The notes under the pieces are model-generated. The model worked only from the letters and a program-made list of their open reading frames with translations. It did no database searches and was not told where the DNA came from. Source: Acidobacteriota bacterium (lineage in GTDB: Bacteria > Acidobacteriota > Vicinamibacteria > Vicinamibacterales > UBA2999). From it: 64,000 bases of DNA. The stretch is from positions 62,001-126,000 of the forward strand of contig CAUJDN010000066.1 of NCBI GenBank assembly GCA_963169195.1, given 5' to 3'. Position 1 is the first letter of the stretch. Each line of letters begins with the position of its first letter. Positions 1 to 64,000 of this stretch are shown here, one piece after another. The translations under genes and the position numbers were made by a program.

Positions 1-1521
1 CAGCTCGTAGCCGGAGTAGATGCCGTAGGACGGCGAGAGCGTGGCGGCCAGGACCAGTCGCTGCTTGAACGCGGGCGTGCCGAACTGCTGAAGGATGGGC
101 GGCAGGATGTCCGGCGTGTTCGCGAAGAAGTTCGGGCGGAAGTAGGCCGCCGGTGCGGGCGCCGCAAGCTCGGTGAGGTACTCGGTGAGCTCGGCCTTCG
201 TGTTCCGCCACGTGAAGTAGGTGTACGACTGGGTGAAGCCCCGCTTTGCCAGCGCCTGCGTCATGGGCGGGCGCGTGAACGCCTCGGCCAGGAAGATCAC
301 GTCGGGCGCCTCGCGCTGCACCGTGTCGATGAGCCACGTCCAGAAGCCGATGGGCTTGGTGTGCGGGTTGTCCACGCGGAAGATCCGGACGCCGTGGGCC
401 ACCCAGAAGCGCACCACTTCCAGGAGCGCCTCCCACAGGTGCTGCCAGTCGGGCGTGTCGAAGTTCAGCGGGTAGATGTCCTCGTACTTCTTCGGAGGAT
501 TCTCCGCGTAGCGGATCGTGCCGTCCGCCCGGCGATAGAACCACTCGGGATGCTCGCGGACCCACGGGTGATCCGGCGAGCACTGGATGGCCAGGTCGAG
601 CGCGACGTCCATGTCGAGCGCGGCCGCCTCGCGGACGAACGCGTCGAAGTCGTCGAGCGTGCCGAGGGCGGGCTCGACGGCCATGTGGCCGCCGGCCTCG
701 CTGCCGATGGCCCAGGGGCTGCCCGGGTCGCCGGGCCCGGCGCCCACGCGGTTGTTGGGGCCCTTCCGCTTGGAGTGGCCGATGGGATGAATCGGCGCCA
801 GGTAGACGACGTCGAACCCCATGCGATGGAGCGCGGGCAGGCGGCGCGCGGCATCCCGGAACGTGCCGGGACGCGCCTTGTCCGTGGTCTGGGACCGCAC
901 GAAGAGCTCGTACCAGGCGCCGAACCGCGCGCGCGGCCGGTCGGCCACGATCGCGAGTTCCGGCTCGAAGTGGCCCTCGTCTTCCCGAGGCCCGAGCCGC
1001 GCCATCAGCGCCAGCGCCTCGTCCGACGCGGCGATGGCGAGCATCCCTTCCGGATCGCCGGAGAGCGCCCGGAGCGTCGAGAGCAGCATGGTCGCCGCGT
1101 GGCCATCGGCCCCGGTAGCCGTGCCGGCGGCTCGCGCGACCATGGCCAGGCCCTCGGCGATCTCGCTCGCCACGTCGGGCTGGGCCGCGGCCACGCGCTT
1201 GCGCAGCTCCTCGACCCACGACGCGTAGTGATCGGTCCAGCCCGCGACCGTGAACCGGTAGCGGCCGACCGCGTCGAGCGGGATCTCGCCGCGCCAGCGA
1301 TCGATGCCCGGCTCGATCAGGTCCATCGGCACCTCGCGCATTGGCGTGCCGGGGCCTCGGTAGCGCACGACCGCGCGGAGCCGCTCGTGGCCGTGCCGGA
1401 AGACGCGCGCTTCAACCGGGCACGGCTCGCCGGCCACGGCCTTCACCGGGAAGCGGCCGCCGTCCACGGACGGCGTCACCGCCTCCACGACGATCTGCTC
1501 GTAGGGTCGCTCGTCGTTCAT
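1..1521 (-). CDS. glgE: alpha-1,4-glucan:maltose-1-phosphate maltosyltransferase, 5' part (runs off the window)
   Basis: GlgE, a GH13 enzyme, extends alpha-1,4-glucan with maltose-1-phosphate. The first 507 codons are present; the family is usually about 650-700 residues, so the C-terminal third lies outside the window. The N-terminal part (residues about 10-190) fits the DUF3416 beta-sandwich/helical region of GlgE. The catalytic barrel shows FRVDNPHTKP with the probable nucleophile Asp384, and FLAEAF with the probable acid/base Glu413. The 29-residue spacing between them equals that of the Streptomyces enzyme (394/423). The ATG at 1521 has GGAG about 5 nt upstream. The NPHTKP signature separates GlgE from ordinary alpha-amylases. 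Partner genes of the pathway (treS, pep2) are not visible. Confidence 0.95.
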   Translation of the reverse strand, partial: MNDERPYEQIVVEAVTPSVDGGRFPVKAVAGEPCPVEARVFRHGHERLRAVVRYRGPGTPMREVPMDLIEPGIDRWRGEIPLDAVGRYRFTVAGWTDHYASWVEELRKRVAAAQPDVASEIAEGLAMVARAAGTATGADGHAATMLLSTLRALSGDPEGMLAIAASDEALALMARLGPREDEGHFEPELAIVADRPRARFGAWYELFVRSQTTDKARPGTFRDAARRLPALHRMGFDVVYLAPIHPIGHSKRKGPNNRVGAGPGDPGSPWAIGSEAGGHMAVEPALGTLDDFDAFVREAAALDMDVALDLAIQCSPDHPWVREHPEWFYRRADGTIRYAENPPKKYEDIYPLNFDTPDWQHLWEALLEVVRFWVAHGVRIFRVDNPHTKPIGFWTWLIDTVQREAPDVIFLAEAFTRPPMTQALAKRGFTQSYTYFTWRNTKAELTEYLTELAAPAPAAYFRPNFFANTPDILPPILQQFGTPAFKQRLVLAATLSPSYGIYSGYEL

Positions 1522-1658
1522 CGTGTCTCCAGCGGCGCACGCCGCGCCGGGGCGTTCGCGGCGGAATGGGGGCGATAGCGAGACGAACGGATGAAGGGGT
1601 CGCGCATGAGATCGATGCGCCGGGCGGCGCTCGATAGCGACAGTACCGCGTCAGGCAC

Positions 1659-2024
1659 GTGCCTTTCAATCAGAACCCTCTCACTCCGGCTCGTCCGTGC
1701 GCGGACGCGGCAGGGCAGCGGGTGAATCTCTCCTCGAACCTCGCCACGGCCTACCAGACACCGACCACCGTGCAGCTGTCGAACCGCCCGTCAGACGAGG
1801 GCGGCTTCAACGAGGATCTGGGCCCCGAAGATCTACGGAGCTTCGAAGTCGGCGCCCGCGGCAGCATCGCGGACTGGCGCGTGCGTTTCGAGGTGGCCGG
1901 CTACTTCTCGACCATCGACGGCGCCCTGGTGCGCTTCCAGCGCGCCGACGCGCAGGCCTACACGCAGAGGGCGGATCAGCCGCTGGCGGGCGGCGACGCG
2001 GTCATCGCCTTCGCGCTACCATGA
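1659..2024 (+). pseudogene. TonB-dependent receptor remnant
   Basis: This 121-codon open stretch is not an intact protein. Its middle (residues about 22-95) reads like the barrel region of a TonB-dependent outer-membrane receptor: an AYQTPTTVQLSNRP stretch, then a Gly-rich segment, then LGPEDLRSFEVGARG and a strand DWRVRFEVAGYF. Receptors of this type are normally 650-900 residues, so signal peptide, plug and most of the barrel are missing, as is the terminal aromatic strand. The first 20 residues and the tail after residue 95 do not look like receptor sequence. It lies in the 534 bp between the glgE start and the DUF2062 gene, and I see no other gene there. Confidence 0.7.
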
Positions 2025-2055
2025 GTCGGATTCCTCGAGGAACGCGTCTCACACC

Positions 2056-2643
2056 ATGGTGACAACCCGCACAGCCGCCGCCCTGCCCGCCCGCCCACGC
2101 GTCCGCGGCGTGGGAGAGCGCCTGCGCCGCCTGATCCGCTATCGGCTGGTGGTGCCGATGCTGCGCAGCCGCCACGCGCCCCAGCACACCGCGCGCGGGA
2201 TCGGCATGGGGGTCTTCTGGGGCCTGACGCCGACGGTGGGCTTCCAGACGCCGCTCATGCTGGTGGTCTGGGCGGGGGCGCGATCCATCTTCGGGTGGCA
2301 CTCCAGCCTGGTGCAGACGGCGGCGTGGGCCTGGGTGAACAACCCGCTCACCATCGTGCCGCTGTACTACCTCTATTACGTGACGGGCCAGGTGCTGCTG
2401 GGCCGATGGGGCGACATGGCCGGCTATGCGGCGTTCGCCGGCGTGTGGTCGACGGCCATGGATAGCCGCATGCCGCTGCTCGAGCGCGCGATGACGGCCT
2501 GGGGCGTCCTGGGGTGGCCGACGCTCGTCGGGTGCGTGCCGTGGGCGGTGGCGGGGTCGCTCGTCGGCTACCGCTGGTCGCTCGCGTTCCTGCGACGGCG
2601 CGAGGAGAATCGGCGGGCCCGGCGGGCGGCGATCGCGTCATGA
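2056..2643 (+). CDS. DUF2062 family inner-membrane protein
   Basis: 195-residue predicted membrane protein. After a basic N-terminus (residues 1-40) it shows the DUF2062 pattern: ARGIGMGVFWGLTPTVGFQT, a hydrophobic segment, then WVNNPLTIVPLYYLYY, where the NPLT motif is characteristic. Two or three further hydrophobic segments follow, the last near residues 150-175, and the C-terminal tail is Arg-rich and probably cytoplasmic. The family has no established biochemical role; members often sit beside glycosyltransferase or cell-envelope genes, but here the neighbours are a receptor remnant and a tRNA. A GTG one codon downstream is an alternative start. Confidence 0.85.
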   Translation: MVTTRTAAALPARPRVRGVGERLRRLIRYRLVVPMLRSRHAPQHTARGIGMGVFWGLTPTVGFQTPLMLVVWAGARSIFGWHSSLVQTAAWAWVNNPLTIVPLYYLYYVTGQVLLGRWGDMAGYAAFAGVWSTAMDSRMPLLERAMTAWGVLGWPTLVGCVPWAVAGSLVGYRWSLAFLRRREENRRARRAAIAS

Positions 2644-2705
2644 GTGATGGGTGCCGGCTGCTCGGTGGAAACCAGGGACGGTGACCGGGACGCAGTGCGA
2701 CGGAC

Positions 2706-2781
2706 TGGAGCCGGCGGTCGGACTTGAACCGACGACCTGCTGATTACGAATCAGCTGCTCTACCAACTGAGCTACGCCGGC
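2706..2781 (-). tRNA. tRNA-Thr (anticodon CGU)
   Basis: The minus strand folds into a full cloverleaf. A 7-bp acceptor stem GCCGGCG/CGCCGGC is followed by TA and a D-arm GCTC..GAGC. A 5-bp anticodon stem GCTGA/TCAGC encloses the 7-nt loop TTCGTAA, giving anticodon CGU, which reads ACG. The T-arm has the loop GGTTCAAGTCC. Discriminator base U and an encoded CCA end at 2706. The gene stands alone between the DUF2062 gene and uvrA. Confidence 0.97.
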
Positions 2782-2889
2782 CGGCTGGGAGGTGCGCCCG
2801 AAAGGCGCGAACCCCGTATGTTAGCACGGCCGCACGCCCTGGCGGCAAGCCCTCCGCCTTGGCGAGGCCCAGGCTCTGGATCACGGCCC

Positions 2890-2944
2890 ATCTGCGCACC
2901 TGGGGCTGTTCCTCCTCTCTGCGGCATCTGCGGCCTGTCCGTGT
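2890..2944 (+). repeat. 9-mer repeat, degenerate copy upstream of uvrA
   Basis: The gap before uvrA holds copies of a 9-nt unit close to TCTGCGGCA: one at 2891-2899 and two adjacent at 2918-2935, with a decayed unit after them. The same unit forms a longer array inside uvrA at 3602-3652. The flanks contain no convincing gene. Confidence 0.6.
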
Positions 2945-3022
2945 TGAACTGCAGCCCCATCGGCTGTACCATCGAGTGTTTACGGGGGCCATCACCGGCG
3001 GTCCCCTTGCGCCCGACGCTCC

Positions 3023-5959
3023 ATGCAGCCCGTTCCCTTCGATCGCTCGGCCATCGTCGTCCGCGGCGCGCGTACGCACAACCTCAAGAACGTCAGCCTC
3101 TCACTGCCGGTGGGGAAGCTCATCGTCATCACCGGCGTCAGCGGGTCCGGCAAGTCGTCGCTCGCGTTCGACACCCTTTACGCCGAAGGGCAGCGCCGCT
3201 ACGTCGAGTCGCTCTCCGCCTACGCCCGGCAGTTCCTCGAGCGGATGGAGAAGCCCGACGTCGACGGCATCGACAACCTCTGCCCGTCCATCGCCATCCG
3301 CCAGAAGAACGCCGTCCGCAATCCGCGCTCCACCGTCGGCACGGTCACCGAGATCCACGACTACATGCGCCTGCTCTTCGCGCGGGTGGGCAAGACCATC
3401 TGCCGCCAGTGCGGCCAGGAAGTCGTCCGCGAGACCGCCGAGGTCGTCAGCGATCGCCTGCTGAGCCTCCCCGAAGGCACGCGCCTCCTGCTCGGCTACG
3501 ACCTGCCCCTGATGGACTTCCGCGACGCCCCACCCGACGATGCGGGCGAGCTGGCCGAGGGCGACCTGGACCTGCCCGACGCGGACGTCCCGGTTGATCC
3601 ATCTGCCTCATCTGCGCCATCTGCGGCTGCGTCGTCTGCGTCATCCGCGGCCCTCGAAGCGCTTCGGCGTAAGGGCTTTGGCCGCCTCCTCGTCGACAGC
3701 CAGGCCGTGGCCTTCGACGACCTTCCACCCGACGCGCTCAAGGGGCGATCCTCGGTGGGCGTCGTCGTGGACCGCCTCCGCGTCGAGGGCGATCTGCGTT
3801 CGCGGATGACCGACTCCATCGAGATCGCCTACCAGGAAGGCGGGGGTGCCGCGTGGGCGGTGGAACTGCCCGCGGCCGGCGGCGAGCCCCGCCGCCACGA
3901 GTTCTCCGAGCGGTTCGAGTGCCGGGCCTGCGGCATCACCTACGAGGACCCGCAGCCGCGACTCTTCTCGTTCAACAATCCCTTCGGCGCGTGCCCCACG
4001 TGCCATGGGTTCGGCAACGTCATCGAGCTGGACCTGGACCTGGTCGTGCCCGATCAGGCCAAGGCCCTCAACCAGGGCGCCATCGAGCCGTGGACCAAGC
4101 CTCACTACCGCGCGAACGTGGCCGAGCTGAAGCGCGTCGCCAAGCAGCGTGGCATCCGGCTGGACATCCCGTGGAAGGACCTGTCCGACGAGGAGCGGCG
4201 GACGGTCATCGAGGGTGACGGCGACGACTACGGGGGCATCCGCGGCTTCTTCCAGTGGCTCGAGCGGAAGAAGTACAAGGTGCACGTCCGCGTGTTCCTG
4301 AGCCGGTACCGCGGCTACCTGACGTGTCCCGACTGCGGTGGCGCGCGCCTGCGCCGCGAGGCCCGCGACGTGCGCGTCGGTGGACTGTCCATCGACAAGG
4401 TGTCGGCCCTCACCGTGCGCGAGGCCGAGCGGTTCTTCGACGCGCTGCGGCTCTCCGAGAAGGACGCCGCGATCGTCGACAAGGTGTTGAACGAGATCCG
4501 GCGGCGCCTGGGCTTCCTGCGCGACGTCGGGCTCGACTACCTCACGCTGGATCGCCTGTCGTCCACGCTGTCGGGCGGTGAGGCACAGCGCATCAACCTG
4601 GCCACCTCGCTCGGTTCCGCGCTCGTCGGCACGCTCTACGTGCTGGACGAGCCGTCCATCGGGCTCCACACGCGCGACAACCAGCGGCTCATCGCGATCC
4701 TCCGCCAGCTCCGGGACCAGGGGAACACAGTGCTCGTCGTCGAGCACGACGCCGACATGATCGCCGTCGCGGATCACCTGGTGGACATGGGCCTCGGCGC
4801 GGGGGAGCACGGCGGGCGCGTCGTCTACGCCGGCACGCTGGAGGGCATGGCCCGGGAGCCGCGCTCGCTCACCGCGAAGTACTGGCGGGGGGAGCTCTCG
4901 ATCCCCGTGCCGGTGACGCGCCGCAAGGGCATCCCGCAGCGTATCCGGCTGATCGGCGCGCGTGAGCACAACCTGAAGGGCGTGAACGTCGAGATCCCGC
5001 TCAACGCGCTCTCCTGCATCACCGGCGTGAGCGGTTCCGGCAAGTCCACGCTCGTGCACGACGTGCTCTACGCCGCGCTGAAGCGCGCCAAGGGCGACTG
5101 GGACCGCAAGGTGGGCGCGCACGATCGGCTGGACGGGCACGAGTTCGTGACCGACGTCGTGCTCGTGGATCAGACGCCCATCGGCCGCACCCCGCGCTCG
5201 AACGCCGTCACCTATCTCAAGGCCTTCGATCCCATCCGCGAGCTGCTGGCCGCCACCAGGGATGCCGCGGCGCGCGGGCTCACCGCCAGCCACTTCTCGT
5301 TCAACGTCCCCGGCGGTCGCTGCGAGGCGTGCCAGGGCGAGGGCGAGGTGAAGGTCGAGATGCAGTTCCTGGCCGACGTGTTCGTCCCCTGTGAGCAGTG
5401 CGAGGGGCGCCGCTTCAAGTCGCAGGTGCTCGAGGCGCGGTATCGGGGGAAGAACGTCACTGACATCCTGGACATGACCGTGCGCGAAGCGCTGGCCTTC
5501 TTCGCCAACACGCCAAAGGTGCTCCGCCGCCTGCAGGTGCTGGACGAGATTGGCCTCGGGTACCTGCGCCTGGGCCAGCCGGCCACGACGCTCTCGGGCG
5601 GCGAGGCGCAGCGCATCAAGATCGCGGCGCACCTGGCATCGCACGCCGGCGAGCGCCTGCTCTACATTCTCGACGAGCCCACGACGGGCCTGCACTTCGA
5701 CGACATCGCCAAGCTGCTGGCCGCCTTCCGCAAGCTGCTCGAGGCCGGGCACACGCTGGCGGTGATCGAGCACAACCTGGACGTCATCAAGACCGCCGAC
5801 TGGATCATCGACCTCGGCCCCGAGGGCGGCGAGCAGGGCGGGGAAGTCATCGCGATGGGCACGCCCGAACAGGTCGCGTACGTCGAAGGCTCCCACACGG
5901 GGCGATACCTGCGCCAGGTCCTGTCGTCCGGGAAGCTCCTGCAGACGGTGCCGATGTGA
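3023..5959 (+). CDS. uvrA: excinuclease ABC subunit A
   Basis: UvrA, 978 residues, the DNA-damage sensor ATPase of nucleotide excision repair; it dimerises and loads UvrB. Two ABC halves are visible: Walker A GVSGSGKSS near residue 40, signature LSGGEAQRINLA near 520 and Walker B VLDEPSIGLH in the first; GVSGSGKST near 675, LSGGEAQRIKIA near 860 and ILDEPTTGLH in the second. Zinc-finger CxxC pairs occur in both halves (CRACGITYED, CEACQGEGE). The ATG at 3023 gives the usual N-terminus with the RGARTHNLKNV motif. Oddity: residues about 190-211 are a Pro/Ser/Ala-rich stretch coded by a 9-mer repeat array, next to the UvrB-binding region. The stop overlaps the next start (GTGA), so it probably heads an operon with the two genes below it. 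Confidence 0.98.
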   Translation: MQPVPFDRSAIVVRGARTHNLKNVSLSLPVGKLIVITGVSGSGKSSLAFDTLYAEGQRRYVESLSAYARQFLERMEKPDVDGIDNLCPSIAIRQKNAVRNPRSTVGTVTEIHDYMRLLFARVGKTICRQCGQEVVRETAEVVSDRLLSLPEGTRLLLGYDLPLMDFRDAPPDDAGELAEGDLDLPDADVPVDPSASSAPSAAASSASSAALEALRRKGFGRLLVDSQAVAFDDLPPDALKGRSSVGVVVDRLRVEGDLRSRMTDSIEIAYQEGGGAAWAVELPAAGGEPRRHEFSERFECRACGITYEDPQPRLFSFNNPFGACPTCHGFGNVIELDLDLVVPDQAKALNQGAIEPWTKPHYRANVAELKRVAKQRGIRLDIPWKDLSDEERRTVIEGDGDDYGGIRGFFQWLERKKYKVHVRVFLSRYRGYLTCPDCGGARLRREARDVRVGGLSIDKVSALTVREAERFFDALRLSEKDAAIVDKVLNEIRRRLGFLRDVGLDYLTLDRLSSTLSGGEAQRINLATSLGSALVGTLYVLDEPSIGLHTRDNQRLIAILRQLRDQGNTVLVVEHDADMIAVADHLVDMGLGAGEHGGRVVYAGTLEGMAREPRSLTAKYWRGELSIPVPVTRRKGIPQRIRLIGAREHNLKGVNVEIPLNALSCITGVSGSGKSTLVHDVLYAALKRAKGDWDRKVGAHDRLDGHEFVTDVVLVDQTPIGRTPRSNAVTYLKAFDPIRELLAATRDAAARGLTASHFSFNVPGGRCEACQGEGEVKVEMQFLADVFVPCEQCEGRRFKSQVLEARYRGKNVTDILDMTVREALAFFANTPKVLRRLQVLDEIGLGYLRLGQPATTLSGGEAQRIKIAAHLASHAGERLLYILDEPTTGLHFDDIAKLLAAFRKLLEAGHTLAVIEHNLDVIKTADWIIDLGPEGGEQGGEVIAMGTPEQVAYVEGSHTGRYLRQVLSSGKLLQTVPM
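3602..3652 (+). repeat. in-frame 9-mer repeat array within uvrA
   Basis: Five copies of a 9-nt unit related to TCTGCGNCA lie here: 3602-3610, 3611-3619, 3620-3628, 3635-3643 and 3644-3652, with one 6-nt interruption. The 9-nt period keeps the reading frame and encodes a Ser/Ala-rich linker. The same unit lies about 670 bp upstream in the intergenic gap. Confidence 0.75.
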
Positions 5960-6777
5960 AGAGGCTTGCGGCCCTCGTGCTAATCGTGGCGCTGGGCACG
6001 CCGGTGCTCGACGCGCAGGCGCCCGACGGGAACGCCATCCTGCGGGCCGCGGGCGTGGAGGTTCCGCGCGGCGGTGCCGCGGCCGCCTTCGACGCCGGCC
6101 TCACCGGTCCGGCGCCGGTGCCTCCTGGCGCTTTTGCGACGCTCATCGTCGGCATGGGCCCCGTGGGGAATGCCGCGCGGGTGCGGAACGCCTTTGCCTT
6201 TGGCGTGCTGGCCGGTCGATCGGCGCGCCATGTGCCACCGGCCGAGCTGGCCGGTGCAGGGGTGGCCCTGGTCCAGATGCTGGCCTCGGAGCACCGGCCT
6301 TCGCGCGTGACCGCCTGCCGCGTGGCAGGCCGCGTGTTCGCGGCTCCCATCGACGGTCTGCCGCCGCCGATGAGGCCAGCCGGTCTGCTCGAGGGGGTGT
6401 TCAACCTCTTCAACTCGGGTAACGAGGCCGAACAGCTGGCGGCCATGGAGGCCATCGGGCTGCTGCGCGAAACGGCTGCGGTGCCCGCCCTCGTCGAGCG
6501 CTTCGACCGCACGAGGGCGCGCGACCGGCGCGCGGCCGGTGCCGCGATCGAGGCCCTCGCACGCATCGGTGATCCGCAGGCGGCCGACCTCGTCCGATCG
6601 CTCACCCGGGACGCCTGGGGCGATCGCGACGATGCCGCCGGCCTGGCGGCGGCCTTCGCCCGGGAGAAGTACTTGCGAGATGGGTCGGTGAAGCGGCTGC
6701 AGGAGGCTGCCTCGCATCGCGCGCTGGGCCCGCGCGCCCGGGCCTATCTCGCCGAGCTCGGCGTGCCCGTGCCGTGA
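5956..6777 (+). CDS. secreted HEAT-repeat protein
   Basis: 273 residues with a signal peptide (KRLAALVLIVALGTPVLDAQA, probable cleavage after about residue 21), so exported. The mature part is Ala/Leu-rich and helical. The clearest HEAT-like units are around residues 155-180 (EQLAAMEAIGLLRETAAVPALVERF) and 190-215 (AAGAAIEALARIGDPQAADLVRSL), each with the Ala-Leu-Gly-Asp-Pro pattern. No catalytic motif is visible; such repeats usually bind proteins. The GTG start overlaps the uvrA stop and its own stop overlaps the glycosylase start, so translation is probably coupled. The role in this DNA-repair operon is unknown. Confidence 0.8.
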   Translation: MKRLAALVLIVALGTPVLDAQAPDGNAILRAAGVEVPRGGAAAAFDAGLTGPAPVPPGAFATLIVGMGPVGNAARVRNAFAFGVLAGRSARHVPPAELAGAGVALVQMLASEHRPSRVTACRVAGRVFAAPIDGLPPPMRPAGLLEGVFNLFNSGNEAEQLAAMEAIGLLRETAAVPALVERFDRTRARDRRAAGAAIEALARIGDPQAADLVRSLTRDAWGDRDDAAGLAAAFAREKYLRDGSVKRLQEAASHRALGPRARAYLAELGVPVP

Positions 6778-7394
6778 CCCTCCCGCAGCGCTTCTACGCT
6801 CGCCCCACGCTCGAGGTCGCGCGCGACCTGCTCGGCAAGGTCCTCGTGCATCGCGCCCCTGACGGGGTCACCTCCGGCGTCATCGTCGAGGTGGAGGCGT
6901 ATATCGGCGAGGACGACCCGGCGTGCCACGCGGCCGCCGGGCCCACGACGCGCAACGCCCCCCTCTACGGCGAGCCGGGCAGGGTGTATGTCTATCTCAA
7001 CTACGGCCTGCACCACCTGGTGAACGCGGTGACCGAGCGCGAAGGGTTCCCCGCTGCCGTGCTCATCCGGGCCCTCGAGCCGATGGAGGGTCTGGAACTG
7101 ATGCAGCGGCGGCGCCGGCGAATGCCATGGCGGACGGGGAAGCCGGCCGTCGACGCGGCCCAGCTCTGTCGAGGTCCCGGCAACCTGTCCGCGGCCATGG
7201 GCATCGACCTCGGACTCAACACGCGCGCGCTCTTCAGGCGGCCGCTGACGATCGAAGATCGTGGCGTCGGCGTCGGAGCCGTCACCTGGGGACCGCGGGT
7301 CGGCATCACCCGCGGCGTGGAACACGCGTGGCGATGCTGGGTGGAAGCGAATCCCTGCGTCTCGCGCGTCAGTTCCCCGGCTGCCCGGCCGTGA
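6774..7394 (+). CDS. mpg: 3-methyladenine DNA glycosylase (AAG/MPG family)
   Basis: 206-residue monofunctional alkyl-base glycosylase that removes 3-methyladenine and related lesions, starting base-excision repair. Family landmarks in order: FYARPTLEVARDLLGKVL near the N-terminus; VEVEAYIGEDDPACHA, holding the catalytic Glu; YGEPGRVYVYLNYGLHH, the DNA-intercalating Tyr region; LCRGPGNLSAAMGI; and WGPRVGI near the end. The GTG start overlaps the preceding stop. Its position after uvrA puts excision and alkylation repair in one transcription unit. The last 26 nt overlap a small minus-strand reading frame. Confidence 0.96.
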   Translation: MTLPQRFYARPTLEVARDLLGKVLVHRAPDGVTSGVIVEVEAYIGEDDPACHAAAGPTTRNAPLYGEPGRVYVYLNYGLHHLVNAVTEREGFPAAVLIRALEPMEGLELMQRRRRRMPWRTGKPAVDAAQLCRGPGNLSAAMGIDLGLNTRALFRRPLTIEDRGVGVGAVTWGPRVGITRGVEHAWRCWVEANPCVSRVSSPAARP

Positions 7395-7536
7395 GGGCCA
7401 GCACCGGAGCCGCCTGGGCGGCTGGACCGCTGGCAGGCATTCCGGCGGTCGCCCACAGCATGGCGTAGAGCGCCACCGTCATCCCCACGGCCCACGCCAA
7501 CGCCCTGCGTGTCACGCGCGCTTCGATTGTCTGCAT
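7369..7536 (-). CDS. small predicted membrane peptide (55 aa)
   Basis: A short minus-strand frame codes for 55 residues: a positively charged start MQTIEARVTRRAL, one hydrophobic helix (residues about 13-32, AWAVGMTVALYAMLWATAG) and a short Ala/Pro-rich tail. The positive-inside pattern fits a single-pass membrane peptide or an uncleaved signal. GGCAGGAG lies immediately upstream of the ATG. It is separated from mscS by that operon's terminator and overlaps the end of mpg on the other strand. I do not recognise a family; chance is possible, but the composition is sensible. Confidence 0.45.
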   Translation of the reverse strand: MQTIEARVTRRALAWAVGMTVALYAMLWATAGMPASGPAAQAAPVLALTAGQPGN

Positions 7537-7639
7537 CTCCTGCCTCGACAGAGGGCCGCACGGCGGGAGGCGCGGTGCGCCGTGGGCCTCTGGTTGTGTG
7601 AGACTGGACGGACGCGGCGAAAGTTTGCCCGCGGGTGGG

Positions 7640-7660
7640 AAAAAACCGTGGCAACCACGG
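7640..7660 (-). terminator. Rho-independent terminator after mscS
   Basis: On the minus strand a 6-bp stem CCGTGG/CCACGG with a 3-nt TTG loop is followed directly by six T residues. It lies 45 nt past the mscS stop and is the clearest intrinsic terminator in the window, closing the hsp20-degQ-mscS unit. Confidence 0.8.
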
Positions 7661-7704
7661 GAAGGCGCGGGCTGGCCCCGGATACCGGGCGTTCGTCCCG
7701 CAAG

Positions 7705-8832
7705 TCACCCCTGCTGCGCAGGCGATGCAGGGGCCCTCATCGTCACTTCAACCTGTTGCACGGGAATGCGCAGGCCCTCCGCGTCGAAGGCCTTCTTCAC
7801 CCGCCGGCGCAGTTCGCGGCCCACTCCCCACTGGCTGAGGGGCGCCGTCTTGATCCGGAAGCGCAGGGAGACGGCGGACGCGCCGAAGTCGTCCACCCCC
7901 ATGACCTCGAGCGGCTCCAGGATGTGGGGCCCCCAGGCCGGGTCGCCCTGCATCTCCGCGGCGGCGGCTCGCACCACCTCGATGGCCGTGTCCACGTCGT
8001 CGCCGTAGTCGATGCCGATGTCGAGGACGTAGTACGAGAAATCCTTACTGCGATTGGCGAGCGTCTTCACCTCGCCGTTGGGGAACACGTGGACCGTGCC
8101 TTCCAGGTCCCGCAGCACGATGGTCCTCAGGTTGATCTGCTCGACGGTGCCGCCGGTGCCGTTGACGATGGCCACGTCGCCGACGCGCACCTGATCCTCG
8201 ATGATCAGGAAGAAGCCGGAGATGACGTCCTTCACCAGCGTCTGCGCGCCGAAGCCCACGGCGAGGCCGAGGATGCCGGCGCCGGTCAGGACGGGGGTGA
8301 TGTCCACGTCCAGCGCCCGAAGCACCATGAGCAGCGCCGCCATCCAGATGATGGCCGAGAGGAAGCGGCTGAACGTGCGCCCGATGGTCTGGGCGCGCCT
8401 GCGCCGCTCGGTGTCCGCCACGCTGCCGCCGGCGGCCATCTCGTGCTCCGCCCGCGCGATGGTGGACCGCGACAGGCGCGCCGCCGCCAGGGCCAGCAGG
8501 ACGATGATGCCGATCCTGAGTCCCGTGCGCGCCACCCATTCGCCCACGCGCTCGCCGCGCAATTCCACGGGGAGCGACACGCCGACGAGCGCCAGGGCAG
8601 GGAATGCGAGGGCGATGAAGGCGATGACGAACGCGAGCAGGCGGACGAGGCGCACTGGCGCTTTCGGTATCGGGCCGGCCGGGGTAGCCTGCCCCTCGAT
8701 GGAAGCGAGCAGCCGCCGCATGACGCCGCCCGCGATGAGCGCCAGCGCGCCGGCCAGGATGGCGGCAAAGGCCAGCGCCGCGGTGATCTCGAGGCTGTTG
8801 GCGGGCACCGTGGGGGAGGCGGCCTGCTGCAT
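7705..8832 (-). CDS. mscS: mechanosensitive ion channel, MscS family
   Basis: 375-residue small-conductance mechanosensitive channel that releases solutes on osmotic downshock. Four hydrophobic segments occur: residues about 14-38, 60-85, 100-120 and 155-200. The last contains the pore-lining TM3 pattern LTGAGILGLAVGFGAQTLVKD, followed by ISGFFLIIEDQVRVGDVA, the start of the beta domain. A mixed C-terminal vestibule domain runs to about residue 365. The ATG at 8832 follows the degQ stop by about 17 nt, so it is the last gene of the stress operon. Continuous open frame upstream of this ATG is only GC-driven read-through over degQ. Confidence 0.92.
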   Translation of the reverse strand: MQQAASPTVPANSLEITAALAFAAILAGALALIAGGVMRRLLASIEGQATPAGPIPKAPVRLVRLLAFVIAFIALAFPALALVGVSLPVELRGERVGEWVARTGLRIGIIVLLALAAARLSRSTIARAEHEMAAGGSVADTERRRRAQTIGRTFSRFLSAIIWMAALLMVLRALDVDITPVLTGAGILGLAVGFGAQTLVKDVISGFFLIIEDQVRVGDVAIVNGTGGTVEQINLRTIVLRDLEGTVHVFPNGEVKTLANRSKDFSYYVLDIGIDYGDDVDTAIEVVRAAAAEMQGDPAWGPHILEPLEVMGVDDFGASAVSLRFRIKTAPLSQWGVGRELRRRVKKAFDAEGLRIPVQQVEVTMRAPASPAQQG

Positions 8833-8849
8833 GGGGCGGGCTGGCCGCG

Positions 8850-10055
<1,206 letters not shown>

Positions 10056-10072
10056 CGGCATGCCCCTCGGGG

Positions 10073-10492
10073 CTAGGACACGTCCACCCGGCGCGGACCG
10101 GGTTCGGCACTCTTGGGGACGACGACGGTCAGGATGCCGTCGGCCAGGTCGGCCGAGATGCGCTCGGCATCGACGGTGGGCGGGAGGACAAAGGTGCGCG
10201 AGAACTCGCCGTGGCCGCGTTCCACCTGGTGATAGTGCTCGCAGGCGATGCGCGCGTCGCGCCGGCCCTGCAGCGTGAGGCGCCCGTCGCGCACGTCCAC
10301 GCGAATCTGCTCGCGGGTCAGCCCGGGCAGTTCGGCCGTGATGATGAACGACTCGGCGGTCTCGCAGAGATCCACCGCCGGGGCCCAGCCATGCGAACCG
10401 GCGGCCGTCAGCCGATCGATCCGATGCTGGATGGCGATTAGATCCCGGAACGGGTCCCAGCGCGCAAACGCCACAACACCGCATCGTAGCAT
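10073..10492 (-). CDS. small heat-shock protein, Hsp20/alpha-crystallin family
   Basis: 139-residue holdase chaperone. A short N-terminal part (FARWDPFRDLIAIQHRIDRL) precedes the alpha-crystallin domain, about residues 44-135, which starts at WAPAVDLCETAESFIITAELPG. It ends with ADLADGILTVVVPKSAE, the typical GxLxxxxPK motif. The last residues lack the IxI tail. The ATG at 10492 has no clear ribosome site; a GTG six codons later (giving AFARWDPF, the usual family start) is equally possible. It heads a minus-strand unit with degQ and mscS, combining holdase, envelope protease and osmotic valve. Confidence 0.92.
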   Translation of the reverse strand: MLRCGVVAFARWDPFRDLIAIQHRIDRLTAAGSHGWAPAVDLCETAESFIITAELPGLTREQIRVDVRDGRLTLQGRRDARIACEHYHQVERGHGEFSRTFVLPPTVDAERISADLADGILTVVVPKSAEPGPRRVDVS

Positions 10493-10545
10493 GGCGCTGC
10501 CGGGACCGAGGCCCCCGGCGCTGCGGGGGGCTCGCCGCACGGCTT

Positions 10546-10567
10546 CGCCGGGACTTCAGTCCCGGCG
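10546..10567. repeat. perfect inverted repeat upstream of efp
   Basis: Two 10-bp arms CGCCGGGACT/AGTCCCGGCG are separated by 2 nt. It lies in the divergent gap between hsp20 and efp, just upstream of the efp -10 box. The GGGACTnnAGTCCC core resembles REP-type palindromes common in environmental genomes; it could also be an operator. Confidence 0.7.
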
Positions 10568-10582
10568 GCGGGTCCCGCGTGG

Positions 10583-10588
10583 TACAAT
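10583..10588 (+). promoter_or_regulatory. -10 box of efp
   Basis: TACAAT, 33 nt before the efp ATG. No good -35 hexamer is visible at 16-18 nt upstream; that position is taken by the inverted repeat. Confidence 0.5.
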
Positions 10589-10621
10589 TCACAGGTTCTA
10601 CTCACCATCCCGAAAGGCACC

Positions 10622-11188
10622 ATGGCCGATACGCTCCTTGCGACGCAGCTCCGGAAGGGCATGATCATCAAGCTCGACAACGAGCTGTACCGGATTCACG
10701 ACCGCCAGCACGTCACGCCCGGCAATCTCCGCGGGTTCGTCCGCCTGAAGATGCGCAACCTGCGCAACCAGAGCATGTCCGAGCACAAGGCACGCTCGGA
10801 AGACGTCATCGAACGGGCCACGCTCGACGAGAAGGAGATGCAGTACCTCTACGCCGATGGTGACGGGTACCACTTCATGGACACGGAGACCTACGAGCAG
10901 ATCCACCTCTCGGAGGAGGCGCTCGGGGAGGGCGTGGGCTTCCTGAAGCCCGAGATGACCATCCGCGTGGAGTTCTATGGCGAGGAGCCGGTCGGCATCG
11001 AGCTGCCGCAGACCGTGGACCTGAAGGTGGTCGAGACGGTGCCGGCCATCAAGGGCGCCACGGCCACGAACCAGCTCAAGCCCGCGAAGCTCGAGACCGG
11101 GGTCACCGTCCAGGTGCCGCCCTTCATCGGCGAGGGCGACCGCATCCGGGTGAACACCGAGACCGGCGAGTACCTCGCGCGCGCCTAG
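10622..11188 (+). CDS. efp: translation elongation factor P
   Basis: EF-P, 188 residues, which relieves ribosome stalling at polyproline stretches. The three-domain layout is complete: KOW-like N-domain (1-65), then two OB domains, ending with the family signature region [20 protein letters not shown]. Oddity: at the tip of domain I the loop reads TPGNLRGF, so Asn35 sits where E. coli has the beta-lysylated Lys34. The factor therefore cannot carry the EpmA-type lysine modification at that site. No modification gene lies nearby. Pro-rich sequences occur in several proteins of this window. Confidence 0.96.
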
Positions 11189-11214
11189 ATCCGTCACCGG
11201 GAGGGGAACCTCCC

Positions 11215-11220
11215 TATAAT
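11215..11220 (+). promoter_or_regulatory. -10 box of tdk (leaderless geometry)
   Basis: A consensus TATAAT ends only 6 nt before the tdk ATG, so the transcript would begin at or next to the start codon. No -35 match stands out. Confidence 0.65.
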
Positions 11221-11226
11221 CGATCC

Positions 11227-11865
11227 ATGGACGTCGTGCGCACCCCGGCGGCGGGCTGGATCGAGGTGATCGTCGGCAGCATGTTCAGCGGGAAGAGCGA
11301 AGAGCTCATCCGCCGGCTGCGCCGGGCCCAGATCGCCCGGCAGCGGGTGCAAATCTTCAAGCCGGCCGTGGACACCCGCTTCGCCGACGATCACATCGTC
11401 TCGCACAGCGAGCTGCGCATTCCGTCCGACAGCGCCGTCACCGCGGCCGAGCTGCTGGCGAAGGTCCGCTCCGACACCGAGGTCATCGGCATCGACGAGG
11501 GCCAGTTCTTCGATGCCGAGCTGCCCGTGGCGGCCACCGTCCTGGCCGGGCGGGGCATGCGCGTCATCGTCGCCGGGCTGGACCAGGACTATCTCGGCAA
11601 GCCCTTCGAGCCCATGCCGCAGCTGCTGGCCATCGCCGAGTACATCACCAAGACTCGGGCCATCTGCATGGTGTGCGGCAACCCGGCCAACCACACGCAG
11701 CGCCTGGTGGGGAACCGGGCCCGCGTGCTGCTGGGGGCATCCGGCACGTACGAGGCGCGCTGCCGGCGATGCTTCGATCCGACCCTGGCCGAAACCGAGG
11801 AGCAGAAACAGAAGGACGCCGCCGCGCGCGCCAGCGCGGAAGGGGCCGGCACGGAGCGCCGATGA
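11227..11865 (+). CDS. tdk: thymidine kinase
   Basis: Type II thymidine kinase, 212 residues, which phosphorylates thymidine to dTMP in pyrimidine salvage. Walker A is [11 protein letters not shown] near residue 19; the Asp/Glu-rich strand [11 protein letters not shown] carries the catalytic Glu; [12 protein letters not shown] follows. Zinc ligands lie in the pairs CMVCGNP and CRRCF. The final 25 residues are a charged, Ala-rich extension. The consensus -10 box is so close to the ATG that the message is probably leaderless. The stop overlaps the next ATG (ATGA). Confidence 0.97.
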
Positions 11866-12437
11866 CCCTTCCGGAGCTGGCACGGGCGCTGGAGGCCAGC
11901 CTCCTCGCGCTCGGCGTGCTGTTCCTGGCCGTCAACCTGCGGGTCGGCCGCGAGATCTGGCGCTGGTGGCGCCGCCGGGCCGGCGCCGTCCTCGTCTGGG
12001 CGGCCCCCCGGCCGCCGTACTACGCCCTCAATCTCGCCATCGGCGTGATGCTGGGCCTCCTGCTCTTCACCTCGGTATTCCTGATTCCCCGTCCGGCGGC
12101 GTCGGTGTTCGGCGAGGCCATGATGTTCCTGTACTACGGCTACCTGCTGCCCATCTCCACCCGCATCGCGCGCGGGCTGTACACCGACGGTGTCTGGACG
12201 GATTCGGGGTTCATGGCCTACGCCGACATCGGCGGGCTCTCGTGGAAGGACGGGGCGGGCGCGACGCTCGTCCTGGCTTCCCGGTCGCGCGCCTTCGCGC
12301 GCACCCTGTCCGTCCCGGGCCCGCGCCTTGGCGAAGTGCGCCGGCTGCTCCGCGAGAAGATCGGGGAGCACGCCATCGAGCTCGAGGGCGGCCCGGGGAT
12401 CCACCTGGGCGATCGCGATACCCGGGAAAGCGTCTGA
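11862..12437 (+). CDS. hypothetical membrane protein with PH-like C-terminus
   Basis: 191 residues. Three hydrophobic segments, about residues 10-27, 54-72 and 83-100, are joined by an Arg/Trp-rich cytoplasmic loop ([12 protein letters not shown]). The C-terminal 90 residues ([22 protein letters not shown] onward) have the alternating pattern of a small beta domain like those in DUF5673/PH-like membrane proteins. I chose the ATG at 11862, which overlaps the tdk stop; the frame stays open further upstream, but that region is tdk. Function unknown. Confidence 0.7.
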
Positions 12438-12504
12438 GCCCCTCGCACCGGGTCGGACGGTGTCCCCTGCAGGCACGGCCCACTCGGGCCGATAGGAGGA
12501 AGCG

Positions 12505-13350
12505 ATGGCGGCACGTCCCACGTGGAAGGGATACCTCAAGGTCAGCCTCGTCACGATTCCCGTGCGGGTCTATCCCGCCACCGAGTCCAGCGCCACGCTC
12601 TCCTTCAACCAGCTCCACGCCGAGTGCCAGACGAAGATCCAGCAGAAGAAGTGGTGCCCGAAGTGTGATCGCGAGATCACCTCGGCCGAGGTGGTGAAGG
12701 GGTACGAGTTCGAGAAGGGCCGCTGGGTGGTTGTGGAGGAGGGGGACTTCCAGAAGGTGCGGACCGAGTCCACCAAGGTCATCAACCTCGTGCAGTTCAC
12801 CGACGTCGAGGCCATCGACCCGATGTACGTGGACAAGGCCTACTACCTGGCGCCGGAGGGGCCCTTGGCGGCGGATGCTTACGCCGTGATGCGGGACGGT
12901 ATGACCGGGAAGGCCGGCATCGGCAAGGTGGCCATCAACAACCGCGAGTACCTCGTGGCGGTCCGCCCGCACAGGCAGGGCCTGGTGATGTACACGCTGC
13001 ACCACGCCGCCGAGATCCGGACCATTGACCAGATTGACGAGCTGCGCGAGGTGCGGGGCAAGGTGAACCCCGCCGAGATGAAGCTCGCCCAGCAGGTCAT
13101 CGAGAGCATCGAGGGCGAGCTGAACCTCGCCGACTACACCGACGAATACCAGAAGGGCCTGCGGGCCATCATCGAGGCCAAGGTGGCCGGAGAAGAGGTG
13201 ACCGCGCCGGCCGAGGCCGCGCCGCCGAAGGTGGTGGATTTGATGGAAGCGCTTCGCAAGAGCCTCGATCAGGTGAGCGGGGGCAAGAAGAAGGCGGCCA
13301 AGGTGGCCGCCGCGGGCCGCAGCGCCCCGAAGAAACGGAAGGCATCGTGA
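12505..13350 (+). CDS. ku: non-homologous end-joining protein Ku
   Basis: Bacterial Ku, 281 residues, a homodimeric ring that binds DNA double-strand ends and recruits LigD. The N-terminus TWKGYLKVSLVTIPVRVYPA, the paired-Cys segment KKWCPKCDREI, VKGYEFEKGRWVVVEEGDF and YYLAPEG are family hallmarks. The C-terminus (after about 230) is Lys/Ala-rich (GGKKKAAKVAA) and probably contacts DNA. A strong AGGAGG lies about 7 nt upstream of the ATG. No ligD is in the window, so the partner must be elsewhere. Confidence 0.96.
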   Translation: MAARPTWKGYLKVSLVTIPVRVYPATESSATLSFNQLHAECQTKIQQKKWCPKCDREITSAEVVKGYEFEKGRWVVVEEGDFQKVRTESTKVINLVQFTDVEAIDPMYVDKAYYLAPEGPLAADAYAVMRDGMTGKAGIGKVAINNREYLVAVRPHRQGLVMYTLHHAAEIRTIDQIDELREVRGKVNPAEMKLAQQVIESIEGELNLADYTDEYQKGLRAIIEAKVAGEEVTAPAEAAPPKVVDLMEALRKSLDQVSGGKKKAAKVAAAGRSAPKKRKAS

Positions 13351-13398
13351 CCGATCGGCGCACGCGCCTCCGCCGCAAGGCGGTCTGGGGCAGCTAGG

Positions 13399-13420
13399 CG
13401 CCCGCGCTCCGGCGCGGGCG
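13399..13420. terminator. hairpin between convergent ku and phosphatidyltransferase genes
   Basis: A perfect 9-bp stem CGCCCGCGC/GCGCGGGCG with a 4-nt loop lies between two converging genes. There is no T-run on either side, so it would act as a transcription barrier or message stabiliser rather than a classic intrinsic terminator. Confidence 0.55.
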
Positions 13421-13422
13421 TG

Positions 13423-14196
13423 TCAGCCCCCCAGGAACAGTCCCGCCAGCCCCAGCCCGCTGGCCGTGGGATCCCGCAGCCAGTCCGGCGGCACCAGCCA
13501 CGTGAACGCGAGGATCGCCATCACCCACAGGTCGTAGGGCAGCGTGGCCCGATCGTCACGCCAGAAGAAGAACCGCCAGAACCAGCCGGTGGCGCCCTCG
13601 GTCGAGGGCATCGGCCGCTGCTCCAGCTCCAGGTACGTGTAGTAGATGCGGTTGGCCACCGTCACGACCGACAGCGACAGGATCACCCACAGCACGCCCG
13701 CCATCCGGTCGGTGAACGCCCCGATCATGAAGAGGACGATGCGCTCGGGGCGCTCCATGAACCCGACCTTGCACTTCGCGATGAGCGACTCCGCCCTGGC
13801 GCGTGCGTAGCTGGTCATGATGGAGAAGATGAGCGCAAGCGTGGCGATGAGGACGTAGTCCTTGCGCCCCAGGTCGGCGTACAGCCAGATGAGGCCCGCG
13901 AAGAGCGCCAGGTCCGAGAAGCGGTCCAGCGTGGAGTCCCAGAACGCGCCGAACAGCGACTGCTTGCCGGTGATGTGCGCCACCTTCCCGTCGATGAAGT
14001 CGAAGATGTTGGCAACGATCATGATGACCCCGGCGGCGATGAAGCGATCCGTCGCCAGCGCCCACGCGGCCACCGCGTTGACGATCACGCCGATGAGCGT
14101 GAGGACGTTCGGGTGGATGCCGAGCGCCACCGAGGTGTTGATGATGGCGCGCAGCGGGAACATGCAGGCGGCGCCGATGGCGCCCGTGAAGGTCAT
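13423..14196 (-). CDS. CDP-alcohol phosphatidyltransferase family protein
   Basis: 257-residue integral membrane enzyme that transfers a phosphatidyl group from CDP-diacylglycerol to an alcohol. The CDP-AP motif is present with correct spacing: Asp66, Asp69-Gly70, Ala73, Gly83, Asp87 and Asp91 (DFIDGKVAH..GAFWDSTLD). The usual Arg after the Ala is His74. At least five hydrophobic helices are visible. Likely phosphatidylglycerophosphate or phosphatidylinositol-phosphate synthase; the sequence alone does not settle the acceptor. The ATG at 14196 begins at the expected family N-terminus. It is divergent from uvrC with a 27-bp gap. Confidence 0.9.
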   Translation of the reverse strand: MTFTGAIGAACMFPLRAIINTSVALGIHPNVLTLIGVIVNAVAAWALATDRFIAAGVIMIVANIFDFIDGKVAHITGKQSLFGAFWDSTLDRFSDLALFAGLIWLYADLGRKDYVLIATLALIFSIMTSYARARAESLIAKCKVGFMERPERIVLFMIGAFTDRMAGVLWVILSLSVVTVANRIYYTYLELEQRPMPSTEGATGWFWRFFFWRDDRATLPYDLWVMAILAFTWLVPPDWLRDPTASGLGLAGLFLGG

Positions 14197-14223
14197 AATG
14201 GAAGTCGGCCTAAAGCCTAGCCG

Positions 14224-16083
14224 ATGCCCATCCACGATCTCAAGGAACAGATCCAGCGGCTGCCCGAGCAGCCCGGGGTCTACCTGTACGTCAACCGGGC
14301 GGGCGAGACCATCTACGTGGGCAAGGCGCGGAGCCTGCGCGACCGCGTGCGGAGCTATCTCGGGGCCTCTGGCAGCAACCCGAAGACGGACGCCCTGCTC
14401 GATGAGATCGCGGCCGTCGACGTCATTGTCACCGACTCGGTGGTGGAGGCGCTGGCGCTCGAGAACCACCTGATCAAGCAGCGCGCGCCGCGCTACAACA
14501 TCCTGCTGCGCGACGACAAGAACTACCCCTACCTGCAGCTCACGACGGGCGAGGCGTTCCCGCGGGTGCTGGTGGCGCGCGCGGTGGAGCGCGACGGGCA
14601 CGTCTACGCCGGGCCGTTCCTGCCCGCCAGACTCGCGCGCCGCACGATGGGGCTGACGCACCGGCTGTTCGGGATCCGCTCGTGCAACGAAGTCATTACC
14701 GGGCAGCGCGGGCGGCCGTGCCTGGAGCACGACATCAAGCGGTGCCTGGCGCCCTGCGTTGCGTCCCTCTGCAGCCCGGAGCGCTACGCCCAGGCCGTGG
14801 CCGACACGCGGCTATTCCTCGAGGGCCGCAATCAGGAGCTGGCCGACACCCTGCACGCGCGGATGATGGATGCCGCCGCCCACGAGCGATTCGAGGAGGC
14901 GGCCGCGCTGCGCGATGCCTTGCGTACCGTTCGTGCCGTCCAGGAGCGACAGCAGAAGATGGCCTCGCCGGCGCTCGGGGACCGCGACGTCTTCGGCGTG
15001 AAGGTGGGGCCGAGCGGCGCCGTCGTGCAGGTCTTCCAGGTCCGCGGCGGCCGCGTGGTCGAGCGCGTCGAGTTCGCCGCGGAGGCCGGCACGGACACCG
15101 GCCGCGACGGCGACGTCGTGGAGGCGGCCGTGCAGCAGTTCTATGCGGATCAGGTGCCGCCCCCCGACGTGCACGTCCCGGTGCTCCCAGAGGAGGCCGG
15201 GGCGCTCGAGAGCTGGCTCGGCGAGCGCGCGGGCCGCAGAGTCCGGCTCGGCGTGCCGCAGCGGGGAGACAAGCGCGGCCTCCTCGACCTCGCTCGACGG
15301 AACGCGGAATTCACGTACCGCTCCCGCTTCGACGCCGGAGTCACCGCCCACTACGAGGCGCTGGAACTGCTGCAGGCCGCCCTGCGCCTGCCCGAGCTGC
15401 CCCGCCGCATCGAGTGCTTCGACATCTCCACGATCCAGGGGAGCGAGACCGTCGCCTCGATGGTCGTGTGCGAGGACGGGCGGATGAAGCGGGGGGACTA
15501 TCGGAAGTTCCGTGTCGGGAGCCGGGAGCCGGGAACCGGGAACCGGCCGGCTCCCCGTTCCCCGATCCCGGATTCCGTCAGGTTCCTCGACGACTTCGCC
15601 GCGATGGAGCAAGTCGTCCGGCGGCGCTACGCGAAGCTGCTCGAAGCCGGTGGGCCGTTTCCCGACATCATCCTCATCGATGGGGGGAAGGGGCAGCTCA
15701 CCGCCGCCTACGCTGCGCTCGAGAGCGTGGGCCTGTCGAACCTGGTCGCGATCGGCCTCGCCAAGAAGGAGGAGCTAATCTTCACCCGGGACCACGACCA
15801 GCCCCTCGCACTGGATCCCCACGGCCCCGCCCTGCGCCTGCTGCAGCGGATTCGCGACGAGGCACACCGGTTCGCCGTGACGTTCCACCGCCAGGCGCGC
15901 GCCATGCGCGACCTGCGGTCGGCGCTGGACGACATTCCCGGCGTCGGCCCGCGGCGCCGCAAGGCGCTCCTCATCCGGTTCGGGAGTGTCGCCGGCGTCC
16001 GCCGCGCCACGCGCGAGGAGCTCACCGCCGTCGTCGGCGGGAAGGCGGCCGACGCCGTCGTGGCCCATTTCGCCCGTACCTGA
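14224..16083 (+). CDS. uvrC: excinuclease ABC subunit C
   Basis: UvrC, 619 residues, makes both incisions in nucleotide excision repair. The N-terminal GIY-YIG domain shows GVYLYVN..TIYVGKARSLRDRV, and a Cys cluster follows (CLEHDIKRCLAPC). The UVR motif lies near 220, and the RNase H-like nuclease near 400-530 has Asp in ECFDISTIQG and IILIDGGKGQL. Tandem helix-hairpin-helix motifs end the protein (IPGVGPRRRKALL). Oddity: residues about 431-452 are coded by a symmetrical 60-bp heptamer repeat inserted in frame between YRKFR and DDFAAM, a surface loop of variable length in the family. No ribosome site precedes the ATG. Confidence 0.97.
   Translation: MPIHDLKEQIQRLPEQPGVYLYVNRAGETIYVGKARSLRDRVRSYLGASGSNPKTDALLDEIAAVDVIVTDSVVEALALENHLIKQRAPRYNILLRDDKNYPYLQLTTGEAFPRVLVARAVERDGHVYAGPFLPARLARRTMGLTHRLFGIRSCNEVITGQRGRPCLEHDIKRCLAPCVASLCSPERYAQAVADTRLFLEGRNQELADTLHARMMDAAAHERFEEAAALRDALRTVRAVQERQQKMASPALGDRDVFGVKVGPSGAVVQVFQVRGGRVVERVEFAAEAGTDTGRDGDVVEAAVQQFYADQVPPPDVHVPVLPEEAGALESWLGERAGRRVRLGVPQRGDKRGLLDLARRNAEFTYRSRFDAGVTAHYEALELLQAALRLPELPRRIECFDISTIQGSETVASMVVCEDGRMKRGDYRKFRVGSREPGTGNRPAPRSPIPDSVRFLDDFAAMEQVVRRRYAKLLEAGGPFPDIILIDGGKGQLTAAYAALESVGLSNLVAIGLAKKEELIFTRDHDQPLALDPHGPALRLLQRIRDEAHRFAVTFHRQARAMRDLRSALDDIPGVGPRRRKALLIRFGSVAGVRRATREELTAVVGGKAADAVVAHFART
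15517..15576 (+). repeat. symmetrical heptamer element inside uvrC
   Basis: Four heptamers on the left (GGGAGCC twice, GGGAACC twice), a central GGCC, and four complementary heptamers on the right (GGCTCCC, CGTTCCC, CGATCCC, GGATTCC) give a 28-4-28 palindrome. At 60 bp it adds exactly 20 codons. The same unit occurs at 25211-25319 and 38869-38896. Confidence 0.85.
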
Positions 16084-16106
16084 CCCGCGCCCGCACCCGA
16101 CGGTGA

Positions 16107-16112
16107 TAAACT
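16107..16112 (+). promoter_or_regulatory. -10-like box before the site-2 protease gene
   Basis: TAAACT ends 9 nt before the TTG start codon, a near-leaderless spacing like that of tdk and cmk. Confidence 0.35.
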
Positions 16113-16121
16113 CAAACGTTC

Positions 16122-16751
16122 TTGGCTGGCCTCGATTTCACAGAGATCTTCGTCCTCATGGCCGTCCTCATCGGATCGCTCTCGGTCCACGAGGCCGCGC
16201 ACGCGTGGGCGGCCAACAGCCTGGGGGATCCCACTGCCCGCCGGCTGGGGCGGCTGTCGCTGAACCCGTCGGTTCACGTGGACGTGATTGGGACCCTGCT
16301 CTTTCCGCTCATGGCCATCTCGACGGGCTTTCCGCTCATCGGGTGGGCGAAGCCGGTCCCCGTGGACTTCCGGCACTTGCCGCACCCCCGGCGCGACTTC
16401 GCGGTCATCGCTGCGGCCGGGCCGGCCAGCAACATCGTCCTGGCCGTGCTCGGTGCCGCGGCCTTCGGGGCCATCGATGGCCAGAGCGGCCTCCTGAACG
16501 GCAGCCTTCTGGCCGGCGCCGTGCGGGCCTTCGTGGTGTTGAACGTGCTGCTGGCCGTGTTCAACATGATCCCGGTGCCGCCGCTCGACGGTGGCAACGT
16601 GTTGATGGGCCTGCTTCCCGCCGCCGGCGCCCGGTTGGTCGATCGCGCCAGGCCGTACGGGTTCCTGCTCCTCTATGCGCTGATGCTCACGGGCGTGCTC
16701 TCCGCCATCATGCGGCCCGTGCAGCGCCTCGTCCTGGGTTGGCTGCTGTGA
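16122..16751 (+). CDS. site-2 protease family (M50) membrane metalloprotease
   Basis: 209-residue intramembrane zinc protease. The zinc motif HEAAH lies in the first helix (residue about 24) and the third ligand in NMIPVPPLDGGNVL (about 150). GWAKPVPVDFRHL is the conserved membrane-embedded loop. Four to five transmembrane helices are predicted. The start appears to be TTG at 16122; no ATG or GTG gives a complete N-terminus. It belongs to a compact short-form group that typically precedes trpS-scpA-scpB, as here. Substrate unknown. Confidence 0.88.
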   Translation: MAGLDFTEIFVLMAVLIGSLSVHEAAHAWAANSLGDPTARRLGRLSLNPSVHVDVIGTLLFPLMAISTGFPLIGWAKPVPVDFRHLPHPRRDFAVIAAAGPASNIVLAVLGAAAFGAIDGQSGLLNGSLLAGAVRAFVVLNVLLAVFNMIPVPPLDGGNVLMGLLPAAGARLVDRARPYGFLLLYALMLTGVLSAIMRPVQRLVLGWLL

Positions 16752-17767
16752 CTGAACGGCAACGCGTGGTGTCGGGCATGCGCCCGACGGGTAGACTTCA
16801 TCTCGGCCACCTGGTCGGCGCGCTGCACAACTGGGAGAGGCTGCAGTCGGTCTACGACTGCTTCTATTTCGTCGCCGACTGGCACGCGCTCACCAGCCAC
16901 TACGCGGACACGGGCGACATCGTCGAGAACGCGCTCGACAACGTGGCCGACTGGATTGGCGCCGGCCTCGATCCCGAGAAGAGCGTCTTCTTCGTCCAGT
17001 CGATGGTGCCGGAGCACGCGGAGCTGTACCTGCTGCTGCAGATGGTCACGCCCATCCCGTGGCTCGAGCGCGTGCCCACCTACAAGGAGCAGATGGAGCA
17101 GCTCGCCGAGAAGGACCTCTCGAGTATCGGTTTTCTCGGCTACCCGCTGCTGCAGACGGCCGACGTCGTCATCTACGGCGCGCACTGGGTGCCCGTTGGT
17201 GAAGACCAGGTACCGCACCTCGAGCTCTCGCGCGAGGTCGTACGCCGCTTCAACAACTTCTATTTCCCGGTGCCCGAGGGGACGCCACCCCGCGGGCTGG
17301 TGGAGCCGCAGGCGCTGCTCACACCGGTGCCGCGCCTGCCCGGCCTCGACAACCGGAAGATGAGCAAGAGCTACCAGAACACCATCGACCTGTCGGACGA
17401 TGCCGACACCGTGAAGGCCAAGGTTCGCCAGATGTACACGGACCCGAAGCGCGTGCGCGCCGACATCCCGGGGACCGTGGAGGGCAATCCCGTCTTCACC
17501 TATCACGACGCGTTCAACCCCAACCTCGGCGAAGTCGAGGACCTGAAGGCCCGCTACCGTGCCGGCAAGGTGGGAGACGTCGAGGTGAAGACGAAGCTCG
17601 CCTCGGCCGTGAACGCCATGCTGGACCCGATCCGCGAACGGCGGGCGGCCGCCCTGGCACGCCCGGGATACCTGCGCGAGGTGCTGGTCGAGGGGTCGAA
17701 GCGCGCCCGGCTCGTCGCCCTGGAGACGATGGATCAGGTGCGGGGCGCCATCAGGCTGAAGTACTAG
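16748..17767 (+). CDS. trpS: tryptophan--tRNA ligase
   Basis: Class Ic aminoacyl-tRNA synthetase, 339 residues, the usual length. The HIGH motif appears as RLHLGH in GMRPTGRLHLGHLVGAL and KMSKS as DNRKMSKSYQN. GFLGYPLLQTADVVIY is the Trp-pocket helix region. The GTG start at 16748 overlaps the protease stop (GTGA), so the two are probably translationally coupled. The gap to scpA is 4 nt. Confidence 0.97.
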   Translation: MTERQRVVSGMRPTGRLHLGHLVGALHNWERLQSVYDCFYFVADWHALTSHYADTGDIVENALDNVADWIGAGLDPEKSVFFVQSMVPEHAELYLLLQMVTPIPWLERVPTYKEQMEQLAEKDLSSIGFLGYPLLQTADVVIYGAHWVPVGEDQVPHLELSREVVRRFNNFYFPVPEGTPPRGLVEPQALLTPVPRLPGLDNRKMSKSYQNTIDLSDDADTVKAKVRQMYTDPKRVRADIPGTVEGNPVFTYHDAFNPNLGEVEDLKARYRAGKVGDVEVKTKLASAVNAMLDPIRERRAAALARPGYLREVLVEGSKRARLVALETMDQVRGAIRLKY

Positions 17768-17771
17768 GCCC

Positions 17772-18656
17772 ATGAGCGACGAGCAGACAGGCGCGGGCGC
17801 GCCGGAAGAGGCGTTCGAGTCCCAGCTCGACGCCATCAGGATCAGGCTGCAGTCCTTCGAGGGGCCGCTCGATCTCCTCGTGCACCTGATCAAGAAGAAC
17901 AAGGTGGATGTCTACGACATCCCGATCGCTCTCATCACGAAGCAGTACCTCGAGTACCTGGACCTGATGCAGGAACTGAACCTCGACATCGCCTCCGAGT
18001 TCCTGGTGATGTCGGCGACGCTGATCCACATCAAGAGCCGGATGCTGCTGCCGAGGCCCGAGACGGCTGCCGGCGACCTGACGGAGGAGGAGGACCCGCG
18101 CGACGCGCTGGTCCGGCGGCTGCTCGAGCACGAGCGGTTCAAGGCCGCCGCCGAGCTCCTGCACGAGCGGGAGACGATCCGGAGCGCCCAGTGGACGCGC
18201 CCGGACGCCCGTGTCGAGGCCATCGCCGGCGACGGGTACGAGCCCGAGCTCGAGGTGGATCTCTTCAGCCTCCTCTCGGCGTTCAAGGCCGTCCTGGAGC
18301 GCGCGCGCGAGCGCCCGCCCGTGCCGCTGCCGCCGGAGCAGATCTCCATCGAGGCGCGCATCGAGCAGATGCTCGAGCGGCTGTCCGAAACCGACGCCTG
18401 CGGCTTCGAGGATCTCTTCGACGACGCGGCGACCCGGGCGGACATGATCGTCACGTTCCTGGCGCTGCTGGAGATGATCCGGCTGAAACTGGTGCGGGTG
18501 TTCCAGGGCGCGCAGGGGGGGACCATCCGGATCTACAAGCGGGCGCGCCCGCAGGATGCGCCACACCCGATTCATGACCCCGAGGACGAGTTCAAGGCAC
18601 ACCACCGGGCGGCCGACCCCGCGCCGCCGGTGACAGACAAGGGCACACCGGAATGA
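17772..18656 (+). CDS. scpA: segregation and condensation protein A
   Basis: Kleisin subunit of the SMC-ScpAB condensin, 294 residues. The N-terminal SMC-neck-binding region shows FEGPLDLLVHLIKKNKVDVYDIPIALIT, then ASEFLVMSATLIHIKSRMLLP. An acidic linker follows, and the C-terminal winged helix (about 225-260, VTFLALLEMIRLKLVRVFQ) binds the SMC head. The tail beyond 270 is polar and probably disordered. The stop overlaps the scpB start by 4 nt, as usual for this pair. Confidence 0.96.
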   Translation: MSDEQTGAGAPEEAFESQLDAIRIRLQSFEGPLDLLVHLIKKNKVDVYDIPIALITKQYLEYLDLMQELNLDIASEFLVMSATLIHIKSRMLLPRPETAAGDLTEEEDPRDALVRRLLEHERFKAAAELLHERETIRSAQWTRPDARVEAIAGDGYEPELEVDLFSLLSAFKAVLERARERPPVPLPPEQISIEARIEQMLERLSETDACGFEDLFDDAATRADMIVTFLALLEMIRLKLVRVFQGAQGGTIRIYKRARPQDAPHPIHDPEDEFKAHHRAADPAPPVTDKGTPE

Positions 18657-19387
18657 GCGAGCACGAGGAGAACGCCAACGACGCCACGCCGGCCGGGACG
18701 CCGGCCGGTGCCGAGGCGGTCGTGGGCGAGACCGACGCGGTGGGGGAGGGCGCGAAGCCGCGCATGGATGTCGCGCAGCTGAAGGCCATCGTCGAGGCGC
18801 TCGTCTACGCATCGCCCGACCCGCTGACGCCGAAGTTGCTCGTCAAGCTGCTGGCGGACGAGCCGAAGGAAGACGTCCTGGCGGCCGTCGAGGCGCTGAA
18901 GCAGGACTACGAGAGCCGCCCAGGCCTGCACATGGCGGAGGTCGCGGGCGGCGTCCAGATCACCACGCGGCCCGAGCTGCACGACTGGGTGCGCCGGCTG
19001 TTCCACGAGCGCACCACGCAGAAGCTGTCGGTGGCGTCGCTCGAAACGCTCTCGGTGATCGCCTACAAGCAGCCCATCACACAGGCGGAGATCGGCGAGA
19101 TTCGCGGCGTGAACACCTCGGGCGTGCTCGCCACCCTGCTCGAGCGGCACCTCATCAAGATCGTCGGGCGCAAGAACGTCATCGGCCGCCCGTTCCTCTA
19201 CGGCACGACGAAGGAGTTCCTCATCCGCTTCGGCCTGAGGGACGTGAACGACCTGCCGAAGATCGAGGACGTGGCGCAGCAACTCGGCTTCGAGCCGCCG
19301 CCCGTGCTGATCGAGCGGGCGGTGCCCGAGGAGATGCTGCCGCTGGAGGAAGGCGGCGACGATCCCGCGAGCGACGAACGACCCTGA
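18653..19387 (+). CDS. scpB: segregation and condensation protein B
   Basis: 244-residue partner of ScpA, two tandem winged helices. After a 35-residue disordered start comes LKAIVEALVYASPDPLTPKLL. Then VAGGVQITTRPE and the strongly conserved LSVASLETLSVIAYKQPITQAEIGEIRGV are followed by GRPFLYGTTKEFLIRFGL. A final acidic tail extends past residue 215. It closes the protease-trpS-scpA-scpB unit; rluB converges on it from the other strand across about 100 bp with GC-rich hairpins. Confidence 0.96.
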   Translation: MSEHEENANDATPAGTPAGAEAVVGETDAVGEGAKPRMDVAQLKAIVEALVYASPDPLTPKLLVKLLADEPKEDVLAAVEALKQDYESRPGLHMAEVAGGVQITTRPELHDWVRRLFHERTTQKLSVASLETLSVIAYKQPITQAEIGEIRGVNTSGVLATLLERHLIKIVGRKNVIGRPFLYGTTKEFLIRFGLRDVNDLPKIEDVAQQLGFEPPPVLIERAVPEEMLPLEEGGDDPASDERP

Positions 19388-19485
19388 CACGGGCTCGTCG
19401 CCGCGGGCCTCGCCGCTGCCGCGGCTCGGCGGGCGGCTTCGCCGCGCAGGAGCAAGGCCTCCACCCCACGCGCCCTCCGTGGCGC

Positions 19486-20283
19486 CTACCGATCGGAGCG
19501 AGGCCTCCTCGCTGCCGGCCGGCCCTTCAGCGCCGTCACCTCGGCGGCGGTCAGATCCCGCCACTCGCCCGGGCGCAGCCGGCCCAGCGTCAGCGGGCCC
19601 ATGCGCACGCGCGTCAGCGAACGGACCGGGTGGCCCACCGCCTGGCACATCCGGCGCACCTGCCGGTTGCGGCCCTCGAAGAGGGTGACCGTGAGCTTCG
19701 TCGTGACGCCGTCGGACTTCACCGTCGGGCCCCGGCGCACGTCGGCGGCGCTGGTGCGGCGACCGTCGAGATAGACGCCGCGCCGCAGCTTCCCGACCGC
19801 GGCGTCGTCCGGCGCACCTGCGACGATGACCTCGTACACGCGCTCCACGTCGTGTCGCGGGTGCGTCAGCTGCTCGGCCAGCGCGCCGTCCGTGGTCATC
19901 AGCAGCAGGCCTTCGCTGTCGTAGTCCAGCCGCCCGACGGGGTAGATGTAGCCCACCTGCCGGCCCAGGAGATCAATCACCGTGGGACGGCCCTCCGGGT
20001 CGCTCCGCGTGGTCACGTAGCCGCGCGGCTTGTACAGGAGGATGTAGCGCTGGCGGACGTCGGTGCGGATGCGCCGGCCGTCCACGCGGATGGCGTCGCG
20101 CGCGGGGTCCGCCTTGCTGCCCAGTTCGCGCACGACGGCCCCGTTCACCGTGACGCGGCCCTCGAGGATCAACTGCTCCGAGGCGCGCCGCGATGCGATG
20201 CCGGCCGAGGACAGGAGCTTCTGGATCCGGACGCTGCCAGGCTCCACGTCACGCCCGTCGACCTTACGCTTCTCCCTTCTCAC
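19486..20283 (-). CDS. rluB: 23S rRNA/rRNA pseudouridine synthase, RsuA/RluB family
   Basis: 265 residues. An S4 RNA-binding domain (about 18-65: RIQKLLSSAGIASRRASEQLILEGRV) precedes the catalytic domain. That domain carries PVGRLDYDSEGLLLMTTDG with the catalytic Asp, YEVIVAG, and FEGRNRQVRRMC. The RluB-type Y-K-P-R-G loop is present (YKPRGYVTT). The family modifies uridine near the peptidyl-transferase centre or in 16S rRNA; exact site is inferred. The GTG at 20283 is the longest sensible start; a GTG 13 codons later is possible. Pairing with scpB is common in bacterial genomes. Confidence 0.9.
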   Translation of the reverse strand: MRREKRKVDGRDVEPGSVRIQKLLSSAGIASRRASEQLILEGRVTVNGAVVRELGSKADPARDAIRVDGRRIRTDVRQRYILLYKPRGYVTTRSDPEGRPTVIDLLGRQVGYIYPVGRLDYDSEGLLLMTTDGALAEQLTHPRHDVERVYEVIVAGAPDDAAVGKLRRGVYLDGRRTSAADVRRGPTVKSDGVTTKLTVTLFEGRNRQVRRMCQAVGHPVRSLTRVRMGPLTLGRLRPGEWRDLTAAEVTALKGRPAARRPRSDR

Positions 20284-20293
20284 GTCGCGCTTC

Positions 20294-21502
20294 CTAGTTC
20301 GCGAGGACCTGACGCCAGAAGGACGCCAGCCGCCACGCCTCGGTGGCTGTGGGCGCGCGGTTCACCTCGGCGTGCGTGATGAGCTCGCTCAACAGGCCGG
20401 TGACAGGGACCCGCCCCTGCAGGTACTCGCCGAGCAGCACGGTCTCGATGGAGGGGATGACGTTGTCGTCCGAGCCGTGCAGCAGGTAGATGGGCGCCGA
20501 CGGCGCCGCGGGCGCGCGTTCGGGCGAGAGCGCCGGCATGGCCGGATGGTCGGCCAGCGCGTCCACCACGGGGAGCAGCGTCGCGCCCAGTTCCTTCACC
20601 GCGCGGTCGTTCACCCAGCGCATGAGGCCCCGCGAGGGATCGGCCAACGTCTCCGCGTAGGCGCGCATCCGCGCGAACTCCACGGCCGCGCGCGGCTGGT
20701 CCACCAGGTCGAGCGACGAGGCCAGGAGGAAGCCCTCGATTCCCGCCATGAGCGGTCCGACCTGCTCCGGCGGCACCAGCCGCTCGGCCATGGTCAGCAG
20801 GACAACCGCGACGCCGTAGTCGTGCGGCGGATGCACCTCCACGTTCTCGGCGCCGGCCACGACGCGGCTGGCCCTGGCGGACGCCATGTCGCCCACGACC
20901 TCTCCGGAGCAGAGGTAGTGCATGACGCGCGCGAGGTTGCCATGGCCTCCGAACGACAGGAGAAACGCGACGCGATCCCGGATCCGCTCGCGCCCGGCCG
21001 CGACCACGGAGAGGCCGCCGGAGAAGCTGACCCCCAGTACCCCGACGCGGCCATCCGGGGCCAGTTCGCGCTGAGCGGAAGCCCAGTACACCGTGTCCTC
21101 GATCACGTCGGTCACCAGCGGCGTGATGCGGTAACGCTGCAGGTCCGGCGAGGCGACCGTCAGCACGCCGTAGCCGGTCTCCGCGAGATCCCGGGCCAGC
21201 CCGACCAGCCGCGCCTCGTCGATGCCGTCGCGATGCACGCCGGGGACGAGCACGACGGTGCGGGTGAAGCGGCTGGCCGGCCGGTACACGCGCGCCGGCA
21301 CGTCGCCGTGCCGGGTGTGAACGATGGTGTCGGTGGGCGCCGCGACGCGGCTGGCCGTCCAGGCCGCCAGCGCCGCGGGGGCACCAGGAAGGTCCGCCGC
21401 GCGCGCGATGAACGCGGCGGCGCTCACATAGGGGCCGGCGGTGAACGTGCCTGCCGCCGCGACGACCGCCACGCCCAGCAGCCACCGCAGGGAACGGGGC
21501 AC
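20294..21502 (-). CDS. alpha/beta hydrolase, membrane-anchored or exported
   Basis: About 402 residues. A hydrophobic N-terminal helix (SLRWLLGVAVVAAAGTFTAG) suggests export or an anchor. The hydrolase core shows VVLVPGVHRDG (oxyanion region), GVLGVSFSGG with the nucleophile Ser, LHGSDDNVIP with the acid Asp, and LITHAEV with the likely His. No substrate can be read. The start is uncertain: an in-frame GTG at 21535 lies inside the cmk start region, so I prefer the GTG at 21502. It is divergent from cmk and 10 nt ahead of rluB. Confidence 0.75.
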   Translation of the reverse strand: MPRSLRWLLGVAVVAAAGTFTAGPYVSAAAFIARAADLPGAPAALAAWTASRVAAPTDTIVHTRHGDVPARVYRPASRFTRTVVLVPGVHRDGIDEARLVGLARDLAETGYGVLTVASPDLQRYRITPLVTDVIEDTVYWASAQRELAPDGRVGVLGVSFSGGLSVVAAGRERIRDRVAFLLSFGGHGNLARVMHYLCSGEVVGDMASARASRVVAGAENVEVHPPHDYGVAVVLLTMAERLVPPEQVGPLMAGIEGFLLASSLDLVDQPRAAVEFARMRAYAETLADPSRGLMRWVNDRAVKELGATLLPVVDALADHPAMPALSPERAPAAPSAPIYLLHGSDDNVIPSIETVLLGEYLQGRVPVTGLLSELITHAEVNRAPTATEAWRLASFWRQVLAN

Positions 21503-21513
21503 GTCCCGAATGT

Positions 21514-21519
21514 TACACT
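21514..21519 (+). promoter_or_regulatory. -10 box of cmk (near-leaderless)
   Basis: TACACT ends 9 nt before the cmk GTG start. The expected transcription start is within 3 nt of the start codon. Confidence 0.45.
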
Positions 21520-21528
21520 GGCCGGCTG

Positions 21529-22209
21529 GTGACACGACTCATCATCGCGATCGACGGGCCCTCCGGGGCGGGCAAGGGCACGCTGGCGCGCCGCCTGGCG
21601 CAGGCTCTGGGCTGTCGCCACGTGGACACCGGCGCCATGTACCGCGCCGTCGCCTGGAAGGCCCTGCAGGAAGGCCTGACGCTGGACAACGAGCCGGCGC
21701 TGGCTTTGCTGGCCGATCGCGCCGTCTTCGGCCAGGAGGCCGGGAACATCACGATCGACGGCCATGACGTGAGCCGCGCGATCCGCACGCCCGAGATGGA
21801 CCAGTCGGCGGCACGCGTGGCGCGGCTGGCCGCGGTGCGCGCCGTGCTCGTGGCGCGCCAGCGCGCGATGGGGCAGGGGGGCGGCGTCGTGATGGAGGGC
21901 CGTGACATCGGCACGGTCGTGTTTCCCGGCGCCGATGTGAAGGTGTATCTCGACGCGTCAGCCGAGGAGCGCGCGCGCCGCCGTGCCGCCGACGATGCGC
22001 ACACGGGCGGCCGCCAGGCGGGCGTGGACCGGCTCAGGAGCCAGATGGCGGCGCGCGACGAGAGCGACACGACGCGCGCCGTGGCGCCGTTGCAGATGGC
22101 CGCCGACGCCGTCTACCTGGATACGACGAGGCTCGACGCGGAGCAGGTGTTCGAGCGGGTGCTGCGGCTGGTGGAGGAGAGGAAGCGGGCGTCGTCCAGC
22201 GGTGATTGA
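21529..22209 (+). CDS. cmk: cytidylate kinase
   Basis: CMP/dCMP kinase, 226 residues, family length. P-loop GPSGAGKGT at residues about 10-18, VDTGAMYRAVAWKAL at the CMP site, GGGVVMEGRDIGTVVFPGADVKVYLDAS, and the LID Arg cluster ERARRRAADD. The GTG at 21529 gives a minimal N-terminus (TRLIIAIDG). It precedes rpsA as in the E. coli cmk-rpsA-ihfB order, but here an oppositely oriented gene and a repeat separate the two. Confidence 0.96.
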   Translation: MTRLIIAIDGPSGAGKGTLARRLAQALGCRHVDTGAMYRAVAWKALQEGLTLDNEPALALLADRAVFGQEAGNITIDGHDVSRAIRTPEMDQSAARVARLAAVRAVLVARQRAMGQGGGVVMEGRDIGTVVFPGADVKVYLDASAEERARRRAADDAHTGGRQAGVDRLRSQMAARDESDTTRAVAPLQMAADAVYLDTTRLDAEQVFERVLRLVEERKRASSSGD

Positions 22210-22345
22210 CGGGTGCCGATCGGGCGATTCATCGACGATCGGGCGATTGCACATCGGGGCATGGGATTGCGTGACGGCCCAACGCTCCAATCGCGCGCTC
22301 GTCAATGAATCGCTCAATCGCCAATCGGCAGCCATCGATGGACAG
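22203..22345. repeat. palindromic GATTGG/GATCGGGCGATT-type repeat after cmk
   Basis: The left half holds two direct copies of GATCGGGCGATT (around 22219 and 22241). The right half contains inverted versions (CCAATCGC, GAATCGCTCAATCGCCAATCGG). The halves form an imperfect inverted repeat with arms of about 40 nt. Related sequences occur at 26960, 30428 and 33550. Confidence 0.7.
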
Positions 22346-22351
22346 CCGGCG

Positions 22352-23272
22352 CTAGCGCTCCTCGAAGTCGTCCGACGAGCCCGGGTCGAGCTCCCAGCGG
22401 TGGCGGTCCCGCGCCGCGATCTCGTCGCCCCCCTGCAGTTCCTCGTCGTCCTCGTACTCGACGCCCAACGCGCGGCCGATTTCCTCGACCACGTCCTGAT
22501 CCGGGGTGGGGTTGTCGCCGCCCGGTGCCTCGTCGCCAACGGCCTCGGCAGCGGCCCAGTCGGCGTCCACGTCACCGGCGGTGAGGGCGGGGCTCGACGA
22601 GGTGTGCTCGTGCAGCTTCTCCTCGAACTCCGCCCGGCCCGTGCGGGCCGCCGAGGCGGTGGCGCCCATGTCGAGGCTCGACGGGACGCCGTGGATGTCG
22701 GCCACGGTGCGCCGCGGCCGGTCGAGGTTCGCCTTCCGCGCGGCCGTCTTCACCCGTGCCGCGGCGGGCTTCGCTGCGGGCCTGGCGGCAGCGCCTGGTG
22801 TCGACGCGGCCGGCTTGGCCGCCTGGCTGGCCATCGGCTTGGCGGCCGACCTGGCCTTGGGCTTGGTGACCGGCTTGACCGCCGGCTTTGGAGGGGCGGG
22901 CTTCGCGCCGGCCCTGGCCGCGACCTTTCGCATCTCGCGGACCGCCTTCCGCGCCTTCACCGCGACCTTCCGCGCCCTGGCCTGTACCTTTCGTGCGGCC
23001 GCCTTCGGCTTCGGCATCGCGGCCATCTTCCGGGCCGCCCCCTCGGCCTTGCGCGCCACGACCGCGGCCTTGCGGGCGGCCTTCTTCACCAGCTTCTTCG
23101 CGCTGGCCCTGGCCGTCGCCATCCGGCGTGTGGCCCCGGAGCGCGCGCCCCAGACGGCCTTGCGCGCGGTGGCCCGCAGGCCCGCGGCGGCCTTTGAAAC
23201 CGTGCGGACGGCTTTTCTGGCGGTCTTCTTCGCCCGCGCGGCGGCGGGACGGGCAGGCTTCCTCTTGGCCAT
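22352..23272 (-). CDS. histone H1-like basic domain fused to a DUF6335-type domain
   Basis: 306 residues with two opposite halves. Residues 1 to about 190 are Lys/Arg/Ala/Pro-rich with H1-like AxKKAxxKA patterns (KKLVKKAARKAAVVARKAEG) and PKPAVKPVTKPK segments, so they probably bind DNA. Residues about 205-306 are acidic and match the DUF6335 pattern: GDVDADWAAAEAVGDEAPGG, then NPTPDQDVVEEIGRALGVEY and HRWELDPGSSDDFEER. DUF6335 proteins are usually stand-alone and of unknown function. The gene interrupts the common cmk-rpsA order and is divergent from rpsA. Confidence 0.75.
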   Translation of the reverse strand: MAKRKPARPAAARAKKTARKAVRTVSKAAAGLRATARKAVWGARSGATRRMATARASAKKLVKKAARKAAVVARKAEGAARKMAAMPKPKAAARKVQARARKVAVKARKAVREMRKVAARAGAKPAPPKPAVKPVTKPKARSAAKPMASQAAKPAASTPGAAARPAAKPAAARVKTAARKANLDRPRRTVADIHGVPSSLDMGATASAARTGRAEFEEKLHEHTSSSPALTAGDVDADWAAAEAVGDEAPGGDNPTPDQDVVEEIGRALGVEYEDDEELQGGDEIAARDRHRWELDPGSSDDFEER

Positions 23273-23292
23273 GGCGGTGTCCTTTCGGCTCC

Positions 23293-23321
23293 TTGACAGT
23301 CGGCGCTAAGTATCGTAACGT
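23293..23321 (+). promoter_or_regulatory. promoter of rpsA
   Basis: Perfect -35 TTGACA (23293-23298), 17-nt spacer, -10 TAACGT (23316-23321). The predicted start near 23328 gives a leader of about 90 nt before rpsA, long enough for autoregulation by S1, although no known leader structure was recognised. Confidence 0.6.
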
Positions 23322-23419
23322 CTGTTGGTTACGCGGGGCGCCGGCCCCCGCCCAACGTACCCCGATCACGATCCAAGGGGACGACCGGCAGATTCGCAAG
23401 TAGGAGGACGCGCACCGCA

Positions 23420-25204
<1,785 letters not shown>

Positions 25205-25210
25205 CGCGAC

Positions 25211-25319
25211 GGGAACCGGGAACGGGGAACCGGGAGCCGTACCGGCCTCCCGCCCCGGAACCCGGTGCCGCGCAGGGCTCCACGGCCGCCGGTGCCCCGG
25301 CTCCCGGATCCCGGTTCCC
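25211..25319. repeat. heptamer palindrome between rpsA and the HU/IHF gene
   Basis: The left arm has four heptamers in a row (GGGAACC, GGGAACG, GGGAACC, GGGAGCC; 25211-25238). The right arm has three complementary ones (GGCTCCC, GGATCCC, GGTTCCC; 25299-25319). About 60 nt lie between. Same unit as the element inside uvrC. As RNA it would fold into a long hairpin and could act as a terminator or stabiliser of rpsA mRNA. Confidence 0.85.
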
Positions 25320-25330
25320 GACCCTGTCCT

Positions 25331-25660
25331 ATGACCAAAGCGGAACTCGTCGAAGAAGTCTCGCGCGTCTCGGACCTCACCAAGAAGCACTCGGAGGTCA
25401 TCGTCGACACGGTATTCCAGAGCATCATCGATGCCCTGCACCGGGGCGAGAAGATCGAGTTGCGCGGGTTCGGCAGCTTCCGGCTCCGCAAGCGCGAGTC
25501 CCGCAAGGGCCGCAACCCGAAGACCGGCGACAAGGTGGACGTGCCGCCGAAGAGCGTGCCCTACTTCAAGCCCGGCAAGGAGTTGAAGGACCTCATCAAC
25601 CAGGATCCGCACGGCCCGGTGGACGACGGTTCGCCCCTGTCTCCGGAGTCCCCCGCCTGA
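25331..25660 (+). CDS. HU/IHF family DNA-binding protein
   Basis: 109 residues. MTKAELVEEVSRVSDLTKKHSEVIVDTV starts the helical dimer part. IELRGFGSFRLRKRESRKGRNPKTGD is the beta-arm, with the intercalating Pro region RNPKTGDKVDVPP. KSVPYFKPGKELKDLIN ends the fold, and a 15-residue Pro/Ser tail follows. The FKPGKELK ending and GFGSF match both HU and IHF; its place after rpsA recalls ihfB. The ATG at 25331 is chosen; upstream open frame is repeat sequence. Confidence 0.93.
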   Translation: MTKAELVEEVSRVSDLTKKHSEVIVDTVFQSIIDALHRGEKIELRGFGSFRLRKRESRKGRNPKTGDKVDVPPKSVPYFKPGKELKDLINQDPHGPVDDGSPLSPESPA

Positions 25661-25665
25661 CCGCC

Positions 25666-26160
25666 GTGCAACGGCTGTACGCGTCGTGGCGGCACGCCTA
25701 CGTCACGCGCGAGACCCACGCGGGCGACTGCATCTTCTGTCGAGCCCAGGCCACGTCTGACGCCGATGCGCTGATCGTGCACCAGGGCGTTACGGCCTTC
25801 GTCATCCTCAACCTGTTTCCCTACAACGCCGGCCACGTGATGGTCGTGCCCCGGCGCCACCTGGCCTCGATGGCCGCGCTCACGCACGACGAGCTCGTTG
25901 AGATGGCCGAGCTCACGCAGGCCGCCGAGCAGGTGCTCACCGAGGTGTACCGGCCGCAGGGCATCAACGTCGGCATGAACCTGGGGCGCCCGGCGGGCGC
26001 CGGCGTGGCCGATCACATCCACACGCACCTGGTGCCCCGCTGGACGGGCGATACGAACTTCATGACCGTCGTCGGCGAGGTGCGGGTGCTGCCCGAGGAG
26101 ATCCCGCAGTCGGCCGGGCGCCTCCGCCCCGCCTTCGCGCGCCTCCTCGCGCGCGGCTGA
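25666..26160 (+). CDS. HIT domain nucleotide hydrolase/phosphorylase
   Basis: 164 residues. The histidine triad is HIHTHLVPR near residue 121, with the middle His as nucleophile, and a CIFC pair lies near residue 24. PYNAGHVMVVPRRH is the strand-loop before it and NVGMNLGRPAGAGVADH leads into the triad. This arrangement resembles the AP4A-phosphorylase-like branch of HIT proteins, acting on dinucleoside polyphosphates or AMP derivatives. The GTG at 25666 lies 5 nt after the HU stop, so the two are co-transcribed. Confidence 0.92.
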   Translation: MQRLYASWRHAYVTRETHAGDCIFCRAQATSDADALIVHQGVTAFVILNLFPYNAGHVMVVPRRHLASMAALTHDELVEMAELTQAAEQVLTEVYRPQGINVGMNLGRPAGAGVADHIHTHLVPRWTGDTNFMTVVGEVRVLPEEIPQSAGRLRPAFARLLARG

Positions 26161-26190
26161 GCCACGGCGGCCCCCGTGACGCGGTGACGG

Positions 26191-26196
26191 TATAAT
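26191..26196 (+). promoter_or_regulatory. -10 box upstream of the acyl-CoA-dehydrogenase-like gene
   Basis: Consensus TATAAT 44 nt before the ATG at 26241. No clear -35 hexamer. Confidence 0.55.
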
Positions 26197-26240
26197 CAGG
26201 CGTTATCCCGGCGTGCCGTCGGGCTTATGCCGCCGCCGTC

Positions 26241-26939
26241 ATGACCTTCGACCTCACACCCTCGCAAGTCCACCGGCTGTCGGACGTCCGCGCTCTCGCG
26301 GCGCGCCTCGCGCCGATGGCCGCGGCCATCGACGCCACCGGCCGCGTGGCGGACGACCTGCGCCAGCAACTCGAGCAGGCGGGCGTGTGGGCGGGGACGC
26401 CGTTCGACGCGGTGCTCGCCCTCGAGACGATTGCGGCCGCCAGCGGCGCGGCCGCCGCGCGCGTGGCGCTCGGCAGCGAGGGCCGAGGGGAGGGCCTGAG
26501 TGGCCTGCGGGGCGTCGGGCTCGTCGAGGCGCCGTCGGAACGGCAGCAGCTGGCCATGGCGGCGGTGTGCCTCGGCCTCGGCCGCGCGGCGCTGGAGGAG
26601 GCCCTGGCCGTCTCGCGGCAGCGTGGCGACCGGCCGGCCGGTGATCCCCACGCCGCGCCCCACTGGATGCTGGCCGACGCCGCCACCGAGTTGGATGCGG
26701 CCCGCCTGCTGGTGCATGCGGCGGCCGAGGGCGATGGCGCCGGCGCCGCTGCCGCCCTGGTGTTCGCAGGCGCGGCCGCCGCGTCGGCGGTCGAAGCCGC
26801 CCTGCGGATTGTTGGAGCGGATGGGTATCGTCAGGGCTCGGTCCTCGAGCGCTGCCGCCGGGACGTCGGTGCCGCCCGGCTGATATTCGGAGCCGAAGAC
26901 GGGCTGCGCCGGCAGGCCGCCGATGCCTTGCTGTCGTAG
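26241..26939 (+). CDS. acyl-CoA dehydrogenase-like protein lacking the middle domain
   Basis: 232 residues against about 380 for the family. The first 95 residues resemble the N-terminal helical domain (QVHRLSDVRALAARLAPMAAA, then LETIAAASGAAAARVALG). Residues about 105-232 resemble the C-terminal helical domain (AALEEALAVSRQRG, IVGADGYRQGSVLERCRRD, the last matching the GGxGY..yPverlyRD region). The whole beta-barrel middle domain, which holds much of the flavin and substrate site, is absent, and no catalytic Glu loop remains. The frame is uninterrupted and has its own -10 box, so it may be a structural relic or a partner subunit. It converges on a canonical family member. Confidence 0.6.
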   Translation: MTFDLTPSQVHRLSDVRALAARLAPMAAAIDATGRVADDLRQQLEQAGVWAGTPFDAVLALETIAAASGAAAARVALGSEGRGEGLSGLRGVGLVEAPSERQQLAMAAVCLGLGRAALEEALAVSRQRGDRPAGDPHAAPHWMLADAATELDAARLLVHAAAEGDGAGAAAALVFAGAAAASAVEAALRIVGADGYRQGSVLERCRRDVGAARLIFGAEDGLRRQAADALLS

Positions 26940-26959
26940 CGTCCCACACCCCGATCCGG

Positions 26960-27045
26960 CGACTGGCGTGCCGAATCCGCGATCGCCCGATCGTCAACGG
27001 GCCGCTCGACCGTCAATCGCCAATCAGCAATGGGCCTCGTCCCGG
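26960..27045. repeat. GATTGG-type repeat between convergent genes
   Basis: The gap has GATCGCCCGATCGTCAACGG followed by GACCGTCAATCGCCAATCAGCAATGGG, the same units (mostly in inverse orientation) as the palindrome after cmk. Confidence 0.6.
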
Positions 27046-27059
27046 TGGCCCCCACCCGG

Positions 27060-28223
27060 CTACCGCAGCAAACCCTTGGCGATGGTGTCCAGCTGCATGT
27101 TGGACGTCCCCTCGTAGATCTGCCCGATCTTGGCGTCGCGGTACAGCTTCTCGACCGGATAGTCCTTCACGAAGCCGTAGCCGCCGTACAGGTTGATGGC
27201 CATCGATGTGACGTTCTCGGCCACTTCCGACGAGACGATCTTGCACATCGCGGCTTCCTGCAGGAAGGGGAGGCCCGCATCGCGGAGCCGTGCGGCGTTG
27301 TAGACGAGCAGCCGCGCGGTCTCGACGGCAATGGCCATGCGCGCCACCTGGTGCTGCACGGCCTGGAACTCGGCGAGGGCGCTGCCGAACTGCCTGCGCT
27401 CCTTGACGTACTTCACCGTGTGGTCGAGCGCGCCCTGGGCGAGGCCCACCATCTGCGCGCCGATGCCGATGCGGCCCTCGTTGAGCGTCTCGATGGCCAC
27501 CTTGTAGCCCTTGCCGACCTCGCCGAGGATGGCGGATTTCGGCACGACGCAGTCCTCGAACAGCAGCTCGCAGGTGCTGCTGGCGCGGATGCCGAGCTTG
27601 TCTTCCTTCCGGCCCACGGTGAAGCCCGGGGTGCCGCGATCGACCAGGAAGGCCGTGATGCCGCGGTAACCCGCCTCCGGGTTCACGGTCGCGAAGACGA
27701 TGAAGACGTCCGCCTCGTTGCCGTTGGTGATCCAGAGCTTGCGGCCCGTGAGGGCGTAGCCGTCGCCGCGCTCGGCCGCGCGCGTGGCCAGCGCGAAGGC
27801 ATCGCTCCCCGAGCCGGCCTCGGACAGGCAATAGGCGCCGACGACGGACGAGGCGAGCTTCGGCAGGTAGTGGTGCCTGGTCTGCTCGTTGCCCCAGCGG
27901 AGGATGGCGTTGATGACCAAGGTGTTCTGGACATCGACCAGCACCCCGACGGACGGGTCGACCTGGGAGAGCGCCTCGACGGCCAGGACGGCGTGGAAGA
28001 ACGAGGCGCCGGCGCCCGCGTGCGTCTCGGGGACTTCGATGCCCATGACACCCAGGTCGAACAGCTTGTCGATGAGCTCGCGGGGCATCCGGGCGTGCTC
28101 GTCCATCTCGCGCGACCGCGGCCGCACCTCCTTGTCCGCGAACTCGTACACACTGTCGCGGAACAGCGCCTCGTCTTCCGCCAGGCGCGTGAGCGCCGGC
28201 GGCCGGGTGAGCGTCTGACTCAT
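27060..28223 (-). CDS. acyl-CoA dehydrogenase (short/branched-chain type)
   Basis: 387-residue FAD enzyme of beta-oxidation or branched-chain amino-acid breakdown. Visible signatures: AYCLSEAGSGSDAFAL (flavin/substrate site), LWITNGNEADVFIVFA, DKLGIRASSTCELLFEDC, RRQFGSALAEFQAVQHQ and the terminal [32 protein letters not shown]. In the last segment the Glu of YEGTSN is the probable catalytic base. It resembles 2-methylbutyryl/isobutyryl-type dehydrogenases. The ATG at 28223 gives the normal N-terminus; a longer frame upstream has no support. Together with the B12 mutase nearby it suggests branched acyl-CoA metabolism. Confidence 0.93.
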   Translation of the reverse strand: MSQTLTRPPALTRLAEDEALFRDSVYEFADKEVRPRSREMDEHARMPRELIDKLFDLGVMGIEVPETHAGAGASFFHAVLAVEALSQVDPSVGVLVDVQNTLVINAILRWGNEQTRHHYLPKLASSVVGAYCLSEAGSGSDAFALATRAAERGDGYALTGRKLWITNGNEADVFIVFATVNPEAGYRGITAFLVDRGTPGFTVGRKEDKLGIRASSTCELLFEDCVVPKSAILGEVGKGYKVAIETLNEGRIGIGAQMVGLAQGALDHTVKYVKERRQFGSALAEFQAVQHQVARMAIAVETARLLVYNAARLRDAGLPFLQEAAMCKIVSSEVAENVTSMAINLYGGYGFVKDYPVEKLYRDAKIGQIYEGTSNMQLDTIAKGLLR

Positions 28224-28325
28224 GGCTGAATGCCTCGTAACCTGTACAGGAATAAGGACAACGACCGGACGGGACCGCCAGGAGAGCAATGGTATCATCG
28301 AAGCTCACACCGGAGGGACTGCACC

Positions 28326-30407
28326 ATGCGGCGCATGAAGGCCTTGCTGCCCGGACTCATGGTCACGCTCGCGCTGTCGACGAGCGCGCAGGAGCCGGCG
28401 CGGCCTCAGGAGCCCGCCCCGCCAGCGGGTGGTGCCGGCGCGCAGGGAGGCGTGCCGCCCGCGCCCCCCGATGCCTCCGGACAGCCCGTCTTCCGCACCG
28501 GCATCAACTTCGTCCGCGTGGACGTCATCGCCTCCGACCGGCAGGGCAACCCCGTGTTCGATCTCACGCAGGCCGACTTCGAGGTCTTCGAGGACAACAA
28601 GCCGCAGGCCGTGGAGACGTTCCGTCTCGTCAAGGTGGACACCTTCGCCCCCGACGACAGCGTGCGCACCATCCGCACGCGGGCGGATGAAGAGGCCGCG
28701 GCGGCCGACGAGAACGCGCGGATCGTCGTGTTCTTCCTGGACGACTATCACGTGCGCCGCGGGAGCGCCATGGGGGCGCGCAAGCCCGTGACGGAGTTCA
28801 TCCGGACGCAGCTGGCGCCGGCCGACCTCGTGGCCGTGATGTACCCGCTGACGCCGCTGGACGGTGTCGTCCTCACGCGCGACCACGAGAGCGTGGCGCG
28901 CGCCGTGGAGCGCTTCGAGGGTCGCAAGTTCGACTACGAGCCGCGCAACAGCATCGAGATGCAGTACTCGCACCGGCCGACGGAGGTGGTGGAACGGATC
29001 CGCCGCCAGGTCTCGCTGTCCGCGCTCAAGGGCCTGGCCATCAAGCTCGGCGCGCTGCGTGAGGGCCGCAAGGCCATGGTGCTGGTGAGCGAGGGCTACA
29101 CGGCGATGCTGCCGCCGCAGATGCGCGACGCCGTGGCGGGCTTCTCCGGGCTGGGCAACCCCAGTCGCGGCAACCCGCTCGCGGGCGAGAACAATCCCTA
29201 CGAGGATCGCGCGCGCGCGATGGCCGAGCTCGACATGCAGCAGGAGCTGCAGCTGGTCTTCGACGCGGCCAACCGGTCGAATACGGCCATCTACGCCGTG
29301 GACCCGCGGGGGCTCTCCGCGGGCGAGTTCGACCTGACCGACAACATCGGCGCCCGCCAGAGCCAGGACGCGCTGCGCTCGACCATCGCGAGCCTGCAGC
29401 TGCTCGCGGAGAACACCGACGGGCGTGCCATCGTGAACAGCAACGACCTGGCCCGCGGCCTGCAGCAGATCGTGCGCGACTCGAGCGCGTACTACCTGCT
29501 CGGGTACAACTCGACGAGCGTCGCCCCGGACGGGAAGTTTCATCCCATCCGCGTCCGGGTGAAGCGCCCGGGCGTGCAGGTGCGCGCCCGCAAGGGGTAC
29601 TGGGCGCTCTCTGCGGAAGAGGCGACGCGTGCCACGGCGCCGGCCCGGCCGGGCCCGCCGCCCGCCGTCAGCCGGGCCATCGCGACCATCGCGTCCGAGA
29701 GCGGCGGCCGGCGCTACGTGCGCACGTGGATTGGCACCGCGCCGGGCACCGAGGGCCGCACGAAGGTCACCTTCGTCTGGGAGCCCGTGCCCGCGCCCCC
29801 GGGCGTGAAGCGGGAAGAGCTGAAGCAGGTGTCGCTCGTCGCCGAGGCGCCGTCGGGCGAGGAGTTCTTCAACGGCCCGGTCGCGGGCGGGGCCGACGGG
29901 ACAGGCCCACGCGGCGCCGCGGTGAGCTTCGACGTCACGCCGGGGCGGCTCCGGCTGCGCGTGGCCGTCGAGGGCGAGAGCTCCGTGACGCTCGACAACG
30001 AGGACCGCGAGGTGACGGTCCCGGACCTGACGTCGGCCGACCTGCGGCTCGCCACGCCGCGCGTGTTCGTCGTCAGGAATGGCCGCGAGTACCAGGCCCT
30101 CAAGGCCGACGCGGCGCCCCTGCCGACGGCACTGAGGGAGTTCCGTCGCACCGACCGCATGCTGGTGCGCTTCAGCGCCTTCGGCAAGCCTGCCGGCCCG
30201 CTCGCCCTCGCGGCCCGCCTGCTGAACAAGCTGGGCCAGAAGATGACCGACCTGTCTGTCACGCCTCCGCCCGCCGAGCCGGAGGGCCGCCAGGTCGACC
30301 TGCCGCTCTCCAGCCTTCCGGCCGGGGAGTACCTGCTGGAGGTCTCGGCGTCAGCGGACGGGGAACAGGCGGCGACCGAGCTGGTCGCCTTCCGTGTGAC
30401 AGGGTAG
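28326..30407 (+). CDS. secreted VWFA-related protein of the acidobacterial type
   Basis: 693 residues with a signal peptide (KALLPGLMVTLALSTSAQ). A Pro/Gly/Gln-rich linker (25-60) precedes FRTGINFVRVDVIASDRQGNPVFDLTQADFEVFEDNKPQ, the hallmark start of this protein family. A von Willebrand A fold follows (about 135-380). The metal-site motif is altered: VVFFLDDYHV instead of DxSxS. STAYYLLGYNS-like SSAYYLLGYNSTS and HPIRVRVKRPGVQVRARKGYW end the core near 425. The C-terminal 250 residues are beta-rich. GGAGGG precedes the ATG, and TATCAT (28293-28298) is a plausible -10. Surface role unknown. Confidence 0.9.
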   Translation: MRRMKALLPGLMVTLALSTSAQEPARPQEPAPPAGGAGAQGGVPPAPPDASGQPVFRTGINFVRVDVIASDRQGNPVFDLTQADFEVFEDNKPQAVETFRLVKVDTFAPDDSVRTIRTRADEEAAAADENARIVVFFLDDYHVRRGSAMGARKPVTEFIRTQLAPADLVAVMYPLTPLDGVVLTRDHESVARAVERFEGRKFDYEPRNSIEMQYSHRPTEVVERIRRQVSLSALKGLAIKLGALREGRKAMVLVSEGYTAMLPPQMRDAVAGFSGLGNPSRGNPLAGENNPYEDRARAMAELDMQQELQLVFDAANRSNTAIYAVDPRGLSAGEFDLTDNIGARQSQDALRSTIASLQLLAENTDGRAIVNSNDLARGLQQIVRDSSAYYLLGYNSTSVAPDGKFHPIRVRVKRPGVQVRARKGYWALSAEEATRATAPARPGPPPAVSRAIATIASESGGRRYVRTWIGTAPGTEGRTKVTFVWEPVPAPPGVKREELKQVSLVAEAPSGEEFFNGPVAGGADGTGPRGAAVSFDVTPGRLRLRVAVEGESSVTLDNEDREVTVPDLTSADLRLATPRVFVVRNGREYQALKADAAPLPTALREFRRTDRMLVRFSAFGKPAGPLALAARLLNKLGQKMTDLSVTPPPAEPEGRQVDLPLSSLPAGEYLLEVSASADGEQAATELVAFRVTG

Positions 30408-30424
30408 CGGGTGGAAGCGCAGGG

Positions 30425-30470
30425 CTCGTTGACGATCGCTGGCCATGGGCAATCATCAATGGGCGGGCGC
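30425..30470. repeat. short GATTGG-type repeat remnant
   Basis: TTGACGATCGCTGGCCATGGGCAATCATCAATGGGC between the convergent VWFA and gdhA genes resembles the right half of the palindrome after cmk. Confidence 0.45.
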
Positions 30471-30474
30471 GGCG

Positions 30475-31725
30475 CTAGGCGTACATGCCGCGCATTCTGG
30501 TGACGGTCGCCACGCGATTGATGGCGACGATGTAGGCAGCCGTCCGCATGTCCACGTTGTAGCGCTGCGCGGTCTGCAGCACCGCGTCGAAGGCCTGCAC
30601 CATCTTGGCTTCGAGGCGTTCGTTCACCTCACGCTCGGTCCAGTAGTAGCCGTGGCGGTTCTGCACCCACTCGAAGTACGAGACGGTCACGCCGCCGCTG
30701 TTGGCCAGGATGTCCGGCGCCACGAAGATACCGCGGTCGTGGAGCATCCTGTTCGCCTGGGGCGTCGTGGGCCCGTTGGCGCCCTCGATGACCATCTTCG
30801 CCGTGATCCGTCCGGCATTCGCCTCGGTGATCTGGTTCTCGAGCGCGGCGGGGATGAGGATGTCCACGGGCAGGCCGAACAGATCGTCCGCGGCCAGCGG
30901 CTCGCCCCCGGCAAAGCCCGCGACCGTCTTGTGCTGGGCGACGTGCGCGAGCAGCGCCTTGGTGTCCAGGCCCTTCGCGTTGTAGACCCCGCCCTGCCAG
31001 TCGGTCACGCCGACAATGATGGCGCCCTGCTCGCTCAGCAGGTCGGCGGCGATGCCGCCCACGTTGCCGAAGCCCTGCACGGCAACGGTGGCCCCCGCCA
31101 GCGAGAAGCCGAGATGCTTCGCCGCTTCGCGCGCGGTGAACATCACGCCGCGGCCGGTGGCCTCGCGGCGGCCGAGCGAGCCGCCCATCTCGACGGGCTT
31201 GCCGGTGACGACGGCCGTCGAGGTGTGGCCGACGTGCATGGAGTAGGTGTCCGAGAACCACGCCATGATCTGCTCGTTCGTGTTCACGTCCGGTGCCGGC
31301 ACATCCTTCTCCGGCCCGATGGCGTCGATGATCTCGGCAGTGTAGCGGCGCGTCAGTGCCTCGAGTTCACGACGGGACATCCTCGTCGGGTCGCAGATCA
31401 CGCCGCCCTTGCCGCCGCCGAAGGGCACCTGGGCCACGGCGCACTTCCAGGTCATCCAGGCCGCGAGCGCCGTCACCTCGTCGAGGGTCACGCCGGGGTG
31501 ATACCGGATGCCGCCCTTCGCAGGGCCGAGGATGATGCTGTACTGCACGCGGTAGCCCGTGAAGACCTCGATCTCGCCGTTGTCCATCTCCACCGGACAC
31601 GACACGGCGATCTGACGCTTTGGATGCGTCAGCATCTTCCAGAGGCCCTTGTCCAGGTTCAAGATGCGCGCGGCTCCCTCGAACTCCTGGAGCATCGCGC
31701 CGAATACCGAGCCGTGTTCCGCCAT
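30475..31725 (-). CDS. gdhA: glutamate dehydrogenase
   Basis: 416 residues, the hexameric Glu/Leu/Phe/Val dehydrogenase type, linking 2-oxoglutarate and ammonia to glutamate. The catalytic lysine region is VPFGGGKGGVICDP; the substrate region is GPAKGGIRYHPGVT; PAPDVNTNEQIMAWF and the Rossmann motif VAVQGFGNVGG follow. The ATG at 31725 has AGGAG about 8 nt upstream and is preceded by a good promoter. Longer open frame to 32013 overlaps the mutase gene and is not used. Confidence 0.96.
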   Translation of the reverse strand: MAEHGSVFGAMLQEFEGAARILNLDKGLWKMLTHPKRQIAVSCPVEMDNGEIEVFTGYRVQYSIILGPAKGGIRYHPGVTLDEVTALAAWMTWKCAVAQVPFGGGKGGVICDPTRMSRRELEALTRRYTAEIIDAIGPEKDVPAPDVNTNEQIMAWFSDTYSMHVGHTSTAVVTGKPVEMGGSLGRREATGRGVMFTAREAAKHLGFSLAGATVAVQGFGNVGGIAADLLSEQGAIIVGVTDWQGGVYNAKGLDTKALLAHVAQHKTVAGFAGGEPLAADDLFGLPVDILIPAALENQITEANAGRITAKMVIEGANGPTTPQANRMLHDRGIFVAPDILANSGGVTVSYFEWVQNRHGYYWTEREVNERLEAKMVQAFDAVLQTAQRYNVDMRTAAYIVAINRVATVTRMRGMYA

Positions 31726-31758
31726 GAATGCGTCTCCTGTCGCATGAACAAACGAGCC

Positions 31759-31788
31759 ACCATAGCCCTGATTCTCGTCAAGTGTCAA
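31759..31788 (-). promoter_or_regulatory. promoter of gdhA
   Basis: On the minus strand, -35 TTGACA (31788-31783), 18-nt spacer, -10 TATGGT (31764-31759). Predicted start about 31752, giving a 27-nt leader with AGGAG. Confidence 0.6.
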
Positions 31789-31894
31789 TTGGGGGCTACT
31801 CGAAGGGCCGGGCGTGTCGGCTGCGTCGCCCTCGTGCGCCCAACTCACGAGCCGCGAGACACTTGCAGACACGGTCGCCTGCGCCGGCCGCCCG

Positions 31895-31900
31895 TATAAT
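31895..31900 (+). promoter_or_regulatory. -10 box of the mutase large-subunit gene
   Basis: Consensus TATAAT 9 nt before the ATG at 31910, with GGAGGG directly after the box. The expected start near 31907 leaves almost no leader. Confidence 0.6.
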
Positions 31901-31909
31901 GGAGGGCTT

Positions 31910-33547
31910 ATGAAAGGCGTCGTCCATCCAGCCGAGCCCGCGCGGGCTGGCGCGTCGGAACGCCCGGGGCCGTTCACCACGATCTCGGGCCGCCCCATCG
32001 AGCGCCTGTACACCGCCGCCGACGTGGCAGGGCTGGACTATGCGCGGGAGATCGGCCACCCGGGGGAGTTCCCCTACGTGCGCGGCATCCATCCCACGGG
32101 CTACCGGGGCAAGCTGTGGACGATGCGGCAGTTCGCCGGGTACGGGACGCCGGAAGAGACCAACCAGCGCTACAAGGACCTGGTTGCCGCCGGTGGCACG
32201 GGCCTGAGCGTCGCCTTCGACCTGCCGACGCTGATGGGCCGCGACCCCGACCATCCGCTCTCGCTCGGCGAGGTGGGGAAGTGCGGCGTGAGCATCGCGT
32301 CGCTCGCCGACATGGAACGGCTCTTCGACGGCATCGCCCTCGCGGACATCACGACGTCGATGACGATCAACTCACCGGCGCCGATGATCTTCGCGATGTA
32401 CCTGGTGGTGGCCGAGAGGCAGGGCGCGGACTGGCAGACGATCTCCGGGACGATCCAGAACGACATCCTGAAGGAGTTCATCGCGCAGAAGGAGTACATC
32501 TTCCCGCCGCGCCCCTCGATGCGGCTCATCACCGACATCTTCGGCTTCTGCGCGAAGGAAGTGCCCAGGTGGAACACCATCTCGGTGTCGGGCTACCACA
32601 TCCGGGAGGCCGGTTCCACGGCGCTCCAGGAACTGGCCTTCACCCTGCGCGACGGGCTCGAGTACGTGCAGTACGGTGTGGACGCCGGCCTCGACGTGGA
32701 CGACTTCGTCCCACGGATCTCGTTCTTCTTCAACTCGCACAGCGACTTCTTCGAGGAGATCGCGAAGTACCGCGCGGCCCGGAAGCTCTGGGCCGACGCG
32801 ATGCGGAACCGCTTCGGCGCCAGGAGCCCGCGGTCGTGGCAGCTCCGTTTCCACACGCAGACGGCGGGCGTGTCGCTCACGGCGCAGCAGCCGTACAACA
32901 ACGTGGTGCGCACGGCGTTGCAGGCCCTGGCGGCGGTGCTCGGCGGCACCAACTCGCTGCACACCAACTCGCTGGACGAGGCCCTGGCCCTGCCGACGAA
33001 GGAGACGGCCACCATCGCCCTCCGCACCCAGCAGATCCTCGCCCACGAGAGCGGCGTCGCCAACGTGGTGGATCCGCTGGGCGGGTCCTATTTCGTCGAG
33101 GCGCTCACGCGCGAGATGGAGGAGGGGGCGCTCAGGTACTGGGAGACCATCGACCGCATGGGCGGGATGGTCGAGGCCATCGAGATCGGCTACCCGCAGA
33201 AGGAGATTGCGGAAGCGTCCTACCAGTTCCAGCAGGCCGTCGAGCGGCGGGAGAAGACCATCGTCGGGGTGAACGACTTCGTGCAGGCCGACGAGAAGCC
33301 GATCGCGATCCTCTACATCGACGACACCACCGCCGAGCGGCAGCTGGCGCGGCTCGCCGAGCTGAAGCGGACGCGCGACAACGACCGCGTGCAGCGGGCC
33401 CTGGGCGGCCTGCGCCAGGCGGCGCGCGGCCGGGACAACACGATGCCCCCGCTGCTCGAGTGCGTCCGCGCCTACGCCACCGTGGGCGAGATGTGCGACG
33501 CGCTGCGGGAGGTGTGGGGAGAGTACGAGGAGACCCCGGTGATCTGA
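31910..33547 (+). CDS. icmA: B12-dependent acyl-CoA mutase large subunit, isobutyryl-CoA mutase type
   Basis: 545 residues, TIM-barrel subunit of the methylmalonyl-CoA mutase superfamily without its own B12 domain. Core motifs: [62 protein letters not shown] and [15 protein letters not shown]. The specificity pair is Phe75 (in MRQFAGYG) and Gln193 (in FIAQKEY). Methylmalonyl-CoA mutase has Tyr/Arg there with the same 118-residue spacing, and isobutyryl-CoA mutase has Phe/Gln. Size and split layout also match IcmA/IcmB. It would interconvert isobutyryl- and n-butyryl-CoA. Substrate is inferred from these residues. The small subunit is the next gene. Confidence 0.85.
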
Positions 33548-33549
33548 GA

Positions 33550-33622
33550 TCGGCTCATCACACGAGATTGGTGACTGCCGATTGGGTGATGCCTGGGCGA
33601 TTGGGGATTGGGCGAGTGGGGC
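33550..33622 (+). repeat. GATTGGG repeat between the two mutase subunit genes
   Basis: Direct units GATTGGTGACTGCCGATTGGG, GGGCGATTGGGGATTGGGCG fill the 79-nt gap between large and small subunits. Same family as the elements at 22203, 26960 and 30425. Confidence 0.65.
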
Positions 33623-33626
33623 ATTC

Positions 33627-34028
33627 ATGAGCCGGAAGATCAGAGTCGTCATTGCGAAGCCGGGGCTCGACGGGCACGACCGCGGGGCGAAGGTGATTGC
33701 CCGGGCCCTTCGGGACGCGGGCATGGAGGTCATCTACACCGGCCTCCGCCAGACACCCGAGCAGATCGTGAGCGCGGCCCTGCAGGAGGACGCCGACGTC
33801 ATCGGGCTGTCCATCCTGTCGGGCGCCCACATGCACATCTGCCCGCGGGTCGTCGAATTGCTGAAGGAGAAGGGCCTGGATGACGTCCAGGTGGTCGTTG
33901 GAGGTATCATCCCCGACCAGGACGTGCCCAGGCTGAATGCCCTCGGCATCACCGGCATCTTCATTCCCGGCACGCCCATGCAGGCGATTGTGGACTTCAT
34001 CACCGGACACGCCCGGGCGCGGGTGTAG
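33627..34028 (+). CDS. icmB: B12-binding small subunit of the acyl-CoA mutase
   Basis: 133 residues, a stand-alone cobalamin-binding Rossmann-like domain. The base-off/His-on motif is [13 protein letters not shown] (DxHxxG), with LSILSGAH and [11 protein letters not shown] forming the nucleotide-loop pocket (SxL and GG motifs). Length equals that of the separate IcmB subunit (about 136). The ATG at 33627 is chosen because upstream codons are repeat sequence. It is followed 6 nt later by a response-regulator gene. Confidence 0.9.
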
Positions 34029-34034
34029 CGGCAC

Positions 34035-35390
34035 GTGTCGACCCCCCCGACGCTGCTGCTCGCCGACGACAGTGTCACCATCCAGCGCGTGGTCGCGCTG
34101 ACGTTCGCCGACCAGCCTGTACGCCTGGTGGTGGCCAAGGACGGCCAGGACGCCATCAACCGTATGACCTCCGATCGGCCCGACGTCGTGCTGGCCGACA
34201 CCAACATGCCATGCGTGGATGGCTACGAAGTCGCCAGGTGGATGCGGCAGCAGCCGCACCTGAGCGCGGTGCCCGTCCTGCTGCTGGCGGGCGCCACCGA
34301 CCCGGTGGACGAGCAGCGTCTGTACGACTCGGGGGCGAATGGCGTCCTCGAGAAACCATTTGAGCCTACCCACGTGATCAGTCGCGTCAAAGAGCTTCTC
34401 GGAATGAAAGCTGCCGCGCCGGCCGCCGCACCGGGACGACTGCTGACTCCCCTCGAGCCGAGGCCGGCCCCGCGGCCGCCCGGCACGGGTGCCGCGCCGG
34501 CCGCGACTCCCGACGTGCCCCTCGACGACCGACGGGCGGCACATGACACGCCACGTGAGACCCCTGACGCCGGCGGGGAGGCTGCCCCGCCACCGGGCAG
34601 CGTCGTCCGGGACGGCGTCTGGGCCCTCGAGTCCAGGCCCGCAGCGGGGCGCGCCTGGATGGCCGATGTGCCCGATGAGGGAGAGCCTGTCGGTGTTCCG
34701 GACCGGGACGCGGCCCGCGGCGGCCCGCGGGGCGCTGGCGGTCCCGAGCCCGGCACGGCCGAGGGGGCGATGGGCGAGGCGTTCGCGTCCCTTCTGGCGG
34801 CCGAGCAGGGTGAGACGGCGGCGATCGAGGTTCCGCCCGGCCTGGCCGCCCAGGCAGCGCCCCTGAGCGATGAACTGCTCGACGCGCTGGCCGGCAGGGT
34901 GGTCGAGCACCTGCAGCCGGCCGTGCTCCGCGACGAGTTGCAGCGGGCGCTGACGACGACGCTGCGCGACCGCGTCACCGAGACGGTGCGCGACAGCGTG
35001 GCGACCGAAACGCGCGCGGCCGTCGCCGAAGCCGTTCAGGCCGCCGTGGACGGCAGCCTGATTGGGACGGTCCGGGGCGCCTTGAACGAGGCGGTCACGT
35101 CCGCGGTTCCGCCCGCGGTGGCCTCGGCCGTCACCGGCACCGTCGGGGCGCGACTGGATGCGGCGGTCGAGGAGAGCGTCACCCGGGCGATGCCGGCCGC
35201 CGTCGAGAGAGCCGTGCAGGAGTTCGTGCAGTCACGGGTGACCGTGATCATTCGCGAGACCATCGAGCACGAGCTGCGGGCCTCGCTTGCGCCGCTGCTG
35301 CCCGGGGTCGTGCGCGACGTGGTGCACGAGACGTCCGAGCGGCTCGTGCGCGAGGAGATCGCGAAGATCCGCGCACGGCGGCCGGCCTAG
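34035..35390 (+). CDS. response regulator with long helical C-terminus
   Basis: 451 residues. Residues 1-125 are a receiver domain: Asp-Asp in LLLADDSVT, phospho-acceptor Asp in DVVLADTNMPCVDGYEV and Lys in GVLEKPFEPTHV. Residues 130-260 are Pro/Ala/Gly-rich and probably disordered. Residues about 275-451 form a long series of amphipathic helices with heptad-like repeats of VxxAV/VxET (RDRVTETVRDSVATETRAAVAEAVQAAV), ending in LVREEIAKIRARRPA. No DNA-binding output domain is present. It may act by protein contacts, as in motility or polarity regulators with receiver domains. The GTG start is at 34035. Confidence 0.8.
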   Translation: MSTPPTLLLADDSVTIQRVVALTFADQPVRLVVAKDGQDAINRMTSDRPDVVLADTNMPCVDGYEVARWMRQQPHLSAVPVLLLAGATDPVDEQRLYDSGANGVLEKPFEPTHVISRVKELLGMKAAAPAAAPGRLLTPLEPRPAPRPPGTGAAPAATPDVPLDDRRAAHDTPRETPDAGGEAAPPPGSVVRDGVWALESRPAAGRAWMADVPDEGEPVGVPDRDAARGGPRGAGGPEPGTAEGAMGEAFASLLAAEQGETAAIEVPPGLAAQAAPLSDELLDALAGRVVEHLQPAVLRDELQRALTTTLRDRVTETVRDSVATETRAAVAEAVQAAVDGSLIGTVRGALNEAVTSAVPPAVASAVTGTVGARLDAAVEESVTRAMPAAVERAVQEFVQSRVTVIIRETIEHELRASLAPLLPGVVRDVVHETSERLVREEIAKIRARRPA

Positions 35391-35445
35391 GTTCCCGCGG
35401 CGCCCCAGGGCGCGCGCCGGGGCACTCGGGATACCATTGCGGGAT

Positions 35446-38016
35446 ATGCCCGTCCCGGAGAAGCCCGCCCTCGAAGGCCTCGAAGACAAGTGGACCGCCC
35501 GCTGGGAGGCCGAGGGCACGTATCGGTTCGACCGCACCCGCCCGCGTGCGGAGGTCTACGCCATCGACACGCCGCCGCCCACGGTCAGCGGGTCGCTGCA
35601 CGTCGGCCACGTCTTCTCCTACACCCACACCGACATCATCGCGCGCTTCCAGCGGATGCGGGGGAAGGAAGTGTTCTACCCGATGGGGTGGGACGACAAC
35701 GGCCTGCCCACCGAGCGGCGCGTGCAGAACTACTTCGGCGTCCGGTGCGACCCCTCGCTGCCGTACGATCCGCAGTTCACGCCGCCCGAGAAGCCGGCGA
35801 AGCAGCCCATCTCCATCTCGCGGCCCAATTTCATCGAGCTGTGCGCGAGGCTCACGGTCGAGGACGAGAAGGCGTTCGAGCACCTGTGGCGCTACCTGGG
35901 CCTCTCGGTGGACTGGTCGATGACCTACGCCACCATCGGCACGCGCGAGCAGCGCGTGTCGCAGCTGATGTTCCTGCGCCTGCTGCGGCGCGGACTGGCG
36001 TACCAGCTCGAGGCCCCCACGCTGTGGGACGTCGATTTCAGGACCGCCGTGGCGCAGGCGGAGCTGGAGGATCGCGAGCAGCCGGGCGCCTATCATCGCA
36101 TCCACTTCCGGAAGGCGACGGGTGAGGGGACGGTGGCGCCGGCCGGCGACCCGTTCGTTGCCATCGAGACGACGCGTCCCGAGCTGATCCCGGCGTGCGT
36201 GGCCCTCGTGGCCCACCCGGGCGACGAGCGGTACAAGCCGCTCTTCGGTACCCGCGTCACCACGCCGCTCTTCGGCGCCCGCGTGCCGGTGATGGCGCAC
36301 CCCCTGGCCGATCCCGAGAAGGGGAGCGGCATCGCGATGATCTGCACTTTCGGCGACATCACCGACGTCACCTGGTGGCGCGAGCTGAAGCTGCCGGTGC
36401 GGGCGGTGATCCAGCCGAACGGCACGCTGGGCCCCGTCACGTGGGGCGCACCGGGCTGGGAGTCGGACGACCCGGCGCGCGCGCAGCAGGCGTACGATCA
36501 GCTGGTGGGCCTGTCGGCGAAGAAGGCGCAGGCGAAGATCGCCGAGCTGCTGAAGGAGAGCGGCGACCTGCTGGGGGACCCGCGGCCCATCACCCATGCG
36601 GTGAAGTTCTACGAGAAGGGGGACCGGCCGCTCGAGATCGTCACGAGCCGGCAGTGGTTCATCAGGACCATCGAGTTTCGTGAGCCGCTGCTCGATCGCG
36701 GCCGGCAACTCCAATGGCACCCGGAGTTCATGCGGGCGCGGTACGAGAACTGGGTGAACGGCCTGAACGGCGACTGGTGCATCAGCCGCCAGCGTTTCTT
36801 CGGCGTGCCGTTCCCGGTCTGGTATCCCGTGCGGGCCGATGGCAGCGTGGACTACGCGAATGCCATCGCGGCGGACGAGGCGAGCCTGCCGATCGATCCC
36901 TCCACCGACGTGCCGCCCGGCTACACGGAGACCCAGCGCGGCAGGGCCGGGGGCTTCGTGGGCGACCCGGACGTGATGGACACCTGGGCCACCTCGTCGG
37001 TGACCCCCCAGATCGTCACGCGATGGGAACAGGACGCCGACACCTTCGCGCGCACGTTCCCGATGGACCTCCGGCCCCAGGCGCACGACATCATCCGGAC
37101 ATGGCTGTTCGCGACGGTGCTGCGCGCGCACCTGGAGCACGACTCGCTGCCCTGGACGAACGCGGCGATCTCCGGCTGGGTCCTTGATCCCGATCGCAAG
37201 AAGATGTCGAAGTCCAAGGGCAACGTCGTGACGCCTCTGACGCTCCTGCAGGAGTACGGCTCCGACGGCGTGCGGTACTGGGCCGCGCGCGGGGGGCCTG
37301 GCGTGGACACGGCGTTCGACGTCGGCCAGATGAAGATCGGCCGCAAGCTGGCGATGAAGGTGCTGAACGTCTCGAAGTTCATCCTGGCCGGCGAGCAGAC
37401 CGATGGCCCCGTCACCGAGCCGCTCGATCGCGGGATGCTCATGAGCCTCGCCGAGCTCGTGGCCGACGCGACCGACGATCTCGATCGCTACGAGTACGCC
37501 CGTGCCCTGGCGAAGGTCGAAGGCTTCTTCTGGGACTTCTGCGACAACTACGTCGAGGCTGCGAAGTCGCGCCGGTACGGCGATTTCGGCCCGGGGCCGG
37601 CGGCGTCGGCGTCCACCGCCATGCGCACGGCGTTGTCGGGGATGTTGCGCCTGCTGGCCCCGTACCTGGCGTTCACCTGCGAGGACGTCTGGTCCTGGTG
37701 GCAGCCGGGGTCCGTGCACCGCGCCTCGTGGCCCACGACGACGGAGGTGCTGGCGATCGCCGGCCAGGACCCGGCTGCGCGGCAGGCGCACGCGGCACTG
37801 GCCAGCGCCCTGGGCGCCATCCGCAAGGGCAAGACGGACCAGAAGGTCTCGGTGGGCACCGAGGTGGAGGCCGTCACCTGCGCGGCGCCCGAGGCCGAGC
37901 TCGCGGCCCTGCGGCTGGTGGCACGCGATCTGAAGGCCGCGGCGCGGACGCGGGTGCTGACGCTCGCCGTGGGTGAGCCGGCCGTGAGCGTGACGCTGAA
38001 GCCGGCGGAGGCGTGA
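35446..38016 (+). CDS. valS: valine--tRNA ligase, compact type
   Basis: Class Ia synthetase, 856 residues. The HIGH motif appears as SLHVGHVFSY and KMSKS as DRKKMSKSKGN. The nearby GWDDNGLPTERRVQNYFGVRCDPS is the form found in the compact actinobacterial/archaeal-like ValS group rather than the long E. coli type, and the C-terminal coiled coil is short. The editing domain (about 200-400) contains the ETTRPELIPACVALVAHP motif. The ATG at 35446 is preceded by TACCAT at 35433-35438. The stop overlaps nadC. Confidence 0.95.
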   Translation: MPVPEKPALEGLEDKWTARWEAEGTYRFDRTRPRAEVYAIDTPPPTVSGSLHVGHVFSYTHTDIIARFQRMRGKEVFYPMGWDDNGLPTERRVQNYFGVRCDPSLPYDPQFTPPEKPAKQPISISRPNFIELCARLTVEDEKAFEHLWRYLGLSVDWSMTYATIGTREQRVSQLMFLRLLRRGLAYQLEAPTLWDVDFRTAVAQAELEDREQPGAYHRIHFRKATGEGTVAPAGDPFVAIETTRPELIPACVALVAHPGDERYKPLFGTRVTTPLFGARVPVMAHPLADPEKGSGIAMICTFGDITDVTWWRELKLPVRAVIQPNGTLGPVTWGAPGWESDDPARAQQAYDQLVGLSAKKAQAKIAELLKESGDLLGDPRPITHAVKFYEKGDRPLEIVTSRQWFIRTIEFREPLLDRGRQLQWHPEFMRARYENWVNGLNGDWCISRQRFFGVPFPVWYPVRADGSVDYANAIAADEASLPIDPSTDVPPGYTETQRGRAGGFVGDPDVMDTWATSSVTPQIVTRWEQDADTFARTFPMDLRPQAHDIIRTWLFATVLRAHLEHDSLPWTNAAISGWVLDPDRKKMSKSKGNVVTPLTLLQEYGSDGVRYWAARGGPGVDTAFDVGQMKIGRKLAMKVLNVSKFILAGEQTDGPVTEPLDRGMLMSLAELVADATDDLDRYEYARALAKVEGFFWDFCDNYVEAAKSRRYGDFGPGPAASASTAMRTALSGMLRLLAPYLAFTCEDVWSWWQPGSVHRASWPTTTEVLAIAGQDPAARQAHAALASALGAIRKGKTDQKVSVGTEVEAVTCAAPEAELAALRLVARDLKAAARTRVLTLAVGEPAVSVTLKPAEA

Positions 38017-38861
38017 TGCCGTCCAATCCTCCGCAGCGGGAGGCGTATGCCGGCCTGATCCGGGCGGCGCTCGCCGAGGACATCGGCGCGGGTGATGTGA
38101 CGAGCGCGGCGACGATCGCCGAAGGCCTCCGCGCCAGGGGCACGTTGCTGGCGAAGAGCCCGCTCGTGGTCGCCGGCCTCGACCTTGCGGCCGAAACCTT
38201 CCGCCAGCTCGACCCGGCCCTCGTGTTCGAGGTGCGGTGGGGCGACGGGGCGCACCTGCAGCCCGGCGATGTCATCGCCACGGCGACCGGCCAGGGCCGC
38301 GCCCTGCTCACCGCCGAGCGCACCGCACTCAACATCCTTCAGCGGCTGAGCGGTATTGCCACGCTCACCAGCCGTTTCGTGGCCGCCGCGGCGGGACGTG
38401 TCACCGTGCTCGACACGCGCAAGACCACGCCGGGCTGGCGCCATCTCGAGAAGTACGCCGTTCGCTGCGGCGGCGGCACCAATCACCGCCAGCGCCTCGA
38501 CGACGGGGTGCTGATCAAGGACAACCACAAGCGCCTGGCCGGAGGCATCCGCGCGGCCGTGGAGGCCGCCCTGCGCGCCGGCCACGACCTGCCGGTCGAG
38601 GTCGAGGTCGAAACCCTCGCGGAGCTGGACGAGGCGCTGGCGGCGGGCGCGCCGCGCATCCTGCTCGACAACTTCACCACCTACGACATCCGTCTCGCCG
38701 TGGCGCGCGTGGCCGGCCGCGCGAAGGTGGAGATCTCGGGTGGCGTGACGCTGGAGCGCGTGCCGGAACTGGGCACGACCGGCGCCGACTTCGTCTCGGT
38801 CGGCGCGCTGACGCACTCCGCCCCCTCCGCGGACATCAGCTTCGAAGTCGAGGCGGTCTGA
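38016..38861 (+). CDS. nadC: nicotinate-nucleotide pyrophosphorylase (quinolinate PRTase)
   Basis: 281 residues, converts quinolinate and PRPP to nicotinate mononucleotide in NAD synthesis. Motifs: LAEDIGAGDVTS at the start, LLTAERTALNILQRLSGIAT, VLDTRKTTPGWRHLEKYAVRCGGGTNHR (substrate-binding Arg/Lys/His residues), LIKDNH, VEVETLAELDEAL, ILLDNF and VEISGGVTL. The ATG at 38016 is favoured over a GTG at 38013 because GGAGG ends 4 nt before it. It overlaps the valS stop. Followed by birA and coaX, a common cofactor cluster. Confidence 0.96.
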   Translation: MPSNPPQREAYAGLIRAALAEDIGAGDVTSAATIAEGLRARGTLLAKSPLVVAGLDLAAETFRQLDPALVFEVRWGDGAHLQPGDVIATATGQGRALLTAERTALNILQRLSGIATLTSRFVAAAAGRVTVLDTRKTTPGWRHLEKYAVRCGGGTNHRQRLDDGVLIKDNHKRLAGGIRAAVEAALRAGHDLPVEVEVETLAELDEALAAGAPRILLDNFTTYDIRLAVARVAGRAKVEISGGVTLERVPELGTTGADFVSVGALTHSAPSADISFEVEAV

Positions 38862-38863
38862 TC

Positions 38864-39733
38864 ATGGCGGGAGTCGGGAGTCGGGCATCGGGAGTCGACC
38901 CTGTGGCGCCAACGGTGCCCCGCAAGGGCCTTTGCGGCGGGGCGTCATTGCCCGCCGACCTGGCCGAGCCACTCGCTGCGCTGATTGCGCGCAGGCCCGA
39001 TCTCGCCCTCGCGGTGCAGTGGTATCCGGAACTGACGTCCACGATGGACGAGCTGTCGCGTGCGGCAGAGGACGGCGCGCCGCGCGGCCTGGTCGTGGGC
39101 GCGGAGGCCCAGTCCGCGGGGCGCGGACGGCGGGGGCGCGCCTGGCGTTCGCCGCCCGGGGCCGGCTTGTACTTCTCGTATCTAACGCGGCCGGCACGAA
39201 GGTTCGATCTGCTGACGCTCGCGGCCGGGGTGGCGGTGCGGGCCGGCATCGCGCAGGCTGCCGGTCTCCACGCCGACCTGAAGTGGCCCAACGATCTCCT
39301 GGTCGGCGGCAGGAAGTTGGCCGGGCTGCTGGCGGAAGCGTCCCGGCTCGGCATGCCGGGCGGCGCGGTGGCGATTGGCGTGGGCATCAACACCCGGCCC
39401 GCCGCCTACCCTCCCGACGTCGCGGCGCGCGCGACGAGCCTGGAAGCGGAGCTCGGCCGCGCGGTGGATCGAGGCGCGGTGCTGGCGGCCGTGCTGGAGC
39501 ACCTGGGTGACACGCTCGCGTCGCTGGAGGCCGGCGGTGCCGAGCCTGTCCTGCGGGCATGGCGTGCGGCCTCACCCTCCTCCGTGGGCACAACCGTGGA
39601 GTGGTCGGAGGCCTCCGGTGCCCGCCGCGGCATCACGGCCGGCATCGACGACACTGGCGCCCTCCTGGTCCGCACGCCGACCGGTACGGAGCGCATCATC
39701 GCCGGGGAGCTGGTGTGGCATTTGGGCGCCTGA
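38864..39733 (+). CDS. birA: biotin--[acetyl-CoA-carboxylase] ligase
   Basis: About 289 residues. The biotinyl-5'-AMP motif GRGRRGRAW, the KWPNDLLVGGRKLAGLL region and GVGININ-like GVGINTRP are clear, followed by an SH3-like C-terminal domain (about 235-289). There is no N-terminal winged helix, so it is a class I enzyme without repressor function. The first 12 residues are coded by GGGAGTC heptamers, so translation may start at this ATG or further inside; a Val/Leu-rich start near residue 27 would still keep the catalytic core. Confidence 0.93.
   Translation: MAGVGSRASGVDPVAPTVPRKGLCGGASLPADLAEPLAALIARRPDLALAVQWYPELTSTMDELSRAAEDGAPRGLVVGAEAQSAGRGRRGRAWRSPPGAGLYFSYLTRPARRFDLLTLAAGVAVRAGIAQAAGLHADLKWPNDLLVGGRKLAGLLAEASRLGMPGGAVAIGVGINTRPAAYPPDVAARATSLEAELGRAVDRGAVLAAVLEHLGDTLASLEAGGAEPVLRAWRAASPSSVGTTVEWSEASGARRGITAGIDDTGALLVRTPTGTERIIAGELVWHLGA
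38869..38896 (+). repeat. four heptamers at the birA start
   Basis: GGGAGTC, GGGAGTC, GGGCATC, GGGAGTC in tandem, immediately after the proposed birA ATG; a single arm without a complementary half. It belongs with the heptamer elements in uvrC and after rpsA. Confidence 0.75.
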
Positions 39734-39800
39734 TGCGCGACACTGGTTCGCGGCGCCGGTGGCCCGCTCCCGACCTCCGACGTCAGACTCCGTAGGCCGT

Positions 39801-40567
<767 letters not shown>

Positions 40568-40571
<4 letters not shown>

Positions 40572-41290
40572 TCGATCCCGACGCGTACTGCCGCGAACTC
40601 GAAGCGTATCTCTGCCGCAAGAACGACGGTCACCTGATCCGCATCGTCGGCCCGGCGTTCGAGCGCGTGCTGGGCTGGGCCGCGCAGGGCGTCCCCGTGA
40701 AGGTGGCGGAGGCGGGCATCGATCGCTGCTTCCAGCGGTACTACCGGAAGGGACCGCGCCGCCGGCCGGTGCGCATCGAGTTCTGTGAGGCCGACGTCCT
40801 GGACGCGTTCGACGAGTGGCGCCGCGCCGTGGGCATCAGCGTCGTGGCGGCGGATCCGGAAGGGGGGCCGCTGGTCGAGGAACCCGCCGCGGCGCCCGCC
40901 CGGCCGCGGCGCTCGCTCCGGTCGCACCTGGACGCGCTGATGGCACGCCTCACCCTGCTCCGGGGCAGCGACAACGTGTCTGGCGTCCACGATGCGGCGC
41001 TCGACCGCGCGATTCGCGCGCTCGATCCGCTCCGCCAACAGGCCGAGCAGGCGCGCGGGGCTGAGCGACAGGCAGTCGTGCAGCGGCTGGAGGTGATCGG
41101 CGCCGACCTGCTGTGCGCCATGGCGGAGGCCTTGCCCGCACCGGAACGCGAGAGCCTGGCGGCCGAGGCGGCACGGGAGCTCGAACCCTTCAGGGCCCGG
41201 ATGCCGGTCGACGCGTACCGCCAGGCCCGGGAAGCCGCCGTGGCGCGGCTGGTGCGCCTGAGGTACGGCCTTCCGGACTTCTCGTTCTGA
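40568..41290 (+). CDS. hypothetical protein downstream of coaX
   Basis: 240 residues, soluble, with no motif I recognise. Residues 1-85 have a conserved-looking compact helical part (YCRELEAYLCRKNDGHLIRIVGPAFERVLGWAAQGVPVKVAEAGIDRC). A Pro/Ala-rich linker (95-120) follows, then a helical, charged region to about 235, ending in RLRYGLPDFSF. The first part resembles small regulators with a winged-helix-like pattern, but this is weak. The GTG overlaps the coaX stop, so it is part of that operon. Confidence 0.65.
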
Positions 41291-41293
41291 GCC

Positions 41294-42553
41294 ATGGCAC
41301 CTGGAGATCTCCTCACGCTCCGCATCGAGAAGGCGGTGGCCGGAGGCCGCATGCTGGCGCGCCACGAGGGCGCGGTCGTGCTGGCCGCTGGGGCGCTTCC
41401 GGGCGAGCTGGTCGAGGCCACGGTCGAGCGCGTACAACGCGGAACGGCCTGGGCGCGCGTGACCGCGGTGCGGGAGGCCTCGGCCGAGCGCGTGGGCGAT
41501 CCGAATGCCTGCGGCGGCTGCGTGCTGGCGCATGCCCGCTACGGACACCAGGTCGCCATCAAGCAACAGATCGTGGCCGACACGTTCCTGCGCCTCGGCC
41601 GACTCGCGCTCGAGGCGCCCGTGCCGGTCGAACCATCGCCGGAGTACGGATACCGCATGCGGGCCAGACTGCACCTGTCGGGGGCGGCGATCGGCTTCTA
41701 CCGGGAGGGTACGCACGAGATCTGCGACCCCGCATCGACCCGCCAGCTCCTGCCCGAGACCGACGCCGTGGTGGCGGCGCTCGAAGCGCAGCTGTCCAGC
41801 CAGCCGGGCGTGGTCCGGACCATCGACCTCTCGGAGAACCGCGAGGCGACCGAGCGGACCCTTCACCTGGAGCTTGCGCCCGGGGCGGACCCCTCCCGTC
41901 TGGGCGGAGCGACCATGCCGGGCGCCGTCACGGGCGTGACGATGGCGCACCAGGGATCGCGGCGCGTGCGGGTGCTCCGGGGCGAGCCGCGCGTCACCGA
42001 TTGGTTCACACATGGCGGGCGCCGGTGGTCACTCTCGCGGGAGACGAGGGCGTTCTTCCAGAGCAATCGCTACCTGGTCGAGTCGCTCGTGGATCACGTC
42101 GTGGGCTCGGCGCACCCGGGCGCCGTGGTCGATCTCTACGCGGGCGTCGGGCTGTTCAGCATCGCAGCCGCCGCTCGCGGGCACGCGCCCGTCGTGGCGG
42201 TGGAGGGCGACGACATCTCGGCGGCGGATCTGCGCCGGAACGGCGCACCCTGGAAGGGCCTGCTCGAGACGCGGCACGCCGCCGTGGAGGACTACCTGCA
42301 CGACCGTCGGGCGCTGCGGGCGCAGACGCTGCTGCTCGACCCGCCCCGGACCGGGCTGTCACGCGCGGCGCTGCAGGGGGTGGTCGCCGCCGGCGCGCCG
42401 CGGGTGGTCTACGTGTCGTGTGACGTGCCGACCCTGGCACGAGACGCGCGCGCACTCGTGGACGCGGGGTACCGGATCAGCCGCCTGCGGGCGTTCGACC
42501 TGTTCCCGAACACCGCCCACGTCGAAACCGTGGCGGTGCTGGATCTGGGATGA
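41294..42553 (+). CDS. RNA 5-methyluridine methyltransferase (RlmD/TrmA family)
   Basis: 419 residues. An N-terminal TRAM domain (1-60) is followed by an iron-sulfur region: ACGGCVLAHARYGHQ has two of the usual cysteines and ICDP offers a third, but the expected first Cys is missing. The SAM fold carries DLYAGVGLFS. LLLDPPRTGLSRAAL, YVSCDVPTLARDA with the nucleophile Cys, and NTAHVETVAVL with the general-base Glu complete the family signature. It methylates a uridine in 23S rRNA or tRNA; which one cannot be read. It starts 3 nt after the preceding stop. Confidence 0.9.
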   Translation: MAPGDLLTLRIEKAVAGGRMLARHEGAVVLAAGALPGELVEATVERVQRGTAWARVTAVREASAERVGDPNACGGCVLAHARYGHQVAIKQQIVADTFLRLGRLALEAPVPVEPSPEYGYRMRARLHLSGAAIGFYREGTHEICDPASTRQLLPETDAVVAALEAQLSSQPGVVRTIDLSENREATERTLHLELAPGADPSRLGGATMPGAVTGVTMAHQGSRRVRVLRGEPRVTDWFTHGGRRWSLSRETRAFFQSNRYLVESLVDHVVGSAHPGAVVDLYAGVGLFSIAAAARGHAPVVAVEGDDISAADLRRNGAPWKGLLETRHAAVEDYLHDRRALRAQTLLLDPPRTGLSRAALQGVVAAGAPRVVYVSCDVPTLARDARALVDAGYRISRLRAFDLFPNTAHVETVAVLDLG

Positions 42554-42559
42554 CCGTTC

Positions 42560-43240
42560 CTACCCGCCGCGGACGGCCTGGACGAAGTGCTCGAAGAGCG
42601 GCCGGAACTCGCCCGTCCGCCAGAAGTTCTCGGGGTGCCACTGGACGGCCAGGCAGAAGCGGCTCGCGGGTCGTTCCATTGCCTCGATGACACCGTCCGG
42701 GGCGGTGGCCGTCACCTCGAAGCCGTCAGCGATGCGCTTGACCGCCTGGTGATGGCGGCTGTTCACCTGCAGGCTCTCGCCATCGAGCTGCTCCGCCATG
42801 ATCGTCCAGAGCCGCGAGCCCTTCGCGACCCAGACCTCGTGGGCGATGGCGAACCGCGGCTCGGCGATCGCGTGGGTGAGCGCGCCCGGAACCTCGCTCG
42901 GGATGTCCTGGACGAGCGTGCCCCCGCCGGCCACGTTGACGACCTGCATGCCGCGGCAGATGGCCAGCAGCGGCACGTTCGCGGCCAGGGCCGCTTGCAC
43001 GAGCGCGATCTCGAAGGCATCCCGGCCGGGCTCGGCGGCCTCGAAGCGCGCATGCGGCGCTTCGCCGTAGTGCGAAGGATCCACGTCCCCGCCCCCGGCG
43101 AGCAGGACGCCCCCGACGCGGGCCACGATGGCGGCCGGCGCCTCGTCTCCGCCCACCTCGACGGGCTCGCCGCCGGCGCGGCGAATCGATTCGAGGTAGT
43201 CGGTCATCCGGCGATTCCGTGAAACCGCAATCAGGCCCAT
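42560..43240 (-). CDS. gamma-glutamyl-GABA hydrolase-like class I glutamine amidotransferase (peptidase C26)
   Basis: 226 residues. VGGVLLAGGGDVDPSHYGE is the oxyanion loop, PLLAICRGMQVVNVAGGG holds the nucleophile Cys, and LAVQWHPE the catalytic His and Glu. This is the PuuD type, which cuts gamma-glutamyl bonds in polyamine or related breakdown. The neighbours give no pathway hint: argS lies upstream on the same strand, 15 nt away, so co-transcription is likely. Confidence 0.9.
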   Translation of the reverse strand: MGLIAVSRNRRMTDYLESIRRAGGEPVEVGGDEAPAAIVARVGGVLLAGGGDVDPSHYGEAPHARFEAAEPGRDAFEIALVQAALAANVPLLAICRGMQVVNVAGGGTLVQDIPSEVPGALTHAIAEPRFAIAHEVWVAKGSRLWTIMAEQLDGESLQVNSRHHQAVKRIADGFEVTATAPDGVIEAMERPASRFCLAVQWHPENFWRTGEFRPLFEHFVQAVRGG

Positions 43241-43255
43241 CTCGGTCGCTCCGAT

Positions 43256-45268
43256 CTACATGCGGGGGGGTACGGAGATGCCCATCAGGTCGAGCACCCG
43301 CACCAGCTGCTGGCGGAAGTACACCACGGCGGCGGCGCGCCAGCGCCGCACGTCTGGCCGCTCCTCGTTCAGGATCGGCGCCTTGTGGTAGAAGGCGTTG
43401 AACATCTGGGCCAGGCCGAACCCGTACTTCGCCAGCACGGCGAACTCCAGGGACCGCACGACCTGCTCGACGATGTCGTCGAGGCGGGACGCCTCCAGCA
43501 CCAGCGCCCACAGCTCGTGATCCCCGTCCGCGCCGTTGAGCGCGTCGGGCCGCGTGCCGGCGAGATCGGCGAGCAGCTGTGCCTCTCCGATGCCGTCCCG
43601 GTCCTGGAGCTTCTGGAAGATGTTGTTCGCGCGCACCACCGCGTACTGGAGGTAGGGCCCGCTCTCGCCCTCGAAGCTGAGCGCCTCGTCGATGTCGAAG
43701 GCGATGACCTTGGTGCGCGAATACTTGACGAGGAAATACCTCACGGCGGCGATGCCAATGGCCTCCGCAATCCTCCGGCGCCCGGCGTCGGGAAGGTCCG
43801 GCTGCCGGCGCTCGACCTCGGCCGAGGCCTTGTCGATGACGCGATCGATGAGGTCGTCGGCCTTCACGCCGAGGCCCTTGCGCCCCGACACTTCGACGAA
43901 GGGTTTGCCGGCCTCCTCGGAGCCGGGCGCCGGCGCGAACCCGAGCTCGCGTGCCGTCGCGTGCGAGAGCGCGACCATCTCGTACGAGAAGTGGGTCAGG
44001 CGCTCGGCCTCTGACGGATGGCCCACGGCGACGAGCGCCTGCTTGAGGAGCTTCTGCAGGTAGGACTGGCGGACGTCGATCACGTTGTACGTGGCGGCCG
44101 CGCCGCCAAACAGCGGGTGATCGGTCGCGGCGTGGGCCGGATCGCTCGTCGTGGCCCAGAGCACGCCGCCATCCATGCGGGTCGCAAACGGCCGGTAGTG
44201 GAAGTCGCGGCCGAGGATGCCCGACTTCCAGAACTGGTAGGCCATGTCCTTGCCGACATAGGTGACCGTGCCGTTCGACCGCACGATGACCTTTTCGCGC
44301 TGCTCGGCGTCCTCATCCGGCGTCTCGCCTTCGGCGGCCGGCGCGTCCTCGTCGATCGCCATCACCCAGCAGCCGGCCAGGCGACCCTCGCTCTGCAGGA
44401 ACACGGCGCCCTGCTCCTTGAGCACCTCGAACGCGCGCGCCCAGAACCTGAGGCGCAGGATGTCGCCTTCCCACGTCAGCAGCTCGTAGTCGATGTTGAG
44501 CCGCGCCATGGTCGTCAGGTGGCACCGCACGATCCGGTCCGCGATGAAGGCGCCCAGGGCGGCCGCCGGCTCCTCACCGTGCTCGATGGCATGGAGGGCC
44601 GCGGCGCGGGCCTCGAGGCGCGCCTTGTCCTGCTCGTACCACTCGGTCACGCGCGCGTAGAGGTCCCAGCAGTAGTAATCGAAGCGCGTGGAGTCGGCGA
44701 GAGCCCGAACGGCGGCCAGGTCCTTCCGCTCGAGTTCCTGGAACCCGACGATGACGTCGGCCACCTGCACGCCGGTATCGTCGATGTAGTTCTGCACTTC
44801 GACCGGCGTGCCGCGGAACCGGAGGACGCGGACCAGGGTGTCGCCGAGGGCCGCGTTGCGGAGGTGCCCGATGTGAGCAGCCTTGTTCGGGTTGATCGCG
44901 GTGTGCTCGACGATGGTCTTCCCGGCCCGGGGCCGGCGTGCGGGCAGGGCGCCCTCGAGGCCGAGGCGCGTCCGGAGGAAGCCGGGCCGGTCCAGGAAGA
45001 CATTCAGATAGCCGTTCGGTGCCGCCTCGACTCGCGCGATGCCCGGGATGGTGCCCATGCGCGAGGCCAGGTCCTGCGCGATGGCCCGAGGCGCCTTGCG
45101 CAGGCGCCTGGCCAGGTCGAAGGCGACCGGCGTGCCGAGGTCACCCAGCGTGCGGTTGGGCGGCGTCTCGATGGCGATTGGGACGGCGGCGTCCCCGCCG
45201 AGGCCGTGCGCCTCGGCGAGAATCGCGCGCACACGGTCCTTCAGGGCGTCGTGCAGCGGCAGTATCAT
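43256..45268 (-). CDS. argS: arginine--tRNA ligase
   Basis: 670 residues, longer than the usual 550-600. The N-terminal Add1 domain is followed by the HIGH motif in NPNKAAHIGHLRNAALGDTLVR. KMSK is replaced by VSGRKGLGVKADDLID, the normal state in many ArgS. The anticodon-binding DALR domain at the end shows YLQYAVVRANNI and FNAFYHKAPIL. An internal region (about 270-335) is rich in Glu/Ala (AAEGETPDEDAEQREK) and explains part of the extra length. The ATG at 45268 faces a divergent promoter. Confidence 0.95.
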   Translation of the reverse strand: MILPLHDALKDRVRAILAEAHGLGGDAAVPIAIETPPNRTLGDLGTPVAFDLARRLRKAPRAIAQDLASRMGTIPGIARVEAAPNGYLNVFLDRPGFLRTRLGLEGALPARRPRAGKTIVEHTAINPNKAAHIGHLRNAALGDTLVRVLRFRGTPVEVQNYIDDTGVQVADVIVGFQELERKDLAAVRALADSTRFDYYCWDLYARVTEWYEQDKARLEARAAALHAIEHGEEPAAALGAFIADRIVRCHLTTMARLNIDYELLTWEGDILRLRFWARAFEVLKEQGAVFLQSEGRLAGCWVMAIDEDAPAAEGETPDEDAEQREKVIVRSNGTVTYVGKDMAYQFWKSGILGRDFHYRPFATRMDGGVLWATTSDPAHAATDHPLFGGAAATYNVIDVRQSYLQKLLKQALVAVGHPSEAERLTHFSYEMVALSHATARELGFAPAPGSEEAGKPFVEVSGRKGLGVKADDLIDRVIDKASAEVERRQPDLPDAGRRRIAEAIGIAAVRYFLVKYSRTKVIAFDIDEALSFEGESGPYLQYAVVRANNIFQKLQDRDGIGEAQLLADLAGTRPDALNGADGDHELWALVLEASRLDDIVEQVVRSLEFAVLAKYGFGLAQMFNAFYHKAPILNEERPDVRRWRAAAVVYFRQQLVRVLDLMGISVPPRM

Positions 45269-45281
45269 GCGTGTCGGTTCG

Positions 45282-45310
45282 TTGACTCGACCCCAGCTGT
45301 GCAGTACGCT
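45282..45310 (+). promoter_or_regulatory. sigma70-like promoter upstream of the unknown gene at 45380
   Basis: -35 TTGACT (45282-45287), exact 17-nt spacer, -10 TACGCT (45305-45310). Expected start near 45317, which argues against the in-frame GTG at 45299 as start codon. Confidence 0.6.
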
Positions 45311-45379
45311 CTACGCGCGACGTCGGTCGAGGCGGGCCATGTCCGCGGGCTGTTCGCATTCTACAGTGAACTGACGGAC

Positions 45380-45976
45380 ATGGTTGACGCGGGAATCGGC
45401 CGACTGCTCATCGCCAGCCTCCACCAGGGCATCGCGGATGTCAGCCCGACCCGCCTGGAGTTCTACGAGAACTGGCTCAGCCCGGGCGGCCTCCGCGACG
45501 GCCGCATGGGCCTGGCGCCGCTGGGTGCCGTGCTCAGCTTCCTGAACCGCGAAGGGCCGCCGGCCGACCGCGATATCCCGGCGCGCGCCGGCGCGTGCGC
45601 CGCAGAGTGGGCGTTTGGCGCCGCCTCGGGCGTCCGCAAGGCCCTCCTGCCGCGTATGCCCGCGCGCATGCGCACCCGCACGGCGTTGAGCCTGGCGCGC
45701 GATCTCGTGCAGGAGACCATCAACCCCTCGAAGGTCAAGGCACGCCTGGGGAACGGCAGCGCCATCGTCGAGATTCGGTCCCCCCTGTTCGACTACCTGC
45801 GGGATACCTCGTCCGTGCCGATGCGTCGCTTCTACGCGTCGGCGTACAGCGAGGTGCTGCGGCTGTGCGGCATCGATGGTGTCGCCGAAGCCGACGAAGA
45901 CGCGCCGGCCTGCCGCCTGTCGATCACGCTCCATCGGGCGCGCCTCCGGGACGCGGCCCTTCTGGATGTCCGATGA
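45380..45976 (+). CDS. hypothetical protein upstream of the TPR gene
   Basis: 198 residues if the ATG at 45380 is right; the frame is open upstream, but a good promoter lies between. It looks soluble and mostly helical: DAGIGRLLIASLHQGIADVSPTRLEFYENWL, ARSLARDLVQ-type helix near 115, KVKARLGNGSAIVEIRSPLFDYL, and a final FYASAYSEVLRLCGIDG followed by a short strand. The order helices-then-FYxxxYxxVL recalls V4R/heme-NO-like sensor domains, but I cannot assign a family. The stop overlaps the TPR gene start (ATGA). Confidence 0.6.
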   Translation: MVDAGIGRLLIASLHQGIADVSPTRLEFYENWLSPGGLRDGRMGLAPLGAVLSFLNREGPPADRDIPARAGACAAEWAFGAASGVRKALLPRMPARMRTRTALSLARDLVQETINPSKVKARLGNGSAIVEIRSPLFDYLRDTSSVPMRRFYASAYSEVLRLCGIDGVAEADEDAPACRLSITLHRARLRDAALLDVR

Positions 45977-47577
45977 CACCGCGACTGGCGCTGGCTGCGG
46001 CGCTGCTGGCCGTGGCCGCCGGTCGGGCAGAGGCACAGCCTGGTTCGGGTGCCGTCGTCGTCCTGCCCTTCGAGAATCCTGCCGCCGATCCGCGGCTGCA
46101 CTGGGTGAGGGACGGGGTGGCCGTGCTCGTCTCGGACGTGCTCGATGCCGCCGGTCACGAGGTGGTGGGGCGCGACGAGCGTGATTCGGCATTCGAACGG
46201 CTGCAGCTGCCGCTGCTCGCGCCGCTCAGCCGTGCGTCCGCGATGAAGGTCGGCTGGGCGGTCGGCGCGGCCACGGTGGTCGTCGGCCGCGTGGAGCTCG
46301 TCGAGCAGGAGCTCGTGGTGTCGGCACGCCTGGTGAATCTGGAGGCGGGACGGCTTCTGCCGGAGGCGGCCAGTCGCGGCTCGATGGCGGATCTGTTTAC
46401 GGTGGCGTCGAGTGTTGCGGCGGCGCTCGCGGGACGGGGTGACACGCCGCTCCGCTGGCAGGCGCCGCCCTCGCTGGCGGCCTTCGAGATGTACATCAGG
46501 GGCCTGATTGCCGAGGCCCCGGCGGTGCAGCGGACATCGTTCGAACAGGCGCTCAAGGCCGCGCCCGCCTACGACGCGGTGCGGCTTGCGCTCTGGCGGC
46601 TGCACACCGAGCAGGGCGAGCACCAGCGCGCCCTCGAACGGGTCGCGGCCGTCGGCGCCGACAGCCCTCTGTCGCGCGAGGCCCGGTTTGCCGCCGCGAT
46701 GTCCCTGCTCAGCCTCGGGCGCGACGACGAGGCATTCTCGACGCTGCGAGCGCTGCAGGCCGATGCGCCGGTCGCCGCGGTGGCCAATGCCCTGGGCGTG
46801 CTGCAGCTGCGGCGCGGGTCGCCGCCGCAGAGCGGCCAGGCCACCTACTACTTCAACCAGGCGACCGAGATCGATCCGTTGGATGCCGACTATGCCTTCA
46901 ACCTCGGCTACGCCTACCTGCGGGACAAGGATCCCCGCGCCGCGGCGTACTGGCTGCGCGAAGCCGTGCGGCGCGAGCCGGCCGACGGCGAGGCGCACTT
47001 CGTGCTGGCGATCGCGCTGCGGCAGGCGGGGGCGGCGACGGAGGCCGACCGCGAGCGCGAGCTCGCGCGCCGCCTCTCCTCGCGGTATGAGACACCGGAG
47101 GCACCACCGTCGGGAGGAGGCGATCCCGTGCCCAGGGGGCTGGAGCGGCTTCGCGATCGGCTCGACCAGCCGTCGGCGCGCGTCGATACGTTCGTGACCG
47201 CGTCCGGTCAGCGGGACCAGGCCGGGCTGGCCGCGTTTCACCTCGATGCCGGCCGGCGGGCGTTCGACCGGGAGGCGGATCGAGAGGCCGCCCGGGAACT
47301 GCGGCGTGCCCTGTACCTCTCGCCCTACCTCGCGGAGGCTCATCTCCTGCTCGGTCGCATCCACCTCCGCGGCGGCCGCGCAGAGGAGGCCGTCCAGACC
47401 CTGAAGATTGCCATCTGGAGCGAGGAGTCCGCCGCGGCGCACGTCGTGCTCGGAGAGGCATTCCTCGCGCTCGAGGACCCGGTCGCGGCGCGTGCCGCCG
47501 TGGACCGCGCGCTGGCCCTCGATCCGCAGTCGGTCGATGCGGCGGCGCTCAAGGCACGGCTCCCGGCGCCGCGGTAG
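45973..47577 (+). CDS. exported tetratricopeptide-repeat protein
   Basis: 534 residues. Signal peptide RLALAAALLAVAAGRAEAQ. An N-terminal alpha/beta part (25-150, VVVLPFENPAADPRLHWVRDGVAVLVSDVL then VVGRVELVEQELVVSARLVNLEAGRLL) resembles TolB/FlgO-type lipoprotein domains. Several TPR units follow, for example around 290 (YYFNQATEIDPLDADYAFNLGYAYL), 322 (AAYWLREAVRREPADGEAHFVL) and 430-530. Probably periplasmic scaffold. It overlaps the upstream hypothetical and precedes the SPOR gene by 27 nt. Confidence 0.85.
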   Translation: MTPRLALAAALLAVAAGRAEAQPGSGAVVVLPFENPAADPRLHWVRDGVAVLVSDVLDAAGHEVVGRDERDSAFERLQLPLLAPLSRASAMKVGWAVGAATVVVGRVELVEQELVVSARLVNLEAGRLLPEAASRGSMADLFTVASSVAAALAGRGDTPLRWQAPPSLAAFEMYIRGLIAEAPAVQRTSFEQALKAAPAYDAVRLALWRLHTEQGEHQRALERVAAVGADSPLSREARFAAAMSLLSLGRDDEAFSTLRALQADAPVAAVANALGVLQLRRGSPPQSGQATYYFNQATEIDPLDADYAFNLGYAYLRDKDPRAAAYWLREAVRREPADGEAHFVLAIALRQAGAATEADRERELARRLSSRYETPEAPPSGGGDPVPRGLERLRDRLDQPSARVDTFVTASGQRDQAGLAAFHLDAGRRAFDREADREAARELRRALYLSPYLAEAHLLLGRIHLRGGRAEEAVQTLKIAIWSEESAAAHVVLGEAFLALEDPVAARAAVDRALALDPQSVDAAALKARLPAPR

Positions 47578-47604
47578 TGCTAAAATCCGTGCGGTCAGAC
47601 GCTG

Positions 47605-48279
47605 ATGGCTACCGCGACGCATGACGACGGGTTCCACGAGATCCAGCTGAACGGCAAGCAACTCGTCTTCCTGTTCATGGCCGTCACCGTGGTGCTGGTC
47701 GTGACCTTCCTCTGCGGCGTCCTCGTTGGGCGCGACCTCCAGGTGAACCGCGAGCGGCCGGCCGACGCGGATGTCCTGGTCGGTGCCGCCGATCCCGATG
47801 CCGCGCCGCCGCTGGCGGTCTCATCAGACTTGCCGGGCACGGCAAGCGGGCCGGTCACCGACGGCGAGGACATCAGCTATGCCGAACGCCTCAAGAACGG
47901 CCCCCCCCCCGCAGAGAAGCTTCGGAGCGCCAACGAGCCCGAGCCGCCGCCCGTGAAGGCCGAGGCCATGGAGGCAGAACCAGCGGCGCCGCCCTCGATC
48001 GCCGCCCCGCCGACGGCCGCCGTGCCGACAGCGCCCGCCGAGCCCCGGGAGGCTGGCTTCGCCATCCAGGTGGCCGCCGTCAAGGATCGCGCAGATGCGG
48101 ATGGCATCGCCAACCGGCTGATCGGCAAGGGATACAAGGCCTACGTCGTGAGCCCCGCGGCGGGAACACCGACGTTGTACCGCGTGCGTGTCGGCAAGTT
48201 CAAGGACCAGCGTGAGGCCGATTCGGTGGCGGCCCGCCTCAAGAAGGAAGAGCAGTTTTCCCCCTGGATCGTTCGCTAG
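47605..48279 (+). CDS. SPOR-domain inner-membrane protein
   Basis: 224 residues. A short cytoplasmic start, one transmembrane helix (about 20-42, LVFLFMAVTVVLVVTFLCGVLVG), a Pro/Ala-rich periplasmic linker, and a C-terminal SPOR domain (150-224, AGFAIQVAAVKDRADADGIANRL..YRVRVGKF). SPOR domains bind denuded peptidoglycan at division sites. TAAAAT (47581-47586) is a possible -10 13 nt after the TPR stop. Oddity: a run of ten C residues inside the linker at 47901-47910. Confidence 0.92.
   Translation: MATATHDDGFHEIQLNGKQLVFLFMAVTVVLVVTFLCGVLVGRDLQVNRERPADADVLVGAADPDAAPPLAVSSDLPGTASGPVTDGEDISYAERLKNGPPPAEKLRSANEPEPPPVKAEAMEAEPAAPPSIAAPPTAAVPTAPAEPREAGFAIQVAAVKDRADADGIANRLIGKGYKAYVVSPAAGTPTLYRVRVGKFKDQREADSVAARLKKEEQFSPWIVR
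47901..47910 (+). repeat. C10 homopolymer in the SPOR gene
   Basis: Ten consecutive C residues code for the end of a Gly and three Pro codons. A one-base slip would frameshift before the SPOR domain. Confidence 0.9.
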
Positions 48280-49808
48280 CGCTCCTCACCGGCGCCCTGC
48301 TCGCGCTCTCGTTCCCCCGGTACGGCCACGGCGTGGTGGCCTTCGGCGCGCTCGTGCCGCTGCTGATCGCCCTCGCGGGCTGGCGTGGCCGCCCCGATGC
48401 GGTGCCGGGCCTGGGATTCCGGCGAGGATTCCTGCTCGGGCTCATCGCGGGCGTCGTGCACTTCGCGGGCACGGTCTACTGGACCGGCGCGACCGTCCGC
48501 ACGTTTGGCGGCCTGCCATGGCCCGTGGCCGCCATCACGGCGGCGCTGCTGGTCTTCTACATGGCCCTGTACGTCGCGCTGGCATCCGGTGTCACCGCCA
48601 TCCTCGTCCGGCGGCTCGGATGGGCGGGCCTCCCGCTTGGCGCCGTGGCCTGGGTGAGCTTCGAATACGCGCGGGGCTGGGCCTTCGGCGGGTTCCCGTG
48701 GATTCCACTCGGCAACACGATGGTCACGCTGCTGCCGATCGCCCAACTGGCCAGCGCGGGCGGGGTCTATGCCCTCACGCTGTTCGTGGGCCTGGTCAAC
48801 GCCGGTTTCGCCGTCGTCATCGTCTCGGGCGCGCGCCGCCGCATCGTCGCACTGGCGACCACGGCGCTCCTCGTGACTGCCGCCGCGACGTGGGGCGGGC
48901 AGCGCCTGGCGGCCAACACGCTCGTCGAGCACGGCACGCCGGTGCGGGTGGGGCTCGTGCAGGGGAACATCGCGCAGGCCGAGAAGTGGGATCCGGCACG
49001 CGCGGGCCAGATTGTCGAACGGTACATGACCCTGACGCGGCAGGCCGTGGAGGCGGGGGCAGAGTTCGTCGTGTGGCCCGAGTCGGCCACGCCCTTCTAC
49101 TTCGATGAGGAGCCGGCGGGGCAGGCGCTGGTCCGGGGGCTTTCGCAGTCCACGGGCGTCCCGCTCCTGTTCGGGACCGACGAGGTGGAGCGCGGCGCGC
49201 CGGCCCGCTACTTCGTCTCGGCATTCATGCTCGACGGCATGGGCGCCACGGCGGCTGTGTACCGCAAGATGCACCTGGTGCCCTTCGGCGAGTACGTGCC
49301 CTTCAAGGACCTGCTGTTCTTCGTCAAGCCGCTGGTCGAGGCCGTGTCCGACTTCACGCCCGGAACCCTGGTGACGATGCTGCCCGTGAACGGGCACATG
49401 GTGAGCACGGCCATCTGCTACGAGGTCACCTACCCGTCGCTGATCAGGGAAGGCGTGCGTCAGGGCAGCGAGCTGCTCACGACCATCACGAACGACGCGT
49501 GGTACGGCGAGTCGTCCGCCCCCTTCCAGCACTTCGAGATGGCGGCGATGCGCGCCATCGAGCAGGGGCGGTACCTCGTGCGCGCGGCGAACACGGGCAT
49601 CACGGGCATCGTGGACCCGTATGGGCGCGTCCTCGCTCGCACGCGCCTCGGGGAGACGACCGTGGTGGTGGGCGAGGCCCGCTTCGTGCAGGCCCGGACG
49701 CTCTATGCCACAATGGGCGATCGCGTCGCGCACGCGGCCATCGCCCTGACGGCGTTGGCCCTTCTCGCGTCCCTCAGGAGACCATGGCCATCGTCATCGA
49801 CGAACTGA
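48264..49808 (+). CDS. lnt: apolipoprotein N-acyltransferase (probable CTG start)
   Basis: Membrane enzyme that adds the third acyl chain to lipoproteins; 514 residues from the proposed start. The triad is visible: Glu in VVWPESATP, Lys in YRKMHLVPFGEY and Cys in STAICYEVTYPSL. Several membrane helices precede and one follows the nitrilase domain. The family N-terminus (LLTGALLALSFPRYGHG) is coded upstream of the first in-frame GTG (48330/48333), and the only initiator-like codon before it is CTG at 48264, with GGAAG about 14 nt upstream. That start overlaps the SPOR gene by 16 nt. If GTG is used, half of the first helix is lost. Confidence 0.85.
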   Translation: MDRSLALLTGALLALSFPRYGHGVVAFGALVPLLIALAGWRGRPDAVPGLGFRRGFLLGLIAGVVHFAGTVYWTGATVRTFGGLPWPVAAITAALLVFYMALYVALASGVTAILVRRLGWAGLPLGAVAWVSFEYARGWAFGGFPWIPLGNTMVTLLPIAQLASAGGVYALTLFVGLVNAGFAVVIVSGARRRIVALATTALLVTAAATWGGQRLAANTLVEHGTPVRVGLVQGNIAQAEKWDPARAGQIVERYMTLTRQAVEAGAEFVVWPESATPFYFDEEPAGQALVRGLSQSTGVPLLFGTDEVERGAPARYFVSAFMLDGMGATAAVYRKMHLVPFGEYVPFKDLLFFVKPLVEAVSDFTPGTLVTMLPVNGHMVSTAICYEVTYPSLIREGVRQGSELLTTITNDAWYGESSAPFQHFEMAAMRAIEQGRYLVRAANTGITGIVDPYGRVLARTRLGETTVVVGEARFVQARTLYATMGDRVAHAAIALTALALLASLRRPWPSSSTN

Positions 49809-50924
49809 TCCGCCGCTCCACCGACCTGCTGAAGCGGGCCGCCGACCTGCGGAGCTATCTTTGACGCCGCTCGTCTGGACGAGGAGTTGAGCCGGCTCGA
49901 GGCGCGGATCGCGGCGCCCGACTTCTGGAACAGGCAGGCGGAGGCCCAGGCTTCGCTCAGGCGGCGCCAGCGGGTGAGCGAGGATCTGCAGTTGCGCGAC
50001 TCGCTCGCGCGGCGCATGGACGACATCGGGGTGCTGGTCGAGTGGGCCGGGGCGGGCGAGGACGTGGCGGCGGATTTCGCGAAGGCGCTCGACGGCCTCG
50101 GGGAGGAGGTCGAGGCGGGCGAGATCAAGAAGATGCTCGGCGGCGAGCACGACGCCGCCAACGCCATCGTGTCCATCCATCCCGGCGCGGGCGGCACCGA
50201 GTCCCAGGACTGGGCCGAAATGCTGCTGCGCATGTACCTGAAGTGGGCCGAGCGCCGCGGGTTCAAGCGCACCATCCTGGATTACCAGCCCGGAGAGGAG
50301 GCCGGACTGAAGAGCGTGACCTTCACGCTGGCCGGCGAGTACGCGTTCGGCCTGATGGCGGCCGAGGCCGGCGTGCACCGCCTGGTGCGCATCTCGCCGT
50401 TCGACCAGGCGGCCCGGCGGCACACCTCGTTCGCCTCGGTCTACGTCTGGCCGGAGATGGACGAGGAGATCGAGATCGACATTCCCGAGAAGGACCTGCG
50501 CATCGACACCTATCGATCGAGCGGGGCGGGCGGCCAGCACGTCAACGTCACCGACTCCGCCGTGCGCATCACGCACCTGCCGACCGGCATCGTCGTGTCG
50601 TGCCAGAACGAGCGATCCCAGCACAAGAACCGTGACGTCGCCATGAAGGTGCTGAAGGCGCGGCTCTACGACCTGAAGGTGAAGGAGCAGCAGAGCAAGC
50701 TGGAGAACATCGGCGGTGTGAAGAAGGACATCGCCTTCGGATCGCAGATCCGGAGCTACGTGCTGCAGCCGTACCAGCTGATCAAGGACCACCGCACGAA
50801 GTACGAGGAGGGGCAGGTCTACAAGGTGCTCGACGGGGATATCGACCCCTTCATCAAGACATACCTGATGCAGAAAGCGTCAGGGACACTCGGCCTGCCC
50901 GTCGATGCCGACGCGGAGGGCTGA
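49784..50924 (+). CDS. prfB: peptide chain release factor 2, programmed +1 frameshift
   Basis: RF2, which reads UGA and UAA. A first frame of 26 codons (49784-49861) ends at TGA 49862-49864; shifting +1 at TATCTTTGAC continues with [23 protein letters not shown] to 50924. The full product is about 379 residues. The recognition tripeptide SPF is in [11 protein letters not shown] and the catalytic GGQ in [17 protein letters not shown]. The ATG has AGGAG upstream and lies inside the end of lnt. The frameshift is the classic RF2 autoregulation, so this is not a broken gene. Confidence 0.97.
49851..49865 (+). promoter_or_regulatory. RF2 programmed frameshift site
   Basis: GGAG (49851-49854), then CTAT, slippery CTT, stop TGA and a following C. 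This mirrors the E. coli element with an internal Shine-Dalgarno just before CTTTGAC. Confidence 0.95.
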
Positions 50925-50941
50925 GCCGGCCCCGGCGCGGG

Positions 50942-53221
50942 TCACGGCCGCGAGACCGCGGCCGGCTGGGTCCCCGAGAGGAAGGCCTCGGTCAGCACGT
51001 TGGGTGCGTCGGAAGGGACGGGCTCGCCGGTGCTCTTGTCCACCGTCATGAAGACGATGTTGCCCGGCGCCTCGAAGTCCGGCACGTGCTCGCGATCCGT
51101 GCGCAGGTCCAGGTAGGCCCTCATGAAGTCGATCCAGATGGGGAGCGCGGCCGTCGTGCCCGTCTCGTTCGGCCCAATCGGCTTCTTCTCGTCGTGGCCC
51201 AGCCACACCCCGACGGTGATGTTCGGATCGAAGCCCACGAACCAGGCGTCGGTGTAGTCGTCCACGGTGCCGGTCTTGCCGGCCAAAGGCCACTTGAGCG
51301 CGTTGGCCGCGGCACCGGTGCCGCGGAGCACCACGCCTCGCAACAGGTTGGTCATGACATAGGCCGTGTCCGCCCGGATCGCGTCCCGCGGCGTGGGCCG
51401 GCTCTCTTCGAGCAGCGTGCCGGCGCGGTCCGTGATCGACAGCACGGAGAACGGCGTCATCCGGATGCCGTGGTTCGGGAAGACGGAGAACGCGCTCGTG
51501 AGCTCGAGGAGGGTGACCTCCTGGGCGCCCAGCGCCATCGAGAGGAACGGGCGGAACGGCTGGCCGAAGCCGAATCGCGCGGCATAGGCGGCCACCTGCG
51601 TCGGCCCCAGCATGTCGATGACCTTCACGGCGGGGATGTTCCGTGACTGCTCCAGCGCATGGCGCAGGGTCATCGGCCCCTGGAACTTGCGGTCGTAGTT
51701 GCCGGGCGCGTAGACGGGCTGGCCCGCGCCCGCGTCGAACGTGGTGGGCGCGTCTTCGAGCATGGTCGTGGGCGTCAGGCCCCGGTCGATCGCCGCCGTG
51801 TAGAGGAAGGGCTTCACCGTCGAGCCCATCTGCCTGAAGGCCTGCGTGGCGCGGTTGAACTTGCTGCGCGCGAAGCTGTAGCCGCCCACCATCGCCAGGA
51901 CTTCACCCGTGCTGTTGTCCAGGGCGACGAGGGCGCCCTCGAGGACGGGCGGTTGTTCCAGCCGCAGCGTCGCGGTCCCTCCCTCGGCGTCCAGCGTCGC
52001 GATCTCGACTTCGACGAGATCGCCGCGCGTCACCAGTTCCGCGGCCGACCGGCGCCGGGTCCACTGGATCGCTGCCCGGTTCAGCTGCCCCGTGAGCGCG
52101 CCGATCCGGAGGTGTGCCACCTCGCCGTCCACGGCGGTCACGAGCGCCGGGACGATCTCGCCCGCGCTCATGGGACGCGCCCAGCGCTCGTGCCTGAAGG
52201 TCTCGAGCGTGTGCTTCTCCCCGAGCACGTTGCGCACCGGCTTGCGGAAGACGCCGCGGCGCTTGTCGATGCGGCGGAGCCCGCGGTCGATGGCGTGGTT
52301 GGCGGCCCGCTGCACTTCGAGGTCGAGCGGCGTGCGGACGGTGAGTCCGCTCTCGTACAACGCCTTCGCGCCGTACTTGGCCTCGAGGTACTTGCGCACT
52401 TCCTCGAGGAAGTACGGGGCCGGACTGCCCTCGGTGCCGGCCTCGCCGGCCACGACGATGGGCTTCGCCCTGGCCTCGGCGGCCTGCCCGGCGGTGATGA
52501 AGCCCTCGCTGGCCATGCGGTCGAGGGCGTAGTTGCGGCGGCGAAGGGCGGCCTCCGGGTTCACGTACGGGCTCTGACGGACGTTCGCCTGGATGATGCC
52601 CGCGATCATCGCCGCTTCCTCGAGCGCCAGGTCCTTCACGTCCTTCCGGAAGTAGAGCTGCGAGGCGGCCTGCACGCCATAGGCGCCATGGCCGAAGTAG
52701 ATCTGGTTGCAGTAGAGCGTGAAGATCTCAGGCTTGCTGTACCGCTTCTCGATCTGGATCGCAACCAGCGCCTCCTTGACCTTGCGCTCCCACGTGCGGT
52801 CGAACCCAATGGTCTTCGGGAACAGGTTGCGCGCGAGCTGCTGGGTGAGCGTGCTGCCCCCGGGCACGTTGCCGCTGGACACGATGTCGCGAACCAGGGC
52901 GAGCATCATTCGCGAGATGCTGAGGCCCGCGTGCTGGAAGAAGCCGGCGTCCTCGGCGGCCAGGACCGCCTGGCGCAGCGTGATGGGGATGTCCTCGTAG
53001 TGCACCACGACGCGCCGCTCGACGGCGAATTCGCCGACGAGCTGGCCGTCCCGGCCGAGCACGCGCGTGATGGTGTTCGGCTGGTAGTGGTCGAGGGCCG
53101 AAACCTCGGGCAGGTCGTCGGAATAGGCGAAGAGGACCCCGCTCAGCGTGCCGAGCAGGGCCGCGCCCACGAAGAGCGCCACGATGGTCGCATGGCGGGC
53201 GATGCGAACGACGACGGTCAT
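50942..53221 (-). CDS. mrcA: class A penicillin-binding protein (PBP1A type)
   Basis: 759-residue bifunctional peptidoglycan synthase. One N-terminal membrane helix (about 8-28). The glycosyltransferase domain shows [14 protein letters not shown] with the catalytic Glu, [14 protein letters not shown] and [18 protein letters not shown]. The transpeptidase domain has SxxK in [10 protein letters not shown], SxN in [10 protein letters not shown] and KTG in [11 protein letters not shown]. An OB-like insert lies between them (about 330-440). The ATG at 53221 has TATACT upstream. It is divergent from dnaK and converges on prfB. Confidence 0.96.
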
Positions 53222-53234
53222 GGGCGCAAGTTCC

Positions 53235-53240
53235 AGTATA
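53235..53240 (-). promoter_or_regulatory. -10 box of the PBP gene
   Basis: TATACT on the minus strand, 13 nt before the ATG at 53221; no convincing -35. Confidence 0.5.
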
Positions 53241-53282
53241 GCAACAGGATGTGGCGGTCCAGCGCGTCGAAACGAGCCGATT

Positions 53283-53303
53283 CTTGACACTGGAATACTC
53301 AGA
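53283..53303 (+). promoter_or_regulatory. HAIR-like operator (HspR site) over the dnaK -35 box
   Basis: CTTGACA, 7 nt, ACTCAGA. The known HspR site HAIR is CTTGAGT-N7-ACTCAAG, so both half-sites match 5 of 7 bases with the exact spacer. The site covers the -35 hexamer of dnaK, and hspR is the third gene of the operon. Confidence 0.7.
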
Positions 53304-53312
53304 TTTCATACT
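53284..53312 (+). promoter_or_regulatory. promoter of dnaK
   Basis: Perfect -35 TTGACA (53284-53289), 17-nt spacer, -10 CATACT (53307-53312). The start would fall at about 53319, the A of the ATG, so the mRNA is probably leaderless. Confidence 0.65.
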
Positions 53313-53318
53313 AAGACC

Positions 53319-55241
53319 ATGAGCAAAATCATTGGCATCGACCTGGGAACCACCAACTCGGTAGTGGCGGTGATGGAGGGCGATCAGCCGACCGTCATCC
53401 AGAACGCCGAAGGCAGCCGGCTGACGCCGTCGGTCGTGGCGTTCAGCAAGACCGGCGAGCGGCTGGTGGGCCAGGTGGCCAAGCGTCAGGCCGTCACCAA
53501 CCCCGAGAACACCATCTTCTCGATCAAGCGGTTCATGGGCCGTCGCTACACCGAGGTGAGCGAGGAGATGAAGATGGTGCCCTATACGGTGGCCGGGGCC
53601 GGCAACGGCGACGTGCGGATCAAGGCGGGCGGCCAGGAGCTCGCGCCGCCGCAGATCTCGGCCATGGTGCTCCAGAAGCTGAAGCAGGCCGCCGAGGACT
53701 ACCTGGGCCAGCCCGTCACCAAGGCCGTGATTACGGTTCCCGCGTACTTCAATGATGCCCAGCGGCAGGCCACCAAGGAAGCCGGGCAGATTGCCGGCCT
53801 CGAGGTGATGCGCATCGTCAACGAGCCGACGGCCGCGGCGCTGGCCTACGGCCTCGACAAGAAGTCGAACGAGACCATCGCCGTCTACGACTTCGGTGGG
53901 GGCACGTTCGACATCTCCATTCTGGAGGTCGGGGAGGGCGTGGTGGAGGTCAAGTCCACCAACGGCGACACCCACCTCGGCGGCGACAACCTCGATCAGC
54001 GCATCATCGAGTGGATCATCGACGAGTTCCGGAAGGAAGAGGGCATCGACCTCGGCAAGGATCGCATGGCGCTCCAGCGCCTGCGCGAGGCCGCGGAGAA
54101 GGCGAAGATGGAGCTCTCGTCGGTCATGGAGACCGAGGTCAACCTGCCGTTCATCACCGCGGACGCGACCGGCCCCAAGCACCTCACCCGCAAGCTGACG
54201 CGCGCCAAGTTCGAGTCGCTCGTGGAAGAGCTGCTCCAGAAGACCGTGGTGCCGACCAAGCAGGCGTTGAAGGATGCCGGCGTGGACGCATCCCGCATCG
54301 ACGAGGTGGTGCTGGTGGGCGGGTCCACCCGGATCCCGCGCGTGCAGGCGATTGTCAAGGAGCTGTTCGGCAAGGAGCCGCACAAGGGCGTGAACCCGGA
54401 CGAGGTGGTCGCCGTGGGGGCCGCCATCCAGGCGGGCGTGCTGGCGGGCGAGGTGAAGGACCTCCTGCTGCTCGACGTCACGCCGCTCTCCCTGGGCATC
54501 GAGACGCTGGGCGGGGTGATGACGTCGCTCATCTCGCGCAACACGACGATTCCGACGCGCAAGAGCGAGGTGTTCTCCACGGCGGCCGACAACCAGACCA
54601 GCGTGGAGGTGCACGTGGTGCAGGGCGAGCGCCCCCTGGCGCGCGACAACCGCACGCTGGGCCGCTTCCACCTGGTGGGCATCCCGCCCGCCCCGCGCGG
54701 CGTGCCGCAGATCGAGGTCACCTTCGACATCGATGCGAACGGCATTGTCAACGTGTCGGCCAAGGATCTGGGCACGCAGAAGGAGCAGAAGATCACCATC
54801 ACGGCGTCGTCAGGCCTCAGCAAGGACGAAGTGGACCGGATGATGAAGGAGGCCGAGTCGCACGCGGACGAGGACAAGAAGCGGCGCGAGGAGATCGAGA
54901 CGAGGAACCGCGCCGACCAGGCGGTGTACGGCGCGGAGCGGATGCTGAAGGACACTGGCGACAAGCTGTCGGCGTCGGAGCGTGCCGAGATCGAAGCCGC
55001 CATGGCCGACGTGAAGAAGGCCGTCGAGGCCAACGACACGGCGGGCATGAGCGTGGGCCTGGATCGCCTGGTCGCCGCACAGCACAAGGCCGCCGAGTCG
55101 ATCTACCGGCAGCAGGCCGGCCCGGGTGGCGGCGCGGGCGAGCCGGGCGCCGCGGCAGGCGGGGAGGCCGGGAGTCCCCACGCCGGGGATGCCAGGGAAG
55201 GCGACGTGATCGACGCCGAGGTGGTGGACGACAAGAAGTAG
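53319..55241 (+). CDS. dnaK: molecular chaperone DnaK (Hsp70)
   Basis: 640 residues. The ATPase domain begins [16 protein letters not shown]. Then come [51 protein letters not shown] and [13 protein letters not shown]. The substrate-binding domain starts near 385 ([17 protein letters not shown]), and the lid runs to about 600. The last 45 residues are Gly/Ala-rich and end in the acidic EVVDDKK tail that serves as a co-chaperone or substrate tether in Hsp70s. First gene of dnaK-dnaJ-hspR; no grpE lies between dnaK and dnaJ, unlike in many genomes. Confidence 0.98.
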
Positions 55242-55248
55242 CCCGGCC

Positions 55249-56322
55249 ATGGACCTCTATATCGTCCTCGGCGTGCAGCGCGAGGCGACCCCCGGCGACA
55301 TCAAGCGGGCCTATCGCCGGCTGGCGCGGCGCTGGCACCCGGACATCAACCCGGGTGATCGCGAGGCCGCCGTTCGCTTCCGGCAGGTGCTGGAGGCGTA
55401 CGAGACGCTGATCGATCCGGATCGTCGGCGCCGATACGACGCGGGCTCCACGCCAGCGCCGCGCGCGGAGCCGGCGCCCGCGTACGGGTTTGCGGGATTC
55501 GACTTCTCGTCGCGTGTGCACGCGGAGCGGACGACGACCTTCGGGGAGTTGTTCGAGGATGTCTTCGCCCGAAGACACGCGCCGGACATCGCACCCGCGC
55601 ACGGGTCGGATATCCACGCGCAGGCGCAGTTGACGTTCGAGGAGGCGTGGCACGGCGCCGAGCGCACCGTCACGATCACGCGGCACCATCCCTGCCGCCA
55701 CTGCGCCGGCTCGGGCTTCCATCGCGTGTCGGAGACCCGCTGCGTCTCGTGCGAGGGGGCGGGGACGGTGCGGACGGTGCGTGGCCACATGGTGTTCAGC
55801 AAGAACTGCCCGCGGTGCGCGGGTACCGGCCTGCTGCGCCAGGAGCGCTGCGCCTCGTGCCACGGCCAGGGCGTCGCCGCGCGCACCGAGACGATCGCGG
55901 TTCGCACGCCACCCGGCGTGCCCGATGGCGCCCGCGTGCGGGCGCCGGGCAAGGGCCACGCCGGCGTGCGCGGCGGGGCGCCCGGGGATCTCTACCTCGA
56001 GGTGGCGGTGGAGCCCCATCCCGTGTTCCGGCGCGACGGCGACGACGTGCACATGGTGCTGCCGGTGGCGGTGCACGAAGCGGGTCTCGGCACGAAGATC
56101 GATGTCGGCACGCCGGACGGGCCTGCGCGCGTGCGCATTCCCCCGGGCACGCAGTCGGGCCAGCGCTTCCGGTTGCGGGGGCGGGGCGTCCCGACCCGCG
56201 GCGGGGGACGGGGGGATCTCGTGGTGGAAGTGCGCCTCGCGCTGCCGCGGGTGCTCGATGAGCGATCGAAGGAACTGCTCCGCGAGTTCGGGCGCATCAA
56301 CGGGGAGAGCGTGCGGGACTGA
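55249..56322 (+). CDS. dnaJ: DnaJ-class co-chaperone
   Basis: 357 residues. J domain 1-65 with HPD in [12 protein letters not shown] middle region without the long Gly/Phe stretch precedes four zinc-finger repeats at about 145-205: [24 protein letters not shown] and CASCHGQG. The C-terminal substrate-binding beta domains follow ([23 protein letters not shown]). Slightly shorter than E. coli DnaJ (376), mainly by the reduced Gly/Phe linker, but the zinc centre makes it a full type I protein. It starts 7 nt after dnaK. Confidence 0.94.
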
Positions 56323-56768
56323 TGGCCAAGAACACCGGCAAGGCGTATTTCATGATCAGCGCCGTCGCGCAGCGGTACGGCATCCATCCGCAGACGCTGC
56401 GGCTCTACGAGCGCGAAGGCCTGCTCAAGCCGTCCCGGACGGAGGGCAACACGCGGCTGTACTCGGAGGAGGACCTCGAGCAGCTCGAGACCATCCTCGC
56501 CCTGACCCGCGATCTCGGCGTCAACCTGGCAGGGGTCGAGATCATCCTCAACATGCGGCAGAAGATGGAGCAGATGCAGGGCGAGGTCAACGAGTTCATG
56601 GCGTACGTGAAGCACGAGCTCGCCCGCGGCCTGGACGACTGGGAGCAGCGCCTCGGGACGGCCCTGGTGAAGTCGTCACCGAGCGATCTCGTCAAGGCGT
56701 CCACTCGCGCGCCGCAGACCACGGTGTCGGGCGGCGTTCACGCGCCGCGGCACAAGACTCGCGAATAG
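56322..56768 (+). CDS. hspR: MerR-family heat-shock repressor HspR
   Basis: 148 residues. The MerR-type winged helix shows YFMISAVAQRYGIHPQTLRLYEREGLLKPSRTEGNTRLYSEEDL, where HPQTLR and the G-N-TRLY wing are typical of HspR. A coiled coil follows (LNMRQKMEQMQGEVNEFMAYVKHEL). The C-terminal tail is basic (VHAPRHKTRE). HspR binds the HAIR operator, often with DnaK as co-repressor. A HAIR-like site is present at the head of this operon. Its ATG overlaps the dnaJ stop by one base. Confidence 0.95.
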   Translation: MAKNTGKAYFMISAVAQRYGIHPQTLRLYEREGLLKPSRTEGNTRLYSEEDLEQLETILALTRDLGVNLAGVEIILNMRQKMEQMQGEVNEFMAYVKHELARGLDDWEQRLGTALVKSSPSDLVKASTRAPQTTVSGGVHAPRHKTRE

Positions 56769-56795
56769 GTCAATCGGCCTTCGGGCGAGATCCGG

Positions 56796-56801
56796 TACAA
56801 T
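56796..56801 (+). promoter_or_regulatory. -10 box of the sigma-factor gene (leaderless geometry)
   Basis: TACAAT ends 7 nt before the GTG start at 56809; expected transcription start is at the start codon. Confidence 0.5.
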
Positions 56802-56808
56802 CGACGGC

Positions 56809-57627
56809 GTGCGCAGGATCGAATCCCTCGCGGCCGATTCGGCAACCCTTCACGCCTACCTCCAGGAAATCGCACGCTTCCCGCCGCTCGACAGCGCGCA
56901 GGAACGCCGGCTCGCCGAACGGGTGCGCGACAGGGACGAGGACGCGCTGGCGCGGCTCGTCGAGCCGCACCTCGGCCTCGTGGTCGGCTACGCGCGCCGC
57001 TACCGGCACATGGGCGTGCCGCTCCTCGAGCTGGTGCACGACGGCAACCTCGCGCTCATCGATGCGGCGCGCCGGTTCGAGCCCGCGCACCACGGCCGCT
57101 TCGCGGCGTACGCGCTCTGGTGGGTGCGCCAGGGCGTGCTGCACCGGTTGACCCTCGCGCCCGAGCGGCATACGCGCCGCGTGGACGCGGACAGCAGGAC
57201 GTTCCACCTGGTGGAGGCCCTGCGCGTCGCGATCGACGAGGCCTGCAACCACGGAGCGGGCGAGGACGAGTTGTCGCCGTCCGACATTCGACTGCTGGGC
57301 GAGCAGTGGCGCCGCGTGCCGGAGGCGGAGCTCCTGGTCGACGATGACTCCCTGGACCTCGACGATCTCGTGCCCGCCCCCGTCGACGAGCAGGAGGACG
57401 CCGTGCGGCTGGCGCTCGTGTCAGACCTCGAGACCTCATTGCTCGAGCTCGACCCCAAGGAGCGACGCGTGCTCGCGCTGAGGCTGGGGCTCCACGATGG
57501 CGAGCCACGCAGCCTGGATCAGGTCGGCGACCGCCTGCGCGTGTCGCCCGCGCGTGCCGAGCGCCTGTCCACACGGGCGATCATCAAGCTCCGCAGGCAC
57601 CGTGCGGTGCGTAGCTCGCTCAACTAG
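56809..57627 (+). CDS. sigma-70 family RNA polymerase sigma factor
   Basis: 272 residues. Region 1.2 (LHAYLQEIARFPPLDSAQERRLAERV) precedes region 2 (LVEPHLGLVVGYARRYRHMGVPLLELVHDGNLALIDAARRFEP..FAAYALWWVRQGVL). Region 3 is poorly conserved (about 125-205, acidic). Region 4 follows: LELDPKERRVLALRLGLHDGEPRSLDQVGDRLRVSPARAERLSTRAIIKLRRH. Layout is that of a group 2/3 sigma (RpoH/SigB-like size), not an ECF factor. It follows hspR, so a stress role is plausible but unproven. The GTG start lies right behind a -10 box. Confidence 0.9.
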   Translation: MRRIESLAADSATLHAYLQEIARFPPLDSAQERRLAERVRDRDEDALARLVEPHLGLVVGYARRYRHMGVPLLELVHDGNLALIDAARRFEPAHHGRFAAYALWWVRQGVLHRLTLAPERHTRRVDADSRTFHLVEALRVAIDEACNHGAGEDELSPSDIRLLGEQWRRVPEAELLVDDDSLDLDDLVPAPVDEQEDAVRLALVSDLETSLLELDPKERRVLALRLGLHDGEPRSLDQVGDRLRVSPARAERLSTRAIIKLRRHRAVRSSLN

Positions 57628-57639
57628 GACGCCCCGTCC

Positions 57640-58503
57640 ATGGCCTGCCCCCTCTGCAACGACACGCGGTGGCGCAGCGTGGTCGCCGACGGCGTCGAGC
57701 GCGTCGTCCGCTGCGACTGCTGGCGGGCCGCGGTTCTCGAGCGCCTGATGGCCGAGGCGCGCATCCCGTCGCGGTACGCGCGCTGCGAGCTGTCCACCTT
57801 CGAGCACGACATGGATTCGCAACGCGAGGCCCATCGGCGCGCGGCGGCGTTCGTCGAGTCGTTTCCCGTCGTGGATCGCGGTTTGCTGCTCTACGGACCG
57901 CATGGCGTGGGCAAGACGCACCTCGCCGTGGGCATCCTGAAGGCGGCGATTCGGGCCAAGGGGGCGCGCGGGTACTTCTTCGAGACGCGTGAGCTGCTGC
58001 GGCTCGTGCGGGACACCTACAATCGCTCCGTCGAGGAAACCGAGATGGACGTGCTGGCGCCCGTGCTGCAGGCCGACCTGCTGGTGCTCGACGACCTCGG
58101 TGCCGAGCGGACCTCGGAGTGGGTGCAGGAGACGCTGGGCCTGGTCGTCAACACGCGCTACAACGCCAGGCGGCCAACCATCTTCACCAGCAACCTCGTC
58201 GACTCCCCGGACAGCACCGACCCCCGCACCTTCATTTTCCAGCTGGGCGCGCGCACCCGGTCGCGGCTGGCCGAGATGTGCGACTGGGTGGAGATCCGCG
58301 GGGTGGACGTGCGCGAGGTGGGGCCCCACGCCTCGCCGGACACCATCCAGCGCTGGCAGAAGCAGTCGCCGGCGTCCCCCGACAACCTGCGGCGGGCTGG
58401 GGGCCTGCCGGGCAAGGGCAAGGCCATGGCGCGCGCGCGCCTGCGCGACCAGCCTCCGGTGGAGCTGGCGTGGCCCGGTGGGCGCGCGGGGACGAAAGGG
58501 TAG
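57640..58503 (+). CDS. DnaC/DnaI-like AAA+ ATPase with N-terminal zinc motif
   Basis: 287 residues. The N-terminal 30 residues hold CPLCNDTRW and CDCWR, a Cys4 zinc site as in DnaI-type helicase loaders. The AAA+ core has Walker A GPHGVGKTH (about 87), Walker B LLVLDDLGAE (about 150), sensor I FTSN and the box VII-like Arg in LGARTRSRLAEM. It could load the replicative helicase or be an IstB-like ATPase, but no transposase is near. The last 40 residues are basic. It lies 12 nt after the sigma gene. Confidence 0.88.
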   Translation: MACPLCNDTRWRSVVADGVERVVRCDCWRAAVLERLMAEARIPSRYARCELSTFEHDMDSQREAHRRAAAFVESFPVVDRGLLLYGPHGVGKTHLAVGILKAAIRAKGARGYFFETRELLRLVRDTYNRSVEETEMDVLAPVLQADLLVLDDLGAERTSEWVQETLGLVVNTRYNARRPTIFTSNLVDSPDSTDPRTFIFQLGARTRSRLAEMCDWVEIRGVDVREVGPHASPDTIQRWQKQSPASPDNLRRAGGLPGKGKAMARARLRDQPPVELAWPGGRAGTKG

Positions 58504-59645
58504 TGGCCCGCGGCCTCTACGTCCACGTCCCGTTCTGCGCGGCCATCTGCAACTACTGCAACTTCAATCGGGGCCTGCTCGACGACGAGCTGAAGCGCCG
58601 CTACGTGGACGCCCTCGTCGAGGAGATCCGGCGGTGTCCGGAGGCGGGGGCTGCCATCGACACGGTCTTCTTCGGCGGGGGGACGCCCTCGCTGCTGGCG
58701 CCCGGGGAGGTGTCGCGCGTCCTTGGCGCCTGCCGAGAGGCCTTCTCGCTCGCGGTGGATGCCGAGGTCACGCTCGAGGCGAATCCCGAAACGGTCAGCG
58801 ACCGGAGCCTGTCCGGATACCGCGTCGGAGGCGTCAACAGACTGAGCTACGGGGTGCAGTCGTTCCGCGATGCGGAACTGAGGCGCCTTGGCCGTCTGCA
58901 CTCGGCAGACACCGCCCGGCGGGCGGTCCGCCTGGCTCGCGCGGCCGGGTTCGACAACATCAGCCTGGACCTGATGCTCTGGCTGCCCGGGCAGCGTTTG
59001 TCGGAATGGCTGGAGTCAGTCGATGCCCTCGCGGAGCTGGCGCCCGAGCATGCGTCGATCTACCTCCTCGAGATCTACCCGCATGCGCCGCTCCGGGACG
59101 AGATGGTGCGCGGCGGCTGGTCGGTGGCGCCAGACGAGGTGGCCGCGGAGATGTATTTACAGGGACTGTCCCGGCTCGACGCGGCCGGGTACGAGCAGTA
59201 CGAGATCTCCAACGTGGCGCGACCCGGGCGGCGCGCGCGGCACAACCTGCTGTATTGGGAATCCGGCCATTGGCTGGGCTTCGGTGGCGGCGCCCACTCG
59301 ACCTGGAACGGTGTACGATGGCGGAATCTGTCGTCGACCGCCGAATACGTGGACCGCGTGGCGGCGGGGCGCCCGGTGCGCATGGACGCCCGGACGCTGT
59401 CGGCGGAGGAGCGCCTCGAGGAGGCGCTCTTCATGGGGCTCCGGCTCACCGAGGGCATCGACCTCCAGGCGCTTGCCGCCCGGCACGGCCTCGATGTCGT
59501 CGGACGGTACGGCGCGGAGCTCTCACGGTTCGTCGATCTCGGGGTGCTGGTGCTCGATCCGGGCCGGCGCCTGGCCCTTACGCGCGAGGGCATGCTGGTG
59601 GCCAATGAGATCATGATGGTTTTCATCGGCGGGCCAGTACGGTAA
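58503..59645 (+). CDS. hemW: radical SAM protein HemW (heme chaperone/coproporphyrinogen oxidase-like)
   Basis: 380 residues. The radical-SAM cluster motif CxxxCxxC is CAAICNYC in YVHVPFCAAICNYCNFN. FFGGGTPSLL, EANPETV, NRLSYGVQSF and DLMLWLPGQ are the family path. YLLEIYPHAPLRDEM and YEQYEISNVARPG follow, and the C-terminal part (about 300-380) is the HemW domain. HemW inserts heme rather than oxidising coproporphyrinogen; true HemN has an extra Cys not needed here. The GTG overlaps the preceding stop by one base. Confidence 0.93.
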   Translation: MARGLYVHVPFCAAICNYCNFNRGLLDDELKRRYVDALVEEIRRCPEAGAAIDTVFFGGGTPSLLAPGEVSRVLGACREAFSLAVDAEVTLEANPETVSDRSLSGYRVGGVNRLSYGVQSFRDAELRRLGRLHSADTARRAVRLARAAGFDNISLDLMLWLPGQRLSEWLESVDALAELAPEHASIYLLEIYPHAPLRDEMVRGGWSVAPDEVAAEMYLQGLSRLDAAGYEQYEISNVARPGRRARHNLLYWESGHWLGFGGGAHSTWNGVRWRNLSSTAEYVDRVAAGRPVRMDARTLSAEERLEEALFMGLRLTEGIDLQALAARHGLDVVGRYGAELSRFVDLGVLVLDPGRRLALTREGMLVANEIMMVFIGGPVR

Positions 59646-59676
59646 AGTAAGCGCCTTTCGCGAAGGAGGCTGCTCA

Positions 59677-60120
59677 ATGCTTCGAGGTGTTCAGGTTGTC
59701 GTGTCGGGAGTGGCGGCCGCCGCGTGCATGCTGGCGGGGGCTGCCGTGGCGCAGGCGCAGGAGCCGGAAAAGCCCGTGCTGCCGCTGGACGGTGACGCCG
59801 TCGTCATCACCATGCTGATCAAGCCCGACAAGACCGCGGATTTCGAGTCCGTCCTTGCCAAGTACAAGGAAGCGATGGAGAAGAGCGACAAGCCCGCCCG
59901 CAAGGAGCAGCTGGCCGGTCTCAAGATCTTCAAGTCCGCCCAGCCGGCGCAGGGCAACACGGTCTACATCCTGTATGTGGACCCTGTCGTCAAGGATCAG
60001 GAGTACGACATCTCGCGCGTCATCGCCGAGGTGTTTCCCGTGGAAGTCCAGGACCTGTTCCAGAAGTACAAGGACGCCTTCGCGGGTCGCGCGATCACGT
60101 CGCTCAACAAGGTTCCGTAA
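59677..60120 (+). CDS. secreted protein, paralogue A of a tandem pair
   Basis: 147 residues. Signal peptide (VSGVAAAACMLAGAAVAQAQ, cut near 27), then a compact alpha/beta domain: VVITMLIKPDKTADFESVLAKYKEAM, then LKIFKSAQPAQGNTVYILYVDPVV, then VFPVEVQDLFQKYKDAF. The order beta-alpha-beta-beta resembles a dimeric alpha+beta barrel (antibiotic-monooxygenase-like), but no catalytic residue is known. The next gene is a diverged copy. GAAGGAGG lies 9 nt upstream of the ATG and TAAAGT (59643-59648) may be its -10. No established family was recognised. Confidence 0.75.
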   Translation: MLRGVQVVVSGVAAAACMLAGAAVAQAQEPEKPVLPLDGDAVVITMLIKPDKTADFESVLAKYKEAMEKSDKPARKEQLAGLKIFKSAQPAQGNTVYILYVDPVVKDQEYDISRVIAEVFPVEVQDLFQKYKDAFAGRAITSLNKVP

Positions 60121-60130
60121 GGCGGGGATG

Positions 60131-60156
60131 CCGTCCGGGGCCTGCGCCCCGGACGG
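60131..60156. terminator. strong hairpin between the tandem paralogues
   Basis: Perfect 11-bp stem CCGTCCGGGGC/GCCCCGGACGG with a 4-nt loop, 10 nt after the first paralogue. There is no T-run, so it may attenuate or protect rather than fully terminate. Confidence 0.6.
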
Positions 60157-60181
60157 TCGCGTCGCGCGGTATCCTGTGTTC

Positions 60182-60667
60182 GTGCACGCCTGGTTTGCCG
60201 CGTCTCTCCTTGTCGCCCAGGCGCCTGCCGGCGCCGCTTCCGGCGTCCCACCTCAGCCGCCCGCGGCCCCGGCCCCGGCCGATCCGGCGACTGCCTCGTT
60301 CACCACGGATGTCGGCCTGCTGCTGGTATCGGTAAAGCCGGACCGGGCGCCGGACTACGAAGCCGCCATCGCGGCGCTTCAGGCGGCCTTGTCAGCGACC
60401 ACCGATCCAGCCCGGCGTTCCCTGGCCGAGGGCTGGCGGGTCTATAAGGCGAGCGAGCCCGACGCGAGGGGCAACGTGCTCTACGTGCACGCCCTGCTGT
60501 CGACCGTGCGGGGCGCCGACTACCGGCCGTCGCTCCTGATTGACGCGTTGCTGCTGGACGCGCCGGCGGACCTCCTGGCGAAGTACAAGGAGGCGCTGGC
60601 GGCCGCGCCGACACGCCTTTCGCTCACCGAACTGGCCAACATGGCGGTCGCACCGGTCAAGAAGTAG
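60182..60667 (+). CDS. secreted protein, paralogue B of a tandem pair
   Basis: 161 residues, a diverged copy of the preceding gene. Signal-like start (HAWFAASLLVAQAPAGAAS), a Pro/Ala linker (20-40), then LLLVSVKPDRAPDYEAAIAALQAAL, WRVYKASEPDARGNVLYVHALL and LLLDAPADLLAKYKEAL, aligning block by block with paralogue A. TATCCT (60170-60175) ends 6 nt before the GTG at 60182; an in-frame GTG at 60176 would overlap that box. Function unknown; both products are predicted periplasmic. Confidence 0.7.
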   Translation: MHAWFAASLLVAQAPAGAASGVPPQPPAAPAPADPATASFTTDVGLLLVSVKPDRAPDYEAAIAALQAALSATTDPARRSLAEGWRVYKASEPDARGNVLYVHALLSTVRGADYRPSLLIDALLLDAPADLLAKYKEALAAAPTRLSLTELANMAVAPVKK

Positions 60668-60700
60668 CGCCGCGGGCGAGGGTCCCGGTCGAAGGCGCCC

Positions 60701-61204
60701 CTAGAAGGTGAGGTTCGCGCCGGCGTAGAACCGGTGGTACGTCTCGTGGAGTGGCGTGCCGTTCAACCGGAACACGCGGTAGTCGACGCGCAGCCGCAGG
60801 GGACCGAGCACCCGGATCTTGGCTCCCCCCCCGAGGTTCACGGCCGTGCTCGTCTCTCGCGCGTCGGCGAGTTGTTCGCGATAGGCACCGAGGCCCGCCG
60901 TCCCATAGAGCTGCACCCCCGCGATTTCGATGGGCGTCTGCACCAGGGCGTTCCCCGACCACGTGCGCAGGCCTGGCAGGGCCTCGATCTCGTCCTCGCT
61001 GGTGGTGGCGTACTCGAACTCGAAGGCGACGATGATGAGCCCGAGCCCGCCAGCGACGCCTCGAACGGTCCTACTCTCCGGAGTGGGCGTGACGCCCAGG
61101 AAGGCCGTCAGGTCGGCTGACGCGGGACGGGCAGAAGCGAGCAGTGCGAGGAAGGTGAACACCGCCAACCGGCTGGCACGAGTGATGCACGGTTGAGTCA
61201 GCAT
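60701..61204 (-). CDS. outer-membrane beta-barrel protein
   Basis: 167 residues. Signal peptide (RLAVFTFLALLASARPASA) followed by alternating amphipathic strands: DLTAFLGVTPTP, GLGLIIVAFEFEYATT, VQLYGTAGLGAYRE, STAVNLGGGAKIRVLGPLRLRVDYRVFRL and a terminal strand ending in RFYAGANLTF with the C-terminal Phe needed for BAM insertion. Resembles small OmpA/OmpW-like eight-strand barrels. The ATG at 61204 is the start with a proper signal. It converges on paralogue B. Confidence 0.8.
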   Translation of the reverse strand: MLTQPCITRASRLAVFTFLALLASARPASADLTAFLGVTPTPESRTVRGVAGGLGLIIVAFEFEYATTSEDEIEALPGLRTWSGNALVQTPIEIAGVQLYGTAGLGAYREQLADARETSTAVNLGGGAKIRVLGPLRLRVDYRVFRLNGTPLHETYHRFYAGANLTF

Positions 61205-61267
61205 CCGGCTATGATCGCACGACTGCCCCCCACGGATCACGCGACCTGGCCGCGTTGGAGGACGCAT

Positions 61268-61933
61268 ATGGCTTCGACCTCACGTTTCACGGCCACGGCG
61301 GCCCTGGTGCTCAGCGTTCCGCTGACGCTGGTCGCCGACACGCTCTACCTGCGGAACGGCAGCCGCATCCAGGGCGACCTGGTCGCGGTCCGTGGCGGGA
61401 CCATCGAGTTCGAGGAACGGCGCGGCTTCGGCGGGTCGCGCACCATCCGCGTCGACCGCGACGAGATAGACCGCATCGAGTTCGACAGAAGCGGCGGCGG
61501 GTGGGGCAGTGGATGGGGCAGCAGTGGCGGGAGCGGCAACGGAAGCAGCAACGGCAGCGCCTGGGACAGCAGCCGGCCCAACGGCATGCGGGAGCGCCAC
61601 GTGAACGTCTCGGCCACGGCCGACTGGACCGACGCCGGCGTGCAGGTGCGGGCCGGACAGACGGTCTACTTCGAGGCTTCCGGGCAGGTGCGCTGGGGGC
61701 GCGATCGCCGCGACGGTCCGGAAGGCGAGCGCAACTCGCCGTACAACCAGGCGCGCCCGATGCCCAACCGGCCCGGTGCCGCGCTGATCGGCCGCATCGG
61801 CGACGACGTCTTCTTCATCGGCGATTCGCGCGGTGCCGTTCGTGTGCGGACGGGCGGGCGACTCCACCTGGGCATCAACGACGAGTACCTGGAGGACAAC
61901 TCCGGCAGCTTCCGCGTGACGGTCTTCTACTGA
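61268..61933 (+). CDS. exported protein with LecA (PA-IL)-like lectin domain
   Basis: 221 residues. Signal peptide (SRFTATAALVLSVPLTLVA). A small beta module (25-72) reads LYLRNGSRIQGDLVAVRGGTIEFEE. A Gly/Ser/Asn linker (80-105) follows. The C-terminal domain (about 110-221) follows the PA-IL pattern: VSATADWTDAGVQVRAGQTVYFEASG, ALIGRIGDDVFFIG, then LHLGINDEYLEDNSGSFRVTV. The last stretch mirrors the Ca/galactose site of Pseudomonas LecA (IYNDVPGTYGNNSGSFSV), with Asn-Asp and Asp-Asn-Ser preserved. It is probably a periplasmic or surface sugar-binding protein. Confidence 0.75.
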   Translation: MASTSRFTATAALVLSVPLTLVADTLYLRNGSRIQGDLVAVRGGTIEFEERRGFGGSRTIRVDRDEIDRIEFDRSGGGWGSGWGSSGGSGNGSSNGSAWDSSRPNGMRERHVNVSATADWTDAGVQVRAGQTVYFEASGQVRWGRDRRDGPEGERNSPYNQARPMPNRPGAALIGRIGDDVFFIGDSRGAVRVRTGGRLHLGINDEYLEDNSGSFRVTVFY

Positions 61934-61945
61934 TACGCTTGAGCG

Positions 61946-63088
61946 ATGAGGGTTCGCCTGTCCGGGGAGCAGGAGCTGCTGCGCCGCAGCGTGCGGGAGT
62001 TCGCCGAGGCCGAGATCCGACCGCACGTGATGGCGTGGGACAACGCCCAGCACTTTCCGCAGGAACTGCTGCCGAAGCTGGCTGAACTGGGCCTGATGGG
62101 CATCCAGTTCCCGGAGGCGTACGGCGGCGCTGCGATGAGCGCCGTGGACTACTGCATCTGCATCGAGGAGCTGGCCCGGGTCGATCCCAGCATTTCCCTG
62201 TCGGTCGCGGCGCACAACGGCCTGGGGGCCGCCCACATCGCCCTGTTCGGGAGCGAGGAGCAGAAGCAGCGCTACCTCATGCCGCTGGCCCGGGGCGAGC
62301 GCCTGGCGGCCTGGGGACTCACCGAACCGGGCTCCGGCAGCGACGCGTCGGCCATGCGCACGACCGCAGTGCCCGACGGCGACCACTGGGTGCTCAACGG
62401 CTCGAAGGCTTTCATCACGCACGGCAAGTCCGGCGACACGATGGTGGTCATGGCCGTCACCGACAGGGCCCTGGGCAGCAAGGGCATCTCGGCCTTCATC
62501 GTCGAGCGCGGCACGCCCGGGCTCATCGCCGGCAGGAAGGAAGACAAGCTCGGCATGCGCGCAAGCGAGACCAGCGAAGTCATCCTCGAGAACTGCCGCG
62601 TGCCGGGCGCGCAGATGATCGGCGAGGAAGGGCAGGGCTTCATCCAGACGCTGCAGGTGCTCGACGCGGGCCGTATCGGCATCGCGGCGCTGGCTGTCGG
62701 CCTGGCCCAGGGGGCCTGGGAGGCGGCGAGAGACTACGCCGCCGAGCGCCGGCAGTTCGGCCGGGCGATCAACACCTTCCAGTCCATTCGCTGGAAGCTG
62801 CTCGACAACGCCTCGCGGGTCGAGGCGGCGCGGCTGCTGACCTACCGCGCGGCATGGCTGAAGGACCAGGGGCGAACGACGACACTCGAGTCGTCGATGG
62901 CCAAGCTGTACGCCAGCGAGATTGCGGTGCGCGCCTCCGAGGACGGCGTGCAGATCTTCGGCGGGTACGGCTTCGTCAAGGACTACCCGGCCGAGAAGTT
63001 CTTCCGTGACGTCAAGCTCACCACCATCGGCGAAGGCACGAGCGAAGTGCAGCGGCTGGTGATCGCCCGGCGGCTGCTGGCTGCCTGA
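61946..63088 (+). CDS. acyl-CoA dehydrogenase (short-chain/butyryl type)
   Basis: 380 residues. [67 protein letters not shown] and [30 protein letters not shown] are present; Glu in IGEGTSE is the probable catalytic base. It looks closest to short-chain dehydrogenases acting on butyryl-CoA. It starts 12 nt after the lectin gene and is followed immediately by meaB, which supports a link with the B12 mutase pathway. Confidence 0.93.
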
Positions 63089-63089
63089 C

Positions 63090-64000
<911 letters not shown>

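Follow-up and report, generated by a model that had tools for sequence, protein, structure and literature searches.

How did a 60-bp array of heptamers come to lie, in frame, within the uvrC gene of an Acidobacteriota bacterium, and is this gene a singular host for such repeats? Repeats of heptamers are reported to be the most frequent of the longer simple repeats in many bacteria, with no explanation so far for how they arise and spread (PMC4692102, PMC4679880). The element sits in a window of 64,000 nucleotides, positions 62001-126000 of contig C66 in a 5.01-Mb draft genome (G000), and the relatives gathered through uvrC are Acidobacteriota, mostly metagenome-assembled genomes of the Vicinamibacterales. 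They provide one coding site with some twenty heptads in related genera, array-free sister genes, a fixed frame and a known gene order. The uvrC site thereby offers replicate, datable insertion events and a natural record of repeat birth and spread, and distinct predictions for it follow from slippage, from import of units within the genome, from transposition and from selection. We found no mention of the uvrC coding hotspot in the literature covered; G-rich heptameric repeats and repair-gene palindromes of the REP and RPE kinds were already known.

The heptamer element and its host protein

Direct reading of the sequence places the element at 15517-15576, in frame and with the 28-4-28 architecture that the initial annotation had given it (Table 1), the one qualification being that the complementarity of the right arm is approximate only. 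Taken as its reverse complement this arm is GGAATCC GGGATCG GGGAACG GGGAGCC, and 48 of the 60 positions (24 of 30 pairs) are self-complementary. The order of units is unlike between the arms, which argues against simple snap-back copying of one arm as the sole origin. Chance origin of the GGGARCC repeats is excluded, since two-unit GGGARCC with at most one mismatch is matched 9 times in the window, compared to a mean of 0.32 and a maximum of 2 in 100 dinucleotide shuffles. When folded as RNA, the 80-nt region containing the element reaches -44.5 kcal/mol (z = -2.7), and folded as DNA the same region gives a z of -1.8. A search of Rfam with the element returned only sub-threshold matches to eukaryotic microRNA hairpins, which we attribute to chance. 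The left border usual in the family is GATCG[C/T]GTC ahead of the first GGGA; the uvrC copy is preceded by TGTC, and the array-free relatives L053 and L054 read CGCGTCGG and AGGGTCGG at this site.

Table 1. Coordinates of uvrC and of the heptamer arrays within the window.
Feature	Position	Strand	Description
uvrC, host gene, 619 aa	14224..16083	+	ORF; phmmer to UvrC structures 2nrt, 3c65, 1yd6
TTCCGTGTC, codons F-R-V	15508..15516	+	native uvrC, similar to the left border that is usual in the family
Left arm	15517..15544	+	GGGAGCC GGGAGCC GGGAACC GGGAACC
Centre GGCC	15545..15548	+	sequence reading
Right arm	15549..15576	+	GGCTCCC CGTTCCC CGATCCC GGATTCC, approximately complementary heptamers
Second family member	25211..25319	+	4 units and 3 complementary units, separated by a 60-nt spacer
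Third family member, one arm	38869..38896	+	GGGAGTC GGGAGTC GGGCATC GGGAGTC

Orthologues of uvrC are present in 57 of 59 relatives. The element takes up codons 432-451 and encodes the peptide GSREPGTGNRPAPRSPIPDS; in phmmer alignments to solved UvrC nuclease domains, the insert corresponds to a few-residue loop in 2nrt and 3c65. An AlphaFold model of the protein (26 sequences, mean pLDDT 82.3) falls below a pLDDT of 50 at residues 434-453, between a strand (427-431) and a helix (457-475), and the insert is predicted to form a disordered loop, running from strand to helix, in the RNase H-like nuclease domain. We caution that Pro/Arg/Ser-rich loops in UvrC of the Vicinamibacterales may be repeat-derived peptides.

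The element is an insertion relative to same-genus relatives

Counted alike, the linker at this site has 24 residues in the present UvrC, 9 in that of the same-genus G001 (L054) and 7 in that of the same-genus G002 (L060), with no heptamer array in either relative, while 13 UvrCs parsed from the phylum outside the order have 6 or 7 linker residues and likewise no array. As the same-genus linkers are short and array-free, and linkers elsewhere in the phylum run to 6 or 7 residues, this comparison of genes shows the 60-bp element to be an insertion relative to its same-genus relatives. An insertion at a place where UvrC varies was what the initial annotation had proposed, naming as the contrary case that all relatives have, at this position, a sequence equally long but free of repeats; linkers in fact range from 5 to 99 residues. 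In G003 the linker has 26 residues and contains no heptamer array, and the sister species G004, whose UvrC is 91% identical, has one of 35 residues with a degenerate G-rich insert, the spacing of which is too long for a G3N4 quadruplex. An assembly artefact at uvrC is unlikely, given that independent assemblies have arrays at the identical site.

A dispersed heptamer family in the same genome

Searching the whole genome for heptamer arrays, as had been suggested, revealed a dispersed family: two-unit GGGARYC is matched 126 times and its reversed control never, and CGGGANNCGGGANNC is matched 155 times, compared to 4 for the reversed control pattern. These matches show the uvrC element, on the level of sequence, to be a member of a dispersed heptad-repeat family of G000. 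A census of about 370 kb around the listed matches found 59 clusters, 38 of which are intergenic although a crude gene caller assigns about 83% of this DNA to coding sequence. The commonest units are GGGAGTC (76), GGGAACC (50) and GGGAGCC (46), with GGGAATC counted twice, and two to four units per arm are the rule, with 18, 21 and 21 arms of two, three and four units, respectively. Direct reading finds no stop codon in GGGARYC-type units, whichever frame or strand is taken. The majority of arrays in the genome have a single arm and form no palindrome; a hairpin z below -2 is seen in 6 of 42 arrays, compared to 2 of 60 random stretches. To the left of the arms, GTC occupies positions -3 to -1 in 31 of 64 cases and CGTC is found in 14 of 64. 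GATC stands at -9 in 5 of 34 arrays of G000 and in 5 of 10 in the sister species, as against about 1% at single CGGGA sites; GTAG is absent from the left and right flank profiles of the 64 arms. Both of the other arrays listed in Table 1 lie close behind a gene end. The second family member is intergenic, begins 6 bp past the gene end and is near-identical in the sister species. The third is found 7 bp past a gene end, where its ATGGCGGGAGTC could start the next reading frame, and the layout at its counterpart in G004 is similar.

A recurrent hotspot in the UvrC linker of Vicinamibacterales

We parsed 83 distinct UvrCs, 76 of them from this group (13 loci were unparsable), and scored a linker as carrying an array when its lag-7 periodicity reached p ≤ 0.003 against shuffles and lag 7 was the best lag. 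A significant period-7 array is present in 30 of the 76 group UvrCs, and the 46 without one include close relatives. The arrays are composed of about 20 different and unrelated heptamers, among them GGGARCC, GAGGGTC, AAGGCTC, GGGCTTC, GGGATTC, AAAGCCC, GGGATCA, GGGGCTA, GTGGCTC, CGACGGC, ACGAGTG and CAGCCGG. On a quick UvrC tree, built with the linker removed, parsimony counts 20 array-state changes, gains and losses mixed, at least 11 of which are forced by well-supported branches, and array-free genes with linkers of 5-6 residues neighbour array-bearing genes. Because the heptamers of neighbours differ, we argue for repeated gain or replacement of arrays at the linker, as judged from the tree and the repeat units. 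The parsed genes show this exact UvrC loop to be a recurrent hotspot in the Vicinamibacterales, and the sequence-unrelated heptad arrays that occupy the same uvrC site in many other genera are what the initial annotation, confined to one stretch of DNA, had missed.

A hairpin z below -2 is found for 17 of the 30 uvrC arrays and for only 1 of 24 non-array inserts; among the other arrays of the own genome the share is the 6 of 42 given above. A strict lag test, with a tighter threshold than that used for linkers, was applied to 906 kb around uvrC from 61 genomes and returned 45 arrays of period 7 and 7 of period 8, with none at periods 4-6 or 9-12. Of the period-7 arrays, 31 are noncoding, 11 lie in the uvrC linker (fewer than the 30 above owing to the tighter threshold) and 3 are in coding DNA, of which 753 kb were covered; outside uvrC, arrays in this test are thus almost all noncoding. 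Some period-7 units are AT-rich (TCAACTT, AACTCTT, AATTCTG and AATTTAC, at L083:17550, L105:14557, L112:2408 and L141:4045), from which it follows that the period is independent of G-runs. A G-quadruplex was considered as the general basis of the arrays and rejected, as many units elsewhere lack GGG and the spacing in G004 is 16-21 nt at the same sites.

Source of the units and turnover between sister species

In the genomes tested, the uvrC heptamer is often one that its own genome carries at dispersed sites. This holds clearly for G058 and G000 and has support from G019 and G039, the signal in the others being weak. Pairs of GAGGGTC, the uvrC unit of G058, number 26 in that genome, and no other of 58 genomes has more than 3. 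The uvrC unit of G019, GGGATCA, is matched 60 times there, with more in G004, and that of G039, GGGATTC, 40 times, with equal or higher numbers in G018, G046, G056 and G007. AAGGCTC is matched only 8 times in G018, with G045 and G049 higher, and the sharing of GGGCTTN is weak (9 in G013, 7 in G014). In a test of the flanks, 10-mers from the uvrC arrays occurred 101 times in their own flanks compared to 20.8 expected from other genomes, an excess that comes mostly from three loci, several flanks having none.

Turnover between sisters was followed at uvrC and at 30 element loci, each searched for in G004, where two gave no match. Two arrays are identical or nearly so and several have common units, while many of the array loci of G000 carry in G004 an array of another kind, with the core GTCGGGAG and a spacing of 15-21 nt. 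Apparent empty sites are found in G004 at L170:3057 and L193:5237. In this alignment of loci the position of an array is conserved more than its content, a pattern that agrees neither with one sequence simply jumping nor with conservation of a quadruplex. The view that the family is, or was, mobile can be kept only in part. The arrays are dispersed in the genome, yet movement by a transposase is not supported: neither Y1/RAYT gene is flanked by arrays, a GTAG tag is absent, and most arrays are one-armed. Most of these loci are arrayed in G004 too, often with other units, a picture closer to turnover at set positions than to the jumping of one sequence.

A model for the birth and spread of the arrays

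In the model that we propose, the 60-bp element is a two-armed member of the dispersed family that was added in frame at a permissive loop on the UvrC surface. Arrays would be born and copied via replication errors that strongly prefer a 7-nt step, with slippage leading to changes in the number of units, and with template switching seeded by microhomology importing units from elsewhere in the genome and providing the inverted second arm. The arrays would be nearly neutral, and selection would purge them from almost all coding sequence. In uvrC they may persist because the loop tolerates in-frame peptides and because GGGARYC heptamers are free of stops in all frames on both strands. Taken as a whole, we consider this explanation somewhat more probable than its opposite; its component that arrays of the genome's own heptads were added recurrently to a tolerant loop is likely, and the mechanism of slippage and template switching is put forward tentatively, at a little under even chance. 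Several observations weigh against the model: slippage and template switching are steps that we infer, the arms are not the exact reverse copies that simple snap-back would give, the sharing of units is weak in some genomes (G018, G013 and G014), and neutrality alone does not account for the share of hairpins in uvrC (17/30 compared to 6/42). GATC-headed left borders also hint at a defined end of an element, which would be superfluous for pure slippage.

Slippage in place, without import, would have the array grow by 7-nt duplications from native GGG codons (CGC-GTC-GGG, or CGA-GGG for R-G), and it would agree with the strict preference for period 7, with the differing content of sisters at the same site and with arrays that start at a GGG supplied by native codons in array-free relatives; in L061 the native CGA-GGG already contains most of the unit TCGAGGG. 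We nevertheless hold it to be unlikely, as the heptamer is found dispersed in its own genome but seldom in others, with GAGGGTC of G058 the clearest case, and as the two-armed hairpins (17/30) require an inversion step. Distinctly unlikely, in our estimate, is transposition, by a Y1 (RAYT) enzyme or another transposase, of a miniature REP-like element that has a defined head (GATCGCGTC or CGTC) and a body of heptads. The dispersed copies, the GATC at -9 (5/34 and 5/10 arrays as against about 1% at single CGGGA sites), the seemingly empty sites of G004, the two PF01797 genes of the genome and the record of CGTC-tagged REPs and of REPs within repair genes (PMC3733652) would all suit such an element. 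However, no array flanks either RAYT gene (the nearest on C25 are about 2.9 and 3.7 kb away, and C19 has none in 14 kb), there is neither a GTAG tag nor a clear target duplication, most arrays are non-palindromic and sister loci carry different units at the same place.

Recurrence at one site of one repair gene, the hairpin form of 17 of 30 arrays and the earlier remark on REPs in Uvr proteins, for which a mutator effect was suggested (PMC3733652), could instead reflect selection, with the mRNA hairpin, the G-rich strand or the Pro/Arg/Ser loop tuning uvrC expression or UvrC activity. Yet 46 of 76 group UvrCs, close relatives among them, are array-free, the units, length and fold all vary freely, and the insert of G004 is degenerate, with a spacing too long for a G3N4 quadruplex, so that we regard selection for the insert as very unlikely. 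Slightly less probable still is that period 7 and the two-armed hairpin stem from a dedicated activity, be it a polymerase, a reverse transcriptase or a nucleotidyl transferase, which would use a 7-nt step or template to write heptads specific to the genome at particular sites in the DNA, with uvrC a preferred or even adaptive target in this order instead of a merely tolerant one. A dialect of DNA uptake sequences, whose bias toward repair genes is known for Neisseria, was also considered; the tandem heptads and the low copy number argue against it.

Relation to known repeats

The closest known class is that of the G-rich heptameric repeats which Rehm et al. 2015 (PMC4692102) described from Xanthomonas and Nostoc, with the units GGGNATC and GGGGA(C/T)T; a preference for four units and G-quadruplex formation in vitro are further traits of that class. 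As in that class, tandem G3N4 heptamers of two to several units occur in more than 100 dispersed copies, mostly noncoding, with the G-rich strand sense after gene ends and with some convergent inverted pairs. The present repeats differ in that the unit is GGGARYC, that many further heptamers, not all of them with G-runs, are found in other genera of the order, and that the quadruplex motif is not kept at sister loci; uvrC has no occurrence in that paper, nor is a coding hotspot in this gene mentioned there. By its sequence features, then, the element works like the Rehm class and is not filed in that sequence family. Heptamer direct repeats of TAACTGA in Beggiatoaceae and cyanobacteria (PMC4679880) are likewise dispersed arrays of 2-6 units, mostly intergenic and patchy among species, but are built from one unit across phyla, unlike the many units and the coding hotspot seen here; polymerase slippage at 7 nt is cited as an idea in the same paper.

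GTAG- and CGTC-tagged REPs have been described, including in uvrA, uvrB and other repair genes, where flexible linkers or a mutator effect were proposed, and the recB REPs of two Xanthomonas species lie at about one site (Di Nocera et al. 2013, PMC3733652). Both they and the present element are short palindromic repeats in frame in nucleotide-excision-repair genes. The present arrays, however, have no GTAG, no fixed palindrome, a heptad-array body and units that vary from genus to genus at one identical site, and unlike CGTC REPs, with a 20-40 bp palindrome per copy, only 6 of 42 arrays in G000 reach a hairpin z below -2. The word uvrC is absent from the main text of that paper, which names 'UvrABCD' proteins as a group. 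Rickettsia palindromic elements, as cited there, are fixed-sequence families; going by this description, on which the comparison is based, they too would be palindromes kept in frame in a conserved protein gene, with a tolerated extra peptide and absent from relatives, and would differ in that the inserts described here have only period 7 and the hairpin architecture in common. A literature search of partial coverage found no paper on arrays in uvrC of Acidobacteriota.

Other repeats beside the arrays

Repeats of other kinds accompany the heptamers. Octamer arrays, (CCCCAGAA)n, adjoin heptamer arrays and are C-rich on the same strand (L182:3075-3120, L202:5974-6050 and L193:2990-3030). A REP-like palindrome, GCCGAAGCCTCGGCGAAGGCGGG (and GCGCGAAGCGCGAAGGCGGGC), lies to the left of arrays in L198 and L173 and within the uvrC linkers of L096 and L107. 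A different palindrome, GCGGGGGTGGGGCCCCGCG-like, is present in the uvrC linkers of L109, L113 and L124, in L109 within a long direct duplication. Both sister genomes also contain a second array type, with CGGGAG(G/T)G cores 16-21 nt apart and variable spacers, often where the other sister has heptamers (L217:1625, L208:1624, L209:1611 and L211:741 in G004; a few loci in G000).
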